This document shows positions 1-64,000 of a stretch of 64,000 nt of DNA, in pieces. The notes below the pieces were generated by a model. That model did no database searches and was not told the origin of the DNA. It worked only from the letters and a program-made list of their open reading frames with translations. Within the stretch, counting starts at the first letter, position 1. The number at the start of each line of letters is the position of its first letter. The translations under genes were made by a program, and so were the position numbers. The stretch is from the NCBI RefSeq assembly GCF_026409565.1, contig NZ_CP112881.1, positions 884,501 to 948,500 on the forward strand. The letters are read 5' to 3'. Source of the DNA: Sneathiella aquimaris (GTDB lineage: Bacteria > Pseudomonadota > Alphaproteobacteria > Sneathiellales > Sneathiellaceae).

Positions 1-24
1 GAACACTGAACTGGCGACTAAAGA

Positions 25-1575
25 ATGAGTGATACGATCGAAACTGGTCCTGTGTTGGCGGCAGACGGGACACCTTTGAAGCGGAGTTTGCAGCGCTCTT
101 TGCGGCTACAAAAATTCAGAGCTTTAATGCTGATTTCGCCCCTGCTTGCTTTCATCCTGATCACGTTTATCGCGCCGATCGCAGATATGTTATTTCGCTC
201 CGTCGAAAATGAAATCGTGAGTGAAACGCTTCCGCAAACGGTCAATCTGTTGAACGCGGATGCTGCGTCTGCGCCGATTGTGCCGGGCGAAAAAACATTC
301 TCCGCCCTCTATGTGGATCTCTTCGTTGCGGTCAAAAACAAAGAACATACGCGGCTTGGGAGCCGCCTGAATTACGAACAAACAGGGGTTTCCTCGCTGT
401 TTCGTAAATCCGGCAGACGGGTTCGCCGCCTCAATGTTGAAATCTATCCAGATCAATTTGCCGCTGTTGATCCCAGTTGGACAGATGTAAAAACATGGCA
501 GATGCTGGCAGATTCTAAAGATGCAAAAGAAGAATTACCGCAATCCATGTGGGCCTATTCTTCCTGGCGCAAATACGTGATTGAAGATGGGGATGATCCT
601 CAAAAAGAGGCCCTCGCAGATTTTGTTTTTGTCGCTCTTTATAACGACCTCGTGCGTTTAGAGGGAGTATCTTCAAATGCGCTCATTCAGAAAAGCGCCG
701 CGGCGGCTGCAGATTTCAAAACCGTTGATTTTAAAGAAGCGTTCCTCAAGTTCGATAAAGAATGGGCGAGTGAAGACGTCTGGAAAACACTCCGCGTTTA
801 TTCTCCGCCTTATACTGAAGGTTACTTCTTGACAGCCGTTGATCTTAAAAAGGATTTTGACGGATATTCAGTCCGTCCGGAAAATGAGCGCCTTTATGGA
901 ACTCTTTTCCTAAGGACGCTGTTTATGTCGCTTGTGATTACCGGCTGCGCCATTTTGCTGGGTTATCCGATCGCTTGGCTTATGTCCAATCGGCCCATGC
1001 GAGAAGCCAACCTTCTGATGATTATGGTCCTGCTGCCATTCTGGACCTCCCTGCTTGTGAGGACGTCCGCCTGGAAGGTAATGCTGCAACAGCAAGGGGT
1101 GATTAACGATACGCTTGTTTGGCTTAATATTATTGACGAGGCGGGACGCCTTGTGTTGATTAATAACCAGTTCGGTACGATCGTCGCAATGACCCACATC
1201 CTGCTACCCTTTATGGTTTTGCCACTTTATTCAGTGATGCGTACAATCCCGGAAACCTATACGCGTGCCGCCAAGTCAATGGGTGCGACGAACTGGACGG
1301 CTTTCTGGCGAATATATTTTCCTTTATCTGTTCCTGGAATTGGGGCTGGATCCATTCTCGTCTTTATTCTGTCCATTGGTTACTACATTACCCCTGAAAT
1401 CGTCGGCGGCACGTCCGGTACGTTCATTTCGAACCGGATTGCCTATCATATCTCTAGTTCGCTCAACTGGGGCCTGGCCGCTGCATTGGGAACAATATTG
1501 CTGCTGGTCGTTCTGTTGCTCTACTGGGTGTATGACCGAATTGTTGGCATTGATAACGTGAAGTTGGGGGGCTGA
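25..1575 (+). CDS. ABC transporter permease, PotB-like, with large periplasmic insert
   Basis: Inner-membrane permease of a polyamine-type (PotABCD family) ABC importer. The 516-residue product has a first membrane segment at about residues 33-53, then about 230 hydrophilic residues, then the usual permease core from about residue 295. The core carries an EAA-type loop (RAAKSMGATNWTAFWRIYFP) that docks on the ATPase. Classical PotB is about 280 residues, so the extra mass is the loop after the first membrane segment, presumably periplasmic. The start follows a purine-rich stretch (TAAAGA); the 24 bases before it may hold the end of a preceding gene. The next permease follows after 4 bases, so the two form a heterodimer. 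No ATPase or binding protein is visible; they probably lie upstream of the window. Substrate is unknown: polyamine or another small cation, and possibly ectoine-related given the convergent ectoine operon (inference only). Confidence 0.88.
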   Translation: MSDTIETGPVLAADGTPLKRSLQRSLRLQKFRALMLISPLLAFILITFIAPIADMLFRSVENEIVSETLPQTVNLLNADAASAPIVPGEKTFSALYVDLFVAVKNKEHTRLGSRLNYEQTGVSSLFRKSGRRVRRLNVEIYPDQFAAVDPSWTDVKTWQMLADSKDAKEELPQSMWAYSSWRKYVIEDGDDPQKEALADFVFVALYNDLVRLEGVSSNALIQKSAAAAADFKTVDFKEAFLKFDKEWASEDVWKTLRVYSPPYTEGYFLTAVDLKKDFDGYSVRPENERLYGTLFLRTLFMSLVITGCAILLGYPIAWLMSNRPMREANLLMIMVLLPFWTSLLVRTSAWKVMLQQQGVINDTLVWLNIIDEAGRLVLINNQFGTIVAMTHILLPFMVLPLYSVMRTIPETYTRAAKSMGATNWTAFWRIYFPLSVPGIGAGSILVFILSIGYYITPEIVGGTSGTFISNRIAYHISSSLNWGLAAALGTILLLVVLLLYWVYDRIVGIDNVKLGG

Positions 1576-1579
1576 AAAT

Positions 1580-2761
1580 ATGTCAAAAAAGAAAGTAAAA
1601 CCGATTATTGCCTCTATCCAGCAGATTGCCGGCGCAGGTGCCTTTTTTGCAGGTCTGTTTGGTTTGCTGTTTGGTATGACCCAGGAAATCCCGTTGATCG
1701 GGATTGCGGGGGGCGTCATTCTTGGCGCTATCGTGTCTGTCCTGATCATCAAAGTGCTCAAAACACGGCGCATTGCTCAACTGGTCACCGTGGTTGTTGG
1801 CCTTGTTGCTGGTTATCTGCAGGCCGAGATATCGGGCGCCTTATTGGGAGGAATTTTCGGTTGGGTGTTCACCTGGTTTGTATTTTGGGTTGGAACTGGC
1901 GACTATCGCCGCAGGTTGCCTTCTTATGCTACACCGGGGCAGGTTATCTGGCATCATTCTTTTGTGGTTATCTGCTGGGCGATCTTTCTGTTCCTGATCA
2001 CACCGATTATTGTTGTGATGCCCTTGAGTTTTAATGCAGAGAACTTTTTTACATTCACGCCTGAAATGTTGAATTTTGATCCTGCGGGCTACTCATTGAA
2101 GCATTATGAAGACTTTTTCACGAATTCAGACTGGCAGGGAGCGATTAAAAACAGTTTCGCTATTGCGCCGGTTGCGACCTTGTTGTCGGTGTCCCTTGGG
2201 ACATTGGCCGCAATTGGATTAAGTCAGCCGTTCGTACCGTTCCGACGCGCGATTATGGCGATCATGATTTCGCCGATGATTATGCCACTGATTATTTCTG
2301 CAGCCGGCATGTACTTCTTCTATAGCCGTGTTGGTTTGCAGGGTACCTATTTTGGCGTTGTTCTGGCTCATGCGGCACTCGGTATTCCATTTGTGATAAT
2401 TACCGTGACTGCCACCCTTGTGGGCTTTGATCGCAGTTTGACACGCGCCGCGGCCAATCTTGGCGCCAATCCTGTCACAACGTTTTTTCGGGTACAAATG
2501 CCTTTGATTTTACCCGGTGTCGTGTCTGGAGGATTGTTCGCTTTCATTACGTCCTTTGACGAAGTTGTGGTCGTGCTGTTTGTGGGTTCTGCGGGCCAGA
2601 AAACGTTGCCTTGGCAAATGTTTACAGGCCTGCGCGAGCAAATCAGCCCCACTATTCTTGCCGTGGCAACAATTTTGGTTGTGCTTTCGGTGATGATGCT
2701 GACAACACTTGAATTACTCCGCAGACGTTCAGAACGGTTGCGTGGTTTATCACCGGGGTGA
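1580..2761 (+). CDS. ABC transporter permease, PotC-like, with N-terminal membrane extension
   Basis: Second permease subunit of the same importer, 393 residues. Residues 1 to about 120 hold hydrophobic glycine-rich segments (probably four short membrane spans) that are absent from classical PotC of about 265 residues. The permease core starts near residue 130 and contains the EAA-type loop (RAAANLGANPVTTFFRVQMP) and the conserved TSFDE sequence typical of PotC relatives. It begins 5 bases after the stop of the PotB-like gene and is followed by a strong terminator, so it is the last gene of this operon. What the extra N-terminal spans do is not known to me. Confidence 0.88.
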   Translation: MSKKKVKPIIASIQQIAGAGAFFAGLFGLLFGMTQEIPLIGIAGGVILGAIVSVLIIKVLKTRRIAQLVTVVVGLVAGYLQAEISGALLGGIFGWVFTWFVFWVGTGDYRRRLPSYATPGQVIWHHSFVVICWAIFLFLITPIIVVMPLSFNAENFFTFTPEMLNFDPAGYSLKHYEDFFTNSDWQGAIKNSFAIAPVATLLSVSLGTLAAIGLSQPFVPFRRAIMAIMISPMIMPLIISAAGMYFFYSRVGLQGTYFGVVLAHAALGIPFVIITVTATLVGFDRSLTRAAANLGANPVTTFFRVQMPLILPGVVSGGLFAFITSFDEVVVVLFVGSAGQKTLPWQMFTGLREQISPTILAVATILVVLSVMMLTTLELLRRRSERLRGLSPG

Positions 2762-2784
2762 TGTGAGCCATAGATTGAAATGAC

Positions 2785-2816
2785 AAAAAGGCCCGGTTTT
2801 ACGACCGGGCCTTTTT
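2785..2816 (+). terminator. Rho-independent terminator after the ABC permeases
   Basis: A perfect 13-bp inverted repeat (AAAAAGGCCCGGT / ACCGGGCCTTTTT) with a 6-base loop ends in a T run. It lies 24 bases after the stop of the PotC-like gene. Because the stem is flanked by A and T runs it could work in both directions. Confidence 0.93.
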
Positions 2817-3315
2817 ATTGCTTTGAACGCACATCAACAGCATCCTCGACGACTCCAAAACCCATTTTGTTGCTGGCTTTGGGGCGCTTTTACTTCAACC
2901 CTGAAAGTAAGTCTGCCGGGTCTTTTGTGTCCAGAAGTTCCGGCCGGTGGCCCTTCGCTTTTTCGCATTTACAATGGGCCGGGTATCGGGTCTTTTTCCG
3001 GGTGATTTTGCAAAAGCGAACCCGGAACCCGCCTTATACTCATTGAGCATGGCGCGTCAGCATTCAGAGGGCTTACTGGTGTCCTGGTCCGACTACAGGT
3101 TTTGCCTGACATGGCATTTGAGACGCCACTGTTGCGGTAGCTCGCCTTTTCCCATGTTGAGCGCCTATAGAAGAAAAAGGGTATTCAGTACGCTCCGGCT
3201 GGCGTAACACAGCACTCGGGCAGGCCCGTTGTTGCAGTCCGCCTCTTTAGGATTGATCTGTTTTGCTACAGACGTGATGAAGGCGTTTCGTTGTGCTCGG
3301 AGTAAGAGGCAGGGC
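2817..3315. other. About 500 bp without a convincing gene
   Basis: The stretch lies between two facing terminators. Plus-strand open frames here have unlikely composition and no recognisable motif. On the minus strand a 51-codon frame (2895..3050) is basic and tryptophan-poor; the same frame continues upstream past two in-frame stops, which might be a decayed small gene. No ribosome binding site supports it. I see no RNA family that I recognise. Confidence 0.5.
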
Positions 3316-3349
3316 AAAAAAAAGCCCGCGAAAGAAAAATCGCGGGCTT
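3316..3349 (-). terminator. Rho-independent terminator of the ectoine catabolic operon
   Basis: Read on the minus strand, a 10-bp stem (AAGCCCGCGA / TCGCGGGCTT) with an 8-base loop is followed by eight T. It lies 20 bases beyond the doeD stop codon. Confidence 0.93.
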
Positions 3350-3368
3350 CGTATCCGGATCGTGTTAA

Positions 3369-4745
3369 TCAGGCGCCGCTGAATACTTCTGTGATGGCTT
3401 CGTTCATGGCGCCTACGATGGTATCCGCTTCTTCTTTTGTGAGACATAGCGGAGGGGCAAATCCAAGAATATCACCCTGCGGCATCGCCCGTGCAATGAC
3501 GCCGCGTTTTAGAAGCGCAGCAGCAATTTTGGGTCCGGTCATAAGTGAAGGGTCAAGGAATGTTCTTTTTTCCTTATCTGCAATTAACTCAACAGCGAGC
3601 ATAAGACCTTCTCCGCGAACATCACCGACATTGGCATGTTCACCGATGGCTTTTTCCATTTGCTGTTTAAAATAGGGTCCAACATCGCCCGCGTTATCCA
3701 CAAGGCCCATGCTGTCGATGAGTTTCAGGTTGGCTACACCTGCAGCTGCACAAACCGGATGGGCGGAATAAGTCCATCCATGCCCAATTGCGCCAAATTC
3801 ATCCGTTCCCTGCTCCAGAACTTTCCAGACTTTTTCAGAAACAATAGACGCTGACAATGGGGCATAAGCGGACGTAAGGCCTTTGGCAGAGGTGATGATA
3901 TCTGCTTCGATACCGTAATGATCAGATCCAAACATGGATCCCAAGCGACCAAAGCCTGTAACAACTTCATCGGCAATCAGGAGAATATCGTACTTTTTAA
4001 GAACAGGCTGAATAGCGTCCCAATATCCAGCTGGCGGCGGAACAAGGCCACCTGTTCCCAGAACGGGTTCGCCGATAAAGGCAGCAACAGTGTCCGGCCC
4101 TTCTTTCAGGATCAGCGCCTCCAGACTATCAGCACACTGCTTTGAAAATTCTTCTTCGCTTAAGCTCAAATCGTCGCGGCGATAGTAATAAGGGGCATCT
4201 GTGTGAACAACCTGAGAAAGCGGTAAGTCAAATTTCTTGTGGAACAGTTCCAAGCCTGTCAGGGATCCGGTCATCAGGCCTGATCCGTGATATCCTCTCC
4301 AACGCGAGATGATTTTCTTCTTTTCGGGTCGCCCCAGAACATTATTGTAATACCAGACAAGTTTGATGTTTGTTTCGTTTGCATCGGACCCTGACAAGCC
4401 ATAATAGACTTTGCTCATGTTGTCAGGAGCCCGGTCGATGATCATTTTGGAGAGCGTAATAGAGGCTTCAGTTCCATGCCCTACATAAGAATGATAGTAG
4501 GCCAATTCTTTTGCTTGCGCGGCGATTGCATCAGAAATTTCGGTGCGCCCATATCCCACATTAACGCAATAAAGACCGGCAAAAGCGTCAAGCAACCTAT
4601 TTCCGTCTCTATCTTCGATATGAACACCAGATCCGCCGGTCACAATCCGGTTGGCAAGGTCGCCGCGGGCAAATTGTGCCAGATGCGTAGACGGGTGAAA
4701 AAAGTTTTCCCGATCCCATTTACTGAGTTGATCATTTGTAAGCAT
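3369..4745 (-). CDS. doeD: Class III aminotransferase, probable diaminobutyrate transaminase DoeD
   Basis: A 458-residue PLP enzyme of the omega-amino acid aminotransferase family. Visible landmarks are the DEVVTGFGR motif (Asp259 binding the pyridine nitrogen) and Lys288 in ITSAKGL, which should form the Schiff base. Length is normal. By itself the sequence would suggest a putrescine or beta-alanine type transaminase. Its place as the last gene of an operon with doeA, doeB, doeX and doeC points to conversion of L-2,4-diaminobutyrate to aspartate beta-semialdehyde. The start is preceded by a clear AGGAG site. It follows doeC by 29 bases. Confidence 0.85.
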   Translation of the reverse strand: MLTNDQLSKWDRENFFHPSTHLAQFARGDLANRIVTGGSGVHIEDRDGNRLLDAFAGLYCVNVGYGRTEISDAIAAQAKELAYYHSYVGHGTEASITLSKMIIDRAPDNMSKVYYGLSGSDANETNIKLVWYYNNVLGRPEKKKIISRWRGYHGSGLMTGSLTGLELFHKKFDLPLSQVVHTDAPYYYRRDDLSLSEEEFSKQCADSLEALILKEGPDTVAAFIGEPVLGTGGLVPPPAGYWDAIQPVLKKYDILLIADEVVTGFGRLGSMFGSDHYGIEADIITSAKGLTSAYAPLSASIVSEKVWKVLEQGTDEFGAIGHGWTYSAHPVCAAAGVANLKLIDSMGLVDNAGDVGPYFKQQMEKAIGEHANVGDVRGEGLMLAVELIADKEKRTFLDPSLMTGPKIAAALLKRGVIARAMPQGDILGFAPPLCLTKEEADTIVGAMNEAITEVFSGA

Positions 4746-4774
4746 TGATTTCTCCTGATTTTAGGGCAACGGGC

Positions 4775-6265
4775 TTAGGCCCAGTCGCGACAGACATATT
4801 TAATATTTGAAAAAGCCTCTATCCCGTGGCGAGACCCTTCTCGGCCAAGTCCGGATTGTTTCATACCGCCAAAGGGAATAGGGGCGCCGGTCACTTTTGT
4901 TCGATTAACGCCGACCATGCCAAATTCCAGTTGTCGGCTCAGTCGGTAAATCCGTGACGGATCTTTTGTATGCAGGTACGCCATCAGACCATATTCCGTG
5001 TCGTTGGCCAGATTGATAACTTCTTCTTCTGTGGAAAAGGAGGCAATCGGGGCAACCGGACCGAAAGTTTCTTCAAGCATTATTTTTGCGCCGTTGGGCA
5101 CATCGGCTAAAACGGTGGGTTCAAAAAATAATGGGCCAAGTGCCATTTGATGCCCCCCGCACAGTAGAGTGGCACCGGCTTTTACGGCGTCGTGCACATG
5201 ATCCAGTTGTTTATCAACTGCCTGGCTGTTCATCAAAGGGCCAATCTCAGGATCGTCAACACCTTGCCCGACTGAAAGCGTCTTGACCTTCTGGGTAAAT
5301 TTCTCGCAAAATTCATCATAAACGGCAGCTTGAACATAAAATCGATTAGCCCCCAGGCAATCTTGGCCGGAAGTGGCAAATTTGGCCTTTATGCCTTCCT
5401 CGACAGCCTTATCCAGATCACAATCTTCAAAGACAATAAACGGCGCATGTCCGCCAAGTTCCAAACTCAGACGTTTGATGGTTGGCGCGCATTGTTGGTA
5501 GAGAAGGCGCCCGATTTCAGTTGAGCCGGTAAAAGAAAGGGCCCGGACTCTTGTGTCCTTGGTCCATTCCCCCACAATTTCTGCAGGCTCGCCCGTAATG
5601 ACATTGAACACGCCTTCAGGGAACCCGGCGCGTTCTGCCAATTCCGCCAGCGCCAATGCTGAAAATGGTGTTTCTTTTGACGGATGTATGATCACAGGGC
5701 AACCAACGGCAAGAGCCGCAGCAGCTTTTCGGGTAATCATAGCATTTGGAAAATTCCAGGGCGTGATCAATGCGGCAACACCGACGGGCTCCAGCCAAAC
5801 TTCTACTTCAGCATTATGAAGATGAGAGGTGATCCCCAGTATATCTGTTCGCTTTGCCTCTTCGGCGAAAAACTCGATGAACGAAAGGCCATAGTCGATT
5901 TCACCACGAGACTCTGATATCGGTTTGCCCTGCTCTAGCGTCATGATGAGGGCAAGGTCCTCTTTATGCTCCTTGATAAGCTGGTACCACCGGCGTAAAA
6001 TCTCTGCGCGTTCCTGAGGAAGGCGGGCTGCCCAATCCTTGAATGCCTTTTGTGCGCCGTCGATTGCCTCAACGCTCTCTGCGGCACTCAGGCCAGGGAC
6101 TGATCCGATCCAATCGCCATTTGCCGGGTCGGTAACGTCGATGACATTGCCTGAGCGAGCAGAATGCCATTTTCCAGCACTGTAAGAAAACTCCCTCAAG
6201 AGTTTAGGGTCTTTTAATTGATCCAGTTTTTTGGATCGCGACAAATTCTGACTTAATTCGTTCAT
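4775..6265 (-). CDS. doeC: NAD(P)-dependent aldehyde dehydrogenase, probable DoeC
   Basis: A 496-residue aldehyde dehydrogenase of the succinate-semialdehyde dehydrogenase (GabD) type. Visible are the substrate-channel motif PWNFP (169-173), the cofactor loop FTGSTEIG, the general base Glu269 in LELGG, and the catalytic Cys303 in SGQDCLGANR. Annotators often call such proteins GabD. In this operon its likely substrate is aspartate beta-semialdehyde made by DoeD, giving aspartate, the last step of ectoine breakdown. The upstream gap to doeX is about 158 bases, long enough for an internal promoter. Assignment to DoeC rather than GabD is by context. Confidence 0.83.
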   Translation of the reverse strand: MNELSQNLSRSKKLDQLKDPKLLREFSYSAGKWHSARSGNVIDVTDPANGDWIGSVPGLSAAESVEAIDGAQKAFKDWAARLPQERAEILRRWYQLIKEHKEDLALIMTLEQGKPISESRGEIDYGLSFIEFFAEEAKRTDILGITSHLHNAEVEVWLEPVGVAALITPWNFPNAMITRKAAAALAVGCPVIIHPSKETPFSALALAELAERAGFPEGVFNVITGEPAEIVGEWTKDTRVRALSFTGSTEIGRLLYQQCAPTIKRLSLELGGHAPFIVFEDCDLDKAVEEGIKAKFATSGQDCLGANRFYVQAAVYDEFCEKFTQKVKTLSVGQGVDDPEIGPLMNSQAVDKQLDHVHDAVKAGATLLCGGHQMALGPLFFEPTVLADVPNGAKIMLEETFGPVAPIASFSTEEEVINLANDTEYGLMAYLHTKDPSRIYRLSRQLEFGMVGVNRTKVTGAPIPFGGMKQSGLGREGSRHGIEAFSNIKYVCRDWA

Positions 6266-6423
6266 GGTCCACTCCGCTCATTCTCGACTGCGCGAATAAT
6301 AGAAGAATTTGCATAGTGTATGTATTTATAGTCCGCCTCATATTCAGTGAAGAATTCTCTAAAGGCGCAAAAAAAGAGAGAAACTATCGGAAGTCAAAAA
6401 GAGGGACGAAAATCGAACGAAGT

Positions 6424-6903
6424 TTACAGCGCGCCAAAGATTGAAAAGGGGTTGGTCGATCCGTTTTTGACCGGTTTTGTGACGACGTATGTGTAGTAGC
6501 GCCGCAAGCCGATATCTGCTTCCAGCATTTCATCCACTTTGCGTTGATAGTCATCGACACTGGCGCAAACCAGCTTCAGGAAATAATCTACTCCACCGCC
6601 AACGGCCCAGCAATCAGTCACTTCATCAATTTCCTGAATAGCCTTTTCGAACCGATCAAAGTCTTCTGCCCGGTGGCTCGAAAGTTCCACCTGCATGAAA
6701 ATTGTTGCTGTGGGGCCAAGCTTTGTAAGGCAAAGCCGGGCCCCATAGCCTTCAATAATCCCAATTTCTTCCAGCCGTTTTAACCGTTCCCAACAGGCCG
6801 TTGGTGACAGGTTGACCTGAGCGGCCAGCTGGTTTTTTGGAATACGACCATCTTTTTGCAAAACGCGCAGAATTTTCAGGTCGCGATCATCTAGCTTATT
6901 CAT
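6424..6903 (-). CDS. doeX: AsnC/Lrp-family regulator of ectoine catabolism (DoeX-like)
   Basis: An Lrp-type transcription factor: an N-terminal helix-turn-helix (LDDRDLKILRVLQ onward, about residues 3-55) and a C-terminal RAM ligand-binding domain. I chose the ATG at 6903, giving MNKLDDRD like most family members (159 residues). A GTG at 6924 in the same frame overlaps the doeB stop (TAGTG) and would add seven residues. The gene sits inside the operon, directly after doeB. DoeX in Halomonas is an AsnC/Lrp regulator of ectoine degradation genes; a ligand among the pathway intermediates is likely but not shown by the sequence. Confidence 0.85.
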   Translation of the reverse strand: MNKLDDRDLKILRVLQKDGRIPKNQLAAQVNLSPTACWERLKRLEEIGIIEGYGARLCLTKLGPTATIFMQVELSSHRAEDFDRFEKAIQEIDEVTDCWAVGGGVDYFLKLVCASVDDYQRKVDEMLEADIGLRRYYTYVVTKPVKNGSTNPFSIFGAL

Positions 6904-6923
6904 TTCAACTCGATATCTTGGCA

Positions 6924-7913
6924 CTACACTTTTAGAGCAACAACGCCGACAATATCTCCCATAGCGATTAAGCCCGGAAAGTGCCGAGCGGCAAAGACCC
7001 CATCGATCTCACTGTGATACTCTGTCACGGTGCCATTTGTCCGATCTATATCATGAACACGGGCAATCAGCTGACCAAAAGTCACCTCCTCGCCAAGCTC
7101 AACGCAATATTCAATTAAACCAACGCTTTCGCTATAAACGAAGCATCGATGATCCGGCATATCCAGGTTCACTGTTTCGGAAATGTCTGGCTCGCCCTTT
7201 AGAACACCGGCATGGCGAAGTAGATTGGAGACGCCTTTTTTGGCTATAGAAATCGTTTCGGCAGAAGCCGTGCCCCCGCCGCCAACTTCTGTGGAAATAA
7301 AGACCTTTCCCATTTCCTCAGCCGCGGTGTCATACATCCCAACGGAATCGACCTCTAGCAACATAATGGAATAGGGTGCATTAAAAGCCTGCATGGCTGC
7401 AACGCATTGTGCCTGCAGCTCTTTACTTTCGAGCACATGAGCCGCACAGAAAGGCACAAAATCCAATGTTTTTCCGCCTGAATGAATATCCAGAACATAA
7501 TCCGCCAAAGGCAGCAATGTCCGTTGAAAATAGTCTGCAATTTTTTCGGTTACTGACCCCGCAGGGTTTCCGGGAAAAACCCGGTTCATATTCCGATTAT
7601 CAATGGGTGACGTGCGGCGGGCCCCTTTGAAAGCAGGGTAATTCATGGCAGGAATAATAATGACACGGCCATTTACATCTTTTGCGTCCAGCTTTCCAGC
7701 AAGATCGAAAAGGGCAATGGGACCTTCATATTCGTCGCCGTGATTGCCACCGGTCAAAAGAACCGTTGGTCCTTCACCCTTTTTTACAACGGTTATGGGG
7801 ATCATGATTGATCCCCAGGCAGAGGCATCATGAGAATAGGGTAACTTGAGGAAGCCGTGTTGAGTGCCTTCCTGATCAAAATCAACGGTTGCCGTTATTG
7901 GATTTGCACGCAT
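6924..7913 (-). CDS. doeB: N-alpha-acetyl-L-2,4-diaminobutyrate deacetylase DoeB
   Basis: A 329-residue member of the succinylglutamate desuccinylase/aspartoacylase family of zinc hydrolases. The metal-binding motif GGNHGDEYEGP (His and Glu ligands) and a second His in DIHSGG are present. DoeB removes the acetyl group from N-alpha-acetyl-diaminobutyrate, the product of ectoine hydrolase, giving diaminobutyrate and acetate. It follows doeA by 4 bases, with an AAGG ribosome site close to the doeA stop, and its own stop overlaps the alternative GTG of doeX. Strong tandem context with doeA makes this assignment firm. Confidence 0.9.
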   Translation of the reverse strand: MRANPITATVDFDQEGTQHGFLKLPYSHDASAWGSIMIPITVVKKGEGPTVLLTGGNHGDEYEGPIALFDLAGKLDAKDVNGRVIIIPAMNYPAFKGARRTSPIDNRNMNRVFPGNPAGSVTEKIADYFQRTLLPLADYVLDIHSGGKTLDFVPFCAAHVLESKELQAQCVAAMQAFNAPYSIMLLEVDSVGMYDTAAEEMGKVFISTEVGGGGTASAETISIAKKGVSNLLRHAGVLKGEPDISETVNLDMPDHRCFVYSESVGLIEYCVELGEEVTFGQLIARVHDIDRTNGTVTEYHSEIDGVFAARHFPGLIAMGDIVGVVALKV

Positions 7914-7917
7914 GGGC

Positions 7918-9099
7918 CTAACCTTTAATCATGAGTTGGCGGGGAACCGACGCGAGAAGTTCAACGTCCCCTTCAGTGATAACAATACTTTCTGTTGTCT
8001 CCAGGCCCCAATTGTCCATCCATAGGCCGGTCATGAAGTGAAATGTCATGCCAGGAACAAGTTCTGTTTTGTCCCCGGACCGCAAGCTCATTGTTCGTTC
8101 GCCCCAATCCGGGGGGTAACTCAGACCAATCGGATAACCTGTTCTGCTGTCTTTGAAAATACCGTGCTTTTTGAGAACTCCAAAAAACGCATGGGCAATA
8201 TCTTCACATAAATTACCGGCTTTGGCTTTTTCAAGCCCCGCTTCCATTCCTTCCTGGATCGCCTTGTCAGCATCCATAAAGGTCTGAGACGGCTTTCCTA
8301 AAAAGATGGTGCGGGATAAGGGGGCGTGGTAGCGCCGATAACAACCTGCAATTTCGAAGAACGTTCCCTCTCCTGTTCTAAGGGGTTTATCGTCCCAGGT
8401 TAGATGCGGGGCCGCCGCGTCTTCTCCAGAGGGAAGAAGGGGAACAATAGCCGGGTAATCGCCGCCAAATCCGTCTACCCCGCGGATGCCCGTCTCGTAA
8501 ATTTCAGCGACCAGATCGTTCTTTCGCATCCCTGGCTCAATAACATCAAAAATCCGTTCATGCATTTTCTCGACAATTTTGCCGGCCCGGCGCATGTATA
8601 TCAGTTCCTGCTGCGATTTTACGGCGCGGCACCAGTTAACCAGTGAGTTGGCGTCGATGAACGTGGCGTTTGGCAGGTGTTTTACCAGCGATAAATAGGC
8701 GGCGGCTGAAAAATAATAGTTGTCCAGCTCAACACCAATTTTCTTATTGCCATATCCTCGGTCATTCAAAAGACCACTTAAATAGTCCATCGGATGACGT
8801 TCTGTGGTTTGAATGTAATTCTCGGGATAGAATTCGACATATTCATCTGACATGAAAACGGTCCGTCGGGCGCCATTGGCGTCCTGTTTACGGCCATACC
8901 AAAATGGTTCTGCATCGATGGGCAGAACAACGCATTGGTGAACGTAAAAAGACCACCCATCATAGCCGGTTAGCCAAGCCATATTGGAAGGGTCTGTGAC
9001 AATTAAAACGTCAATCCCTTTTTCCGCCATTTGCGCACGCGCTTTTGTGAGGCGGGATCGGTATTCGTCAACTGAAAAAGGTAGATCAATGCCCGTCAT
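7918..9099 (-). CDS. doeA: Ectoine hydrolase DoeA (M24 peptidase fold)
   Basis: A protein of 393 residues with an N-terminal creatinase-like domain and a C-terminal pita-bread (M24) domain. DoeA opens the ectoine ring to N-acetyl-diaminobutyrate in the cytoplasm. I place the start at the ATG at 9099 because GGAG lies six bases before it; the in-frame ATG at 9111 has no ribosome site. The conserved stretch around RRYHAPLSRT and the C-terminal TTESIVITEG resemble other ectoine hydrolases. It lies between eutC and doeB in a tightly packed operon. Xaa-Pro peptidase would be the generic alternative name, but context rules strongly for DoeA. Confidence 0.9.
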   Translation of the reverse strand: MTGIDLPFSVDEYRSRLTKARAQMAEKGIDVLIVTDPSNMAWLTGYDGWSFYVHQCVVLPIDAEPFWYGRKQDANGARRTVFMSDEYVEFYPENYIQTTERHPMDYLSGLLNDRGYGNKKIGVELDNYYFSAAAYLSLVKHLPNATFIDANSLVNWCRAVKSQQELIYMRRAGKIVEKMHERIFDVIEPGMRKNDLVAEIYETGIRGVDGFGGDYPAIVPLLPSGEDAAAPHLTWDDKPLRTGEGTFFEIAGCYRRYHAPLSRTIFLGKPSQTFMDADKAIQEGMEAGLEKAKAGNLCEDIAHAFFGVLKKHGIFKDSRTGYPIGLSYPPDWGERTMSLRSGDKTELVPGMTFHFMTGLWMDNWGLETTESIVITEGDVELLASVPRQLMIKG

Positions 9100-9117
9100 G
9101 ACATTCTCCATGAAAAA

Positions 9118-10110
9118 CTAGCTGGTAAAAAGAGTGCCGACCCCCGCACTTTCCGTGCGGTTTCGGGCAAATGTTGCAATGGCTGTATCCTGCACACCGG
9201 TGCCGGTAAGGTCGCATATTGTAACTTGTTCGTCAGACAGGCGACCGGGTTTCTGTCCGGTAATGATTTCCCCCAATTCGGGAAATTTTGTATCTGGAGA
9301 AATGGTTCCGGCTTTGATCGCCGGACGCAACTCCCCCTGTATGATACACTGCGCCAGGCGGTCACAGACGTAAAGGTCCACGGCTGGAATAACAGTGGCA
9401 TCCAGTTCTGTTTTATAGTCAGCATCAGATCCCATTGCCGTAATATGCTGTCCCGGCTTTAACATGCTTGCCTGAATGAGCGGCTCTTGCGATGGGGTCG
9501 TGGAAACCACAATATCGCTTTGGTTCATCAGCTCCTGAATAGTGTCGGCTGCCTGAATTTCAATGCCCAGTTTCTTGCCACAGTCTTTAGCAAACTCCGC
9601 AGCTTTTTCATGATGCCGTCCCCAGATGACACACCTTTTGATGTCCCGAACCAGTGTAAGGGCTTTCAGTTGAAGGCGTGCTTGGGTGCCTGTTCCGATA
9701 ATGCCCGCCGTTGCTGCATTTTTACGAGAGAGCCATTTAGCAGCAACAGCCCCAGCCGCCGCAGTGCGGATATCCGTCAAGTAGCCGTTGTCCAACAGAA
9801 TGTTTTCAACAATTCCGGTTTTTGCTGAAAATAGAACCATCAAACCATTTAGGCTTGGAAGCCCGAATTTGGGATTGTCGAAAAAGCCGGGGCTCATTTT
9901 CACGGCAAATGAATTGATGCCGGGCACATAGGCTGTTTTGACGTCCAGCTCGCCATTAAACTCTGGAATATGCAGGCTCAGGATTGGAGGCATTGACACG
10001 TTTTTTGTTGCCAATAGTTCAAACGCTTTTTCAATACAGGTTACTGCCTCGATATCGAGTTGCACGGCTTGCCTTAACTGATTTTCGTTGAGGATTTTAA
10101 CATCGGGCAT
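9118..10110 (-). CDS. eutC: Ornithine cyclodeaminase-family protein EutC (ectoine utilization)
   Basis: A 330-residue member of the ornithine cyclodeaminase/mu-crystallin family. The Rossmann motif GIIGTGTQARLQL for NAD(H) binding is at about residues 133-145. EutC occurs with EutB in ectoine clusters and is thought to take part in the conversion of hydroxyectoine-derived intermediates; its exact reaction is less well established than those of DoeA and DoeB. A good GAGGAG ribosome site precedes the ATG. It lies between eutB and doeA with gaps of about 14 and 18 bases. Confidence 0.84.
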   Translation of the reverse strand: MPDVKILNENQLRQAVQLDIEAVTCIEKAFELLATKNVSMPPILSLHIPEFNGELDVKTAYVPGINSFAVKMSPGFFDNPKFGLPSLNGLMVLFSAKTGIVENILLDNGYLTDIRTAAAGAVAAKWLSRKNAATAGIIGTGTQARLQLKALTLVRDIKRCVIWGRHHEKAAEFAKDCGKKLGIEIQAADTIQELMNQSDIVVSTTPSQEPLIQASMLKPGQHITAMGSDADYKTELDATVIPAVDLYVCDRLAQCIIQGELRPAIKAGTISPDTKFPELGEIITGQKPGRLSDEQVTICDLTGTGVQDTAIATFARNRTESAGVGTLFTS

Positions 10111-10124
10111 CGTCTGCTCCTCAC

Positions 10125-11117
10125 TTATCCCTGGTCCAAAGCCACATTGACATTTTCACCGTCTATGATCCTTTTATGGAGCTTCATGTCAATGTTACTG
10201 CCACTGATGACAAGGACGCAATGTCCGGGAGAGGACACTTTGCCGGAAAGCAAGGCTGCGATCCCTACACTCCCAGCCCCTTCAATGACCAGTTTTTCTT
10301 CCCAATAAGCATGATGGATAGCCTGCGCAATTTCGGCTTCATTGACAACGATAAGTTCATCAACAAGATCTTTCACCATCTGAAAGGTATATTCGTTTGC
10401 TAATCCTATACCACCTCCAAGAGAATCCGCGAGGGTCGGTGTTTCGGGAACTTGAACCGGTTTTCCGGCTTTTTGGCTTTCAAACATGGCCGCCCCTTTT
10501 TCCATGGAAACGCCAATTATTCGAATGTCCGGGTTTATTGTCTTTAAGGCAAGGGCTGTTCCCGATATCAGGCCACCCCCCGATACAGGGACCAACACGG
10601 TTTGCACTTCCGGCAGCTGTTCAACGATTTCGAGCCCCAGCGTTCCCTGACCTGCGATAATATCGGGATGATCAAAGGGTGGAAGCGTAGTCATCTTTTT
10701 TTCATTGACCAAGCGGTCGACTTCGATCTGAGCCTCATCCTGTGACCGCCCGACAATCCGAACGTCTGCGCCTTGCGCCTTAATAGCTTGCACTTTATTT
10801 TCGGGTACAAGTTCTGACATGCAGATAACGCATTTTACGTTAGCATTTTTGGCTGCATAAGCCAGACCCCGGCCATGGTTTCCTGTCGATACGCCCACAA
10901 TCCCGGCAGAACGCTGTTCAGCAGAGAGAGAAAGCACAGCGTTTGTTGCGCCGCGTAGTTTAAAGCTACCCGTAGTTTGTAGGTTCTCCAGTTTTAATGA
11001 AACATTCCCCTCAGTAATATGGGATAGGATCGCAGAAGGCATAATTGGCGTCTTCTGGATTGCAGAGTGAATTGTTTGTTGAGCTTTTTCAATATCGTCT
11101 AGTGTTAGCAAGCCCAT
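10125..11117 (-). CDS. eutB: PLP-dependent threonine dehydratase-like EutB (hydroxyectoine utilization)
   Basis: A 330-residue fold-type II PLP enzyme related to threonine/serine dehydratases. Lys53 in GSFKLRGA is the expected Schiff-base lysine, and the glycine-rich phosphate loop SGGGLISG is present. There is no C-terminal ACT regulatory domain, as in catabolic dehydratases. As first gene of the eutBC-doeABXCD operon it is best read as EutB, which with EutC links hydroxyectoine to the ectoine pathway. The region of 160 bases upstream should contain the operon promoter. Confidence 0.84.
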   Translation of the reverse strand: MGLLTLDDIEKAQQTIHSAIQKTPIMPSAILSHITEGNVSLKLENLQTTGSFKLRGATNAVLSLSAEQRSAGIVGVSTGNHGRGLAYAAKNANVKCVICMSELVPENKVQAIKAQGADVRIVGRSQDEAQIEVDRLVNEKKMTTLPPFDHPDIIAGQGTLGLEIVEQLPEVQTVLVPVSGGGLISGTALALKTINPDIRIIGVSMEKGAAMFESQKAGKPVQVPETPTLADSLGGGIGLANEYTFQMVKDLVDELIVVNEAEIAQAIHHAYWEEKLVIEGAGSVGIAALLSGKVSSPGHCVLVISGSNIDMKLHKRIIDGENVNVALDQG

Positions 11118-11277
11118 CAGGAGGGTTTCCTATTCAATAAAATTACGGATCTGCAAGTGGGCTGCAACCATGAGGCTTTCGAGCGGGTTTTATACAATTT
11201 TTTGTCGCTGCAGGACTGCTCCATAAAAAGGGAAGGAAACCAGAAAGGGTGTTTTCTCAATGTCGAAAATCGATCCC

Positions 11278-12402
11278 TTAACCAATTTTTTTTTCATTCC
11301 AATTCTGTCTCGTGGTTATTGGTAGTGCTACGAAAAAAACTGTACCTTCTTTTTCTCCCGGTTCACACCATATTCGACCGTTGTGAGCTTTGACAATTTT
11401 TTTGCATGTCGCGAGACCGAGCCCCAAGCCGTTCTCATCTCGTGAAGTCCCTTTGTTCAATGGTTTGAAAATTTCAACAGCTTGCTCTTCAGAGATTCCT
11501 ATCCCATTATCCTCAATTTTGAAAAGGATATGTTCTTCTGTTTCTTCGGTAGAAACATGAACAATTGGTTCTGTTTTGTCATTATGGCGAATGGCATTTG
11601 CCAGAAGATTTTGAAACAACTGAATGAATTCAATCTTTCGAACTTCGACAGACGGTAAGGCTGTGACATGTATTCTGGCTTTTTTCTCCTGGATCTCAGA
11701 TTGTAAAAGCTGAAGGACCGTCTGCATTATCTCCGCACTATCAGTGTTTGCGGTTTGTTCGTCTGTTGTTCCGGCTTTTGCATAGGATAGCAGGCTGCGA
11801 ACCACGTTTTCCATGTATTTGCCGCTGCTTCGCGAGTTGCAGATATATTCACGGGCGGTCGAAGATAATTGATCTGCTTCGTTCTTTAAAATTAGATCAA
11901 GATATCCGATGACGCTGTTAAGCGGAGAGATTAAATCATGCGCAACCAAGCCTGCAAAATTTTCAAGGGCCAGTTTCTGATAGTAGGCCTGCCCTGCATA
12001 TTTCGCGGATTCTGTAGCATTTCTTACCGCGCGATAGAGTTCAGATTTGGATAATTTGTCTTTAACGACATAATCATGGGCTCCAGCCTTCAACGCTTGA
12101 ACCGCCAACTGTTCATTCCCCGCACCTGTTATCATGACGAACCCTATATAGGGCGGCTCCGTAGCATTTTTGTATTCGGCAAGCAGTTCCAGACCGGTAT
12201 GAGGTGGCACGAGATAGTCAATGAGTACGCAATCAAACCTTTCCTCGCTGAGACGTACGCGCGCCTCTTCCAAAGAGACTGCTGTTTGTAATTCGAAGTT
12301 ATCCTCTAATTGCCCCAGAAGGCGGCAAATGGTCCTGAGATCGACTTCATCATCGTCGATAACAAGGATTTTTAGAGACTTATCAGGCGCCCGATTGATC
12401 AA
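11278..12402 (-). CDS. Receiver-histidine kinase hybrid protein
   Basis: A soluble 374-residue protein with an N-terminal receiver domain (about 10-130; acidic pocket DDD at 16-18, phosphoacceptor Asp62 in LIDYLVP, Lys in VVKDKL) and a C-terminal histidine kinase module (His155 in GLVAHDLISPLNS; N, G1 and G2 boxes of the ATPase domain through GLGLGLATCKKIV). The start is a TTG, supported by AGGGG five bases upstream; no other good start is present in frame. It is the last gene of a three-gene signalling operon, after a single-domain response regulator. Receiver-first kinases of this kind usually pass signals from an upstream kinase. Confidence 0.87.
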   Translation of the reverse strand: MINRAPDKSLKILVIDDDEVDLRTICRLLGQLEDNFELQTAVSLEEARVRLSEERFDCVLIDYLVPPHTGLELLAEYKNATEPPYIGFVMITGAGNEQLAVQALKAGAHDYVVKDKLSKSELYRAVRNATESAKYAGQAYYQKLALENFAGLVAHDLISPLNSVIGYLDLILKNEADQLSSTAREYICNSRSSGKYMENVVRSLLSYAKAGTTDEQTANTDSAEIMQTVLQLLQSEIQEKKARIHVTALPSVEVRKIEFIQLFQNLLANAIRHNDKTEPIVHVSTEETEEHILFKIEDNGIGISEEQAVEIFKPLNKGTSRDENGLGLGLATCKKIVKAHNGRIWCEPGEKEGTVFFVALPITTRQNWNEKKIG

Positions 12403-12507
12403 GTTTTCCCCTGCCGTTGATGTTGCGCTGCAAGCAGACTAGGAGTGAGTTGGATTTCTCAGCTCCATATTACCAGAATTATTCAATTGTTCTAAATCAG
12501 TTCTATT

Positions 12508-12984
12508 TTACGTTGTGTTGTCGTCGCTCGTCAATCTGGATACTGGGTTTTCCGGAAACCTGACCGTCAAAACAAATTTTTCAAGCATGCTTACTAAATT
12601 CATAAAATCGACGCCGGCGCGGCTTTTCACAATATAGCCGGCGATTTGTTTGTTATACGCGAGTGCCATGTCGCGATCATCCTCTGACGTTGTCAGCACA
12701 AAAACAACGCTGTCTTTTAATGATTGGTCCTGTCTAAGCTCCTCCAGAAACTCCAGTCCGTTCATGCGTGGCATATTAAGGTCAAGCAGAATAAGGTAAG
12801 GGCGGGGCAGGGGCGCTTTTTCTGGGGTGCCGCGTAGTATTTTGAGGCCTTCTTCACCGTTTTCCGCTGTAATGATCGGATTGTCAAAACGATGGTGCCG
12901 CAAGGCCCGTGTTACTCCCCTGATGTCGACTGTATCATCATCGATGATCAGAAGAGTGACTGTATCTTTCAGAGGCTCGGACAT
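12508..12984 (-). CDS. Single-domain response regulator (Rcp1-like)
   Basis: A 158-residue receiver domain without an output domain. The acidic pair is at DDD (15-17), the phosphoacceptor is Asp68 in ILLDLNMPRMNG, and the Lys is in YIVKSRAGVDF. The LLDLNMPRMNG form and the C-terminal tail resemble the Rcp1/CheY-like regulators encoded next to bacteriophytochrome-type or PAS kinases. It sits 20 bases after the PAS kinase gene and about 105 bases before the receiver-kinase gene, so it likely shuttles phosphate between them. Confidence 0.88.
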   Translation of the reverse strand: MSEPLKDTVTLLIIDDDTVDIRGVTRALRHHRFDNPIITAENGEEGLKILRGTPEKAPLPRPYLILLDLNMPRMNGLEFLEELRQDQSLKDSVVFVLTTSEDDRDMALAYNKQIAGYIVKSRAGVDFMNLVSMLEKFVLTVRFPENPVSRLTSDDNTT

Positions 12985-13004
12985 ACTAATTTTCGTCTCC
13001 TGGT

Positions 13005-14522
13005 TCAGCTTTTTGGCCAGATCAAATGGAAAGTGGCGCCTTTGCCTTCGCTGGGATGTTCTAAAAGAACACGACCATTGTAAAGTTCCACGATCTTTTT
13101 TACCAGCGCCAAACCAATGCCGGTCGCTTCCAGTTCGTCGCGGGATTTCAATGTCTGAAAGACTTCAAAAATTTTGGTTTCATACATCTTATCGATGCCA
13201 GGACCGTCATCGCGCACGAAGTAATGAACTTCAGTATTGTCACTATGACCGGTGATCCATATAGATCCGGTCTGTTCATCATGATGTTTCACGCAGTTCA
13301 TAAGAAGGTTACGAAAAACCTGTTCGATGGCTACTTTGGGAGCGAAAAGTGTCGGTAGATCTTCCTGGATATGTACAGTAAAGCTTTCTGTCGGTACAAA
13401 AAGTTCGATCGTATCGTGAATAACTTCTGACATATTCAGTGGCTCCGGAAGACCCTCTTTTCGACCAACCCGGGAAAACTGTAACAGGCCGTCAAGTAAC
13501 TGGCTCATTCGGATGACACGGGTTTGCAACATATCAAGGTCTTTTCTGGAGTCCGGGGGCAGCTGGTCTCCGGCATCTTCTTTTATGAACTGAGCCAGTT
13601 GGCTGACGCCCCTCAATGGCGCTTTCAGATCATGGGACGCGACATAGGCGAAGGCATCGAGTTCTTTGTTACTTCTCGCCAAAGCCTCCGCTCTTTCGTG
13701 AAGTGTTTTTTGGGCGATCTTGCGTTCTGTAAGGTCTACAATTGCGGCTAAAACATACGTCGCTTTTTCGGTTCTGACCGGGCTGAGCCCAATTTCGACA
13801 GGGACACGTGATCCGTCTTTCCGTTGTCCCTCCAAATCTCGACCTTTCCCCATAGCGCGGGTTTGGGGGTCAGAAAAATAACTGGAAAACAGACTTGGAT
13901 GTCGCTGTTTGACATCGTCCGGTATAAAGATATTCACCGATTTGCCGATTAATTCTCCGCGGGTGTATTGGAAAAGAGTGGTTGTTGCAGAATTGACCAA
14001 TTGAATGACGCCCATCGAGTCGACCATCACAATGGGGCTGGGCGACGCCATGAGTACAGCTTCCAGCCTTTTCTCCGTTTGCGCCTTTTCCTGAAGCTCT
14101 GCTCTTAGATTTTTTTCGCGGTCATGTCGGTGGGCAGCAAAGCTGACGGCTTTAATAAAAGCTGCCGGCTCCAAAAAAGACAGCGCAAGACAGTCATGGG
14201 CCCCTTGTTGGAGAGCAGTCATCGCAAAATCAAGCGATGCGTCTTCGCTCAAGACAAGGACAGGAGCCGCCGCACTTTCACAGAGTGTTTTCAAATCTGT
14301 CATGGATGTCGTATTCTTGTGGGCCATAACAAACAGAATTAAATCTACATCAAATCGCCTGTTATTCAACAATTCACAGGCCTCGGAAACTGTTTGCAGG
14401 ATCGTCAGAGTGCCGGCGTAAGAGAGGCTTTCCGCCTTCAGCGTATTTGTCACAAAGGGTTGGGCGGCCCCTCCTGCGTCAATCAGCAAAACCTGCCCAA
14501 AATGCGCTTCTGCCTGACTCAT
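13005..14522 (-). CDS. PAS-containing sensor histidine kinase with degenerate receiver-like N terminus
   Basis: A 505-residue cytoplasmic kinase. Residues about 8-130 look like a receiver fold (VLLIDAGG at the first strand, QGAHDCLALSF near the end) but lack the acidic pair and the phosphoacceptor Asp. A PAS domain with PAC motif follows (about 150-268), then a HisKA domain with His297 in VASHDLKAPLRG, and an ATPase domain (DDGPGID; TGIGLALVKKIV). The HisKA type resembles phytochrome-class kinases. First gene of the operon with the response regulator and the receiver-kinase. There is no membrane segment, so the stimulus is probably cytoplasmic. Confidence 0.88.
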   Translation of the reverse strand: MSQAEAHFGQVLLIDAGGAAQPFVTNTLKAESLSYAGTLTILQTVSEACELLNNRRFDVDLILFVMAHKNTTSMTDLKTLCESAAAPVLVLSEDASLDFAMTALQQGAHDCLALSFLEPAAFIKAVSFAAHRHDREKNLRAELQEKAQTEKRLEAVLMASPSPIVMVDSMGVIQLVNSATTTLFQYTRGELIGKSVNIFIPDDVKQRHPSLFSSYFSDPQTRAMGKGRDLEGQRKDGSRVPVEIGLSPVRTEKATYVLAAIVDLTERKIAQKTLHERAEALARSNKELDAFAYVASHDLKAPLRGVSQLAQFIKEDAGDQLPPDSRKDLDMLQTRVIRMSQLLDGLLQFSRVGRKEGLPEPLNMSEVIHDTIELFVPTESFTVHIQEDLPTLFAPKVAIEQVFRNLLMNCVKHHDEQTGSIWITGHSDNTEVHYFVRDDGPGIDKMYETKIFEVFQTLKSRDELEATGIGLALVKKIVELYNGRVLLEHPSEGKGATFHLIWPKS

Positions 14523-14891
14523 CTTTAATTCTGTCCCTGTTTTTGAGGCCGTCGTGCCAGCATTTTATTGAAGTGAACGTAAAACGGACGAGTTACTAAG
14601 GCGCAGGAACGTGACCAGTATTCCTGAACAATCTTATTAATACTAGTATGGTTTTATGAAATAACAACCTTCAGGGCCGCATTTCGTGGAGGATTGTGGG
14701 AGCCGGGGTCTGTGCTTACAGTCAAACTGAATTCGTGAAACTCGTATTGGTGACAATAAGATCTGCAATCGCCGAATTATACGCCAAAGGGATGTTGGCC
14801 GGTTTGAGAAGTATTAATGACCTGAAAAGATCCGTAACAGAACAGTCCTTTTTGGGTCATTAAAACAATGTTGGTCATGAATGGCAAAAGA
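14523..14891. other. 369-bp intergenic region, probable promoter region of the kinase operon
   Basis: No plausible gene was found on either strand. It should contain the promoter of the minus-strand kinase operon. An AT-rich motif TATTAATACTAGT lies at 14635-14647; a near copy occurs at 17305-17317 just before the Cache-protein gene. No clear terminator for the chemoreceptor gene is visible on the minus strand, apart from the AT-poor region at its end. Confidence 0.5.
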
Positions 14892-16661
14892 TCACATGTT
14901 GCGAACGCCCTCCAGGAACGTTCGGATATCATCCCGAAGGCTACCGTTTTTATCATTTAGGTCGGTCACGATGCCATTTTGATCACGGGCTCTTTTCTGC
15001 GTGTCAGATGCCGCCGCTGCGACTTTTGAAACAGCGTCCAAAACTTCTCCCGTGCCTTGCGATGCAAGAGCGATACTTTGGCTGATCTCGTTTGTTGCGG
15101 CCCCTTGCTCTTCAACCGCGCTGGACACCATGGCTGTTAATTCATCAATTTTGTGGACGGTTTCACCGATATGCGTCACCGCACTTGCGGCCGCTTTTGT
15201 TTCATTTTGCACTTCGGCAATCTTTTGACTGATTTCCTCGGTGGCCTTACTTGTTTGGGTGGCTAGACTTTTGACCTCATTGGCAACAACAGCGAAGCCT
15301 TTGCCAGCTTCGCCGGCGCGTGCCGATTCAATCGTCGCATTCAGTGCAAGCAGATTGGTCTGGCTCGCGATATCGCTAATGATCTGTACGACCTGACCAA
15401 TGCTGGTCGCGACTTCGTTCAGGGCCGTCACCCGATCATTCGTCTGGTTCACTTCTTCCACCGCTGATCGCGTGATTTGAGAGGTTTGCGATATCTGGCG
15501 TGAAATTTCCTGAATGGAGGCTGTCAATTGTGTGGTCGCTGAGGACACTGTGGAAATATTTTCAGAAGCGCTGGAAATACTTTGGGAGGCTTGTTGCGAT
15601 AAAGTCTCTGTTTGGCTGGCATTTGCGGACATGCTGTTGGTCGATTCTGTCACTTCGCCAACGGCCTTGCTTACAATATCCAGACTGCTGCTCATATTGT
15701 CATCAAAATTGGATGTCAGGAGCGAAAGCTGTTCAAGCCGTACACGCTCCTTCTCCTGTTCAGCCAGTTCTTTTTCCCGCATTTCCTGTTGTTCTGCTTC
15801 TTTCAGTTTAAGGCTCTCAACAAGTGTCGCGAGCTCTTCCTGCTTTTCAATATCCCGTTTTTTCAAACCTTCCTGATCAATCGCGTTCTCTTTGAAAATC
15901 TGAACAGCTTTTGCCATGGCACCGATCTCGTCTTTTCTGTCAATGCCTTCAATGTCGATGTTGAGGTTCCCATCGGCAAGATCGCTCATTCTGTTTGTCA
16001 TTTTTGAAATCGGGTTTGCAATCGCAGTCGTCAAAGACAGTCCAAAACCAACGGCGAGAATAATAAGCAATGCAATAGACGAAATAATCGTGATTGAGAA
16101 ACGGTTGATGGCATTTGATTTCTGATCATAAACGGCGGCCAGAATTGCAGAAAGGTCTGTTTCTAAAAGGTCTGCTGTTTCGTTTATCTTTAAAATAATA
16201 GCCTGCGGTCCGCCAGAGACTTCAATCGCACGGGCCTGATTAACGGAAAGGTGGTTGCGCATCAGAGAAATTTGCTCAGCCGCATATTGTACCTGCCACT
16301 CTTTATGCAGTGCCCCTAATTGGGCAATCTTTTCGGCCACGGAGGGATAATTAGTCGACAGCGTTTTTAGTGTATCAAAGTACCCTTCCGAGACTTTCTG
16401 GTATGTATTGTAAGTCGCCAGGCCATTGCGGTCGCCTGTGAGTAAAAAATACAGAAGCCCTTCTCTTTGTTCAAAGAAGGATGTCTGAAACTTTAGGTAG
16501 GTTTCGTCCATATCGATGGCGATACGGCTTTCTGTATCTGCCTTCTGTATGTCCGTGATCGACCAAAAAGAGATGGCAGCCATGATGATGGCAACGACAA
16601 TGAGTGTCGAAAAGCTGATTGCGAGTTTTGTCCGAATTTTGAGATTGTGCAGATATTTCAT
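14892..16661 (-). CDS. Methyl-accepting chemotaxis protein
   Basis: A 589-residue transmembrane chemoreceptor. Membrane segments are at about 12-33 and 190-212; the periplasmic part between them is helical (4HB/CHASE3-like, about 155 residues). HAMP follows (about 213-265), then a coiled coil rich in Glu and Lys, then the MCP signalling domain, with a conserved hairpin tip ([25 protein letters not shown]... region, then EVKSLA). The C terminus lacks a CheR-binding pentapeptide. It begins three bases after the stop of the Cache-like periplasmic protein gene, so the two are very likely co-expressed. No other che gene is in the window. Confidence 0.93.
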
Positions 16662-16664
16662 GAT

Positions 16665-17285
16665 TTAGCTCCCTTTCGACATCTTGTGGCGTCTTTGGAG
16701 CTCAGTGAGGTTATACTCAATCGTAACGGCACCAATCGGTTTGTCGTCATTGTTGGAAATCGTCATATTGACCTGTGCCCGCCAGGTTTTTGACCCTTCA
16801 TGATATTCGGGCTCATCAATAAAGATCTGACCACTTCCTTTTGGAAATGTTTTCTGAAATTTGGCCTCATCTCCTTGCCAGAAATCAGACGTGATCGAGC
16901 TTTGCCCGACATTCAGCCCTTTCGCGTCCATTACAAACATTTCCGTATATAAACCGACTGAGGCGGCTTGTATTTGAAGGAGGTAATTTGAGAGGGGACT
17001 GCTCAGGGTTGCTGCGATAAGGGGTTGGTCTTTTTCTTTGCGTTCTTTTCGCCATTGCTTATCCAGGTCATCGATCGTCGATTGATCAATTGCGCTGTAT
17101 TTTTTGTTTTGTGAGTCGATGGAGACACGAACAACCGGGTTAGCAAGCCAGGTGCGCGCATTTGAAATGGCTGCTTCTGTAATAAGGGACGTTGACGGTG
17201 CCGCTTCATCGGCAAAGGCAAGCTGGGCGGGAAGGCCGAACAAAGCTGCTGACAGGATGCCAACGCGGAGAGGAATTCTGTACAT
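16665..17285 (-). CDS. Periplasmic Cache-like sensory protein
   Basis: A 206-residue secreted protein. Residues 1 to about 25 form a Sec signal peptide with probable cleavage after AFA. The C-terminal half has the pattern of a single Cache/PDC fold: MFVMDAKGLNVGQS, SDFWQGDEAKFQ, a conserved aromatic-rich middle (PEYHEGSKTW), and a final strand with DDKPIGAVTIEYN. There is no second membrane anchor. It is transcribed first, directly followed by the chemoreceptor gene. I infer a ligand-binding partner of that receptor; a free periplasmic sensor of an unrelated system is the alternative. Confidence 0.8.
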   Translation of the reverse strand: MYRIPLRVGILSAALFGLPAQLAFADEAAPSTSLITEAAISNARTWLANPVVRVSIDSQNKKYSAIDQSTIDDLDKQWRKERKEKDQPLIAATLSSPLSNYLLQIQAASVGLYTEMFVMDAKGLNVGQSSITSDFWQGDEAKFQKTFPKGSGQIFIDEPEYHEGSKTWRAQVNMTISNNDDKPIGAVTIEYNLTELQRRHKMSKGS

Positions 17286-17478
17286 TAAGCCAGCTCCATT
17301 TTTATATTAATGCTAGTGGTTAATTAATATGGCCTGGCAGTAAAGATAGAATTAACAAAAGCAAAGAAATCGGGATCCATTTATTGCTGCGGGTTTAAAT
17401 AAAAAGATCGAATATTTAGTGATTACTCCTTCTAAGAGAATATAAATATAAATAAATGTTATTATGGTTTCGTTTTTG

Positions 17479-18054
17479 TTAAAGGCCAGTTGCTATTTCT
17501 TTTGTGCCGGTATTTAGCAAAGCCCAAACATGCGGAAAAAATGAACGCCAGACTTCGAGGTGAAAAGTGGTGGCGGCTTGCCGAAAAATTGTGACCTCGA
17601 CAGTATCAAAAAGGGTTCTTGTCCCTTTTCCTACAGAAAGGGTCGAGAGATCTCTGGGGCAGCCGATGGAGAGTAACTCAATGGCTTTTGGTCCGCCAAT
17701 TTCGATGGATATCTGACGGTCCGAAATATCACTCAGGCTATGAGGAACTGTTTTCCCAAGTGCTGCAAAGCGATTGATGATCTCTTCTTTCTCGTCCGGG
17801 TCAATTTGTAATTGCCATTCATCCGGCCCGAGACATAGCGCGCTTTTCGTACCTAACCTGTTCCACGTATGAATAGTGTCTGGAATTGTTATGCCAAATT
17901 CTTCTGAAAATCTTGTCAGCTGGGCACAGACTGTACGCAAGTTGAACCGCACAATGTGAGGATTAAGCCGCAGGTATACCGGAGCGTTTGGGTCTGCTTC
18001 GATGTGGAGGGTATCGGCTGATATGTTAAGCGTATCGGGTATCTGTATATTCAT
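17479..18054 (-). CDS. soxG: Sarcosine oxidase gamma subunit
   Basis: A 191-residue protein of the SoxG family, related to the C-terminal folate-binding part of GcvT-like proteins. The sequence LGPDEWQL and the DISDRQISIEIGG stretch are typical of the family. It is the last gene of soxBDAG and begins 9 bases after soxA. The subunit completes the heterotetrameric enzyme that demethylates sarcosine to glycine, delivering the C1 unit to tetrahydrofolate. The end is followed by about 420 bases upstream-side AT-rich DNA of the neighbouring operon; I saw no clear terminator. Confidence 0.92.
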   Translation of the reverse strand: MNIQIPDTLNISADTLHIEADPNAPVYLRLNPHIVRFNLRTVCAQLTRFSEEFGITIPDTIHTWNRLGTKSALCLGPDEWQLQIDPDEKEEIINRFAALGKTVPHSLSDISDRQISIEIGGPKAIELLSIGCPRDLSTLSVGKGTRTLFDTVEVTIFRQAATTFHLEVWRSFFPHVWALLNTGTKEIATGL

Positions 18055-18063
18055 AATTGTTCC

Positions 18064-21000
18064 TTACCCGTTTAAACGAAGACCATCGGGGTCATAGAAA
18101 ACGGTTTTCACTATTTCAGCCGCCAATATCTCATTTGGCATAGGAATGTAGACGGTTTCCCCCAGACGGTTTAGTCCATTTTCGATAACGGCCAAAGCTA
18201 TGGAGTGCCCCAGAGTTTCGCTCCAGTAAGAGGATGTGACATGCCCTACCATTTTCGCGGGAATGACTTCGTCCGGGGTGTTGACAATCTGTGCTCCTTC
18301 TTCGAGGACCTGTTCCGGTATTTTTGTTTTAAGGCCGACTAACTGTTTTCTGTCGGTTTTGTGCATATCGGGGCGATCAAGTGACCGCTTGCCTACAAAA
18401 TCGGGTTTCTTTTTACCAATTGCCCAACCAAGACCAGCGTCAAAAGGAGTAAGGGTTCCATCGGTATCCTGCCCGACAATGATATATCCTTTTTCGGCTC
18501 TCAAGACATGCATGGTTTCCGTGCCATATGGGCATATGTCATAGGGTTTACCAGCTGCCATCAGTGCATCCCACAGAAGAAGCCCTTGCGACGCGGGGAC
18601 GTTGATTTCGAAGCCTAGCTCACCGGTGAACGACATTCTGAATAGTCGGGCCTTCATGCCGGCAACCGTGCAATCAGCAACCGACATATGAGGAAAAGCG
18701 GTATCGGAAATATCCAACCCTTCGACCAACGGCGCCAGCATGTTGCGTGCGTTTGGCCCGTTAATGGCAATGGTCGCCCATTGTTCTGTCGTCGATGTTA
18801 GCCATACCTGTAAATCAGGCCATTCTGTTTGCAGATAATCCTCCATCATATTGAGGACACTTGCGGCACCACCCGTTGTTGTGGTGACATGGAAATTATC
18901 CTCCGCCATTCGGCCAATAACGCCGTCATCCCGAATAAATCCGTCTTCTCCCAGAAGAACACCATAGCGACACCGACCGACCGCGAGCTTTGTCCAGGGG
19001 TTGGTATAAAGACGGTTCAGGAATTCAGCGGCATCAGGGCCAATAATATTGATCTTTCCCAAAGTAGAAGCATCGAAAATGCCGAGCGATTTGCGGGTCG
19101 ACGCGCATTCACGCGCCACAGCATCGTGCAGAGACTCTCCTGATCTTGGGAAATACCAGGCGCGGCGCCACAAAGACACCGGCTCGAAAACGGCTCCGTT
19201 CTTTTCAGCCCAACGATCGATCGGTGATTTGCGCGTGACTTCAAAGCATTGCTCTTTATGGTATCCGGCAAAGGTTCCAAAGGTAGTGGGTGTGTAAGGA
19301 GGGCGAAAGGTTGTTAGTCCAACTTTCGGAATGTCTTTGCCCAAAGCATCAGCGGCAATGGTCAAGCCGTTCATATTGGACATTTTACCCTGATCCGTTG
19401 CCATACCATTTGTGGTGTATCGTTTGACATGTTCAATGGATCGCATGCCTTCGCGGACGGCAAGTCGAATGTCTTTCGCCAAAACGTCATTTTGAAAATC
19501 GATGAATGCTTTTTGGGAATTTATAGGTTTGTCGGAGGGCAATTCCTTATGAGTGACACCTTCCCCCATATGGTCATTTGCAACCGAATGGGAGATTTGA
19601 TCTGTGGTCAATTGGAGCGCCTCCAAAGCTGCAAGCCCAGCTTTTATGCCATCCTCCAGGCATGTTTCTATCCCCCACAAACCTCGGCAGGCGCCAGCAA
19701 TTTGACATTCCTCGGTTAGGGTGCCAGGAAGAAAAACCTGTTGCTTCTCATCCCAGTTCAGAGTGCCTTTTGTATGCGAAAAGAGATGCAGCGAGGGGGT
19801 CCAGCCACCGCACATGAGCAGCGCGTCACAGGGAATGACATTCCCGGGCTTCACAATGTCGCCGTTCAACGCGTTCATTGTCAGTGCGCTGATGCGTAGT
19901 CGGCCTTGTGTTTTACTGACCGTATGGTTCAGAAAATAGGGGATCCCTCTTTTGTCTGCTTCGGCGCAAAGCGCCTGATTTACATCAGAGCGGGTATCAA
20001 TAACGGCGGCAATATCCGCACCAGCATCCGCAAGTTCAAAAGCTGAATACCAAGCGCTGTCATGGGAGGTCACAAATGCCGGTTTTCGACCGACTAAAAC
20101 ACCATACCGGTTCAAATAGATGCTTGCCGCACCGCTGAGCATGACGCCCGGTCTGTCATTTCCGTCAAAAACAAGCGGCCGCTCCATTGCGCCCTGAGCC
20201 AGAACGACCTGTTTCGCCCGCACCCGCCAAAGCCGTTCCCGGGGCGCATCCTGTGGAGGTGAAGATAGATGATCCGTCAGTTTCTGGGCTAACCCCACCA
20301 TATTCTGGTGGTAATATCCGATGGCTGTTGTTCGTGTCAGTATTCGAACATTCTGTTTGTTTTGTAGTTTGGTTAGGGCATTGGCCAGCCAATCGCTGGC
20401 GGCTTCCTGATCAATGGTTACCTGTGTTTCAGAGAGAAGGGTGCCCCCTATTTCAGAATTTTCGTCCACAAGGACGATTGACGCCGTATCGTTTTCTGAT
20501 GCCTGTAAGGCGGCGGCGATACCGGAAGGGCCTGCGCCAATGATCAGAATGTCGCAATGCAGGTAGCGGGAGGCATAGTGATCCGGATCTGCTTTATCCG
20601 GAGAAACACCAAGACCCGCAGCGGAACGGATTGCGGGCTCGTAGACTTTGTCCCAAAAACTTTTGGGCCACATAAAGGTTTTGTAGTAGAAGCCCGCGGA
20701 AAATAATTTCGAAAATCGATCATTGATCGCGCCAACATCGAACGTCAGAGAAGGCCAATTATTTTGGCTCGTGGTTATCAGGCCCTCATATATTTCCTGG
20801 TAAGTTGCCCGCGTATTGGGTTCATACCGGTCAGAGGCGCGGTCCGGTCGCTGGGTTCCGATCAAGGCGTTTGGCTCTTCAGATCCTGCTGTAACAGGCC
20901 CCCTTGGGCGGTGATATTTGAAAGACCGGCCCATTAGATGAACGCCATTTGCCAGCAATGCAGAGGCAACCGTGTCGCCTTCAAATCCCTGATAATTTTT

Positions 21001-21072
21001 GCCATCAAATGAAAAATTAATGCGTTTTTTGTAATTGATGCGCCCTTTGTTTTGTATCCGGTAGTTAGTCAT
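18064..21072 (-). CDS. soxA: Sarcosine oxidase alpha subunit
   Basis: A 1002-residue subunit with the full family length. Domains in order: a ferredoxin-like N-terminal fold (about 15-100), a pyridine-nucleotide/flavin domain beginning with IIGAGPSGIAAALQ (about 176), a SoxA linker region, then the aminomethyltransferase (GcvT-like) domain for tetrahydrofolate from about 610 with its C-terminal barrel at about 900-985. The enzyme oxidises sarcosine to glycine and passes the methyl carbon to tetrahydrofolate as 5,10-methylene-THF. The start overlaps the soxD end by 8 bases, indicating translational coupling. Confidence 0.96.
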   Translation of the reverse strand: MTNYRIQNKGRINYKKRINFSFDGKNYQGFEGDTVASALLANGVHLMGRSFKYHRPRGPVTAGSEEPNALIGTQRPDRASDRYEPNTRATYQEIYEGLITTSQNNWPSLTFDVGAINDRFSKLFSAGFYYKTFMWPKSFWDKVYEPAIRSAAGLGVSPDKADPDHYASRYLHCDILIIGAGPSGIAAALQASENDTASIVLVDENSEIGGTLLSETQVTIDQEAASDWLANALTKLQNKQNVRILTRTTAIGYYHQNMVGLAQKLTDHLSSPPQDAPRERLWRVRAKQVVLAQGAMERPLVFDGNDRPGVMLSGAASIYLNRYGVLVGRKPAFVTSHDSAWYSAFELADAGADIAAVIDTRSDVNQALCAEADKRGIPYFLNHTVSKTQGRLRISALTMNALNGDIVKPGNVIPCDALLMCGGWTPSLHLFSHTKGTLNWDEKQQVFLPGTLTEECQIAGACRGLWGIETCLEDGIKAGLAALEALQLTTDQISHSVANDHMGEGVTHKELPSDKPINSQKAFIDFQNDVLAKDIRLAVREGMRSIEHVKRYTTNGMATDQGKMSNMNGLTIAADALGKDIPKVGLTTFRPPYTPTTFGTFAGYHKEQCFEVTRKSPIDRWAEKNGAVFEPVSLWRRAWYFPRSGESLHDAVARECASTRKSLGIFDASTLGKINIIGPDAAEFLNRLYTNPWTKLAVGRCRYGVLLGEDGFIRDDGVIGRMAEDNFHVTTTTGGAASVLNMMEDYLQTEWPDLQVWLTSTTEQWATIAINGPNARNMLAPLVEGLDISDTAFPHMSVADCTVAGMKARLFRMSFTGELGFEINVPASQGLLLWDALMAAGKPYDICPYGTETMHVLRAEKGYIIVGQDTDGTLTPFDAGLGWAIGKKKPDFVGKRSLDRPDMHKTDRKQLVGLKTKIPEQVLEEGAQIVNTPDEVIPAKMVGHVTSSYWSETLGHSIALAVIENGLNRLGETVYIPMPNEILAAEIVKTVFYDPDGLRLNG

Positions 21073-21370
21073 TGGCCAACTCTTTCAGGGTATCGTCGGA
21101 CGGACGGGGCAGGCCACTTTTATAGGTGAGCAGGAATTTGTCAGTGACTGTATTCCTTGCCGCATTGAAGAAACGGGCACATCCGTGAATGTGACGCCAG
21201 CGTTCCAGATGAATGCCGCGAACGTTACTCCGAATAAACAGAAAGTCCCGCCAGGCTTCATCGTCAAGGTCCGCGGGGTTTTCGGGACGGGCAATATGGG
21301 CTTCTCCTGCATAGGAAAATTCCAGCTCAGGGAGGTCTTCTTTACAATAGGGGCAATGGATTAAGAGCAT
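21065..21370 (-). CDS. soxD: Sarcosine oxidase delta subunit
   Basis: A small zinc-binding subunit (101 residues). The ligands are visible as CPYC near the N terminus and a later HIHGC segment. I chose the ATG at 21370, preceded by AAGGA seven bases upstream and giving MLLIHCPYC; an in-frame ATG at 21400, overlapping the soxB stop, would add ten residues. The gene lies between soxB and soxA, the usual order in alphaproteobacteria. Confidence 0.93.
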   Translation of the reverse strand: MLLIHCPYCKEDLPELEFSYAGEAHIARPENPADLDDEAWRDFLFIRSNVRGIHLERWRHIHGCARFFNAARNTVTDKFLLTYKSGLPRPSDDTLKELAND

Positions 21371-21396
21371 GTGCGTATCCTTGACACCGACCCTGA

Positions 21397-22650
21397 TCAA
21401 TGAGCAACCGCAGCCGCGGCGGCTTCGTCAATCAGGCGGCCTGTTTGAAATCTTTCCAGTGTAAATGGTGCATTGATCGGGTGGGGCTCATCCCGAGCTA
21501 CTGTGTGGGCCAACACATGGGCTGCGCCGGGGGTGGCTTTAAAACCACCGGTTCCCCAACCACAATTTACATAAAGTCCTTTGACCGGTGTTTTCCCCAG
21601 AATAGCAGAGCGATCCGGTGTTACATCGACAATACCGCCCCATTTGCGCAGCATTCTCATGCGCCTGAAAATGGGGAATATTTCACAGATTGCCGCCACT
21701 GTATGTTCGATCAATGGCAGGCCCCCCCTTTGGGAATAGGACGTATATTGATCTGTCCCGGAACCGATCACCAGTTCACCTTTGTCGGATTGGCTAATGT
21801 AGGCATGAACACTGTTTGACATAACAACACAGGGAAATATCGGTTTGACCGGTTCAGACACGAGTGCCTGTAGTGGATAGCTTTCCAACGGCAGCTTGAC
21901 CCCTGCGGTTTGCATGATCACCGAGGTGTTGCCCGCGGCTGAAACGGCAATCTTCTTCGCTTTTATAAAGCCTTTATCAGTCTCCACTCCCTCTACCGCC
22001 CCATCAGGGCTGCGGCGGATGGAAAGTACGGGACAATTTTGAATGATATCGATGCCGCGGGCGGCGGCGGCCCTCGCATATCCCCACGCCACAGCGTCGT
22101 GCCTGGCGGTTCCGGCTCTTTGTTGGAAAGTTGCCCCCATAACCGGATAGCGCCGGTGGCTTGAAATATCCAGGGGCGGGCAGATGGCTTTTGCTTCCTC
22201 TGGGGTCAGCCACTTATTGTCGACGCCGTTTAATCGATTTGCATGTACATGGCGTTTGAAGCTTTGGACATCATGGACACTATGAGCGAGCATCATGACG
22301 CCGCGCTGGGAAAACATCACATTATAGTTGAGTTCCTGACTCAAGCCATCCCATAGGTCAACGGCATGATCGTAAAGACCGGCGCTTTCATCATACAGAT
22401 AATTAGACCGGATGATGGTTGTGTTCCGGCCCGTATTACCACCCCCCAGCCAGCCTTTTTCCAGAACAGCGACATTCGTTATGCCATGTTCTTTTGCTAA
22501 ATAGTAGGCGGCGCCCAAGCCATGACCGCCCGCGCCAATGATGATGACATCATATTCCGATTTAGGCGTGGCGTCCGGCCATTGCTCAGTCCAGTTTTTA
22601 TGACCCGAAAAGGCGTTGGCAAGGAGAGATAATCCAGAAAAGTGTGTCAT
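21397..22650 (-). CDS. soxB: Sarcosine oxidase beta subunit
   Basis: A 417-residue FAD-dependent oxidoreductase of the DadA/MSOX group. The dinucleotide-binding motif [15 protein letters not shown] is at about residues 36-50. The [12 protein letters not shown] segment contains the histidine that carries covalent FMN in known tetrameric sarcosine oxidases. First gene of soxBDAG. It is divergent from the GlxA-family regulator, with about 100 bases between the two starts, so a shared regulatory region is likely. Confidence 0.96.
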
Positions 22651-22752
22651 GACAATTCCTTAAGTGAACATTTGAATAGTGATCGAAACAACTGGATTGC
22701 TATGGTATAATTGCGAAGGTTTTCTGGTATATTTGCGCAAGAGAGAGTAAAG

Positions 22753-23754
22753 ATGCAAAAAAAGCAGCTCGCACAACAGGAAGTCAGGCTTTCTGTCGGC
22801 TTCATTCTGGCGAAAAATTTCACCTTGAGCGCGTTTGCAAATTTTGTTGACGTACTCCGGCTTGCGGCCGATGACGGGGATGGCAGTCGTCCTATTTTAT
22901 GCCGTTGGTCCATTTTGTCACCAACCATGGATACAATCAGGTGCAGCAGCGGTGTTCCCGTGACACCAACAGAACGATTGGGGGATCCATCAAAGTTTGA
23001 TTATATCGCGGTAGTTGGGGGCCTCATTGATGAAGTTGGTAATCTTGATGCGGAATATTGCCGATATCTGAAAACGGCTGCTGAAAAAGGAGTGCCGATT
23101 ATTGGGATTTGCACGGGCAGCTTTATCCTGCACAAGATTGGACTTATGGATGGCAGACGCAGTTGTGTGAGTTGGTTTCATCGCGCTGATTTTGTTGATC
23201 AGTTTGACGGAGTGGAACCGGTGTCGGATCAGATTTTTGTTGTTGATGGAGACCGGATAACCTGTTCGGGCGGCACAAGTGCGGCCCAACTTGCGGCCTT
23301 TCTGGTTGAGAGGCATGTAGGGATCAATCAGGCCAGAAAAAGCCTGCATATCATGATTATTGATACAGCGCTGGGCGGAGAGAAAACACAACCGGGTATC
23401 CCGCTCAGTATTCAGACGCCGGATGAGCTTGTACGGCGTGCGTTGCATATTATGCAACAGGAAATGGAAGTGCCTCAAACCATCTCACGGATTGCCCGGC
23501 GATTGAATGTCGGACGCCGAAAATTGGAAACCCATTTTATAAAAGCGCTGGATATGAGCCCGGCGCAGGCCGATAAGCTGATCAGGCTGGAGAATGCCCG
23601 GTTTCTTTTGTCATCGACAGCACAGCCGATAACAGACATTGCGTTGTCCACCGGATTTTGTGATGCGTCGCATTTCACGCGGGTCTTCAAAAGCCATTTT
23701 GGGATTACACCAAACGGGTTTCGAAAAAGTTTGCCCGTGGATGCAGTTGCCTAA
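22753..23754 (+). CDS. GlxA-family transcriptional regulator (DJ-1/PfpI domain plus AraC helix-turn-helix)
   Basis: A 333-residue regulator. Residues about 10-190 form a DJ-1/PfpI-like domain with the nucleophile-elbow sequence GICTGSF. The last 100 residues are an AraC-type double helix-turn-helix (ISRIARRLNVGRRKLE and ITDIALSTGFCDASHFTRVFKSHFG). I prefer the ATG at 22753, after a purine-rich GAGAGAG, over an in-frame TTG at 22711. Regulators of this type (GbdR, CdhR, SouR) control betaine, carnitine and sarcosine use, which agrees with its position facing soxBDAG. It probably activates that operon in response to a methylamine or glycine-betaine derivative. Confidence 0.9.
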   Translation: MQKKQLAQQEVRLSVGFILAKNFTLSAFANFVDVLRLAADDGDGSRPILCRWSILSPTMDTIRCSSGVPVTPTERLGDPSKFDYIAVVGGLIDEVGNLDAEYCRYLKTAAEKGVPIIGICTGSFILHKIGLMDGRRSCVSWFHRADFVDQFDGVEPVSDQIFVVDGDRITCSGGTSAAQLAAFLVERHVGINQARKSLHIMIIDTALGGEKTQPGIPLSIQTPDELVRRALHIMQQEMEVPQTISRIARRLNVGRRKLETHFIKALDMSPAQADKLIRLENARFLLSSTAQPITDIALSTGFCDASHFTRVFKSHFGITPNGFRKSLPVDAVA

Positions 23755-23861
23755 CGCGATTTCAGAGTGGGTCCGCAAGGGAAATCGGCGATCATAATGG
23801 TTTGTTTGGTTCCATAACCTTGACAGTTTGAAGCCTTGTGCTGTATCGACAATGAGTTGGT

Positions 23862-24070
23862 GTCTGGATCTATTGTTTGGATCCGGGTGAAAAGGGAATG
23901 TAACAGGCCAAGTCCGAACCGTTGGATTTTGCCCAAATCAGCCGCCCCCGCGACCGTAAGCTGGAAACGCATCTATTAGCCACTGGGTAATACCGGGAAG
24001 GACAGATGCCTGCCTGAGAGCAAGAATCGGGTATTCAGAAGCCGGGAGACCTGCCAACCCAAGAAGGATC
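23862..24070 (+). promoter_or_regulatory. Cobalamin riboswitch upstream of the main cob operon
   Basis: The conserved blocks occur in order: GGGTGAAAAGGGAA (23885 onward), GCCGCCCCCGCGACCGTAAG (23941-23960), CCACTGG (23980 region), CGGGAAGG (23994 onward), and the B12 box AGCCGGGAGACCTGCC (24040-24055). This is the standard aptamer that binds adenosylcobalamin. It ends about 85-100 bases before the DUF1636 gene. A CTCCCCC run at 24134-24140 lies just ahead of the first start codon and could act in translational control. Boundaries are approximate. Confidence 0.93.
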
Positions 24071-24154
24071 GAATGTGGACGGGGTGTTCTACAGCGGGCT
24101 TTCCGAATGATTGAGGTTCGGTTTGCGTGATGGCTCCCCCTGTTCCTGTATGGA

Positions 24155-24577
24155 ATGGAGCAAAAATTGAGCGTCGTGCTAAATGTCTGTATCACTTGCA
24201 AAAAAAGTGACCGCATATCTAATGCGGAGGAAAACCCGATAGCAGAGACAGCAACCGCCAAGCCCGGTGAAAGTCTTTATCAAGCCCTGCTTGAAAAGAA
24301 TGAGTCTGAAAATATAAAAATTCTGCCTGTTAAATGCCTTTCTGCCTGCTCAAATGGGTGTACCGTTGCGCTTGCAGGGGAAGGGCGCTGGTCCTATGTG
24401 TATGGGCATATGGACGCAGAAACCGATGTAGAAGATATCCTGAAAGGTGTTGCCGCCTATCATAAGACGGACGATGGCCTGGTTCCTTGGCGAGAGCGTC
24501 CGGTTATCTTTCGCAAACAAGTGATTTCCCGTATGCCGCCGATGACAGGCGCGCATTCCTCTATTTCTGAAAAGTGA
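24155..24577 (+). CDS. DUF1636 predicted metal-binding protein
   Basis: A 140-residue protein with a thioredoxin-like ferredoxin pattern: CITCKK near residue 11 and LSACSNGCTVALAG near residue 62. This matches the DUF1636 family, which is often found at the head of cobalamin operons but has no proven reaction that I know of. The ATG at 24155 is used here; a TTG at 24167, with GGAG ahead of it, is a possible alternative. First gene after the riboswitch and 9 bases before cobW. A role in metal handling for corrin synthesis is inference. Confidence 0.82.
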   Translation: MEQKLSVVLNVCITCKKSDRISNAEENPIAETATAKPGESLYQALLEKNESENIKILPVKCLSACSNGCTVALAGEGRWSYVYGHMDAETDVEDILKGVAAYHKTDDGLVPWRERPVIFRKQVISRMPPMTGAHSSISEK

Positions 24578-24586
24578 GTTTCTTAG

Positions 24587-25627
24587 ATGTCTGATTTGAC
24601 AAAAATTCCTGTCACTGTAATCACCGGTTTTCTGGGAAGCGGAAAAACAACGCTGATCAGTAAAATGATGCAAAATCCGCAAGGTAAGCGCTTGGCCGTT
24701 TTGGTGAACGAATTTGGCGATGTGGGTGTGGATGGGGATATCCTTAAATCCTGCGCGGATGAAAACTGCCCTCTTGAAAATATTGTTGAGTTGGCAAATG
24801 GCTGCATCTGCTGCACGGTTGCGGATGACTTTATTCCCACGATCGAAGCACTGATGGCCCTGCCTGAACAGCCTGAGCATATTGTCATCGAAACGTCAGG
24901 ACTTGCATTGCCCAAGCCATTGTTGAAAGCCTTTAACTGGCCAGCGATCAAAAGCCGGATTACCGTTGACGGCGTGATCGCAGTTGCGGATGCTGAAGCG
25001 GTCGGAGCGGGCCGTTTTGCGCCGGATGTTGCTGCCGTCGATGCCCAGCGACTGGCCGATGATAGCCTGGATCACGAAACACCGCTTGCTGAGGTTTTCA
25101 ATGATCAGATCACATGTGCAGATCTGGTGTTATTGTCAAAGGCAGACCTTGCAGATGAAAGCCTGAAGGCTCGGGCTCGCACCGCGATCACAGAGGTTGC
25201 AACAAAAACCCTGCCGATACTGGATATGACTAATGGGGATGTTGATCCACGGGTCATTCTTGGTTTGAATGCGGCCGCTGAAGATGATCTGGACGCACGC
25301 CCTTCCTGTCATGACGGATCTGATGATCATGAGCATGATGACTTCAATTCCATCATTGTTGATCTGCCCGAAATTTCTGACCCTGCCCGTCTGGAAGCAG
25401 CGATTATTGATCTTGCCAACAAGCATCATATTCTGAGAGTAAAAGGGTATGTTGCCGTAGCGGGAAAACCGATGCGTCTTTTGCTGCAAGCGGTCAATTC
25501 TCGAGTGCAGATGCAGTATGATAAAGCATGGGGACAGAGCCCGCGGGAAAGTCGTTTGGTCGTCATCGCGGAGCATCATGATTTGGATGCGCCCGCTGTA
25601 AATTTGATCCTTGCCGAGGCCTGTTAA
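24587..25627 (+). CDS. cobW: CobW, P-loop GTPase metal chaperone of cobalamin synthesis
   Basis: A 346-residue GTPase of the COG0523 family. The P-loop is GFLGSGKTT (14-22), and the metal-binding motif is GCICC (72-76). A His/Asp-rich stretch (about 243-255, DGSDDHEHDD) can bind metal, as in other CobW proteins. CobW is thought to deliver cobalt to the CobNST chelatase. It directly precedes cobN, as in many alphaproteobacteria. Confidence 0.95.
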   Translation: MSDLTKIPVTVITGFLGSGKTTLISKMMQNPQGKRLAVLVNEFGDVGVDGDILKSCADENCPLENIVELANGCICCTVADDFIPTIEALMALPEQPEHIVIETSGLALPKPLLKAFNWPAIKSRITVDGVIAVADAEAVGAGRFAPDVAAVDAQRLADDSLDHETPLAEVFNDQITCADLVLLSKADLADESLKARARTAITEVATKTLPILDMTNGDVDPRVILGLNAAAEDDLDARPSCHDGSDDHEHDDFNSIIVDLPEISDPARLEAAIIDLANKHHILRVKGYVAVAGKPMRLLLQAVNSRVQMQYDKAWGQSPRESRLVVIAEHHDLDAPAVNLILAEAC

Positions 25628-25636
25628 GGATTTTTC

Positions 25637-28600
25637 ATGCATGTAGTCTTTCGCGAAAGTCATGGTCTGGAAGAAAACGAGGTTGCACAGGATCTGGGGC
25701 AGGATCCTGCTGATCTTGTTGTCTTGTCGTTTTCCGACAGTGATCTTGGGGCTTTCGCGGCAGGCTGGGAGCAGGCCCGTGAGGACTTGCCCAGTGTACG
25801 GCTTGCCAATCTTGCGGCGCTGAAGCATCCGCTTTCGGTCGATGTCTATATCGAAAATACGTTGCAGGACGCCAAGGCTATCCTGATCCGGCTTATCGGC
25901 GGCGAGCAATATTGGCAGTATGGGTTGTCAGCGGTAAATGAATTGGCCCGGAGGGAAAAGATTGCATTGGCGGTTTTGCCTGCGGACGGCCGGAATGATC
26001 CGCGCCTTGATGCAATGTCGACAGTCAGTGTCCCGACGTTACGGCGCTTGAAGTCATTATGTGATCAGGGCGGGGCACCGGCGGCCGAAACTGCGCTAAA
26101 AATCATGGCGGGCGCCCTGCCAGAAGATGCTGATTTTGAAGAGAGCGTTCAGCCTCTTCCGCTGCATGGATTTTATGATCCTGACCATGGATATGCTGAA
26201 ACACTTGAAGCTTTTTCCGCCGTTCCGCAAAGTCCGATTATCATCAGTTTTTACCGGTCCTATTTGACCTCGGCCGATCTGGAGCCTGTCGACGCGCTGA
26301 TCCGGGCATTTCGTAAGAAGGGGTTCGCCTGTTTTGGTGTTTTCGCAGCCTCTCTGAAAGCGAATGAAACGGTTGTCTGGCTTGAGGCGTTGTTGCCCGG
26401 ATTGCAGCCTGAGGCGATTGTTAATCTAACGGCTTTTTCGGCCAAAGGGGCAAACGGAAAATCTCCGTTAGAAGTCGCGGGATGCCCTGTTTTTCAAACG
26501 GCCTTGTCCACAGCACCCAGCCAGAAATGGGCGGAGAGCGAACGGGGTTTGTCACCGGCAGACCTTGCTATGTTTGTTGCCATGCCAGAGGTGGATGGAC
26601 GAATTTTTACAGCCGTCACAAGCTTTAAAGAGCCGTCTAACCGACATGAAGACTTGCAGTTTTCAAGATTTTATCACCGTGCAGACCTTAATCGGGTTGC
26701 GGCGATTGTTCAGCAGGTCAGCCGCTGGATTACGCTCGCCCGAAAAACAGCGGCAGAAAAACATCTGGCCTTTATATTGTCCACCTATCCGGGCAAAGAT
26801 CATCAGATCGCGCATGCGGTTGGTCTGGATGCGCTCGCCTCGATGGACGCAATACTGTCGTTCCTAAACAAAGAAGGATATCAGACGGGTCCGACGGAAG
26901 CACTGGCAAACCAGCTTTTGCAATCCACCGTGACGTGGCCACTGGAGCTTTATCTTCAAGCACTGAAAGCCTTGCCTGGTGAGTTGCGTCAGGACTTAAG
27001 CGATGCGTGGGGCGACCCTGAAGACGATCCTACTTGCCGAAATGGGTTCTTTGAATTTCGGGCCCTTCGCCAAGGACAAGTGAGCATTGCCTTGCAGCCG
27101 GAAAGAGGCCATCGGGCAGAACGGGACGATGATTACCATGATCTCGCCCGAATTCCCTGTCACGGATATGTGGCCTTCTATTTGTGGCTACAACATCACG
27201 GCACGATTTCTGGCAATGAATTGGATGCCCTGGTTCATATCGGGGCACATGGCACTCTGGAATGGTTGCCCGGTAAATCGGTTGCCCTGTCTGACGAGTG
27301 CTGGCCAGATGTTTTAACGGGATCATTGCCCGTTATTTATCCATTTATTGTGAATGATCCGGGCGAGGCGGTGCAGGCCAAGCGACGGATCGGCGCTGTG
27401 ACACTGGGGCATATGCCGCCGCCGATGAAGGAAAGCGCGGTTCCATCTTCTATGGTTCGGTTGGAACGGCTTTTGGATGAATATTCAACTGCCGACGGTC
27501 TTGACCCAAATCGTCGGGACCGTTTGGTAACGGCCATTCGCGAGGAAGCGCAGGCAGCTGGAGTTGAAGAGGATATCGGCATTGAGCCCGATCACTCGGC
27601 CGCAGAGGCCCTTGTTCGGATTGACCGCTTTGTTTGCGATATCAAGGAAAGCCAGTTTGGAGATGGCTTGCATATATATGGGGAAGGCGTCTCGGGATCT
27701 ACAGAATTGGAAGGTCTGTTAAAAGCTCTTTCTGGCCAGGCAGTTGCCCCAGGGCCGTCAGGCTCTCCGTTCAAGGGACGGGATGATGTTTTGCCGACAG
27801 GGCGCAATCTGTATTCGACAGATCCTCGTGCGGTACCGACCCGGGCGGCTTACGCACAGGGTGTAAAGCTTGCGGAAGAACTGGTTCGGCGCCACTTGCA
27901 GGATCACGGAGACTATCCACGCGCACTGATTGTTGATCTTTGGGGGTCCGCGACCATGAGGACAGCGGGTGAAGAATTTGCCATGGCACTTCATTTAGCA
28001 GGGGTTGAACCCAAATGGGGCGAGAATAGCGATCGCGTCACGGGCTTTGAAATTTTGCCACTAATGATGCTGGACCGTCCCCGTATTGACGTAACTTTGC
28101 GTGTGTCAGGACTGTTTCGGGATATTTTCCCCAATCTGTCGGATTTGTTTAATGCGGCGACGGCGACCCTTGCCACACGGGACGAAGGCACTGCGGATAA
28201 TCCCTATCAGGATAAAAATCCACGTGTTTTTGGGCCTAAGCCCGGCTTGTATGGAGTGCAGATGGACCCTGGAAACACAGACTATACGGCTGATGCCAGG
28301 ATGTCGGCGGGGGAAAGTTGGCTCGCTGGCTCAGAGTGGGTTATGGCTGGCAGTTTCGGCGATCAGGCTGATCATTCTGACCGGGAAACCCTTGAAAAAA
28401 GAGTTCTGCAAGCTGATGCTTTTGTTCACAGTCAGGACTTGCCTGAAACGGACTTGCTGCTGGCAATGGATTATGCCACCCATGAAGCCGGGTTTGCCGC
28501 AGCCCATGCAGGACTAACGGCGGCGCGTCCAGGAGAGGTAGAAAAAAACCCGGTCCTTTACCATTTGGATAACACACGAAGTAATGACCCGAAAGCCCGA

Positions 28601-28945
28601 ACACTTTCTGAAGAAATCGCGAGAGTTGTTCGTGCAAGGGCGACGAACCCGGACTGGCTGGCAGGGATGTTACGTCACGGTTTTCGGGGTGGGGCTGAAA
28701 TTGCAGCCACGTTGGAACATATGGCGGCCTTCGCGCATATGGCGCACGCCGTTCCGGCACATTTATTTGATGCCTACTACGAGCATACGCTGGGTGATGA
28801 CAAAATCAGAGAGTTTCTTGAAGAGCATAACCCGCAGGCCTTAGAGGCAATGGAGGCCTGTTTCGAGCGGTTGCATGAAGCCGGTCTTTGGGTGACACGC
28901 CGAAATTGGATTGCCGCACAGATCGGGGTGAGCGGCGATGGGTGA
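25637..28945 (+). CDS. cobN: Cobaltochelatase subunit CobN
   Basis: The large, substrate-binding subunit of the ATP-dependent aerobic cobaltochelatase, which inserts Co(II) into hydrogenobyrinic acid a,c-diamide. The 1102 residues form a single long frame of the expected magnesium-chelatase H/CobN type, with the conserved ALVHIGAHGTLEWLPGK and WGSATMRTAGEEFAMAL-like segments. It follows cobW by 9 bases and overlaps cobG by 8 bases. The partner AAA+ subunits CobS and CobT are not in the window, as is common. Confidence 0.96.
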   Translation: MHVVFRESHGLEENEVAQDLGQDPADLVVLSFSDSDLGAFAAGWEQAREDLPSVRLANLAALKHPLSVDVYIENTLQDAKAILIRLIGGEQYWQYGLSAVNELARREKIALAVLPADGRNDPRLDAMSTVSVPTLRRLKSLCDQGGAPAAETALKIMAGALPEDADFEESVQPLPLHGFYDPDHGYAETLEAFSAVPQSPIIISFYRSYLTSADLEPVDALIRAFRKKGFACFGVFAASLKANETVVWLEALLPGLQPEAIVNLTAFSAKGANGKSPLEVAGCPVFQTALSTAPSQKWAESERGLSPADLAMFVAMPEVDGRIFTAVTSFKEPSNRHEDLQFSRFYHRADLNRVAAIVQQVSRWITLARKTAAEKHLAFILSTYPGKDHQIAHAVGLDALASMDAILSFLNKEGYQTGPTEALANQLLQSTVTWPLELYLQALKALPGELRQDLSDAWGDPEDDPTCRNGFFEFRALRQGQVSIALQPERGHRAERDDDYHDLARIPCHGYVAFYLWLQHHGTISGNELDALVHIGAHGTLEWLPGKSVALSDECWPDVLTGSLPVIYPFIVNDPGEAVQAKRRIGAVTLGHMPPPMKESAVPSSMVRLERLLDEYSTADGLDPNRRDRLVTAIREEAQAAGVEEDIGIEPDHSAAEALVRIDRFVCDIKESQFGDGLHIYGEGVSGSTELEGLLKALSGQAVAPGPSGSPFKGRDDVLPTGRNLYSTDPRAVPTRAAYAQGVKLAEELVRRHLQDHGDYPRALIVDLWGSATMRTAGEEFAMALHLAGVEPKWGENSDRVTGFEILPLMMLDRPRIDVTLRVSGLFRDIFPNLSDLFNAATATLATRDEGTADNPYQDKNPRVFGPKPGLYGVQMDPGNTDYTADARMSAGESWLAGSEWVMAGSFGDQADHSDRETLEKRVLQADAFVHSQDLPETDLLLAMDYATHEAGFAAAHAGLTAARPGEVEKNPVLYHLDNTRSNDPKARTLSEEIARVVRARATNPDWLAGMLRHGFRGGAEIAATLEHMAAFAHMAHAVPAHLFDAYYEHTLGDDKIREFLEEHNPQALEAMEACFERLHEAGLWVTRRNWIAAQIGVSGDG

Positions 28946-30143
28946 TCCAGTTGTAAAAGGGTGGTGTCCGGGGGCTTTGAAGCCCATGCAGTCAGGCGAT
29001 GGTCTTCTTGTTAGAATACGGCCGTTTAAAAGTCGTTTGAACGCAGATCAGTTGGCTGGAATTGGGAAACTTGCCCGGGAATATGGAAATGGTCTTGTTG
29101 ATTTTTCCCGCCGATCCAATTTGCAGCTGCGCGGCGTTCTTCCAGAAAATCATGCTCCATTAATGGCCCGGTTGCAGTCCCTTCATCTTATTGATGACAA
29201 TGTTCTTGTTGAAAGTCGCCGGAATATGGTCGTCACACCGTTCTGGACGGACGGGGATGACTCCGATGTAATCGCCGCGAGGCTTGAAAAAGCGTTGCTG
29301 GATGAAAATCTGCATTTGACCGGTTTACCGGGAAAATTCGGTTTCGCCGTTGATTGCGGGCCTTTACCAGTTCTGTCCGGAATGCCTGCAGATATCCGAA
29401 TTGAACGATCAGCACAGGGCGGGCTGGTTGTGCGTCCTGACGGGTCTGATTTTGGCATTTCTGTTCAGTTGGAAACAGCCGTCGACATGGCAGTTTCACT
29501 CGCCCGATGGTTCTCGGACTTGAAGGAAATTAAGGCGGGCCGTGGTCGCATGCGCCAATATGTACATTTGCTGCCGGAAAACGCTGAATTTATGCTTACC
29601 GAAGCCAGTGCAGAACCTGCTGTGATGCCAGCTGTTGGATGGGTGCAGACGGGGTTTCTTGCGGGTCTGGAGTTAGGACAATTGACAGCAGCCGGGTTGA
29701 TCGCGTTGTCTGAAAAAGTTGACGCGGTGCGCCTGACACCCTGGCGGATGCTGTGCCTTGAACACTATTCAGCGGATGCAGGATTGCTGGATGCGATTGA
29801 CGGCATGATAACCAACCCGGACTGCCCGCTGATGAGAATTGCCGCCTGCACAGGATCGCCGGCCTGCCCGCAAGGCTGGTTGGATACCCGAAAGTTGGCT
29901 CGCGACTTATCAACAAGTTTGCCTTTGGGCGATAGTCTGTATATCAGTGGCTGCACGAAAAAATGTGCGGGACAATCAGAGGCATTCACGCATGCCATGA
30001 TTGCGGCGCAGTCGGGTGTGACGGTGTATAATAAACAACGAAATGCACCTTTCTCCAGTGAGCATTTCTCGCATGAAGAGTTTAAGGAAAAGACGACGAT
30101 GCATATCAAGGGCGATACTTTCTTTTTCAAGGAAAGCCAATGA
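28938..30143 (+). CDS. cobG: Precorrin-3B synthase CobG
   Basis: A 401-residue protein of the nitrite/sulfite reductase ferredoxin-like family. The cluster-binding cysteines are visible in CTGSPACPQG and CTKKCAG in the C-terminal half. CobG uses O2 to form precorrin-3B from precorrin-3A and is the mark of the aerobic cobalamin route. It overlaps cobN by 8 bases and cobH by 4 bases (ATGA). The presence of CobG, and not CbiG/CbiD, fixes this as the oxygen-dependent pathway. Confidence 0.95.
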   Translation: MGDPVVKGWCPGALKPMQSGDGLLVRIRPFKSRLNADQLAGIGKLAREYGNGLVDFSRRSNLQLRGVLPENHAPLMARLQSLHLIDDNVLVESRRNMVVTPFWTDGDDSDVIAARLEKALLDENLHLTGLPGKFGFAVDCGPLPVLSGMPADIRIERSAQGGLVVRPDGSDFGISVQLETAVDMAVSLARWFSDLKEIKAGRGRMRQYVHLLPENAEFMLTEASAEPAVMPAVGWVQTGFLAGLELGQLTAAGLIALSEKVDAVRLTPWRMLCLEHYSADAGLLDAIDGMITNPDCPLMRIAACTGSPACPQGWLDTRKLARDLSTSLPLGDSLYISGCTKKCAGQSEAFTHAMIAAQSGVTVYNKQRNAPFSSEHFSHEEFKEKTTMHIKGDTFFFKESQ

Positions 30144-30769
30144 CCCATTATTACGAAACAGATGGTCAGGCCATATACAATCAGTCCTTTTCAATCATCC
30201 GGCGCGAAGCAGATCTTGAGCGTTTTTCGCCAGAAGAGGAAATCGTCGCGGTTCGAATGATCCATGCAAGTGGCATGGTCGGGTTGGAAAAATCGATCGA
30301 ATTTTCGCCGGGTATGGCGGTAAAAGCACGTTCCGCGCTGGAACAGGGGGCCCCGATTTTCTGTGATGCCCGGATGGTCAGTGAAGGGATTACCCGGACG
30401 CGCCTACCGTCGGAAAATGAGATTATCTGTACATTGCATGACGACGGTGTTTTCGAATTGGCCCGACAGATCGCCAACACGCGGTCAGCCGCAGCCCTTG
30501 AGCTCTGGCGTCCGAAGCTGGAAGGGGCGGTTGTTGCCATCGGAAACGCGCCGACCGCTTTGTTTCATTTGTTAAATATGCTGGAAGATCCGGAATGTCC
30601 GCGGCCGGCCGCAATCATTGGTTGTCCTGTGGGTTTTGTTGGGGCAATGGAATCAAAAGAGGCGTTGATGCAGGATTTGCCTGTGCCTTCAATGACGGTG
30701 CGGGGACGACTTGGCGGTTCTGCGATTACGGTGGCGGCGATTAATGCGCTGGCCAGCCGGAAGGAATAA
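30140..30769 (+). CDS. cobH: Precorrin-8X methylmutase CobH
   Basis: A 209-residue enzyme that moves the C-11 methyl group to C-12 to form hydrogenobyrinic acid. The family pattern AVRMIHASGMVGLE, with the catalytic His, is present, and so is the VGFVGAMESKEAL segment near the C terminus. Length is normal. Translationally coupled with cobG and followed by cobI after two bases. Confidence 0.95.
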   Translation: MTHYYETDGQAIYNQSFSIIRREADLERFSPEEEIVAVRMIHASGMVGLEKSIEFSPGMAVKARSALEQGAPIFCDARMVSEGITRTRLPSENEIICTLHDDGVFELARQIANTRSAAALELWRPKLEGAVVAIGNAPTALFHLLNMLEDPECPRPAAIIGCPVGFVGAMESKEALMQDLPVPSMTVRGRLGGSAITVAAINALASRKE

Positions 30770-30771
30770 AG

Positions 30772-31497
30772 ATGGCGAAGGTTATTTGTGTTGGTCTGGG
30801 TCCCGGCGATCCAGAATTAATGAGCGTTAAATCAGATCGCCTCATTCGCAATGCTGATAAAGTGGCGTATTTCAGGAAAGCGGGACGAAAAGGGCAGGCC
30901 CGCCAGATTGTGTCCGGGATGCTTGCGGATAACGTTCTTGAATTACCGATGGAGTATCCGGTAACCACAGAAATTCCGGTAGCGGATCCTCGATATAATG
31001 AAATGCTGTCCGCTTTCTATGAAGAACAGGCCTGTCGCCTGATTGATCTGGCGGAAACCAGCGCAACGGACATCATTGTGTTGTGCGAAGGGGATCCGTT
31101 CTTTTACGGCTCTTTCATGCATTTATATATTCGCTTGCAGGGGCGCGTCGACATGGAAATCATCCCCGGTATTACCGGAATGTCTGGTTGCTGGACCGCG
31201 ACCGGTGTTCCGATGACCTGGGGCGATGATATTCTGACAGTTCTCATGGGAACGTTGCCAGAAGAAACACTGACCGAAAAAATGCAGGATACAGACGCCT
31301 TTGTTGTTATGAAAACAGGGCGTAACCTTCCAAAAATAAAAATGGCGCTGGATAAAGCCGGACGGATGCCGGATGCGTGGATCGTAAGTCACGGCACCAT
31401 GGCCCAGCAGAAGGTCCAGCGGCTTGTCGATTTTACAGAAGGTTCAATTCCCTATTTCACAATCATTCTGGTCCATGGTCAGGGGCGGCGCCCATGA
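30772..31497 (+). CDS. cobI: Precorrin-2 C20-methyltransferase CobI
   Basis: A 241-residue SAM-dependent tetrapyrrole methylase. The N-terminal motif VGLGPGDPELMSVK, the LCEGDPFFYGSF loop and the EIIPGITGMSG segment match the CobI/CbiL group. It methylates precorrin-2 at C-20. The stop overlaps the cobJ start (ATGA). Confidence 0.95.
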   Translation: MAKVICVGLGPGDPELMSVKSDRLIRNADKVAYFRKAGRKGQARQIVSGMLADNVLELPMEYPVTTEIPVADPRYNEMLSAFYEEQACRLIDLAETSATDIIVLCEGDPFFYGSFMHLYIRLQGRVDMEIIPGITGMSGCWTATGVPMTWGDDILTVLMGTLPEETLTEKMQDTDAFVVMKTGRNLPKIKMALDKAGRMPDAWIVSHGTMAQQKVQRLVDFTEGSIPYFTIILVHGQGRRP

Positions 31498-32270
31498 TAC
31501 ACGAAAATCAAAAAGGCAGCGTTGTGGTGGCAGGCCTGGGACCGGGGCGGGACGATTGGATCTGCCCCTCTGTTCAAAAAGCCATTGATCAGGCGACAGA
31601 TGTTGTCGGCTATGGTCCATATGTCAGCCGCGTACCAGACCGCGAAGGGCTGACCTTACATGCGACAGACAACAGGGTTGAATTGGAACGCGCGCGCCAT
31701 GCTTTGGAAATGGCCGCTAGCGGGCATCGGGTTGTTGTTGTTTCTTCTGGTGATCCCGGTGTGTTTGCGATGGCATCCGCATTGTTTGAAGCGCTGGAAG
31801 AAGGAGAGCCTCTGTGGCGTTCGCTTGACGTGGAAATCTTGCCGGGGGTAACGGCAATGCTGGCCGCGGCTGCCCGGTTGGGCGCACCTTTAGGACATGA
31901 TTTTTGTGCGATCAATCTGTCTGACAACCTGAAGCCTTTTTCTTTAATTGAAAAGCGGGTTTCCTTGTCGGTAGAGGCGGATTTTGCAATGGCGTTTTAT
32001 AACCCTAGATCGAAGGCCCGCCCGCATCAGTTTGAAAAAATTCTGGATTTGCTGAAAACTCAGACGAAGGGGGATCGCCTGATAAGCTTTGCCCGCGCAG
32101 TGTCAACAGACGAGGAGCATATCAAAACAGTATCTTTGAGTGAAGCAACGCCGGATATGGCAGATATGCGTACTGTTGTGATCGTGGGGTCTTCCTTAAC
32201 ACGGCAAATCGCGGGAACCGATTTTGTGTATACGCCGCGGTCGACCCCTCATATGGCGGAGGTTGAATGA
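31494..32270 (+). CDS. cobJ: Precorrin-3B C17-methyltransferase CobJ
   Basis: A 258-residue tetrapyrrole methylase that contracts the ring of precorrin-3B to form precorrin-4. Landmarks are VAGLGPGRDDWICP at the N terminus, SSGDPGVFAMAS, and the AFYNPRSKAR segment typical of CobJ/CbiH. I use the ATG at 31494, which overlaps the cobI stop; upstream starts in the same frame lie inside cobI. Its last 22 bases overlap the end of cobK on the other strand. Confidence 0.95.
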   Translation: MIHENQKGSVVVAGLGPGRDDWICPSVQKAIDQATDVVGYGPYVSRVPDREGLTLHATDNRVELERARHALEMAASGHRVVVVSSGDPGVFAMASALFEALEEGEPLWRSLDVEILPGVTAMLAAAARLGAPLGHDFCAINLSDNLKPFSLIEKRVSLSVEADFAMAFYNPRSKARPHQFEKILDLLKTQTKGDRLISFARAVSTDEEHIKTVSLSEATPDMADMRTVVIVGSSLTRQIAGTDFVYTPRSTPHMAEVE

Positions 32271-32992
32271 GCCAGCCAGTTCAGGACATCTTTTGGATCA
32301 GCAACAACGTTTCGCTTCGGCAAAGCGGGGCGACCAATCATGATGACTTGAAGCTTCAGATCGCGCGCTGCCTGGATTTTGGCAAAGGCACCTTCGCCGC
32401 CGGCATTTTTAGCAACCACATATTGAATTCGTTTTTCGGCAAGCCAATTCCGGTCTTTTTCAAATTCAAAAGGTCCCCGGTCCACCACAATTTCATAGTT
32501 CGGAAAATCAAGCGGGCCGCCAGGTTGGTCGACAATGCGCAACAGATAGTGATGCTGTGGCTTTCGGTAAAAAGAATTCAGGTGCTGACGTCCGATCCCA
32601 AGAAAAATACGCGCGGGCGTTTCGGGCAACGCGTCGACAGCTTTGGTAATATCTGCGACGTTGATCCAATTGTCGTCGGGCTGTTCACGCCAGGGTGGTC
32701 GCTCGAGGGCCAAAAGCGGCGTGTTTGTTTGAGCACAGGCTGCAATCGCATTCCGGCTCATCTGGGCCGCAAAGGGATGGGTCGCATCGATAACGGCACG
32801 GACCTGTTCGCGAAGAATAAAATCGACCAGACCAGCAACACCGCCGAACCCGCCAATGCGGGTTGGGATCGGTTGTTCTCGTGGCACGTCAACCCGACCC
32901 GCATAGGAAAACAACGCATCAAGTTGCGTTTCCGAAACGGCTTTAGCAAGGCGGCTGGCGTCCAGTGTCCCGCCCAGAATGAGGGTTTTCAT
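32249..32992 (-). CDS. cobK: Precorrin-6A reductase CobK, antisense inside the cob operon
   Basis: A 247-residue NADPH-dependent reductase converting precorrin-6A to precorrin-6B. The start MKTLILGGTLDAS is at 32992; open frame extends further upstream but only as antisense of cobL. The IDATHPFAAQMS and LGIGRQHL motifs are family hallmarks. The gene is on the minus strand between cobJ and cobL: it overlaps cobJ tail to tail by 22 bases, and its start codon is separated from that of cobL by one base. Its promoter must therefore lie inside cobL, and the riboswitch upstream of the plus-strand operon cannot control it in cis. Confidence 0.94.
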   Translation of the reverse strand: MKTLILGGTLDASRLAKAVSETQLDALFSYAGRVDVPREQPIPTRIGGFGGVAGLVDFILREQVRAVIDATHPFAAQMSRNAIAACAQTNTPLLALERPPWREQPDDNWINVADITKAVDALPETPARIFLGIGRQHLNSFYRKPQHHYLLRIVDQPGGPLDFPNYEIVVDRGPFEFEKDRNWLAEKRIQYVVAKNAGGEGAFAKIQAARDLKLQVIMIGRPALPKRNVVADPKDVLNWLAHSTSAI

Positions 32993-32993
32993 A

Positions 32994-34181
32994 ATGCCTG
33001 ATCCGTGGCTGTCCATAATAGGTATCGGCGAAGATAGCCTTGAAGCTTTGACAGATGCAAGCCGGAAAGCGTTGGCGCAGGCAGAGCTGGTTTTTGGTTC
33101 TGCCCGGCATCTTGCTTTGGCAGGAGTGACAGATAAAGGGCGAGAATGGCCGCTGCCATTTTCGGTAAAAGAAGTCCTTGATTGCAAAGGAAAGTCGGTG
33201 GCCGTATTGGCATCCGGGGACCCATTTTGGCACGGTGTTGGGGGCACTTTAGCGACCTCACTGGACCCGTCAGATTGGCGTTGCTATCCAGCGCCTTCAA
33301 GCTTTTCAACTGTGTCTTCGCGAATGGGATGGCGTTTGGAAACAGTTCATTGCCTTGGATTGCACGCGGCCCCTTTGGAGAAGCTGTATCCTTTGCTTAA
33401 TGCGGGTGAAAAATTTATCTGTCTGATGCGCGATGGTGCACAGGTGCAAAAATTGGCTCAGTGGCTTTGCGAGACAGGATTTACAGACACGGAGCTGTTT
33501 GTCTTCGAAGCGTTGCTCAGCCCATCGGAACGCCGCCGTTCGTCACTGGTTTCAGGTTTTTCCATGACGAATATCAATCATCCGGTTACAGTCGCGTTCA
33601 TTGCCAATGGCCAGAAAGGGTTGCCGCAAAGTTCAGGTCTGCCCGATGCTGTTTTCGCAAGTGACGGCCAAATGACCAAGCGGGCAGTAAGGGCCGTAAC
33701 CTTATCCAGTTTATCCCCGCGCGCGGGCGAATGCCTTTGGGATATTGGCGCCGGGTCAGGCACAATTGCAATCGAGTGGTTGATCGCAACGAAAACCGGG
33801 CAGGCGGTTGCCGTGGAATGCCGCGAGGACCGACTGAGCAATATCCAGAAAAACGCAGATCAGTTTGGTGTCGCCTCTCAAATGAAAATCATTAAGGAAA
33901 AAGCGCCCGCAGGACTGGACGGATTGCCGGTGCCCGATGCGGTCTTCATTGGCGGGGGGCTGAGCGCGGATATGCTGCATCAGGTATGGTCCTGTATTCC
34001 CGAAGGATGCCGTGTTGTCGTAAATGCGGTAACGCTTGAAAGTGAAGCGCTGCTTATCAGTTGGTCGGCAGAAAAAGGCGGCGAATTGATGCGACTTGCG
34101 GTTTCTTCGACAAAACCCCTGGGGAGCAAAAGAGGGTGGGTCGCGGCCAATCCGATATTGCAATGGGTGGTCACCAGATGA
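32994..34181 (+). CDS. cobL: Precorrin-6B methyltransferase/decarboxylase CobL
   Basis: A bifunctional 395-residue enzyme. The N-terminal half is a CbiE-type tetrapyrrole methylase (SIIGIGEDSLEALT; ASGDPFWHGVG), and the C-terminal half from about residue 215 is a CbiT-type SAM methyltransferase (DIGAGSGTIAIEW). It methylates C-5 and C-15 and decarboxylates the acetate side chain. I chose the ATG at 32994, which has GAGGG eight bases upstream, over a GTG/ATG at 32979. The stop overlaps cobE (ATGA). Confidence 0.95.
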   Translation: MPDPWLSIIGIGEDSLEALTDASRKALAQAELVFGSARHLALAGVTDKGREWPLPFSVKEVLDCKGKSVAVLASGDPFWHGVGGTLATSLDPSDWRCYPAPSSFSTVSSRMGWRLETVHCLGLHAAPLEKLYPLLNAGEKFICLMRDGAQVQKLAQWLCETGFTDTELFVFEALLSPSERRRSSLVSGFSMTNINHPVTVAFIANGQKGLPQSSGLPDAVFASDGQMTKRAVRAVTLSSLSPRAGECLWDIGAGSGTIAIEWLIATKTGQAVAVECREDRLSNIQKNADQFGVASQMKIIKEKAPAGLDGLPVPDAVFIGGGLSADMLHQVWSCIPEGCRVVVNAVTLESEALLISWSAEKGGELMRLAVSSTKPLGSKRGWVAANPILQWVVTR

Positions 34182-34561
34182 AGGCGTTTCTTGGCATTGG
34201 CTTTCGTTCTGACGCGACCCTCGCGTCTTTTGAGGACGTGTATGAAAAAGTAAATTCCGGATTTCACATTTGCGGTGTTGCGACTTTGTCAGGCAAAGAA
34301 AAAACGCCAGCGTTCATTCAGTTTATCAGTGAAATGGATGTGCCGGTAAGTGTGCATTCACGGGAAAGTTTAGGGCGCTTTAAAACACCTTCCGTTACGG
34401 TGAAATCCGTTGAAATCTATGGCGTGAGCAGCGTTGCCGAAGCGTCTGCTCTCGCGGCGGCAGGCCCTTCGAGTCGACTATGCGGAAAACGGCAGGTTTC
34501 AGATGATGGTATGGCGACTGCGGCAATCGCAATGCAAAGAAAAACAGTAGGAGAAGTTTGA
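34178..34561 (+). CDS. cobE: Cobalamin biosynthesis protein CobE
   Basis: A 127-residue protein related to the C-terminal domain of CbiG. The [13 protein letters not shown] opening and the [13 protein letters not shown]-like later part are characteristic. The start at 34178 overlaps the cobL stop. CobE is needed for good cobalamin yield in aerobic producers; its catalytic role in the aerobic pathway is unsettled. Its stop overlaps the cobM start by one base. Confidence 0.9.
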
Positions 34562-35352
34562 TGACAGTTCACTTTATCGGCGCAGGGCCGGGGGCTGCCG
34601 ATTTGATCACAGTTCGGGGCCAAAATCTAATATCGTCCTGTCCCGTCTGTCTGTATGCAGGATCGCTGGTTCCCGAGGAGATTCTGGAGCATTGTCCAGA
34701 CGGTGCGAAAGTCATCAATACAGCGTCAATGTCGCTTGATACAATCGTCGCGGAAATTCAGACAGCCCACGCCGAAGGCCATGATATAGCCCGGCTTCAT
34801 TCTGGTGATTTGTCTGTCTGGTCCGCAATGGGAGAGCAATTGCGCAGGCTCGATGCGTTAAAAATTCCCTATGAAATAACTCCGGGCGTTCCCTCATTTT
34901 CCGCTGCTGCCGCGGCGCTTGGAAAAGAGCTAACCCTTCCCGGCGTCGTGCAGTCAGTTATCCTGACGCGGACATCCGGGCGGGCAACACAAATGCCCGA
35001 TGGTGAAACGCTTGCCAATTTTGCCGCAACTGGAGCGACGCTTGCGATTCACCTCTCCGTTCATGTCTTACCAAAGGTCGTCGCAGAACTTCAGCCTTTT
35101 TATGGGGAGGATTGTCCGGTTGCGATCGTCTGGCGGGCGAGTTGGCCGGATCAGAGAATTATTCGGGGCTGTTTGTCAGATATTGATCAACAGGTTGGCG
35201 AAGAGCGAGGCCGGACGGCACTGATTTTAGTCGGCCGCGCGCTCAACGAACAGGAATTTGATGAAAGCCGCTTATATGCGGATGATTATGACCGCCGTTT
35301 CCGGCCGCGGGGCACAGACCCACGGTTCCCGGACACAGCCCCTTCTGAATAG
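34561..35352 (+). CDS. cobM: Precorrin-4 C11-methyltransferase CobM
   Basis: A 263-residue tetrapyrrole methylase that methylates C-11 of precorrin-4. The N-terminal [31 protein letters not shown] and [14 protein letters not shown] segments identify the CobM/CbiF group. The ATG at 34561 shares its A with the cobE TGA; a TTG three bases earlier is unlikely. Confidence 0.95.
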
Positions 35353-35360
35353 GTACAGGT

Positions 35361-36686
35361 ATGATCCCCAATGGTCTTTTGATTTCAGCCCCGGCATCGG
35401 GAACGGGAAAAACAACTTTGATGCTTGGCCTGGCACGGGCGTTATCTCGCAAAGGTTTACAGGTCCAGCCTTTTAAGTCGGGCCCTGACTATATTGACCC
35501 CGCTTTCCATACGGCCGCAACTGGGCGGTCTGGCATCAATATGGATAGTTGGGCGATGCCGCAGTCATTGCTGGACAATCTTTTGCATCGCGCAGAGGGG
35601 GCCGATCTTATTCTGGCTGAAGGCTCAATGGGGTTGTTCGATGGCGTGGCAAGTGCTGGTGAAGTCGGTAACGGTGCAAGTGCGGATATTGCGACAAGTA
35701 TGGGATGGCCGGTTGTTTTGGTTATTGATGTGTCGGGGCAGGCGCAATCAGCAGCAGCAACAGCAAAGGGCTTTTCCGAACTGAGGCCTGAAATGCCATT
35801 TGCCGGCGTTGTGCTTAACCGGGTGGCGAGCCCGCGCCACGAGATGTTAAGCCGGGTTGGTATGGAGCAGACGGGCATCAAGGTCTTGGGCGCGTTGCCA
35901 CGAAATCCGGATATTACGCTCCCAGAACGCCATCTCGGTCTTGTGCAGGCACAGGAAAAAGGGGACTTGCATGATGTGCTTGAGGCTATGGCCGATTTTG
36001 TCGAAAAGCATGTTGATGTCGAAATGATGTTGAAAATGGCGGGGGCTCAAGATCACTATCGCGCGCCAAATAAAGAGGCGACAGTGCAGCCCCCCGGACA
36101 ACGAATTGCATTGGCGCAGGATGCTGCCTTCTCGTTTGTTTATCCGCATGTGGCGGATCAATGGCGGGTTGCGGGTTCAGAAATCCTGCCCTTTTCTCCA
36201 CTGGCTGATGAAGCCCCGGACCCAACGGCAGATATTTGCTGGCTTCCGGGCGGTTATCCAGAACTGCATGCGGGCGCATTGGCTGCTGCCAACCATTTTA
36301 AAACATCGCTGGTCTCGTTTGCGGCGGACCGGCCTGTTCACGGCGAGTGTGGTGGCTATATGGCGATGGGCGACGTGCTGATCGATAAAGACGGTGTCGG
36401 CCATCAGATGGCGGGTTTGCTGGGTCTGGAAACGTCTTACGCAAAGCGCAAGATGCATTTAGGATATCGGCACGCATCTCTGACAAAACCAATGCCGGGA
36501 TATAAACCGGGCGCGCGTTTGCGTGGCCACGAGTTTCATTATTCCACAATCCTGAAGCAACCGGATCAGCCTCTCGCAGACGTCAAGGATGCCAACGATC
36601 AGGCTATTCCCGAGACGGGATCGGTTCGGGGAAATGCGACCGGTACATTCTTCCATTTAATTTCTGAAGGGCGCAAAGGGAACTAG
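35361..36686 (+). CDS. cobB: Hydrogenobyrinic acid a,c-diamide synthase CobB
   Basis: A 441-residue amidotransferase that amidates carboxylates a and c. The N-terminal P-loop-like domain has SAPASGTGKTT and PFKSGPDYIDP; the C-terminal class I glutamine amidotransferase domain has the nucleophile in HGECGGYMAMG. It lies between cobM and cobO in the plus-strand operon, 8 bases after cobM and 3 bases before cobO. Confidence 0.95.
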   Translation: MIPNGLLISAPASGTGKTTLMLGLARALSRKGLQVQPFKSGPDYIDPAFHTAATGRSGINMDSWAMPQSLLDNLLHRAEGADLILAEGSMGLFDGVASAGEVGNGASADIATSMGWPVVLVIDVSGQAQSAAATAKGFSELRPEMPFAGVVLNRVASPRHEMLSRVGMEQTGIKVLGALPRNPDITLPERHLGLVQAQEKGDLHDVLEAMADFVEKHVDVEMMLKMAGAQDHYRAPNKEATVQPPGQRIALAQDAAFSFVYPHVADQWRVAGSEILPFSPLADEAPDPTADICWLPGGYPELHAGALAAANHFKTSLVSFAADRPVHGECGGYMAMGDVLIDKDGVGHQMAGLLGLETSYAKRKMHLGYRHASLTKPMPGYKPGARLRGHEFHYSTILKQPDQPLADVKDANDQAIPETGSVRGNATGTFFHLISEGRKGN

Positions 36687-36689
36687 TAG

Positions 36690-37316
36690 ATGCAAAAAGA
36701 AAAATCTGAAATGAACGAGAACGAACGCCATACCGCCAAGATGCAAAAGAAAAAAGCAGCGCGGGATCGGATTATGGAAAGCAAAGATGGCGAAAAAGGG
36801 CTGATCATTGTTCATACAGGCAATGGAAAAGGTAAATCTTCCTCTGCTTTTGGAATGATTTTCAGGGCTATTGCTCATGACATGCCATGTGGTGTCATCC
36901 AGTTTATCAAAGGCGCGTGGTCTACAGGTGAACGCACCATGATTGAAGAGCGTTTTTCTGATCTGTGCTCGTTTTATGCCATGGGTGAAGGCTTTACCTG
37001 GGAAACGCAGGATAAAGAGCGGGATATTGCTGCTGCGACAAAAGCTTGGGAAAAAGCCAAAGAGATGATCCGGGACGAAAAGAACAAGATGGTCTTGCTC
37101 GATGAAGTCAATATCGCCCTGAAATATGGCTATATTGACCTTGCGGATGTCGTTGAATTTCTGTCGAGGGAAAAACCGGAAATGACCCATGTTGTTTTGA
37201 CGGGCCGTCATGCACCGCAGGAACTGATTGATATTGCAGATCTGGTTACAGATATGACCATGGTAAAACACCCTTTCCGCTCTGGCATCAAGGCGCAAAA
37301 AGGCGTTGAGTTTTAA
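36690..37316 (+). CDS. cobO: Cob(I)yrinic acid a,c-diamide adenosyltransferase CobO
   Basis: A 208-residue CobA/CobO-type ATP:corrinoid adenosyltransferase that forms the cobalt-carbon bond. The P-loop is HTGNGKGKSSSAFG, and LLDEVNIALKYG is the second conserved motif. A lysine/glutamate-rich N terminus of about 35 residues precedes the core, as in related proteins. It is the last gene of the plus-strand operon. Its stop TAA shares the sequence TTAA with the stop of cobC on the other strand. Confidence 0.95.
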   Translation: MQKEKSEMNENERHTAKMQKKKAARDRIMESKDGEKGLIIVHTGNGKGKSSSAFGMIFRAIAHDMPCGVIQFIKGAWSTGERTMIEERFSDLCSFYAMGEGFTWETQDKERDIAAATKAWEKAKEMIRDEKNKMVLLDEVNIALKYGYIDLADVVEFLSREKPEMTHVVLTGRHAPQELIDIADLVTDMTMVKHPFRSGIKAQKGVEF

Positions 37317-38311
37317 CCCTTTTCGATAGACTTAATGGCGATTTCCAGCTTTTCCCAATCTTTTTGTAAGCCGGGAAGCCCCAAGCGAATGAAGCTTCGA
37401 GAATAAGGAAAAATGCGGGACCAGATATGGTGGGCGGCAAGCCGGTCTTGAAAAACTGCTGCATTTGGACAATCGTACAGACGAAATAGTGGGGTTCCAC
37501 CAACCAGCGTGGCGCCGGTAGGCTGGATCAGGGTATCCAGCCGGGCCGCGTCTTTTCGTAGTCTGAGGATCGTTTCATTCTGCCATTCGTGATCTGACAG
37601 GGCCGTGATCCCGATTTCGATGGCAGCACCGGAAACAGGCCATGGGCCGGCGAGTTGATTAAAAATCCGGATGTCTTTTGGCGACGCGACAACAAATCCC
37701 AATCTTATGCCAGCCAATCCATAGAATTTCCCAAAAGACCGAAATACTATCAGTCCGGTTTTATCCGTGTCCGGTGTTAGTGAATATCCGGTTTCACAGT
37801 CCATGAAGCTTTCATCAACGACCAACCTGCCAACATGGGGTAGGAGCGCCACCAATTGTTCAGGTCGGTAGAGGCGTCCGTTAGGATTATTCGGATTGAC
37901 CACAATTGCCAGATCGCAATCCGCCAGTTGCTCTAAATGGCTGACTTCCTCAACAATCCAGCCTGCCAGCCGCAGAACATTTGCATGTTCGTTATAGGTT
38001 GGCGTTAGAATTTTAGCGTGGCGGCCGGGCAAACCGGCAGCAGGCGCAAAATGCGGCATCATCTGGATAGCAGTCTGCGCCCCTGAAACTGCAAGAATGT
38101 CGCCGCGGCAGGACCAGGCGGACTTGGCCGTTTCGTTTAAGCGTTCTTTGCTGCTTATGGTGGGCAGGTCGGTCCAGGTCGGCGGAGGGAGGTCTGGTAT
38201 CGGATAGGCGCATGGATTTATGCCCGTAGATAGATCGAGCCAATCTGAAACGGCCCCGCCATGTTGCGCCATTGCCTGGTCAATATTTCCGCCATGATCT
38301 TTTAGTGTCAC
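37313..38311 (-). CDS. cobC: Threonine-phosphate decarboxylase CobC
   Basis: A 332-residue PLP-dependent enzyme of the histidinol-phosphate aminotransferase fold. It makes (R)-1-amino-2-propanol phosphate from threonine phosphate for the nucleotide loop linker. VVNPNNPNGRLY and FRSFGKFYGLAGIRLG (with the Schiff-base Lys) are the key motifs. The start is a GTG that overlaps the cobD stop (TAGTG), so translation is probably coupled. Last gene of the minus-strand operon; convergent with cobO, with a 4-base overlap. Confidence 0.93.
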   Translation of the reverse strand: MTLKDHGGNIDQAMAQHGGAVSDWLDLSTGINPCAYPIPDLPPPTWTDLPTISSKERLNETAKSAWSCRGDILAVSGAQTAIQMMPHFAPAAGLPGRHAKILTPTYNEHANVLRLAGWIVEEVSHLEQLADCDLAIVVNPNNPNGRLYRPEQLVALLPHVGRLVVDESFMDCETGYSLTPDTDKTGLIVFRSFGKFYGLAGIRLGFVVASPKDIRIFNQLAGPWPVSGAAIEIGITALSDHEWQNETILRLRKDAARLDTLIQPTGATLVGGTPLFRLYDCPNAAVFQDRLAAHHIWSRIFPYSRSFIRLGLPGLQKDWEKLEIAIKSIEKG

Positions 38312-39306
38312 TAAAACAGACTTTCGTAGTTTAAAGAGGCCGCTGCCAAAAAAAGGATGATTGTTATCCCGATAATTGTTCGGCGATAGAGGGCGAGAGC
38401 CCGGCCTAGTGAAAGATGGTCAGGATCCGGTTTCCCATCATTGACCCACAGATCTTCTGTCATCACCCCATCGTAGAGCCGAGGACCGGAAAGCCTGATA
38501 TCCAAGGCGCCTGCCATTGCAGATTCAGGCCATCCGGCATTTGGAGAACGATGCTTGCCAGCATCGTTTTTAATACATTTTAATCCCTTTAGAGGGGCCC
38601 CGGATGCGAGCAGAAACAATAAAGCCGTCAGGCGGGCGGGTATCAGATTGACCAAATCATCGAACCGGGCGGAAGCCCATCCAAAATGTAAATATTTTTC
38701 ATTTTTGTATCCGATCATGGAATCCAGTGTGTTGACCGCTTTATAAAAACCGACCCCCGGTAATCCGAATAAACAGGCCCAGAAAAGGGGCGCAATTACT
38801 CCATCGGATGTGTTTTCGGCGAGACTTTCTATGGCAGCACGACAAATGGCTGACTGGTCCAGCGTCTTAGGGTCACGACTGACGATCATTGCGATGGCCA
38901 TGCGGGCTTTTTCCAGCTTATTCTTGGCTAATGGGGCGCGAATATTATCAACATGCTGGTGTAACGAATGAATGGCGAGTAATGGCCAAATCAAAAGGGC
39001 ATTTATCAAGATGCCAAACGGGCCCGTCGGGAGTATCAACCAGATGAAGAGCGTAATCGCCAAAGTGACAGTTGTTGTGATCAGCAAAGTTAGTATGCCC
39101 ATAAAACGCAGGACGAAAGGGCTTTTTGCAGGAATATTGAGCCGGGTGTCCAGCGTCTTTATCAGTCTTCCGATCCAGACCACCGGATGTGAGAGTATTT
39201 TAAATAGAAAATCTGGCCAGCCAAAAAGGCTGTCGATTATGATGGCCAACAGGACAGAGACAAGCACATTACCAAAGGAGTGCCCGACAAGGATCTCAAG
39301 GATCAT
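38311..39306 (-). CDS. cobD: Adenosylcobinamide-phosphate synthase CobD (CbiB)
   Basis: A 331-residue integral membrane protein with several hydrophobic spans. Hallmarks are HPVVWIGRLIK near the N terminus, SLAENTSDGVIAPLFWA in the centre and RSPNAGWPESAMAGAL. It attaches aminopropanol (phosphate) to adenosylcobyric acid. It overlaps cobQ by 4 bases and cobC by one base. Confidence 0.94.
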   Translation of the reverse strand: MILEILVGHSFGNVLVSVLLAIIIDSLFGWPDFLFKILSHPVVWIGRLIKTLDTRLNIPAKSPFVLRFMGILTLLITTTVTLAITLFIWLILPTGPFGILINALLIWPLLAIHSLHQHVDNIRAPLAKNKLEKARMAIAMIVSRDPKTLDQSAICRAAIESLAENTSDGVIAPLFWACLFGLPGVGFYKAVNTLDSMIGYKNEKYLHFGWASARFDDLVNLIPARLTALLFLLASGAPLKGLKCIKNDAGKHRSPNAGWPESAMAGALDIRLSGPRLYDGVMTEDLWVNDGKPDPDHLSLGRALALYRRTIIGITIILFLAAASLNYESLF

Positions 39307-40775
39307 TGATCCGCTTCCTTTGCAATCCTGATTATTGCATCAATATCGACGCAGTTCTCGAGCTCCTGTGCAAGGGTATCAAGAGCCTTTTCGATCTTGG
39401 AAGAATAGTCGCTGTATGACCCATCTTTCTGCCTGAAGCGGTTCAGAAACTTCTGGCGGAATGCATTATCTGTAAAGAGTCCATGGAGGTATGTTCCCGC
39501 TATCTGTCTGTTTTCTGACATGTAGCCGATCGGTCTGTCGTCATCCAAAAGCCACGGAACCAACGCAGGGTCCACTACGCGTGTGTCCCCCAGATGGATT
39601 TCATAACCTGAGGTTTGACAGCCTAAAACTACATCCGAAACATCGGTCAGTTTAACTGTTTTGCTGGCACAGAGTGTTGTCTCCAACCCAAGTAACCCAA
39701 GTCCGGAAATAGTTTCTTTAGCCCCTTCGATGCCGTCAGGATCAGATAAAAGTGTTCCAAGCATCTGGTAGCCGCCGCACAGGCCCAAGACTTTACCGCC
39801 CCGCCGAATATGCGCAGTAAGATCAATATCCCAGCCTTGCTGCCGGAAATCATGCAGGTCGGCAAGGGTTGTTTTGCTTCCCGGTAAAATTACAAGATCG
39901 GCATCGCCTGGAAGGGGCGTGCCCGGCTGAACAAAGACAACGTCGACATCTTCTTCAGACTGCAAGGGATCAAGGTCATCAAAATTGGCGATATGGGCGA
40001 GCCGAGGAACAACTATAAGAAGGTTACTCGATCGTGTGTGGCCCTGTTTGCCATCCAATGCCATACCATCCTCAGCCGGCAAATCCCCGACCTCGCGAAT
40101 AAAGGGCACGATCCCCATGTTATGCCAGCCGGTCAGATCTGTCATAAGGGTAAGGGCATCGTCAAATAGCCTGGTATCGCCACGAAACTTGTTGATCAGG
40201 TACCCCTTGATCAAGGATTGCTCGTTCTCAGGCAATAAGTTGTGCGTGCCGACGACCGAGGCAATGACCCCACCACGGTTGATGTCGCCAACAAGGATAA
40301 CAGGGACATTGGCAGTGGTCGCAAAACCCATATTGGCGATATCGCCTGACCGCAAGTTAACTTCTGCCGGACTGCCAGCACCTTCGACGACAATGAAATC
40401 CGCCTGTTGTTTCAGGGTCTCAAAACTTTCCAGAATTTTGCCCAGTAAGTCGGTTTTTTTCTCTTTAAAATATGACATTCCCCCCGTTCCGGAAACCTGC
40501 CCCTGAACAATGACCTGAGATTTTCCGTCTTGTGGCTTCAATAGAACAGGGTTCATGTGAACACTGCTTGGGGCGCCGCATGCCAGTGCCTGCAATTGTT
40601 GGGCACGACCGATTTCTCCGCCCTCCGGGGTAACAGCTGCATTGTTCGACATATTCTGAGGCTTAAAAGGCCGAACAGAATATCCCCGGTTTTTCAGGGC
40701 CCGGCAGAGCCCTGCAACCAATATGGATTTTCCCACGTCCGAGCCGGTTCCTTGCAGCATGATCACCGCTGTCAT
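39303..40775 (-). CDS. cobQ: Adenosylcobyric acid synthase CobQ
   Basis: A 490-residue glutamine-dependent amidotransferase that amidates carboxylates b, d, e and g. The ATP-binding start is MLQGTGSDVGKS, followed by PFKPQNMSNNAAVT; the amidotransferase nucleophile is in VLGLCGGYQMLG. Full length. It overlaps both neighbours by 4 bases (ATGA-type junctions). Confidence 0.96.
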   Translation of the reverse strand: MTAVIMLQGTGSDVGKSILVAGLCRALKNRGYSVRPFKPQNMSNNAAVTPEGGEIGRAQQLQALACGAPSSVHMNPVLLKPQDGKSQVIVQGQVSGTGGMSYFKEKKTDLLGKILESFETLKQQADFIVVEGAGSPAEVNLRSGDIANMGFATTANVPVILVGDINRGGVIASVVGTHNLLPENEQSLIKGYLINKFRGDTRLFDDALTLMTDLTGWHNMGIVPFIREVGDLPAEDGMALDGKQGHTRSSNLLIVVPRLAHIANFDDLDPLQSEEDVDVVFVQPGTPLPGDADLVILPGSKTTLADLHDFRQQGWDIDLTAHIRRGGKVLGLCGGYQMLGTLLSDPDGIEGAKETISGLGLLGLETTLCASKTVKLTDVSDVVLGCQTSGYEIHLGDTRVVDPALVPWLLDDDRPIGYMSENRQIAGTYLHGLFTDNAFRQKFLNRFRQKDGSYSDYSSKIEKALDTLAQELENCVDIDAIIRIAKEADQ

Positions 40776-41407
40776 GACATTTCCTCATCGGGGGCAGGTT
40801 TATTGATGAATTTTACAATCGGGAAAGCATCGCCATCATAATGCGATATTTCAATGCGGGTCTGACTAGCATAATCGATCGACAACTGGCTGAATATCTT
40901 GGGGTTACGGTAATCAATATCAAGAATGGCACTCAGGATCAGTCGGATGACACCGCCATGAACCACCAGCCCGATATGGGCGGACATCGGATCGGCGATC
41001 AGCCGGTCCCAACCCCGTAGGACGCGATACCGAAACTCTACCAGTTTTTCTCCATTAGGGGGTGTTACGCGTGAGGGGTCACTCCAAAAATTCATCAACT
41101 CGTCTTTTTGATCAAGAAGCGTATCGAACGGAACACCATCCCAGTCACCAAAATTCATTTCCATGAAGTCCAGATCGGTGTCTAACGCTACTTCCCCTGT
41201 TTCTGCATATTCGGTCGCAGAGTTTTTACACCGCCGAAGCGGCGAAGTAACAATAGATTGCAAAGACGTGTTGTGGTTCAAATGTCGGACAAGTGCCCGG
41301 CCACCCTGCGCCGATGGCAGAATATCGGTATGTCCATATAATGCGGGCGGCCCGTCAACTGCACCATGTCGATACAGATCAATTATGACATGATCATATC
41401 TGTTCAT
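40772..41407 (-). CDS. Histidine phosphatase-family protein, probable alpha-ribazole phosphatase
   Basis: A 211-residue member of the phosphoglycerate-mutase-like histidine phosphatases. The motif LYRHGAVDG at the N terminus provides the phospho-histidine; VVHGGVIRLIL holds the second catalytic His. I placed the start at 41407, overlapping the cobV stop; longer frames run into cobV. Its place between cobV and cobQ suggests removal of phosphate from alpha-ribazole-5'-phosphate or adenosylcobalamin phosphate (the enterobacterial CobC function). The symbol is left empty because cobC here names the decarboxylase. Confidence 0.85.
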   Translation of the reverse strand: MNRYDHVIIDLYRHGAVDGPPALYGHTDILPSAQGGRALVRHLNHNTSLQSIVTSPLRRCKNSATEYAETGEVALDTDLDFMEMNFGDWDGVPFDTLLDQKDELMNFWSDPSRVTPPNGEKLVEFRYRVLRGWDRLIADPMSAHIGLVVHGGVIRLILSAILDIDYRNPKIFSQLSIDYASQTRIEISHYDGDAFPIVKFINKPAPDEEMS

Positions 41408-42168
41408 GATGCAGACATTCCCAGAAGCAGAGCATAAATTGTAAGCTCTGAGAGTTGTTGGCAGGCACCCAGTGTATCCCCCGTATAGCCGTCCAGATGC
41501 CGTTTCATGAACCATTGAAGGGCAAAGCGCACTAAAACCAGAACAGCAAAAAGTTTCACGATTAGAAGCACCGGCACAAACAGGAACAGAGGAAGCAGGC
41601 AGGTGAGCGATACAAGCAATTCCCGTCCGGTTTGCCGAGAGGCGAGGGGGGCAGATTTGCTGGTCTCGTCCAGCCGCGCATAGTCCATGTCAAATATAAA
41701 GCTGGAGGCAATTGCCCGGGATGCGGGGTAGGCAATTAAAAAAGCCATTGGAACATTTGTTAATTCGGTCAATAAAACCCATTTGCCAAGCAGACACATA
41801 AAAAGGGCAGCCGCACCGTAGGTGCCAAGCCGACTGTCTTTCATTATCCGTAATTTATCGGCCTTGGTGTGCCCCCCATAGAAACCGTCGAATGTGTCTG
41901 CCAATCCGTCTTCGTGAAAGGCCCCTGTGAGTAGCAAGCCAACGCTTATACACAGGAATATGCTCACCGACTGAGGAAAAAAAATGTCGAGCAACAAGTA
42001 CAGGCCGGTTACAAGTAGTCCCAGACACCAGCCCACCAACGTGAAATAACGACTGGCCTGATTGAGATATTCAGCTTTAAAGGTTACCGATTTTGGAATC
42101 GGAATGCGGCTGAAAAACCCAAGGGCAATGAAGAACAAATTGATCTGTTGGTAAAATATGTGCTTCAT
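41404..42168 (-). CDS. cobV: Adenosylcobinamide-GDP ribazoletransferase CobV (CobS)
   Basis: A 254-residue hydrophobic membrane enzyme that joins alpha-ribazole to adenosylcobinamide-GDP. The conserved GAFHEDGLADTFDGFYGGHTK segment (start of a long motif) and KDSRLGTYGA are present. I prefer the ATG at 42168 to a TTG one codon upstream. It lies 29 bases after cobU in the minus-strand operon. Confidence 0.95.
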   Translation of the reverse strand: MKHIFYQQINLFFIALGFFSRIPIPKSVTFKAEYLNQASRYFTLVGWCLGLLVTGLYLLLDIFFPQSVSIFLCISVGLLLTGAFHEDGLADTFDGFYGGHTKADKLRIMKDSRLGTYGAAALFMCLLGKWVLLTELTNVPMAFLIAYPASRAIASSFIFDMDYARLDETSKSAPLASRQTGRELLVSLTCLLPLFLFVPVLLIVKLFAVLVLVRFALQWFMKRHLDGYTGDTLGACQQLSELTIYALLLGMSAS

Positions 42169-42197
42169 CAATAGGGTACCTGTATGCTTCGGTGTCT

Positions 42198-43238
42198 TTA
42201 AACGGTTACCTGCGCACTCTCAAAGGTTGCCATGTCATTATAGAAGGCACCAGCCGCCCTTAAAAGTGGCAAAGCAAGGGCCGCGCCGCTACCTTCTCCC
42301 AACCTCATTTCAAGATCAAGGAGAGGGTCGGCTTTCAGCGCGTCCAGAACCATTTTATGCCCCTGTTCCTGCGATGCATGCGAGAAGATCATATAGTCCC
42401 GTGCGGCGGGGGCCATCATACAGGCAAGAAGGGCGGAGGCTGTAACGATGAAACCATCTACTAGAATGACCGTTTTGTTCTTTGCACATTCCAGCATGGC
42501 ACCGCATATCTGCGCAATTTCAAAACCGCCCAGTTCCTGCAGGATCACCACAGGGTCTTCGCTTGTGACACGGGATACTGCCTCTGATACCAATGCCGTT
42601 TTTCGGCGTAATTGCTCGTCAGTGATGCCTGTTCCGCGGCCCACCATTTTTTCCGCGGTTTCATTCAGCGCCGCAGCACAGACCGCCGCTGCGGTCGAGG
42701 TGTTACCAATACCCATTTCACCAAAGCCGATGACATTGCTTCCGGCTTTTATCTGAAGACTGGCAATATGAGAGCCCTTGGTCAGACAGAATTCGAGTTG
42801 GTCCTCGCTCATGGCGCTTGTAGAACTGATATCATTGGTGCCGAGCCCGGCCGATTGATCGATCAGGTCGGCCATTCCTTTCAACGGAAATTTGATACCT
42901 GCATCAATAACCTTGAAGGCCATATCGTTGGCTTTGCAAAAGACGTTGATCGCTGCGCCGCCATTAAGAAAGTTCGCCACCATCTGTTGCGTGACTTCAC
43001 TGCCGGCAATGCTGACACCCTGTGCCGCAAGGCCATGATCTGCGGCAAAAACCAGCATCATGGGATGATTGATGGTTACTTTTTTGCTACCCTGAATTTT
43101 CGCCAATGTCGCCGCAAGCGTTTCCAGTTTTCCAAGTGACCCGGGAGGTTTTGTCTTCTGATCAATATTTGCCTGGATCTGCGGCAAATTTTTCAGTGAG
43201 ACGGGAGTAATGCCGTCGATCAGGTGGGCGATATCCAT
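42198..43238 (-). CDS. cobU: Nicotinate-nucleotide:dimethylbenzimidazole phosphoribosyltransferase CobU (CobT)
   Basis: A 346-residue enzyme that activates the lower ligand base to alpha-ribazole phosphate. Visible are KPPGSLGKLE near the N terminus, the AADHGLAAQGVS motif, GEMGIGNTSTAAAV, and the C-terminal EGSGAALALPLL with the catalytic Glu. First gene of the minus-strand operon and divergent from cobP, with 113 bases between them. That gap is too short to hold a complete cobalamin riboswitch. Confidence 0.96.
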   Translation of the reverse strand: MDIAHLIDGITPVSLKNLPQIQANIDQKTKPPGSLGKLETLAATLAKIQGSKKVTINHPMMLVFAADHGLAAQGVSIAGSEVTQQMVANFLNGGAAINVFCKANDMAFKVIDAGIKFPLKGMADLIDQSAGLGTNDISSTSAMSEDQLEFCLTKGSHIASLQIKAGSNVIGFGEMGIGNTSTAAAVCAAALNETAEKMVGRGTGITDEQLRRKTALVSEAVSRVTSEDPVVILQELGGFEIAQICGAMLECAKNKTVILVDGFIVTASALLACMMAPAARDYMIFSHASQEQGHKMVLDALKADPLLDLEMRLGEGSGAALALPLLRAAGAFYNDMATFESAQVTV

Positions 43239-43351
43239 AAATTCAATTCCGTAACAAGAAGAAGCGTAACATATTTGTTATAAGGCCTGTTGCGCGGGCT
43301 GCATATCCTTTACATTCTTCAGCATTCATTTTGTGTTTTGAGGCATCGGGT

Positions 43352-43903
43352 ATGAAACTTCATTTTATTCTGGGAGGCGCACGGTCAGGCAAAAGTGGCT
43401 TGGCCGAAAGGCTTGCTGATTTTCTGGGTAAAAATGTCTGCTATATCGCAACAGCAACTGCGTTTGATGAAGAAATGACAACCCGAATAGAGCGCCATAA
43501 AGAGCAGAGGCCCTCCCATTGGGTGTGCCTAGAGGAGCCGACCAAACTGGCGCAGGCCATTGGCAAGGGGTTTGAAATATCGGATATTGTGTTGGTGGAC
43601 TGCCTGACCCTATGGCTTAGTAATCTGTTGTTCACTGAAGACAGCGAACAACTGGAGACAGAAAAACGATCATTTTTGTCTCTGATTTCTGACTTAAAAG
43701 GATCGCATTCCGATAAACATCTTATCCTGGTGAGTAACGAAACGAATATGGGCGTGATTCCAATGGAAAAACTGACCCGTCAATATTGTGATTTGGCCGG
43801 TTGGCTTCATCAGGATATCGCCAAATTGAGTGACACAGCCATACTGGCGGTTGCCGGATTGCCGCATGTCCTTAAAGGAAACTGGCCGGAAGAGATCGTC
43901 TGA
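43352..43903 (+). CDS. cobP: Adenosylcobinamide kinase / guanylyltransferase CobP
   Basis: A 183-residue bifunctional enzyme that phosphorylates adenosylcobinamide and then transfers GMP. The P-loop is LGGARSGKSG at the N terminus; VSNETNMGVIPM is the second family motif. I use the ATG at 43352 with GAGG upstream rather than a TTG at 43331. It stands alone on the plus strand; the second riboswitch starts about 75 bases after its stop. Confidence 0.95.
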   Translation: MKLHFILGGARSGKSGLAERLADFLGKNVCYIATATAFDEEMTTRIERHKEQRPSHWVCLEEPTKLAQAIGKGFEISDIVLVDCLTLWLSNLLFTEDSEQLETEKRSFLSLISDLKGSHSDKHLILVSNETNMGVIPMEKLTRQYCDLAGWLHQDIAKLSDTAILAVAGLPHVLKGNWPEEIV

Positions 43904-43977
43904 CGTCGGCTGGCGACCCCCAGATGCGTGCGAATATTCTTGCGTCTCATATTTTTAGTTGATACGAAGAGTAGTTA

Positions 43978-44180
43978 TCACGTGGTTTCCAAAGTGTGTG
44001 CAAAGCATTCGGGAATGAAACGGGAATGAGGATCGGATGGACCTATTTCAGGCATTCAAAGCCTCAACCGCCCCCGCGACTGTAGGTGATGGTTGGTTTT
44101 CAGATACCACTGGCCTTTTTAAGGCTGGGAAGGGGATGACCAGCAAAGATCATGAGTCAGGATACCGGCCACTAACTGAA
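43978..44180 (+). promoter_or_regulatory. Second cobalamin riboswitch, before the CbiM-like permease
   Basis: Conserved blocks: GGGAATGAAACGGGAATGAG (from 44010), ACCGCCCCCGCGACTGTAGGTG (44069 region), CCACTGGCC (44107 region), CTGGGAAGG (44125 region), and a variant B12 box AGTCAGGATACCGGCC at 44155-44170. Downstream, a small hairpin CCGTC-GGGTG-GACGG at 44193-44207 lies right before the ribosome site GGAGAGGAG, which suggests control at translation. Boundaries are approximate. Confidence 0.92.
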
Positions 44181-44220
44181 ACTGTACCCATACCGTCGGG
44201 TGGACGGAGAGGAGAAAAAA

Positions 44221-44898
44221 ATGCATATCGAACCTGGAATAGTAGACAGTACAAAAATTGCCCTGAGTTACGCGACTGCCGTTGGCGCCATTGGTGTTGG
44301 CTTGAAATTCGCATGGGACACAATAAAAAAACAAGGGCCCGTCTCTTTGATCGGTCGAAGTGCCGCCGCCACTGCGCTGGTTTTCTCATTCTTCGAAGTT
44401 TTGCCACATTACCCGGTTGGCGTTTCGGAAGTTCATTTTATTCTTGGATCAACATTGTTTCTGATCTTGGGAGCGGCTCCTGCTGCGTTTGGACTGGCCT
44501 TCGGTCTGTTGATACAGGGTCTCTTCTTTGCACCGTTTGATTTGCCACAATACGGCATGAACCTGACGACATTGCTGGTTCCGCTATTTGGTCTTCAGTA
44601 TCTTGCGAAACGCATCATTGCGCCAGATACCGCTTATGTCGACCTCACTTACAAACAGACATTCGCATTGTCGACTGCCTACCAAGGCGGCATTGTTGCC
44701 TGGGTGACTTTCTGGGCCCTTTACGGATCTGGATTTACGGCAGAAACCTTAACCGGTGTTACAACCTTTGGCGCAGCCTATATGACTGTGATCCTGATTG
44801 AACCTCTTGCTGATTTGGCTGTTTTGGCAATCGCAAAAGCAAGCCGTAATTTTGCAAATGGTGGAATGGTTACAGATCGTCTTCACAACGGCGCCTGA
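44221..44898 (+). CDS. CbiM-family energy-coupling permease, probable cobalt uptake component
   Basis: A 225-residue integral membrane protein that begins MHIEPG, the N-terminal His pattern by which CbiM/NikM proteins bind Co or Ni. A second cluster, LPHYPVGVSEVHFILG, fits the same family, and several hydrophobic spans follow. No CbiN, CbiQ or CbiO gene is nearby, so it is a solitary CbiM-like protein; some stand-alone relatives are annotated as energy-coupling factor permeases under B12 control. The start ATG has a strong GGAGAGGAG site. With the riboswitch in front, cobalt import for corrin synthesis is the best reading. Confidence 0.85.
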   Translation: MHIEPGIVDSTKIALSYATAVGAIGVGLKFAWDTIKKQGPVSLIGRSAAATALVFSFFEVLPHYPVGVSEVHFILGSTLFLILGAAPAAFGLAFGLLIQGLFFAPFDLPQYGMNLTTLLVPLFGLQYLAKRIIAPDTAYVDLTYKQTFALSTAYQGGIVAWVTFWALYGSGFTAETLTGVTTFGAAYMTVILIEPLADLAVLAIAKASRNFANGGMVTDRLHNGA

Positions 44899-44922
44899 TT
44901 TATAAGACATCATTGAATGTTG

Positions 44923-44955
44923 AGGCGGCCTTATCGTGTTAAGGCCGCCTTTTTT
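44923..44955 (+). terminator. Rho-independent terminator between the CbiM-like gene and cobF
   Basis: A perfect 10-bp stem (AGGCGGCCTT / AAGGCCGCCT) with an 8-base loop is followed by six T. It ends only 11 bases before the cobF start codon. Confidence 0.92.
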
Positions 44956-44966
44956 ATGGGGACAGT

Positions 44967-45719
44967 ATGCTAGAATTATCGCTTGTTGGCATTGGGACCG
45001 GAAATCCAGAACATCTAACTCTTCAGGCTGTGCGTGTCCTAAATCAAATGGATGCAATCCTGATACCCCGTAAGGGAAAGAAAAAAGATGAGCTGGCGGA
45101 AGTCCGCAGAGGTATTCTTGCCGATATTCTCGATAATCCTGCAACAAGAATTATTGAGTTTGATCTGCCTGTTCGTAATCCGGAAATTGTGGATTATCAG
45201 GAAAGAGTAAACGCCTGGCATGATGAAATTGCTAAAATCTGGCTGCATGTGCTTCAAGCTGAAGTCGGGACAGCCGGCAAGGCGGCCTTTTTGATCTGGG
45301 GCGATCCCGGATTGTATGACAGCAGCCTTCGAATAGCGTCTCGCCTTCAGTCGCAGACACTGATCAAGATTGAGGTGGTTCCGGGCATTACGGCAATACA
45401 AGGCCTGACGGCATCCCACAATATTCCGCTTAATGAACTGGCCGAACCTTTTCTGGTGACCACTGGACGGCAGTTAAGGGAGCGGGGCTGGCCAAAGGAT
45501 GTTGAAACCGTTGTTGTTATGCTGGACGGTGAAAATTCATTTCAGTTTTTGACGGAAGAGGCGCTGTCCATATGGTGGGGTGCCTATGTGGGAATGGATA
45601 AAGAAATAACCCTGTCCGGGCCGCTGGAAGAGATGGGGGACCAAATTATCGAACAGCGAAATAAAGCGCGTGAAGTGAATGGTTGGGTGATGGATATTTA
45701 CATTCTTCGCCGGACTTGA
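44967..45719 (+). CDS. cobF: Precorrin-6A synthase (deacetylating) CobF
   Basis: A 250-residue tetrapyrrole methylase that methylates C-1 and releases acetate from precorrin-5, a step specific to the aerobic route. The N terminus SLVGIGTGNPEHLTLQAV, the WGDPGLYDSS loop and EVVPGITAIQGL are diagnostic. A GGGGACAG ribosome site precedes the ATG. The gene lies 9.6 kb from the nearest other precorrin methylase gene (cobM) and directly after a terminator, so it needs read-through or a promoter overlapping the hairpin. Confidence 0.95.
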   Translation: MLELSLVGIGTGNPEHLTLQAVRVLNQMDAILIPRKGKKKDELAEVRRGILADILDNPATRIIEFDLPVRNPEIVDYQERVNAWHDEIAKIWLHVLQAEVGTAGKAAFLIWGDPGLYDSSLRIASRLQSQTLIKIEVVPGITAIQGLTASHNIPLNELAEPFLVTTGRQLRERGWPKDVETVVVMLDGENSFQFLTEEALSIWWGAYVGMDKEITLSGPLEEMGDQIIEQRNKAREVNGWVMDIYILRRT

Positions 45720-45757
45720 CCCTCAATCTTCTGTTTTTTAGGGCGTATCAGCGATCC

Positions 45758-46753
45758 TTAAATCTTGGTTGGTGTTGACGGAGAGGGTGGGCTTTCTTTG
45801 TATTTTGTTAGCCATCCATACAAAGGAGTTGATGCAAGCGGGGTTAAGTATATTGGAAACTGAGCCAGCGCAATAAACAGGAGAAGAGATGTCACGGTTT
45901 CGGGGGGAAACGTCGCGAGAAAGAGGGCGGCGTTGCGGTTGCCAGCCATTAGAGCGACGGCGCCTTGGGTTGGTGAAATGAGGCTATTCCTCGGTTTTGA
46001 AATTTTCCTTGAGGCCACGAAGACAATGAGAAACAGCAAATGTATACCCCAGTTGGCAAATAGGGCCGCGCTCAAGTTCTCAACAAATGCGTCCATATCA
46101 TCAAAGGCATGAAGACCGATGCCGTTCATGATAACGATTGCAAAAATCAACATAATCAACGCTGACACGCCATCCATCAGCTTGTGATAGCGAATAAGCC
46201 TTGTTTCTCCTATGGTTTTTCGAAGAAAAATGGCGAGAATAATGGCCAACGAAATGGTCAGAAGAAGCCGGGAGAGAAGGGAGAGCGGGTCAAGGTTAAG
46301 AGGCAATTCCAGAAGGTAGAGGGTAATTAAAGGCACTGTAAACGGGACGATTAAAGTGCCAACAACCAATATATTCAGAACCAGTGCATCATCCAGTTTG
46401 AGAAGTGCCGCCATGCTCGGTGCAGAGGCAAGCGGCGGGGCGCAGGCTACAAGAACAAGGGCAATATGAAGAACTGGGGAAAGGCCAATGAACTGACACG
46501 CAAGATGAATAATCACCGGTAGCGCAATCATCAGTAAAAAAAGCAGTCCTCCCAATTTGATCGGGTTTTTCAAATGAGATAATACTTGCAGAAGGTCAAC
46601 ACGGATCATTGCGGTTGCAAGCAAAAGAACCACAAGAACCTGCAATGCAGGCGCAACGATCTCGCCAAAATTTGGCAGAAACAATCCAATAAGAACACCA
46701 AGGGCAAGGATAAGCCTTGCCTGTTGTCCGAAGAAGGTGAAAAAAGTGATCAT
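45758..46753 (-). CDS. Bile acid:sodium symporter-family transporter
   Basis: A 331-residue membrane protein with about nine to ten hydrophobic spans of the BASS/SBF-like fold. VACAPPLASAPSMAALLKLDDA and ALMAGNRNAALFLA are typical of this superfamily's crossover regions. Substrate cannot be read from sequence; members import bile acids, pantoate, pyruvate-type acids or other anions with sodium. It is divergent from the TetR gene across about 270 bases that contain a palindromic operator candidate, so it might be controlled by that regulator. It converges with cobF. Confidence 0.83.
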   Translation of the reverse strand: MITFFTFFGQQARLILALGVLIGLFLPNFGEIVAPALQVLVVLLLATAMIRVDLLQVLSHLKNPIKLGGLLFLLMIALPVIIHLACQFIGLSPVLHIALVLVACAPPLASAPSMAALLKLDDALVLNILVVGTLIVPFTVPLITLYLLELPLNLDPLSLLSRLLLTISLAIILAIFLRKTIGETRLIRYHKLMDGVSALIMLIFAIVIMNGIGLHAFDDMDAFVENLSAALFANWGIHLLFLIVFVASRKISKPRNSLISPTQGAVALMAGNRNAALFLATFPPETVTSLLLFIALAQFPIYLTPLASTPLYGWLTKYKESPPSPSTPTKI

Positions 46754-46972
46754 TGAAATCTATTGCCTGATGCGCGAGGGCCTTTATTTGGCCGGCTGTG
46801 TTTAATGCAGAGTTGGTTGGGCTCACTCAGTTAGGGCGGTTCTAAAGTTTGCGAAACCTGTGTCGCATGGTTGCAACGAGCATAGAAAGATACTTGTATT
46901 CACGCAAATATTCTTATCTGCAACAGACGGACAAAAGAAAGTAAGGCTTCTGGTGCCCGTCCCTTGAAAATG

Positions 46973-46984
46973 TACCGTACGGTA
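46973..46984. promoter_or_regulatory. Palindromic operator candidate upstream of tetR
   Basis: The perfect 12-bp palindrome TACCGTACGGTA lies 36 bases before the TetR start and between the divergent transporter and regulator genes. It resembles the site at 47754-47767 in front of the efflux genes (shared ACCG-N2-CGGT). This is a typical form for TetR/AcrR-family autoregulatory operators; binding is inferred. Confidence 0.7.
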
Positions 46985-47020
46985 TGTAAATGGTTCAAAA
47001 GGACAGCGCGATGGAAAACA

Positions 47021-47644
47021 ATGAGAAACCCGGAACGGACTAAAGAAAAATTGCTGAATACGGCCATTCATCTGGTCAGCAGGAGTAGCTATCACGAAGT
47101 GGGCGTCAATGAAATTTGCCGATCTGCGGGGGTTACCAAAGGCGCTTTCTATCATCATTTTGACTCTAAAGCGGACCTGTATTATCAGGCCGGAAAACAC
47201 CATTGGGACGTTTCGAAACCAGACTTTGACAGGATTACATCCGCGAAATTTACACCGCAGGAGCATCTGCAGAATCTCGTTGATATGATTATGGATCGCC
47301 ATCTGGTAGAGGAAGGACCCTTCACGCCGGATGCGCATAGCTGCACAATATTCAAGACGAGTAGCCATGTGAACGCTGCAGAACCCAAAGTCATACAATG
47401 TGCCGAAGAGCTTTCCGCAGAAATCATGAAGCATCATACACTGATGATCCGGGGCCTTCAGCGGGCAGGCATGCTGGCGGAAGACGCCGATCCTGAACGT
47501 GTAGCCCGCCTGCTTTATCACTTTATCCAAGGCGTGATTACCTTTGCACCGATGTTTCACAATGACGTTGATCTGAGAAGAGACTTGATTGAAGGCATCT
47601 ACCGCGTTGTTGGCTTGAGAAAAGAGTATCAAACGATTTTGTGA
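47021..47644 (+). CDS. TetR-family regulator of the RND efflux pair
   Basis: A 207-residue repressor. Residues about 5-52 form the TetR helix-turn-helix (LLNTAIHLVSRS, then VTKGAFYHHFDSKADLY). The C-terminal part resembles the AcrR/NemR-type ligand domain, with PDAHSCTIFKTSSHV; a cysteine here could sense electrophiles, but this is speculative. I use the ATG at 47021, because an upstream TTG (46964) would place the operator palindrome inside the gene. It precedes the RND adaptor gene in the same direction by about 147 bases, with a matching palindrome before that gene. Confidence 0.88.
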   Translation: MRNPERTKEKLLNTAIHLVSRSSYHEVGVNEICRSAGVTKGAFYHHFDSKADLYYQAGKHHWDVSKPDFDRITSAKFTPQEHLQNLVDMIMDRHLVEEGPFTPDAHSCTIFKTSSHVNAAEPKVIQCAEELSAEIMKHHTLMIRGLQRAGMLAEDADPERVARLLYHFIQGVITFAPMFHNDVDLRRDLIEGIYRVVGLRKEYQTIL

Positions 47645-47753
47645 TGCTCATCCCGGTTTTGTGATCGAAAATGTAAGACCGGTCACAGAAGAAAGAATTG
47701 GTTTCATTCTAATCTTGAAATCAGACCTCCTGTTATGTACTTCCCCTAATAAC

Positions 47754-47767
47754 ATACCGATCGGTAT
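47754..47767. promoter_or_regulatory. Palindromic operator candidate upstream of the RND efflux genes
   Basis: Perfect 14-bp palindrome ATACCGATCGGTAT, 24 bases before the adaptor start codon. It shares the ACCG/CGGT half-sites and spacing with the site upstream of tetR at 46973-46984, as expected if one TetR protein binds both. Confidence 0.75.
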
Positions 47768-47791
47768 CTTCAATTAAGGGTGTTTTTTCTG

Positions 47792-48958
47792 ATGAAACGG
47801 CTATCATTTACAAAACTGATATTTGGTGTTGCTTTGCTCGTTACTGGCGCGGTTGCAATGCAATTTATTATGTTCAGCCCCTCCTCAGCTGAAGCCGAGG
47901 GCGGTACGCCGCCAAAGGCGCCGCAAGCTATGCCTGTAACTGTTAAAAATGTTGAGATAGAGCAGGTCCGCTTGTGGAGTAGTTACTCCGGGCGTTTGAA
48001 GGCAGTAGAAGAAGTGGCATTGCGCCCGCAAGTGAGCGGTGCAATCGTGGACGTCCGTTTTGAAGATGGCCAGAAAGTTCACGCCGGAGATATTCTGTTC
48101 GTGATTGACCCGCGTACCTTTGAAACCGCAGTGAAGCAGGCAAAAGCGGAACTGGATGCTGCCCGGCAAAATCTGACGCTGGCAAAAAAGGAAAAAATGC
48201 GGGCTCAGGAGCTTGTGGACAAAGGAAATGTTTCCAAGCGTGTTTTTGATGAGCGGATAAATGCTTATACGGTTGCTGCTAGCCGGGTCCGGCAGTCTGT
48301 TGCCGCGTTGGAACAGGCACAGATTGCCTTGGATCATGCCTATGTTAAATCTCCAATTAACGGGCGGGTTAGTCGGGTGGAAATCACCCGCGGCAATTAT
48401 GTTAATTCAGGGCCAAACGCACCTGTATTAACGACCATCGTTTCAACTGATGACATCTATGCCGATTTTGAAATCGACGAACAGCGGTATGTGGCGTTGC
48501 TTGGCAGCACGGACAAAAAGAATTTAAGCAAGGTCGTTATTCCGGTAGAACTTCAGGTCGGCAATGGCACCATGATTCAAGGCGTTGTGCACAGTTTTGA
48601 TAATCGAATTGATCCGAATACGGGAACGATACGAACGCGCGCTATTTTTGAGAATAAGCAGGAAAATCTGGTGCCGGGCATGTTTGCCAAAGTCAATATC
48701 GGAAATCCCGATCCCGTGCCGCTCATAATGATTTCGCCCGACGTCATCAATACCGATCAGGATCGTAAATTTGTGTATGCGATCTCCAAAGACAACACGG
48801 TCGAATATCGGCAGGTTGTGTTGGGCGCGTCTCAGGATGGCAAGCGGGTTGTTACATCTGGCCTGTCGGTGAATGATCAAGTCATTGTCGAAGGTCTGAT
48901 GAAGCTTCGGCCCGGAATGCCGGTGGCGCCAAAACCGGTTCAAAAAAGTCAGTCCTAG
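47792..48958 (+). CDS. RND efflux periplasmic adaptor (membrane fusion protein)
   Basis: A 388-residue adaptor of the HlyD/AcrA family. An N-terminal hydrophobic segment (about 7-27) anchors or exports it. The lipoyl half-motif around ALRPQVSGAIVDVRFEDGQKVHAGD, an alpha-helical hairpin rich in Ala/Lys, the second lipoyl half, beta-barrel (GVVHSFDNRIDPNTGTIRTRA) and membrane-proximal domain are in the usual order. The ATG at 47792 has AAGGG upstream; the GTG at 47780 is less likely. It couples the inner-membrane pump to an outer-membrane channel not encoded here. Confidence 0.92.
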   Translation: MKRLSFTKLIFGVALLVTGAVAMQFIMFSPSSAEAEGGTPPKAPQAMPVTVKNVEIEQVRLWSSYSGRLKAVEEVALRPQVSGAIVDVRFEDGQKVHAGDILFVIDPRTFETAVKQAKAELDAARQNLTLAKKEKMRAQELVDKGNVSKRVFDERINAYTVAASRVRQSVAALEQAQIALDHAYVKSPINGRVSRVEITRGNYVNSGPNAPVLTTIVSTDDIYADFEIDEQRYVALLGSTDKKNLSKVVIPVELQVGNGTMIQGVVHSFDNRIDPNTGTIRTRAIFENKQENLVPGMFAKVNIGNPDPVPLIMISPDVINTDQDRKFVYAISKDNTVEYRQVVLGASQDGKRVVTSGLSVNDQVIVEGLMKLRPGMPVAPKPVQKSQS

Positions 48959-49025
48959 TTCCTGGCGCGTCTCAACCTTATTTTCAGTTACCGACCTCAC
49001 GGCCGTTTATCTTAAAGGTATCGGA

Positions 49026-52000
49026 ATGCATAACCTATCCCGTTTTTTCATTGATCGGCCCATTTTTGCGGGTGTTCTCTCAGTCCTGATTTTTGTAGCC
49101 GGTGCCATCGCAATGATGAAGTTGCCGATCTCTGAATATCCAGAGGTTGTCCCCCCGTCAATCGTTGTTCAGGCTCAGTTTCCGGGTGCTAATCCGGCTG
49201 AAATTGCCGAAACCGTTGCGGCGCCACTTGAAGAACAGATTAATGGTGTTGAGGGAATGCTCTACATCAATTCTCTGGCGGCGACAGATGGCGGCCTGTC
49301 TTTGACGGTGACGTTTGAAATCGGAACGGATCCGGATCTTGCCCAGCAAAAAGTTCAGAACCGGGTATCGCAAGCTTTACCGCGATTGCCGGAAGTCGTA
49401 CGGCAGTTGGGCGTAACAGTTGTAAAAAGTTCGCCAAATTTGACAATGGTGGTCCATCTGCGCTCGCCAAACGAACGATATGATATGCTGTATCTTCGCA
49501 ATTATGCGACGTTGAACGTGAAAGACAGGTTGGCCAGAATTAACGGAATCGGTCAGGTCAGTCTTTTTGGTTCTGGTGATTATGCGATGCGCATATGGCT
49601 CAACCCTGACAAAGTGGCCGAGCGCGGCCTGTCCGCGATTGACGTCGTGAACGCTGTCCGTTCCCAGAATATTCAGGTTGCCGCAGGAACAATCGGGGGA
49701 CCGCCCTATGATGATAGTGTGCAGGTTCAGATGCCCATTAACGTTCAGGGGCGTCTGAAATCCCCGGAAGAGTTTGCCAATGTTATCATTAAGCGGGAGG
49801 AGAGCGGTATTATTACGCGACTTGGGGATGTGTCTCGTATCGAGCTTGATGCCCAACAGTATGCGTTGCGGTCCATCTTGGATAATAAGCCCGCTGTTGC
49901 TATTCCAGTTTTTGCCAGCCCTGGATCAAATGCATTGGATATATCCCGGGATGTCCGCGCTGCAATGGCCGACCTTAAACAAGGTTTTCCAGAAGGCGTT
50001 GATTACAGTATCGTTTACGACCCGACCGTATTTGTACAGGATTCTATTAAAGCCGTCATCATGACGTTGCTAGAGGCGGTGGCTCTGGTTGTCATTGTTG
50101 TCATCGTCTTTTTACAAACATGGCGGGCGTCGGTTATTCCGTTGCTGGCAGTGCCGGTGTCCATCGTTGGTACATTTGCACTGATGTTTGTCTTGGGTTT
50201 TTCAATTAACGTTCTGTCCCTCTTTGGCCTGATTTTGGCAATTGGCATTGTTGTGGATGATGCGATCGTTGTTGTCGAGAATGTGGAACGAAATATTGAA
50301 AGGGGCTTATCTTCCCGGGACGCGACATTGGCCGCAATGAAAGAAGTGACAGGCCCAATTGTGGCGACGTCACTGGTGATAACGGGCGTTTTTGTTCCCA
50401 TTGCCTTCATCAGTGGATTAACCGGTCAGTTTTATAAACAATTTGCGCTTACAATTGCCATCGCAACCGTTATTTCAACGATTAACTCGTTGACCCTGAG
50501 CCCGGCATTATCGGCGTTGCTGCTTAAAAAGAAAGACGCGCCAAAAGATGTCCTGACCCGCGGTATCGACTGGCTTTTAGGCTGGCTTTTCCAAGGATTT
50601 AATAAATTTTTCAATCGCACGACGGGGGTGTACGCGAAAGGAGTGAAGGCTGTTGTTGGGCGCAAGGCCATTATGATGGGCTTGTTTGCTCTTTTGCTTG
50701 GCGTAACCTATCAAGGCTTTCAAACGATCCCATCGGGTTTCATTCCTATTCAGGACAAACAGTATCTGGTGAGTTTTGCGCAATTGCCTCAAGGCGCAAC
50801 GTTAGAAAGAACAGAAGATGTCCTTCGGGAAATGTCAGAAGTTGCCCTCAATGAACCTGGCGTAAAGAGTGCGGTTGGCTTCCCCGGATTGTCGATCAAT
50901 GGATTTGTCAATAGCTCCAGCGCAGGTGTTTTGTTCATCACATTGGACGACTTTGCAGAACGGACAGACCCGGGCCTGGGCGGTTTGGCGCTTGTTGGCA
51001 AATTACAGCAGAAATTCGCCGCGATTGAAGAAGCGTTTGTCGCCGTTTTTCCGGCGCCACCGGTACAGGGAATGGGGAATGTTGGTGGTTTTAAATTGCA
51101 GGTTCAGGATCGCGCTAATTTAGGATATGTGGCGCTGGACAATGTCATGAAAGAAGTTCAGCAAAAAGCATGGGCGGCCCCTGAGCTTGCGGGTGTTTTC
51201 AGCAGTTACAACATCAACGTGCCTCAGCTTCAGGCCAATCTTGACAGGACCAAGGCCATGCAACTGGGTATTCCTGTACAGGAAGTGTTCCAGACAATGC
51301 AGATTTATCTGGGTTCTTTGTACGTGAATGACTTCAATCAATTTGGCCGAACCTACCAGGTTATTGCTCAAGCGGATAAAAAACACAGATCATCCCCGGA
51401 TGATATCCTGAATTTGCAGACCCGAAACGAAGAAGGCAATCTTGTGCCGCTGGGAAGTGTTCTGACCGTTACCGAGACATTTGGGCCAGATACGGCAATG
51501 CGATATAACGCTTTTCGTTCCGCAGATCTGAACGGAAATGCGGCTCCCGGTTATTCCAGCGGGCAAGCGCAGGATGCGATAACCAAAATTCTGGACGAGA
51601 CCTTACCGCGTGGGATCGATTACGAGTGGACCGAGCTTACCTATCAGCAAATCCTGGCGGGGAACACGGCAGTTTATATTTTCCCGCTGTGTATTCTTTT
51701 GGTTTTTCTGGTTCTTGCAGCCCAGTATGAAAGTTTGGCGATCCCCTTTGCGGTTATCCTAATCGTACCGATGAGTATTCTTTCGGCCTTGATCGGGGTC
51801 TATATTTTTGGCGGCGACAATAACATCTTTACGCAGGTCAGTTTGTTTGTCTTGGCAGGGCTTGCGTCAAAGAACGCCATTTTGATCGTTGAGTTTGCCC
51901 GTGAACTGGAAAGAGAAGGACGCTCTATCGTAGACGCCGCTGTTGAGGCAAGCCGTCTGAGGCTTCGGCCTATTCTGATGACATCCTTTGCATTTATCAT

Positions 52001-52166
52001 GGGCGTGCTGCCCCTTGTTGTGTCATCTGGCGCAGGGGCGGAAATGCGTCAGGCAATCGGTGTCGCTGTTTTCTCCGGTATGTTGGGTGTGACATTTTTT
52101 GGCTTGTTCCTGACCCCGGTTTTTTACGTGCTTGTGCGAAAAATCAGCAAACAGAAAATCGCGTAA
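49026..52166 (+). CDS. RND multidrug efflux pump, AcrB/MexB (HAE-1) family
   Basis: A 1046-residue inner-membrane pump, full length for HAE-1. MHNLSRFFIDRPIFAGVLS is the usual N terminus. The proton-relay pair is in GIVVDDAIVVVENVERN in the fourth membrane segment; the second half has FVLAGLASKNAILIVEFA with the conserved Lys. Two large periplasmic loops flank the two membrane halves. It follows the adaptor gene by 67 bases and is followed by a terminator. Drug or solvent range cannot be read from the sequence. Confidence 0.95.
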   Translation: MHNLSRFFIDRPIFAGVLSVLIFVAGAIAMMKLPISEYPEVVPPSIVVQAQFPGANPAEIAETVAAPLEEQINGVEGMLYINSLAATDGGLSLTVTFEIGTDPDLAQQKVQNRVSQALPRLPEVVRQLGVTVVKSSPNLTMVVHLRSPNERYDMLYLRNYATLNVKDRLARINGIGQVSLFGSGDYAMRIWLNPDKVAERGLSAIDVVNAVRSQNIQVAAGTIGGPPYDDSVQVQMPINVQGRLKSPEEFANVIIKREESGIITRLGDVSRIELDAQQYALRSILDNKPAVAIPVFASPGSNALDISRDVRAAMADLKQGFPEGVDYSIVYDPTVFVQDSIKAVIMTLLEAVALVVIVVIVFLQTWRASVIPLLAVPVSIVGTFALMFVLGFSINVLSLFGLILAIGIVVDDAIVVVENVERNIERGLSSRDATLAAMKEVTGPIVATSLVITGVFVPIAFISGLTGQFYKQFALTIAIATVISTINSLTLSPALSALLLKKKDAPKDVLTRGIDWLLGWLFQGFNKFFNRTTGVYAKGVKAVVGRKAIMMGLFALLLGVTYQGFQTIPSGFIPIQDKQYLVSFAQLPQGATLERTEDVLREMSEVALNEPGVKSAVGFPGLSINGFVNSSSAGVLFITLDDFAERTDPGLGGLALVGKLQQKFAAIEEAFVAVFPAPPVQGMGNVGGFKLQVQDRANLGYVALDNVMKEVQQKAWAAPELAGVFSSYNINVPQLQANLDRTKAMQLGIPVQEVFQTMQIYLGSLYVNDFNQFGRTYQVIAQADKKHRSSPDDILNLQTRNEEGNLVPLGSVLTVTETFGPDTAMRYNAFRSADLNGNAAPGYSSGQAQDAITKILDETLPRGIDYEWTELTYQQILAGNTAVYIFPLCILLVFLVLAAQYESLAIPFAVILIVPMSILSALIGVYIFGGDNNIFTQVSLFVLAGLASKNAILIVEFARELEREGRSIVDAAVEASRLRLRPILMTSFAFIMGVLPLVVSSGAGAEMRQAIGVAVFSGMLGVTFFGLFLTPVFYVLVRKISKQKIA

Positions 52167-52197
52167 TCTGATTTCCAAAATCTGGAAAAGAGTGATC

Positions 52198-52234
52198 AGG
52201 CCGCTTCTCTATTAACGGAGTGGCGGCCTTTTTT
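52198..52234 (+). terminator. Rho-independent terminator after the RND operon
   Basis: Inverted repeat AGGCCGC / GCGGCCT with an 18-base loop region that can extend the stem, followed by TTTTTT. It lies 32 bases after the pump gene's stop. Confidence 0.85.
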
Positions 52235-52377
52235 GTTCAGCAAGACCAATGAAACCGGTCACAAAACTGTCTTTAAAAATACATTGTATGTAAGCAGAGT
52301 CCTCTGTAAGAGTTGAAAATGTTGGGCTGCCGGGGATGTGTTGATTGGCGCGCGTATAAAAAACCGTGAGAGAGAAA

Positions 52378-53382
52378 ATGACTATCAAGGTTGGGATTAA
52401 TGGGTTCGGCCGGATGGGCCGATTGGCTCTTCGGGCCGCTTGGGATTGGAAAGAAGTTTCTTTTACACAGATCAATGATCCTGCCGGGGACGCAAAAACC
52501 TTCGCGCATCTGCTTACGTTTGATTCTGTTCATGGCATTTGGCACCATACTGCCGATTCCCGGAATGATCGCATTGTGGTTGACGATCAGCCAATCCTGT
52601 TCACCCAAAATTCAAACATTGGAGACACCGATTTTTCTGAATGTGACGTTGTCATTGAAGCGTCGGGACAGAATAATAAGAAAGAAAAGCTGCAGGCCTA
52701 TCTTGATCAGGGTGTCAAACATGTTGTCGTGACGGCACCGGTCAAGGAAGAGGGTATTCTCAATATCGTAATGGGGGTAAATGACGGGCTGTATGAAGAC
52801 GGTCAGTATCCGATTGTAACCGCGGCGTCCTGCACTACAAATTGTCTGGCGCCAGTTGTCAAAGTTATCCATGAAAATTTTACCATCAAGCATGGTTCGA
52901 TGACGACAATTCATGACATCACCAACACTCAGACCATCCTGGATGCTCCGCATAAGGATTTGCGAAGAGCCCGCGCCTGTGGATCCAGCCTTATCCCCAC
53001 AACGACAGGCTCAGCCACGGCGATTACACATATATTCCCGGAACTGAAAGGCCGGCTCAACGGTCATGCCATTCGGGTGCCGCTGGCAAATGCGTCTTTG
53101 ACAGATTGTGTTTTTGAAGTAGAGCGTAAAACAACGGTAGAGGAAGTGAACGCTGTTCTGAAGCAGGCTTCCGAGACAGATCTGAAAAATATTCTGGGTT
53201 ATGAAGAGCGTCCCCTTGTGTCTGTCGATTACCGCACGGACCCGCGTTCCAGTATCATTGATGCGCTGTCCACCATGGTTGTCAACGGCACACATATAAA
53301 AATTTATGCGTGGTATGATAATGAATGGGGATATGCCAATCGTGTTGTTGAATTGATGCGTAAAGTGACCAATGTTCGTTAG
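52378..53382 (+). CDS. gapdh: Glyceraldehyde-3-phosphate dehydrogenase associated with ArsJ
   Basis: A 334-residue GAPDH with intact NAD-binding start [14 protein letters not shown] and catalytic Cys152 in [10 protein letters not shown]. The ATG at 52378 has GAGAGAG ahead. Sitting 15 bases before arsJ, it is best understood as the arsenic-resistance GAPDH that uses arsenate in place of phosphate to make 1-arseno-3-phosphoglycerate, which ArsJ exports. It may also serve as a glycolytic enzyme, which sequence alone cannot exclude. No ArsR gene is next to it. Confidence 0.88.
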
Positions 53383-53397
53383 CAGAAGAGGATGCCT

Positions 53398-54609
53398 ATG
53401 AGCAGAACCCTACCGGCAGACATCAAGCAGTATTTTGTCGTTACCGGTAATTATTGGGCATTTACGCTGACAGACGGTGCTCTGCGTATGCTGGTGGTTC
53501 TATATTTCCATGAGCTTGGATATGCGCCTTTGCAGATCGCGTTTCTTTTTCTGTTTTACGAAATTTTTGGTGTTGTAACCAATCTTATCGGAGGCTGGTT
53601 AGGGGCGCGTTTGGGTCTCAATCGGACCATGAATATTGGGCTTTTTATGCAGATCGTCGCCTTATCAATGCTGGTTTTTCCAATATTTGGTTTAACAATT
53701 CCCTGGGTGATGGCGGCGCAGGCTCTTTCTGGGGTTGCCAAAGATTTAAACAAGATGAGTGCCAAAAGCGCAATTAAGATAGTTGTGTCCTCGGATGCCC
53801 AGCATCAATTATTTAAATGGGTTGCCATTTTAACAGGGTCGAAGAATGCGTTAAAAGGGGCGGGTTTTTTCTTGGGTGGGGCCTTGCTTGCCGGGCTCGG
53901 TTTTACTGCAGCAAACGCGGTTATGGCCATTGCTTTGGCCCTTGTCTGGCTTGCCAGCCTGATATTGTTGAAAAAAGAACTGGGCCGCGCAAAAAATAAG
54001 CCGAAATTCAGCGAAATTTTCTCAAAAAGCCAGGCCATTAATTATCTTTCCGCCGCGCGTCTTTTTCTGTTTGGCGCACGTGATGTTTGGTTTGTTGTCG
54101 CACTCCCCGTTTTTATGGCTGAGACCCTTGGTTGGAGTCACTGGGGCGTCGGCAGTTACCTTGCCTTGTGGGTTATCGGATATGGTGCCGTTCAATCTGC
54201 AACACCGTATCTGACAGGTCGGAAAGTGAATAGACCACCGGGTGTGTCAGAGGCCATTGTTTGGGCCCTTTTTCTAATCACTGTTCCAATTTTGATTGCC
54301 GGTGGGATGGTTACGGGATGGAACCCTGAATGGCTGATTACACTGGGGCTGGCGGTTTTCGGTTTTGTTTTTGCAATAAATTCCTCGCTGCATAGTTATT
54401 TGATTGTTGCATTTGCAAGTGAAGATGGCGTTTCTCTGGATGTCGGCTTTTATTATATGGCAAATGCCATGGGCAGATTAATAGGGACGATGCTGTCTGG
54501 ATGGGTGTATCAGGAATATGGACTGGTGTTATGTTTGTTGGTTTCTGCCAGTTTCATATCGATGTCCGCACTCTGTTTATTGCCATTGCGAAAATATCCG
54601 CTAGGTTAA
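53398..54609 (+). CDS. arsJ: Organoarsenical efflux MFS transporter ArsJ
   Basis: A 403-residue major facilitator with 11-12 hydrophobic spans. The N-terminal region PADIKQYFVVTGNYWAFTL (19 residues) and the central GVAKDLNKMSAKSAIK match ArsJ, the exporter of 1-arseno-3-phosphoglycerate. I use the ATG at 53398, which has AAGAGG six bases upstream; an ATG at 53392 touches that site. Pairing with GAPDH is the defining arrangement; the extruded compound breaks down to arsenate outside the cell. Confidence 0.9.
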   Translation: MSRTLPADIKQYFVVTGNYWAFTLTDGALRMLVVLYFHELGYAPLQIAFLFLFYEIFGVVTNLIGGWLGARLGLNRTMNIGLFMQIVALSMLVFPIFGLTIPWVMAAQALSGVAKDLNKMSAKSAIKIVVSSDAQHQLFKWVAILTGSKNALKGAGFFLGGALLAGLGFTAANAVMAIALALVWLASLILLKKELGRAKNKPKFSEIFSKSQAINYLSAARLFLFGARDVWFVVALPVFMAETLGWSHWGVGSYLALWVIGYGAVQSATPYLTGRKVNRPPGVSEAIVWALFLITVPILIAGGMVTGWNPEWLITLGLAVFGFVFAINSSLHSYLIVAFASEDGVSLDVGFYYMANAMGRLIGTMLSGWVYQEYGLVLCLLVSASFISMSALCLLPLRKYPLG

Positions 54610-54643
54610 ACGGACAAGAAACAGTTACCTGCAGGAAAAGAAA

Positions 54644-55111
54644 ATGATTGAACGATTGTGGACAGTATATCTGTCTGGTGAAATTCATACGGATTGGCGT
54701 GAACAAATCGAAGAGGGTGCGAAGAATGCGGGGCTGCCAGTGGAATTCGTCTCGCCGGTGACAATCCATCAGGATAGCGATGATTGTGGCGTCGCAATTT
54801 TAGGAGAGGCCCCTAGCGATTTTTGGAAGGATCAAATGGGGAGTCGAATGAACGCGATCCGGACCCGGACATTGATTGAAGAGGCGGATATCGCTGTTAT
54901 TCGGTTTGGTGATAAATACCGCCAGTGGAATGCTGCCTTCGATGCCGGTTTTTGTGCCGCGATGGGAACACCGTATATTACCTTGCATGATGAGGCTGTT
55001 AATCATGCTCTCAAGGAAGTAGATGGAGCCGCACAGGCCGTTGCAAGTGATCCTGCACAGGTTGTTAAAATCCTGAAATATGTCATCACGGGTCAACTGG
55101 ACCGCACCTAA
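54644..55111 (+). CDS. ytoQ: YtoQ-family protein
   Basis: A 155-residue soluble protein. WTVYLSGEIHTDWREQI, the SPVTIHQDSDDCG segment and RFGDKYRQWNAAFDAGFC are typical of the YtoQ family, whose function is not established. The fold is probably related to nucleoside deoxyribosyltransferase-like proteins (inference from the YLSGEIHTDWR form). It follows arsJ by 34 bases and may share its transcript. A GGAAAAG ribosome site precedes the ATG. Confidence 0.82.
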   Translation: MIERLWTVYLSGEIHTDWREQIEEGAKNAGLPVEFVSPVTIHQDSDDCGVAILGEAPSDFWKDQMGSRMNAIRTRTLIEEADIAVIRFGDKYRQWNAAFDAGFCAAMGTPYITLHDEAVNHALKEVDGAAQAVASDPAQVVKILKYVITGQLDRT

Positions 55112-55261
55112 CTTTAAGTTTTCCGGGCGGGATGTGTTCGCGCATTGCGCTCGGTCTTCCTTACAACCAAACAAAAATTTTAAAATCCTGAATTCAGAAT
55201 TGCTTTCGGCTGTGTTTTTGAAATACTGCTTATCTCTTTTGATACGGATATCAAATTTTGT

Positions 55262-56032
55262 ATGGAAAATAACAGTACGAAAAAAGGTGTTAAGCCGGTC
55301 GGCGCTGCCAAACTGACAATTGATATATTGCGGGCGCTTTCTAATCGGCGCGGAGGGATTGGCGTCACACCCCTTGCGGTTCAGCTGGGTCGGTATCCCG
55401 GAACAGTCTATGCGGTTCTGAAAACACTCCAGCAAGAGGGGATGGTCGAATTTAATGCCGCGACCAAAACTTATAGCCTTTGTTTAGGCGGTATCCTTGA
55501 ACTGACGGGTAAAATGCGGGAAGAACAACTGGCGAAGCGAATTGAGCCAGAAATGAAATCTGCCGCCGATCAGTTTGGTGTTTGCTTGTATTTAAGCCAG
55601 CATGTGCGCCAGGACTATATGGTGATTGTCGCCTGTGCCCTTCCTGACTTGCCGATGGGTCTTTACGCGAAGGTTGGAACGCGCTTTCCAGCTCGTTATG
55701 GCGGTGCGGGCCGACTTTTGGCCGGTTGGCAAAGCCTGGATCCAGACGATCTTCGGCGGGCGTATGACAAGCACCGATGGGCCGGAACCCAACCCGCATT
55801 CGAGGTGTGGGCGGAGCAGGTGCGTCAGGATAGAATGGCCGGTTTTGCCTATGAAGAGGAAACCTTGCCTGAAGGACTGGCGACCGTTGTTGCCCCGATC
55901 AGTGTGGACGGTAAGCCGGTAAAATATATCATCAATGCCATCGGTCCACGGGGCGATATTGCCCATGGAAAACTTCCTGAAATTGTTGAAATGGTAAAGA
56001 AGCTTGCGCAAATCGCGGCAGAGAAGAGTTAA
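55262..56032 (+). CDS. IclR-family transcriptional regulator
   Basis: A 256-residue regulator with an N-terminal winged helix (residues about 15-75: LTIDILRALSNRRGGIGVTP...) and a C-terminal IclR effector domain (GLYAKVGTRFPARYGGAGRLLAG; GFAYEEETLPEGLATVVAPI). The start follows a weak ribosome site. It is followed by the monooxygenase gene, which begins about 73 bases after the stop, so it likely controls the use of a ketone or related carbon source. Confidence 0.9.
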   Translation: MENNSTKKGVKPVGAAKLTIDILRALSNRRGGIGVTPLAVQLGRYPGTVYAVLKTLQQEGMVEFNAATKTYSLCLGGILELTGKMREEQLAKRIEPEMKSAADQFGVCLYLSQHVRQDYMVIVACALPDLPMGLYAKVGTRFPARYGGAGRLLAGWQSLDPDDLRRAYDKHRWAGTQPAFEVWAEQVRQDRMAGFAYEEETLPEGLATVVAPISVDGKPVKYIINAIGPRGDIAHGKLPEIVEMVKKLAQIAAEKS

Positions 56033-56105
56033 ATTTCGGTTTTCTCAATCAGAAGACGCTGATAGGCTGAATGAAACTGCTAATAAGAAAAACAAGGAGC
56101 AGGTT

Positions 56106-57698
56106 GTGGCAAAAAATTCAATGCTGGATGTTATCATTGTCGGTGCTGGTTTCGCCGGGTTGTTTATGCTTCACCGAATGAAGCAAAATGGGTTTGCGGC
56201 CAGAATTATTGAGGCAGGCGATGGTGTCGGGGGCACTTGGTACTGGAACCGCTATCCCGGCGCCCGTTGTGATGTGGAAAGCACGGAATATTCCTATCAG
56301 TTTTCAGATGAATTACAGCAGGAATGGGACTGGAGTGAACGCTATGCCACGCAACCCGAATTGCTGAACTATGTAAATCATGTCGCGGACCGTTTTCAAC
56401 TACGGCCACATATTCAGCTTAATACACGGGTAACACAGGCCGTTTTCGATGATGAAAACGAAATATGGTCTGTGTCTCTGGATAGTGATGAAAAATTATC
56501 AGCGCGTTTTTGCGTTATGGCGACAGGCTGTCTATCGTCCGCAAACATCCCTGATATCGATGGCCTGGCTGATTTTAGCGGAGAGGTCTATCATACAGGA
56601 AACTGGCCGCATCATCGGGTGGATTTTTCCGGGAAAAAAGTCGGTATTATTGGAACCGGATCTTCGGCTATTCAGTCTATTCCGGTCATCGCTGAGGATG
56701 CCGGACATTTATATGTTTTTCAGCGAACGCCCAGTTATGCTGTTCCTGCACATAACAAACCGTTGGATGATGCTTACCGTGCGGCGGTAAAAAAGGAATA
56801 TCCAGCTCGGCGGGAGGCTGCACAGCAAACTCGCTCAGGGATGCTGTTTCAAGTGAACCCTGAAGATGCAATGACGGTCAGTGAGGCGGACCGGCGAGCT
56901 GAATATGATCGGCGGTGGAAAGACGGGGGACTGGCTTTTTTAGGGGCGTATAATGATCTTCTTGTCAGTCGGGACGCGAACGATACGGCGGCAGAGTATA
57001 TACGGGAAAAAATTCACGAAATTGTTTCAGACCCTTCAGTTGCAAAAGCCTTGTCGCCCGATACTGTTGTGGGGTGCAAACGTTTATGTGTGGATACCGG
57101 GTATTACGAAACCTATAACCGGTCCAATGTCTCGCTAGTTGATGTTAAAGCGTCGCCCATTGAGCGGATTACAGAGCAGGGTCTTAGAACACAAGCTGAA
57201 GAATATACGCTGGATACGCTGATTTTTGCGACTGGATTTGACGCTATGACAGGGGCCCTTTTAAAGATTGATATTCGCGGCCGTGGCGGACGTTCGATCG
57301 CGGAAAAGTGGGAAGAAGGGCCAAAGACCTATTTGGGTTTGGCGATGGCTGGATTTCCAAATCTGTTTATTGTTACGGGACCCGGAAGTCCATCGGTCCT
57401 GGCCAATATGATGCCATCGATTGAGCAGCATGTGAATTGGATCACGGATTGCTTGACCGATATGCGGGCAAAAGGGCGCGCTGTGATTGAAGCTGATCAG
57501 GTTTTTGAAGAAGATTGGGTCTCTCACGTGAATGCAACGGCTGGTAAAACCCTGTTCCCGACCTGTAATTCTTGGTATCTGGGAGCCAATATCCCGGGTA
57601 AGCCCCGAGTTTTTATGCCGTATCTGGGATATCCTGCCTATGTCAAAAAATGCAACAATGTTGCCGCCGCTGACTATGAAGGTTTTTCGTTCGCCTGA
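56106..57698 (+). CDS. Type I Baeyer-Villiger-like flavin monooxygenase
   Basis: A 530-residue FAD/NADPH enzyme. Two Rossmann motifs are present: GAGFAGLFML (13-22) for FAD and GIIGTGSSAIQSI (180 onward) for NADPH. Between them the Baeyer-Villiger fingerprint FSGEVYHTGNWP (157-168) fits FXGXXXHXXXWP. The start is GTG at 56106, with AAGGAG six bases ahead; an in-frame ATG at 56004 overlaps the iclR gene. It probably inserts oxygen into a cyclic or linear ketone; the substrate is unknown. No hydrolase for the resulting ester is adjacent. Confidence 0.9.
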   Translation: MAKNSMLDVIIVGAGFAGLFMLHRMKQNGFAARIIEAGDGVGGTWYWNRYPGARCDVESTEYSYQFSDELQQEWDWSERYATQPELLNYVNHVADRFQLRPHIQLNTRVTQAVFDDENEIWSVSLDSDEKLSARFCVMATGCLSSANIPDIDGLADFSGEVYHTGNWPHHRVDFSGKKVGIIGTGSSAIQSIPVIAEDAGHLYVFQRTPSYAVPAHNKPLDDAYRAAVKKEYPARREAAQQTRSGMLFQVNPEDAMTVSEADRRAEYDRRWKDGGLAFLGAYNDLLVSRDANDTAAEYIREKIHEIVSDPSVAKALSPDTVVGCKRLCVDTGYYETYNRSNVSLVDVKASPIERITEQGLRTQAEEYTLDTLIFATGFDAMTGALLKIDIRGRGGRSIAEKWEEGPKTYLGLAMAGFPNLFIVTGPGSPSVLANMMPSIEQHVNWITDCLTDMRAKGRAVIEADQVFEEDWVSHVNATAGKTLFPTCNSWYLGANIPGKPRVFMPYLGYPAYVKKCNNVAAADYEGFSFA

Positions 57699-57808
57699 CG
57701 GAACTATTCGTGAAAGACCGCTTGTCCCTTTGATTTCCATCAAAGCGTTCCCTAACTTTGTTGAGATACCCTGATCGAAGTGGATAACTTGTTTACAGGA
57801 GGAGTGGA

Positions 57809-58126
57809 ATGTTGGATGTCGCTGCAATTGAGCAAGAGCTGAAGTTGCGCCTGAGCACACTGAAGGACCGTGTTACAGAAATGGAAACGACCTTGCGGCA
57901 GGAACATAGTGCCAATTTTCATGAACAGGCAACCGAGCGAGAAGACGAAGAAGTTGTTGAAAGGCTGGAACAGGACGCCCTTGTTGAAATTCAAGCCATC
58001 GAAAATGCCTTGCGCAATATTGCAAACGGTCGGTACGGTCTTTGTACGGAATGCGACGCACCAATCGGCGAGCAGCGATTGAAAGTGTTACCCTATGCAA
58101 GTCGCTGTATCCAGTGTGCGTCCTGA
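57809..58126 (+). CDS. DksA/TraR-type C4 zinc-finger protein
   Basis: A 105-residue protein: an N-terminal coiled coil rich in Glu/Arg (about 5-70) and a C-terminal zinc finger with CTEC and, after a spacer, CIQC. It is shorter than DksA (about 150 residues) and resembles small DksA-like proteins such as YbiI or DksA2-type forms. GGAGGAG precedes the ATG. Members can bind the RNA polymerase secondary channel; the coiled-coil tip here does not show the classical two aspartates clearly, so activity is uncertain. Confidence 0.87.
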   Translation: MLDVAAIEQELKLRLSTLKDRVTEMETTLRQEHSANFHEQATEREDEEVVERLEQDALVEIQAIENALRNIANGRYGLCTECDAPIGEQRLKVLPYASRCIQCAS

Positions 58127-58512
58127 AACCCGGTGACTCGGTTTTGGTTCTGCTTTAACCCAAAGAATTTTACGAACCCCGGGCATTTCATGCGCTGACG
58201 GGGAATATTTTTTTCGGAACCATCGAGCGTTACAGAAATTGAGAGGTTGGGCGCGTGCCTTGGAATATGCCCAATCATTTTGCGCCGTTTCTTTGTTTTA
58301 GGAGAACGTCCATAAATCCGCCTCAGATCCGCATCCGGTCGCTCTGTCGCGAGCCTGTGCCAAAGGCTGAATTCTGGATGAAGCGGAGATGTCTCGGCAG
58401 TTGGCCTCTACCTTTAAAAATCCGTAAAATGACTGTTTGATAAATTTGCTCAGCGTTCTATTCTGCATTTCACAGCGTCTGGCGAAAATTGCAGAATAAA
58501 GGAACTGGCAGC
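58127..58512. other. 386-bp region without a convincing gene
   Basis: A plus-strand frame of 61 codons (58255-58440) has unlikely composition and no ribosome site. The 3' part must hold the promoter and leader of the ThDP enzyme gene. No RNA motif is recognised. Confidence 0.5.
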
Positions 58513-60156
58513 ATGAAAACCGGTGGACAGATAATCGTTGACTGCCTTGAAGCACAAGGGGTGGAACGCGTTTTTTGCGTGCCCGGCGAAAGTTATCTCG
58601 CCGTCTTGGATGCTTTGCATGATAGCCAGATCGACACTGTGGTTGCCCGTCAGGAAGGCGGAGCCGCGATGATGGCTGAGGCTGACGGTAAATTAACAGG
58701 GCGCCCAGGCATTTGTTTCGTGACGCGGGGGCCTGGTGCCACCAATGCAACATCGGGCGTTCATGTGGCAAAACAGGATAGTACTCCGATGATCCTGCTG
58801 GTCGGACAAATTGGCAGGCGAATGCGCGGACGAGAAGCTTTTCAGGAAGTGGATTATCGTCAGACCTTTGGCGATTTGGCTAAATGGGTCGAAGAAATTG
58901 ATCATGTCGACAGGATTCCTGAAATACTGTCGCACGCCTATCACGTTGCCATGAGTGGCCGGCCGGGACCCGTTGTTCTTGCTTTACCCGAAGATATGCT
59001 TACTGAGCAGGCTGATGTGACCGCAGGACCTTATGTCGAGGTTGCGGAGCCTGCCCCAATGGAGCAGTCTTTGGTCGCGATAGAAACGTTATTATCTGAG
59101 GCGGAGAACCCACTACTTATTGTGGGGGGAAGCCGATGGAACGAAGAAGCCGTTGCAGGGCTCACAACGTTCTCTGAAAACTGGGGATTGCCCGTTGCCT
59201 GTTCTTTCCGCCGTCAGCAATTATTTGATCATTTGCATCCTCATTATGCTGGGGACGTTGGCTTGGGGATCAATCCTGCTTTAAAAAGTCGTATCGCCGA
59301 GAGTGATCTGGTTTTATTGCTGGGCGCGCGGTTCTCGGAAAACCCAAGTCAGGGCTTCTCATTGTTTGGCATTCCAAAACCAAATCAGAAACTGATCCAT
59401 ATCCTAAGTGGTGCCGAGGAGCTAGGGCGCATTTATGTACCCGACGTGGCTGTCAATGCAACGCCCGGAACGTTTTTAAGCGCGATGAATGCGCGACCTG
59501 CGGTCAAAACCGCAAACCAAACGGCTGAAGCAGCTCATAAAGCATACCGAAACTGGACGGACAGTTTGCCTCAAACCGTGGGTGATGCTCAGATGGGGCA
59601 CGTAATGGAGGTGCTTCGGGATATGTTGCCGTCTGATGCAATCATGACAAATGGGGCCGGGAACTTTGCTATCTGGTTACATCGGTTTTGGCGATTTCGT
59701 CAGTACGGGACACAATTGGCGCCAACATCGGGTTCCATGGGCTACGGCTTGCCAGCAGCGGTTGCTGGAAAGTTGCGGTATCCGGAACGTGAGGTTGTCT
59801 GTCTGGCCGGAGATGGCTGTTTTCAAATGACAATGCAGGAATTTGGTACAGCCGTTCAATTCGGTGCGAAAATCATTGTGTTATTGATTGATAATGGTGT
59901 GTATGGAACCATTCGAATGCATCAGGAAAGAGAGTATCCTGCGCGAATTTCCGCAACAGACCTGCAAAATCCTGATTTTGCAATGATCGCGACAGCCTAT
60001 GGCGCTCATTCAGAAACCGTTGCCAAAAACGAAGAATTTTTGCCGGCTCTGGAACGTTCTCGAAAATCTGGTAAAGCGGCCCTTATTCATATAAAGACCG
60101 ATCCGGAAGCAATTACACCAACAACAACTTTGACTGATCTTCGAAACAGCAGGTAA
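58513..60156 (+). CDS. ThDP-dependent enzyme, acetolactate synthase-like
   Basis: A 547-residue protein with the three-domain layout of the acetolactate synthase family: N-terminal pyrimidine-binding domain with Glu48 in VARQEGGAAMMAE, a central TPP_M domain, and the C-terminal ThDP domain with AGDGCFQMTMQEF and IDNGVYGTIRMH. AAAGGA precedes the ATG at 58513; a TTG at 58489 is less likely. There is no neighbouring ilvN or other ilv gene, so it is not a biosynthetic acetolactate synthase in the normal operon. Substrate is unknown: pyruvate, a 2-oxoacid, or an oxalyl- or sulfo-compound are possible. Confidence 0.85.
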   Translation: MKTGGQIIVDCLEAQGVERVFCVPGESYLAVLDALHDSQIDTVVARQEGGAAMMAEADGKLTGRPGICFVTRGPGATNATSGVHVAKQDSTPMILLVGQIGRRMRGREAFQEVDYRQTFGDLAKWVEEIDHVDRIPEILSHAYHVAMSGRPGPVVLALPEDMLTEQADVTAGPYVEVAEPAPMEQSLVAIETLLSEAENPLLIVGGSRWNEEAVAGLTTFSENWGLPVACSFRRQQLFDHLHPHYAGDVGLGINPALKSRIAESDLVLLLGARFSENPSQGFSLFGIPKPNQKLIHILSGAEELGRIYVPDVAVNATPGTFLSAMNARPAVKTANQTAEAAHKAYRNWTDSLPQTVGDAQMGHVMEVLRDMLPSDAIMTNGAGNFAIWLHRFWRFRQYGTQLAPTSGSMGYGLPAAVAGKLRYPEREVVCLAGDGCFQMTMQEFGTAVQFGAKIIVLLIDNGVYGTIRMHQEREYPARISATDLQNPDFAMIATAYGAHSETVAKNEEFLPALERSRKSGKAALIHIKTDPEAITPTTTLTDLRNSR

Positions 60157-60181
60157 TATCGGCACCACTAATTACAGGAAA

Positions 60182-60205
60182 AATCTGAAAATGAGTTTTC
60201 AGATT
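60182..60205 (+). terminator. Hairpin after the ThDP-enzyme gene
   Basis: A perfect 10-bp inverted repeat AATCTGAAAA / TTTTCAGATT with a 4-base loop begins 25 bases after the stop codon. The stem is AT-rich and only a short T run (CTTTTG) follows, so it is a weak terminator candidate. Confidence 0.55.
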
Positions 60206-60426
60206 GAGCTTTTGTACCCTCTGGTTGAACCGATTGGCTAAAATATAATGTATGCCTGAAAGTTGGTTTTTTGCTCTGGACACCAGGGAGGGCGGCCCTT
60301 ACAAACAGGCCAATTCTGGGTAACGGGTGGAAGCCTTATTTTTGCTTCGATTGATCGCTAATCATCCAACGTCTATTTTCTGAGTGGACGCTGAAGCCCG
60401 GCATATTTTTTTAAGGTTGTTGTTTT

Positions 60427-60972
60427 ATGAATACAAAAGACATCGTGTATATCGCTCTTTTTGCCGCGTTAACTGCTGCATTGGGAATTTTTCCACCGAT
60501 TAATATTCCAGCCCTGGGCGGGGTTCCGATTACGGCGCAAAGTATGGGCCTTATGCTTGCTGGTGGTATTTTGGGGGCGAAGCGGGGCGCGCTGGCTATG
60601 GTTCTGTTCCTTGTTCTGGTGGGGGTTGGCTTGCCTCTTCTTTCCGGTGGGCGCGGCGGTTGGGGAGTCCTTGTCGGGCCCAGCGGCGGTTTCCTTTTTG
60701 GATGGGTGATTACGGCTTTCGTGATTGGCAGCCTGATCGAAAAATACTGGCTCAGACTGAATTTTGTACTCGTGGCAGCTATTTGCCTGTTTGGAGGCGT
60801 ATTCCTTCTATACGCGATCGGTATTCCATGGTTGGCCTTTGCGGCTAAAATACCAGTCGAGAAAGCATTTTTTGGTGCCATTGCGTTTGTGCCCGGTGAT
60901 TTGGTCAAGGTTGTTCTTTCAACGGCAATCATTGTGGCCGTGGGGCGTTCCTATCCCTTAATTACCCGATGA
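60427..60972 (+). CDS. bioY: Biotin transporter substrate-binding subunit BioY
   Basis: A 181-residue membrane protein with about six spans, the S component of the biotin ECF transporter. ALFAALTAALGIFPPINIPALGGVPIT and GGRGGWGVLVGPSGGFLFG-type stretches are family marks (given here as starts of longer motifs). It is followed by bioM after 18 bases and then bioN, forming the complete BioMNY importer. An AAGG site lies 11 bases before the ATG. Confidence 0.95.
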   Translation: MNTKDIVYIALFAALTAALGIFPPINIPALGGVPITAQSMGLMLAGGILGAKRGALAMVLFLVLVGVGLPLLSGGRGGWGVLVGPSGGFLFGWVITAFVIGSLIEKYWLRLNFVLVAAICLFGGVFLLYAIGIPWLAFAAKIPVEKAFFGAIAFVPGDLVKVVLSTAIIVAVGRSYPLITR

Positions 60973-60990
60973 TTGGCGCGGGGCAGTAAA

Positions 60991-61668
60991 ATGATTTGCT
61001 TCAATGACGTCACTATCAGACTTCAGGATCGCGTCATTCTGGACGATCTTAAGGTTGAGTTGTCGGAGAAGCGAATTGGCATAATCGGCCTAAACGGTTC
61101 GGGTAAAAGCACGTTTGCCCGCTTGATAAATGGTTTGCAGATACCGTCAAGCGGGTCAGTAACAGTCAATGGATTTTGCACTAAGAAAAAAGGCCGTCAG
61201 GTACGGCGACAGGTTGGGTTCGTTTTCCAAAATCCCGAAAACCAAATTGTCTATCCAACGGTTGAAGAAGATCTGGCCTTCGGGTTGAAGAACCTGAAGA
61301 TCGAAAAAACTCGTGTCCGCGAGATCATAAACGAAGAGCTGGACAAATATGATCTGTCCCATCTGGCGAGCCGGTTGACACATCAGCTAAGCGGCGGTGA
61401 AAAACAGATGGTAGCCCTGATCGGGGTTTTAATTATGGCGCCTCAATATCTGGTCATGGATGAGCCAACAACGCTTCTGGATCTTAAAAACAAAAATCGA
61501 CTGATGTCCGTTATTTCAGGATTGGAACAGTCTGTATTGCTTGTGACGCATGATCTGGACTTGTTAAATGATTTTGACCGGGTTTTATGTATCCATGATC
61601 AAAAACTGGTCGCGGACGGATCACCTGCAGAGGTAAAGAAATATTATCAGTCCCTGTGTGGCCTATGA
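60991..61668 (+). CDS. bioM: Biotin transporter ATPase subunit BioM
   Basis: A 225-residue ABC ATPase of the ECF (CbiO-like) type. Walker A is GLNGSGKST, the signature is LSGGEKQM, and Walker B is YLVMDEPTT. The ATG at 60991 is used; a TTG at 60973 would add six residues. The stop overlaps the bioN start (ATGA). Confidence 0.95.
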   Translation: MICFNDVTIRLQDRVILDDLKVELSEKRIGIIGLNGSGKSTFARLINGLQIPSSGSVTVNGFCTKKKGRQVRRQVGFVFQNPENQIVYPTVEEDLAFGLKNLKIEKTRVREIINEELDKYDLSHLASRLTHQLSGGEKQMVALIGVLIMAPQYLVMDEPTTLLDLKNKNRLMSVISGLEQSVLLVTHDLDLLNDFDRVLCIHDQKLVADGSPAEVKKYYQSLCGL

Positions 61669-62282
61669 TCAGCCTGTATCATCATGGGGATACCGTTTTT
61701 CACAAATGCCCTGCGGGTGTCAAACTGCTGGCGTTGGTGGCGCTTTGCACGGGTGTATTCGTTTTTGAAAGTATCTGGAGCGTAACCGTCGCTCTGGTCT
61801 TGGTTCTAAGCCTTTACCCTTTGGCCCGTTTGCCTCTGAAATCGCTGTCAGATCAATTGCGACCAATGATGATTTTGCTGCTGATATTATTTCTGGCTCA
61901 GGGGTTGATTAATACCTGGTCAATGGCGGTGTTTATAAGCGTTCGGTTTGCAGCTTTAATCCTCGCGGCCGGGTTTGTCACCTTGACGTCTCGGACATCT
62001 GATATGATCAGCGCTCTGGAAACCCTGTTAAGGCCATTTTCCCGCTGGCTAGCTGTTGAGAAAATAAGCCTGGCATTGTCGCTCGCCATTCGTTTCATTC
62101 CCGTCATTGCCGATGTTACCCGTGAAGTCAAAGAGGCTCAGCGGGTTCGTGGCTTGGAAAGAAGCTTGTTTGCGGTCGCGATGCCTGTAATTATCCGGAC
62201 CTTGAAAATGGGGACGCATATCGCCGAAGCGTTGGACGCGCGCTCTTTTGACAGTATTGATCGCAAAGGGAAAAATGATTGA
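61665..62282 (+). CDS. bioN: Biotin transporter transmembrane subunit BioN
   Basis: A 205-residue ECF T-component (CbiQ family) with four to five membrane spans and the coupling helices carrying ARG-like motifs: EAQRVRGLE and EALDARSFDS. The ATG at 61665 overlaps the bioM stop. Its last 8 bases overlap the start of the next gene, a strong sign of one transcript. Confidence 0.93.
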   Translation: MISLYHHGDTVFHKCPAGVKLLALVALCTGVFVFESIWSVTVALVLVLSLYPLARLPLKSLSDQLRPMMILLLILFLAQGLINTWSMAVFISVRFAALILAAGFVTLTSRTSDMISALETLLRPFSRWLAVEKISLALSLAIRFIPVIADVTREVKEAQRVRGLERSLFAVAMPVIIRTLKMGTHIAEALDARSFDSIDRKGKND

Positions 62283-64000
62283 CGGCCTGACAGAACAGAA
62301 TTGGCAAAATGTGCGAACAGTTATTGGCGCACGGCGATCAGTTCGTCGATATTTGAATAGAAACGTCTCCCGCGAGAAGATTGAGGCGCTTTTGGATATT
62401 GCACGGTGGGCACCCAGTGGCGGTAACCTTCAACCCTGGACAGTGCATGTTGTCGAAGGAGCCGTTAAAACGCGGTTGGAGACTGAGTTAAAAGCCGCTT
62501 TTTTTGATAAAAAACAGGCGCCGGAAGATCAGTATTCTTACTATCCGAATGATTTTACAAAAGATCAGCAGGCCTTGCGTCAACAAGCAGCACGCTCATT
62601 GTTTGAAGCGCTTGACATCGGCCCACGCGATGTAAAAAGAAAGAGGGAAGAGCAAGCGAGAAACTACGGTTTCTTTGGGGCCCCTGTGGGTATGATCTTT
62701 ACAATTCCTAAGAACATGGAACAGGGCGGCTGGCTCGATACGGGAATATTTCTCGCTCATCTGATGATTGCGGCGCAAGCCTGCGGACTGGCAACCTGCC
62801 CGCAGGCAAGTTTTATTTCATATCACAATGTGGTCAGAAAGGTCCTTGGATTGAGCACTGATGAAGTGGTTCTGTGCGGTATGGCGCTTGGATATGCTGA
62901 TGAAAACCATCCTGTTAATCAACTAACCACCAAACGGAAATCGGTTGAGGCGATAACCGTTTTTCATTCAGATATCCCCGGCCAGCAAACGATCGATTGC
63001 AGAATACGCAAAAATACTGAAGATTTTTCTGGTAAAGCCGCACTTTTCATGGATGGCAAGCCCGTTAGCTGGCAATTGCTTGACCGGAATATTCAGGATC
63101 ATCTGGCGGTTTTGTCTCAACAAAACAAAGGTTGTTCGGCCTTGTGTCTGTGTCTGCCAAACGGTCTGCCTTTTATATATTGGTTTCTGGCGGGCGTTAG
63201 AGCCAGGCTCAATGTTCAAGTTATGGATACTACTTGGCCGCCAGAAAAGTTGAATGCGGCTTTGTCGATTATTGAACCAGGATTTTTTGTTTCAACAACA
63301 GAACGGGTTCAACAGCCGCAAAAATCGGTTGCAACAGAGGTTCGAACGAACGTTTCCGATGCTTTTTACACTGGCTTTACGTCAGGCTCCACAGGGCTTC
63401 CAAAAGGATTTGTTCGCTCGGAACAATCCTGGCTGGAAAGCTTTGTCTGTGACAACGAAGAATTTGGCCTTTCTTCTTTCGATGTGATCGCCGCGCTGGG
63501 TCAATTCTCTCACTCCCTTCCTTTGTATGCTGTCATTCGCGGATTGTATGAGGGCGCGACTAGCTTATTTTATTCACATTTTCGACCAGATCGGATCCTG
63601 CAGGATTTGAAAAAGCAGGAAGCGACTGTGATCTACGCTGTCCCCACCCAGCTTCTTGCATTATGTGATGCGGCGCCTGATGGTTTCGTAATGAGCAGCG
63701 TCCGTCTGGTGCTCTCGTCTGGAGAGAAATGTTCTGACCTGTTGAAAAGGAGGCTCAAAAAACTGTTCCCCCAGTCTCAATTTGCGGAATTCTATGGTAG
63801 CTCCGAGCTTAGCTATATTACCGTAGCCAAAGAGACGGAAAGCCCTCCTGCAGGATCCGTAGGGCGCGCTTTTGGCCCTGTTGAAATCGACATTCTTGAT
63901 GATCAGGGATGTCCGGTGAAAACTGGGGAGAGCGGTCGTATTCGGGTTAGAAGTCCATTTCAGTTTATGGGATATGCTGGACAGAAATTAGACGCGCCCG
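62275..64000 (+). CDS. Nitroreductase fused to AMP-forming acyl ligase (partial, runs off window)
   Basis: One reading frame is open from the ATG at 62275 to the window edge (575 full codons, no stop). Residues about 12-222 are a nitroreductase-fold flavoprotein: ARRSVRRYL (19-27), RWAPSGGNLQPW (44-55), and GMALGYADENHP near 202-213. Residues from about 235 on are an AMP-dependent synthetase: the phosphate loop TSGSTGLPKG (369-378) and YGSSE (507-511). The N-terminal ligase part ahead of the phosphate loop is about 130 residues. The gene starts inside bioN (8-base overlap), so it is translated with the biotin transporter. Substrates are unknown. BluB (dimethylbenzimidazole synthase) was considered and does not fit the SGGNLQPW motif. 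The C-terminal end of the ligase is not seen. Confidence 0.87.
   Translation, partial: MIDGLTEQNWQNVRTVIGARRSVRRYLNRNVSREKIEALLDIARWAPSGGNLQPWTVHVVEGAVKTRLETELKAAFFDKKQAPEDQYSYYPNDFTKDQQALRQQAARSLFEALDIGPRDVKRKREEQARNYGFFGAPVGMIFTIPKNMEQGGWLDTGIFLAHLMIAAQACGLATCPQASFISYHNVVRKVLGLSTDEVVLCGMALGYADENHPVNQLTTKRKSVEAITVFHSDIPGQQTIDCRIRKNTEDFSGKAALFMDGKPVSWQLLDRNIQDHLAVLSQQNKGCSALCLCLPNGLPFIYWFLAGVRARLNVQVMDTTWPPEKLNAALSIIEPGFFVSTTERVQQPQKSVATEVRTNVSDAFYTGFTSGSTGLPKGFVRSEQSWLESFVCDNEEFGLSSFDVIAALGQFSHSLPLYAVIRGLYEGATSLFYSHFRPDRILQDLKKQEATVIYAVPTQLLALCDAAPDGFVMSSVRLVLSSGEKCSDLLKRRLKKLFPQSQFAEFYGSSELSYITVAKETESPPAGSVGRAFGPVEIDILDDQGCPVKTGESGRIRVRSPFQFMGYAGQKLDAP

Follow-up and report, generated by a model that had tools for sequence, protein, structure and literature searches.

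Why should a flavin nitroreductase be joined to an acyl-activating enzyme in one polypeptide, and why should its gene follow directly on those of a biotin transporter? Both questions arise at the end of a 64,000-nucleotide stretch of Sneathiella aquimaris DNA (here called the window), which is part of a closed genome of 3.94 Mb (bases 884501-948500). A sequence-only reading of the window had pointed to this frame and suggested a job in biotin acquisition, for example a redox step on a thioether or enoyl group of a biotin precursor or vitamer together with activation of its carboxylate.

Results and discussion

The fusion and its operon

The frame has 708 codons and encodes a PnbA-type nitroreductase followed by an AMP-forming acyl ligase in one protein of 708 amino acids, as the sequence-only reading had it. 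The gene starts with the ATG at 62275 on the forward strand, overlaps bioN, which stops at 62282, by the 8 bases already noticed there, and is still open at the end of the window (64000); in the closed genome it ends 401 bases further on. In the part within the window Pfam recognizes PF00881 (Nitroreductase, residues 18-207, E 8.7e-33) and PF00501 (AMP-binding, residues 246-567, E 6.5e-44). A frameshift or stop missed between the domains, for which the region 62950-63050 had been singled out, can be ruled out as the source of the fusion, since neither is present there in the window sequence and stop-free full-length frames are found in five separate assemblies of Sneathiella and its kin (G000, G010, G015, G018 and the MAG locus L076). 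The two-domain protein is genuine. An AlphaFold model of the fusion encoded in L075, a record identical to L034 and G010, shows both halves folded, with a mean pLDDT of 86.5 and a low-confidence stretch at residues 230-234 between them, and the pTM of 0.60 makes the relative placing of the two halves unsure.

The operon order is bioY-bioM-bioN-fusion-thiolase (Table 1). The BioMNY set is complete, with PF02632, PF00005 and PF02361 in adjacent genes, and is predicted to form a biotin transporter. The ATG starts of bioM (60991; the list of open reading frames has a TTG at 60973) and of bioN (61665, giving a 4-base overlap with bioM) were picked by likeness to homologues. Beyond the window a thiolase gene (GTG start, 378 amino acids) overlaps the end of the fusion by 4 bases, so that the unit of two enzymes seen at first has to be corrected to one of three. 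A Rid-family gene follows 157 bases after the thiolase; in G010 a gene for an FAD-dependent amine-oxidase-like protein (DAO, L034:8996-10111) lies between the two.

Table 1. Features of the bioYMN-fusion region, in window coordinates
Feature	Position	Strand	Remarks
Promoter- or operator-like element CT[G/A]GACA-N-TA[A/C]AA	60276..60304	+	upstream of bioY; candidate, post hoc pattern
bioY, biotin-specific S component	60427..60972	+	PF02632, E 1.3e-34
bioM, ABC ATPase	60991..61668	+	PF00005, E 3.5e-25; homologues begin at the matching Met
bioN, CbiQ-type T component	61665..62282	+	PF02361, E 1.6e-16
Fusion, nitroreductase domain (PnbA subgroup)	62275..62970	+	about residues 1-232; PF00881; residues 16-230 align with 3GR3 and 7DP0
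Fusion, linker and AMP-forming acyl ligase domain	62971..64000	+	PF00501; catalytic motifs; gene continues 401 bases to L003:12902

Of 10 distinct bioYMN upstreams 7 have the candidate element, against 0 of 12 upstreams of other bioY genes; the pattern was derived from the very sequences in which it was counted, so that the comparison is post hoc. It occurs in the window and in L036, L045, L049, L053, L054 and L060, and in addition in L063 (the bioY upstream of G010). Matches away from bioY number three in 2.6 million strand-bases of loci. A look for palindromes and for 9-mers common to the sequences preceding bioY yielded nothing convincing. The BioR box has the consensus TTATMKATAA; with one mismatch allowed, its sole match in L003 (at 15093) is not by bioY, and control of the operon by BioR was rejected, as no box precedes bioY. 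Repression by biotin as in the Firmicutes discussed below is not transferable to this operon either, since the BirA of alpha- and betaproteobacteria is described in PMC5343134 as having lost its DNA-binding part. Further upstream (55262-60156) lie genes for an IclR-type regulator, a flavin monooxygenase-like protein and a thiamine-diphosphate enzyme, and L036 has a similar thiamine-diphosphate gene upstream as well.

Fused and split forms in Sneathiella and its kin

A first scan of genome contigs with a single protein query gave no relative. The full-length fusion was then found in 4 of 25 genomes of the family (G000, G010, G015 and G018, the last being L077, a record named Sneathiella), each with bioM-bioN and bioY before the fusion and the thiolase after it, bioY of G010 being divided over two contig ends. 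The short contig of L076 carries bioM-bioN-fusion-thiolase. The two genomes G004 (L081, the record of S. glossodoripedis) and G005 have a separate gene for each of nitroreductase, ligase and thiolase, overlapping and in the order of the fused form, with bioY elsewhere; the upstream element was not found before these split operons, and its control of them was rejected. The sequence-only reading had named, as evidence against itself, homologues whose domains are without exception separate and without a link to bioMNY. This is not the pattern seen: the fusion is conserved next to bioMNY, although the linkage is not obligatory, since the trio of G004 and G005 is split and away from bioY.

The ligase occurs in 6 of the 25 genomes, which makes the set an accessory trait of the genus. 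A quick tree unites the five fused ligases in one group (SH-aLRT 99) and puts the two split ones with Curvivirga; the thiolase tree is broadly similar if less resolved. A single fusion event would fit these sequences.

Distribution of the ligase-thiolase pair

The ligase alignment, used without regard to bioY, gave 11 of 385 genomes of the class and 49 named loci. Sixty loci were scored with small HMMs built for the purpose, L075, L077 and L081 being removed as repeats of L034, L035 and L038. Four (L118, L121, L122, L123) did not reach the 180 bits set as threshold for the ligase, leaving 56, and six had no adjacent thiolase (L069, L070, L071, L074, L083, L119), so that 50 ligase-thiolase pairs were obtained. 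bioY is on the locus in 40 of these, a nitroreductase in 27 and the fusion in five; L067-L074 were scored with flanks of 1.5 kb only, and the widened loci of G118, G074, G046 and G177 contain no nitroreductase. The thiolase alignment gave 13 of 398 genomes of the phylum. All 12 besides G000 have a ligase match beside the thiolase, and of the 13 loci, G000 included, 8 have bioY and 4 a nitroreductase (6 of the 14 table rows, L202, L205 and L208-L211, repeat records already counted). This search also added G637 (L200), a new and convergent nitroreductase case.

The clusters of Comamonas, Delftia, Diaphorobacter and Rhodoferax combine all six functions of the Sneathiella operon, in the first three genera in the order bioM-bioN-bioY-ligase-thiolase-nitroreductase. 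In contrast to the Sneathiella fusion, the nitroreductase has a gene of its own behind that of the thiolase and falls in another clade in the tree; in Rhodoferax and some of its kin it has the opposite orientation.

Several neighbours deserve mention in their own right. A MaoC-like dehydratase gene follows the thiolase in L080 (9561-9995, PF01575, E 1.3e-7) and has BLAST-clustered homologues in the same place in L082 (6379-6810; not recognized by Pfam) and L087, with no bioY on these three loci. Subunits of biotin-dependent carboxylases and an acyl-CoA dehydrogenase are encoded directly before bioY in L036 (2042-6849) and L035 (120-2023), and Rhodoferax L107 has an HMG-CoA lyase gene nearby. 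The S. aquimaris genome (L176:7614-9884) as well as L177 and L178 contain a solitary bioY by a topoisomerase-like gene of 742 amino acids, with a different AMP ligase directly upstream, an arrangement repeated in L041, L043, L044, L046, L047, L048, L051, L052, L056 and L057; the S. aquimaris copy is divergent (53 bits). The best model for the different AMP ligase is PRK06155, below cut-off.

The nitroreductase half

Over its whole length, the middle insertion included, the nitroreductase half can be aligned with 3GR3 and 7DP0 with few gaps, and it also matches 2WZV. The fold together with an insertion as in 3GR3, 2WZV and NfnB places it in the PnbA subgroup as named in PMC8484813, and FMN- and NAD(P)H-dependent reduction is predicted for it. 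The PnbA enzymes 3GR3, 7DP0-2 and 2WZV are stand-alone chains, whereas here the domain is fused to a ligase.

PnbA-type nitroreductases (at least 150 bits) on 27 of the 50 loci compare with about 0.006 expected per 15 kb locus, a figure derived from 53 such enzymes in about 134 Mb with rounded genome sizes and linked copies counted. Their absence from the other 23 loci, among them those of Bacillus, Roseibium and Stappia, indicates that the nitroreductase is not needed everywhere; Curvivirga loci lack it too. Related loci are not independent, and about four linkages can be told apart: Sneathiella, Comamonadaceae, the Ramlibacter MAG L083 (where the thiolase is not adjacent) and G637. There may be fewer, because the G637 enzyme groups with those of Comamonadaceae (92/77) and because an AU test is compatible with one Sneathiella-Comamonadaceae clade (not rejected, p 0.207). 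A first FastTree had joined these two groups, together with three unlinked nitroreductases, whereas larger trees place them apart. For 4 of 8 Comamonadaceae genomes examined (G417, G422, G423, G425), a nitroreductase other than the linked one matches those of Sneathiella best. From the sequences, separate recruitment in the two groups is likely.

Ligase and thiolase

Among 109 models the ligase half is matched best by PRK07638 (300 bits, below the curated cut-off of 518), so that by sequence it is a relative and not a member of this family. The thiolase scores best with the general thiolase model TIGR01930 (253.8 bits, above its cut-off) and next best with PRK06690 (216.7 bits, below the curated cut-off of 498). 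We take PRK07638 and PRK06690 to be the YhfT and YhfS families. The sequence-only reading had mentioned acyl-CoA ligases beside BioMNY in alphaproteobacteria; the similarity seen here, for ligase and thiolase alike, is to the YhfT/YhfS pair already described next to bioY in Firmicutes. In S. aureus both bioY and yhfS-yhfT are repressed by biotin-loaded BirA according to PMC6391492 and PMC7235819, and the review PMC11089781 gives the same for B. subtilis; the Firmicute relatives would accordingly be switched on when biotin is short. The Bacillus loci L103, L105 and L110 have the order bioY-ligase-thiolase and likewise combine an AMP ligase with a baseless thiolase. In contrast to Sneathiella they lack the nitroreductase, keep the Asn of the NEAF motif and have a solitary bioY without bioMN on the locus. 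The ligase-thiolase pair beside bioY is an already known gene set. What is added here, and was not met among the open-access papers listed, is the fused nitroreductase, its repeated linkage and a family-wide loss of the thiolase base; among those papers none was recognized as dealing with this fusion or with a yhfT-yhfS function.

The adenylation motifs and the C-terminal catalytic Lys are conserved in all 51 ligases compared, as are a signature Arg and a Ser-Trp after the P-loop motif, and from its sequence the ligase is intact. The best 50 structure matches listed for the fused model are adenylate-forming enzymes only (e.g. MenE) and are uninformative on the substrate.

Thiolases use a nucleophilic Cys89, an oxyanion hole of Asn316 and His348 and the base Cys378, and within the superfamily two His, or Asn and His, occur (PMC3406046). 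In the thiolases studied here the nucleophile and the His of the GH(P) motif are kept in 49 of 49 readable sequences (L079 has GHA), while the base Cys of the CxG motif is replaced by Ala or Gly in 57 of 57 (49 of the first set and 8 new ones; those of L101 and L112 are truncated). The position of Asn316, in the NEAF motif, has Asn in Bacillus, His in Comamonadaceae and Met in Sneathiella, which gives Asn-His, His-His and Cys-Met-His respectively. Because of this Met neither the normal thiolase nor the normal ketosynthase triad is complete in Sneathiella, whose enzymes do not show the ketosynthase-type combination of Cys with His-His or His-Asn. The model of the thiolase has a confident thiolase fold (pLDDT 90.9), nearest to biosynthetic thiolases (TM about 0.9). 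We infer that condensation would still be open to such a baseless enzyme if decarboxylation supplied the carbanion, and loss of the base throughout is what would be expected if no proton is abstracted.

Biotin status of the hosts

BioB scored above cut-off in 16 of 52 genomes examined. Among the ligase-bearing ones, a chosen sample of 33 (10 genomes with G handles and 23 behind named loci, several of them MAGs, with L076 and L078 left out), it is present in 10 and missing from 23, that of S. aquimaris included. BioD scored above cut-off in only 5 of the 33; as this count is below that of BioB, the BioD model may miss some. BioY is found in 30 of the 33, with no match in G406, G412 and G424. 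Among the fusion genomes G010 has BioB, and G000, G015 and G018 lack it. Neither BioB nor BioD is above cut-off in the S. aquimaris genome, which is therefore probably that of a biotin auxotroph.

Possible functions

We tentatively propose, at well short of an even chance, that the cell takes up a biotin vitamer whose side chain the three enzymes then activate and remodel, with the nitroreductase domain acting in the redox step on a carbon-carbon double bond. The operon would import a compound with the biotin ring, and ligase, thiolase-fold condensing enzyme and flavin domain would rebuild its carboxyl side chain to give usable biotin. The ligase might convert a vitamer with a shortened chain, for example bisnorbiotin, to its acyl-CoA, to which the thiolase, with its nucleophile kept and its proton-abstracting Cys lost, might add two carbons by a ketosynthase-like decarboxylative condensation. 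Housekeeping ketoreductase and dehydratase could then lead to the enoyl-CoA (no dedicated ketoreductase gene was seen at the loci), the double bond of which the FMN domain would reduce, before biotinyl-CoA is released or hydrolysed. Fusion may keep the redox and activating steps on a trace vitamin together. The role in biotin acquisition suggested earlier fits the link of the fusion with bioMNY; for its redox part nothing in the data favours a thioether, and the enoyl alternative is a candidate that fits the neighbours better.

Salvage is favoured because acquisition is what the hosts without BioB and the repression of the Firmicute relatives by biotin point to. The gene overlaps, five fusions and two split genomes with the same order, and the MaoC-like gene of L080 and its homologues are counted in its support, together with the shares of loci with bioY and nitroreductase and the missing thiolase base. 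Against it stand the ligase genomes with BioB (10 of 33) or without a BioY match (3 of 33), the 23 loci without nitroreductase, the trio of G004 and G005 away from bioY and without the upstream element, and the Met of Sneathiella. Our estimate is kept low by this Met, by the sets located away from bioY, by the hosts that do without nitroreductase and by a substrate that is inferred.

Other functions would account for part of these observations. A response to biotin shortage, in which fatty or other acids are handled in order to spare the biotin-dependent acetyl-CoA carboxylase and biotin itself is never touched, seems rather unlikely: ligase and thiolase do score like general acyl-CoA enzymes, and bioY of L036 has genes for a carboxylase and an acyl-CoA dehydrogenase before it, yet the thiolase base is gone throughout and 40 of 50 loci are linked to a biotin importer rather than to fatty-acid genes. 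Catabolism of the side chain to bisnorbiotin by beta-oxidation would find suitable parts in ligase, thiolase, MaoC-like gene and acyl-CoA dehydrogenase. Nitroreductase-fold enzymes can desaturate, e.g. albonoursin synthase, whose structure 8uc3 is a weak match. This direction is nevertheless unlikely, as biotin represses the Firmicute relatives, the 23 hosts without BioB would destroy a vitamin they must import, and thiolysis, too, depends on the base that is missing from the thiolase (PMC3406046). That the ligase merely traps imported biotin in the cell as biotinyl-CoA or as an enzyme-bound thioester would agree with its gene directly following those of the transporter and with a different AMP ligase before a solitary bioY in 10 other Sneathiella loci; we consider it quite unlikely, since it leaves the nitroreductase unexplained and likewise the ligase genes away from bioY.

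If the nitroreductase half were an ordinary broad reductase, its fusion irrelevant to biotin, only ligase and thiolase would matter. PnbA members reduce many nitro compounds (PMC8484813) and 23 of 50 loci do without one, but fusion in five assemblies, a split form of the same order in two genomes and renewed linkage in Comamonadaceae, L083 and G637 make this improbable. Highly improbable, finally, is a set that makes pimeloyl-CoA for BioF from glutarate and acetyl units. Acid activation and condensation would suffice for it, and the ketosynthase BioZ of alphaproteobacteria, likewise a condensing enzyme of the thiolase superfamily in biotin metabolism, makes pimeloyl-ACP (PMC7645780). The enzyme here belongs to the thiolase sequence family and not to KAS III, and its fold is nearest to thiolases. 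The lack of BioB in 23 of 33 ligase genomes argues against pimelate for de novo biotin as the general role; in S. aquimaris, without BioB and BioD, it is excluded, barring another route of sulfur insertion.

Implications

The recurrent nitroreductase, the loss of the thiolase base and the many hosts without BioB narrow down the chemistry, towards an acid that is worked on by cells obliged to take up the biotin ring; the fusion offers two of the steps on one assayable protein. The salvage proposal can be sharpened to a repair of the vitamin, in which nor-biotins are imported and the valeryl chain is rebuilt by the CoA ligase, a decarboxylating ketosynthase-like thiolase and the nitroreductase as enoyl-CoA reductase; in this exact form we regard it as doubtful. 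If it were true, the first and last steps would reside on one protein in Sneathiella, the yhfT-yhfS genes of the BirA regulon would gain a role, and part of the natural biotin supply would consist of compounds that are missed by biotin-only assays.
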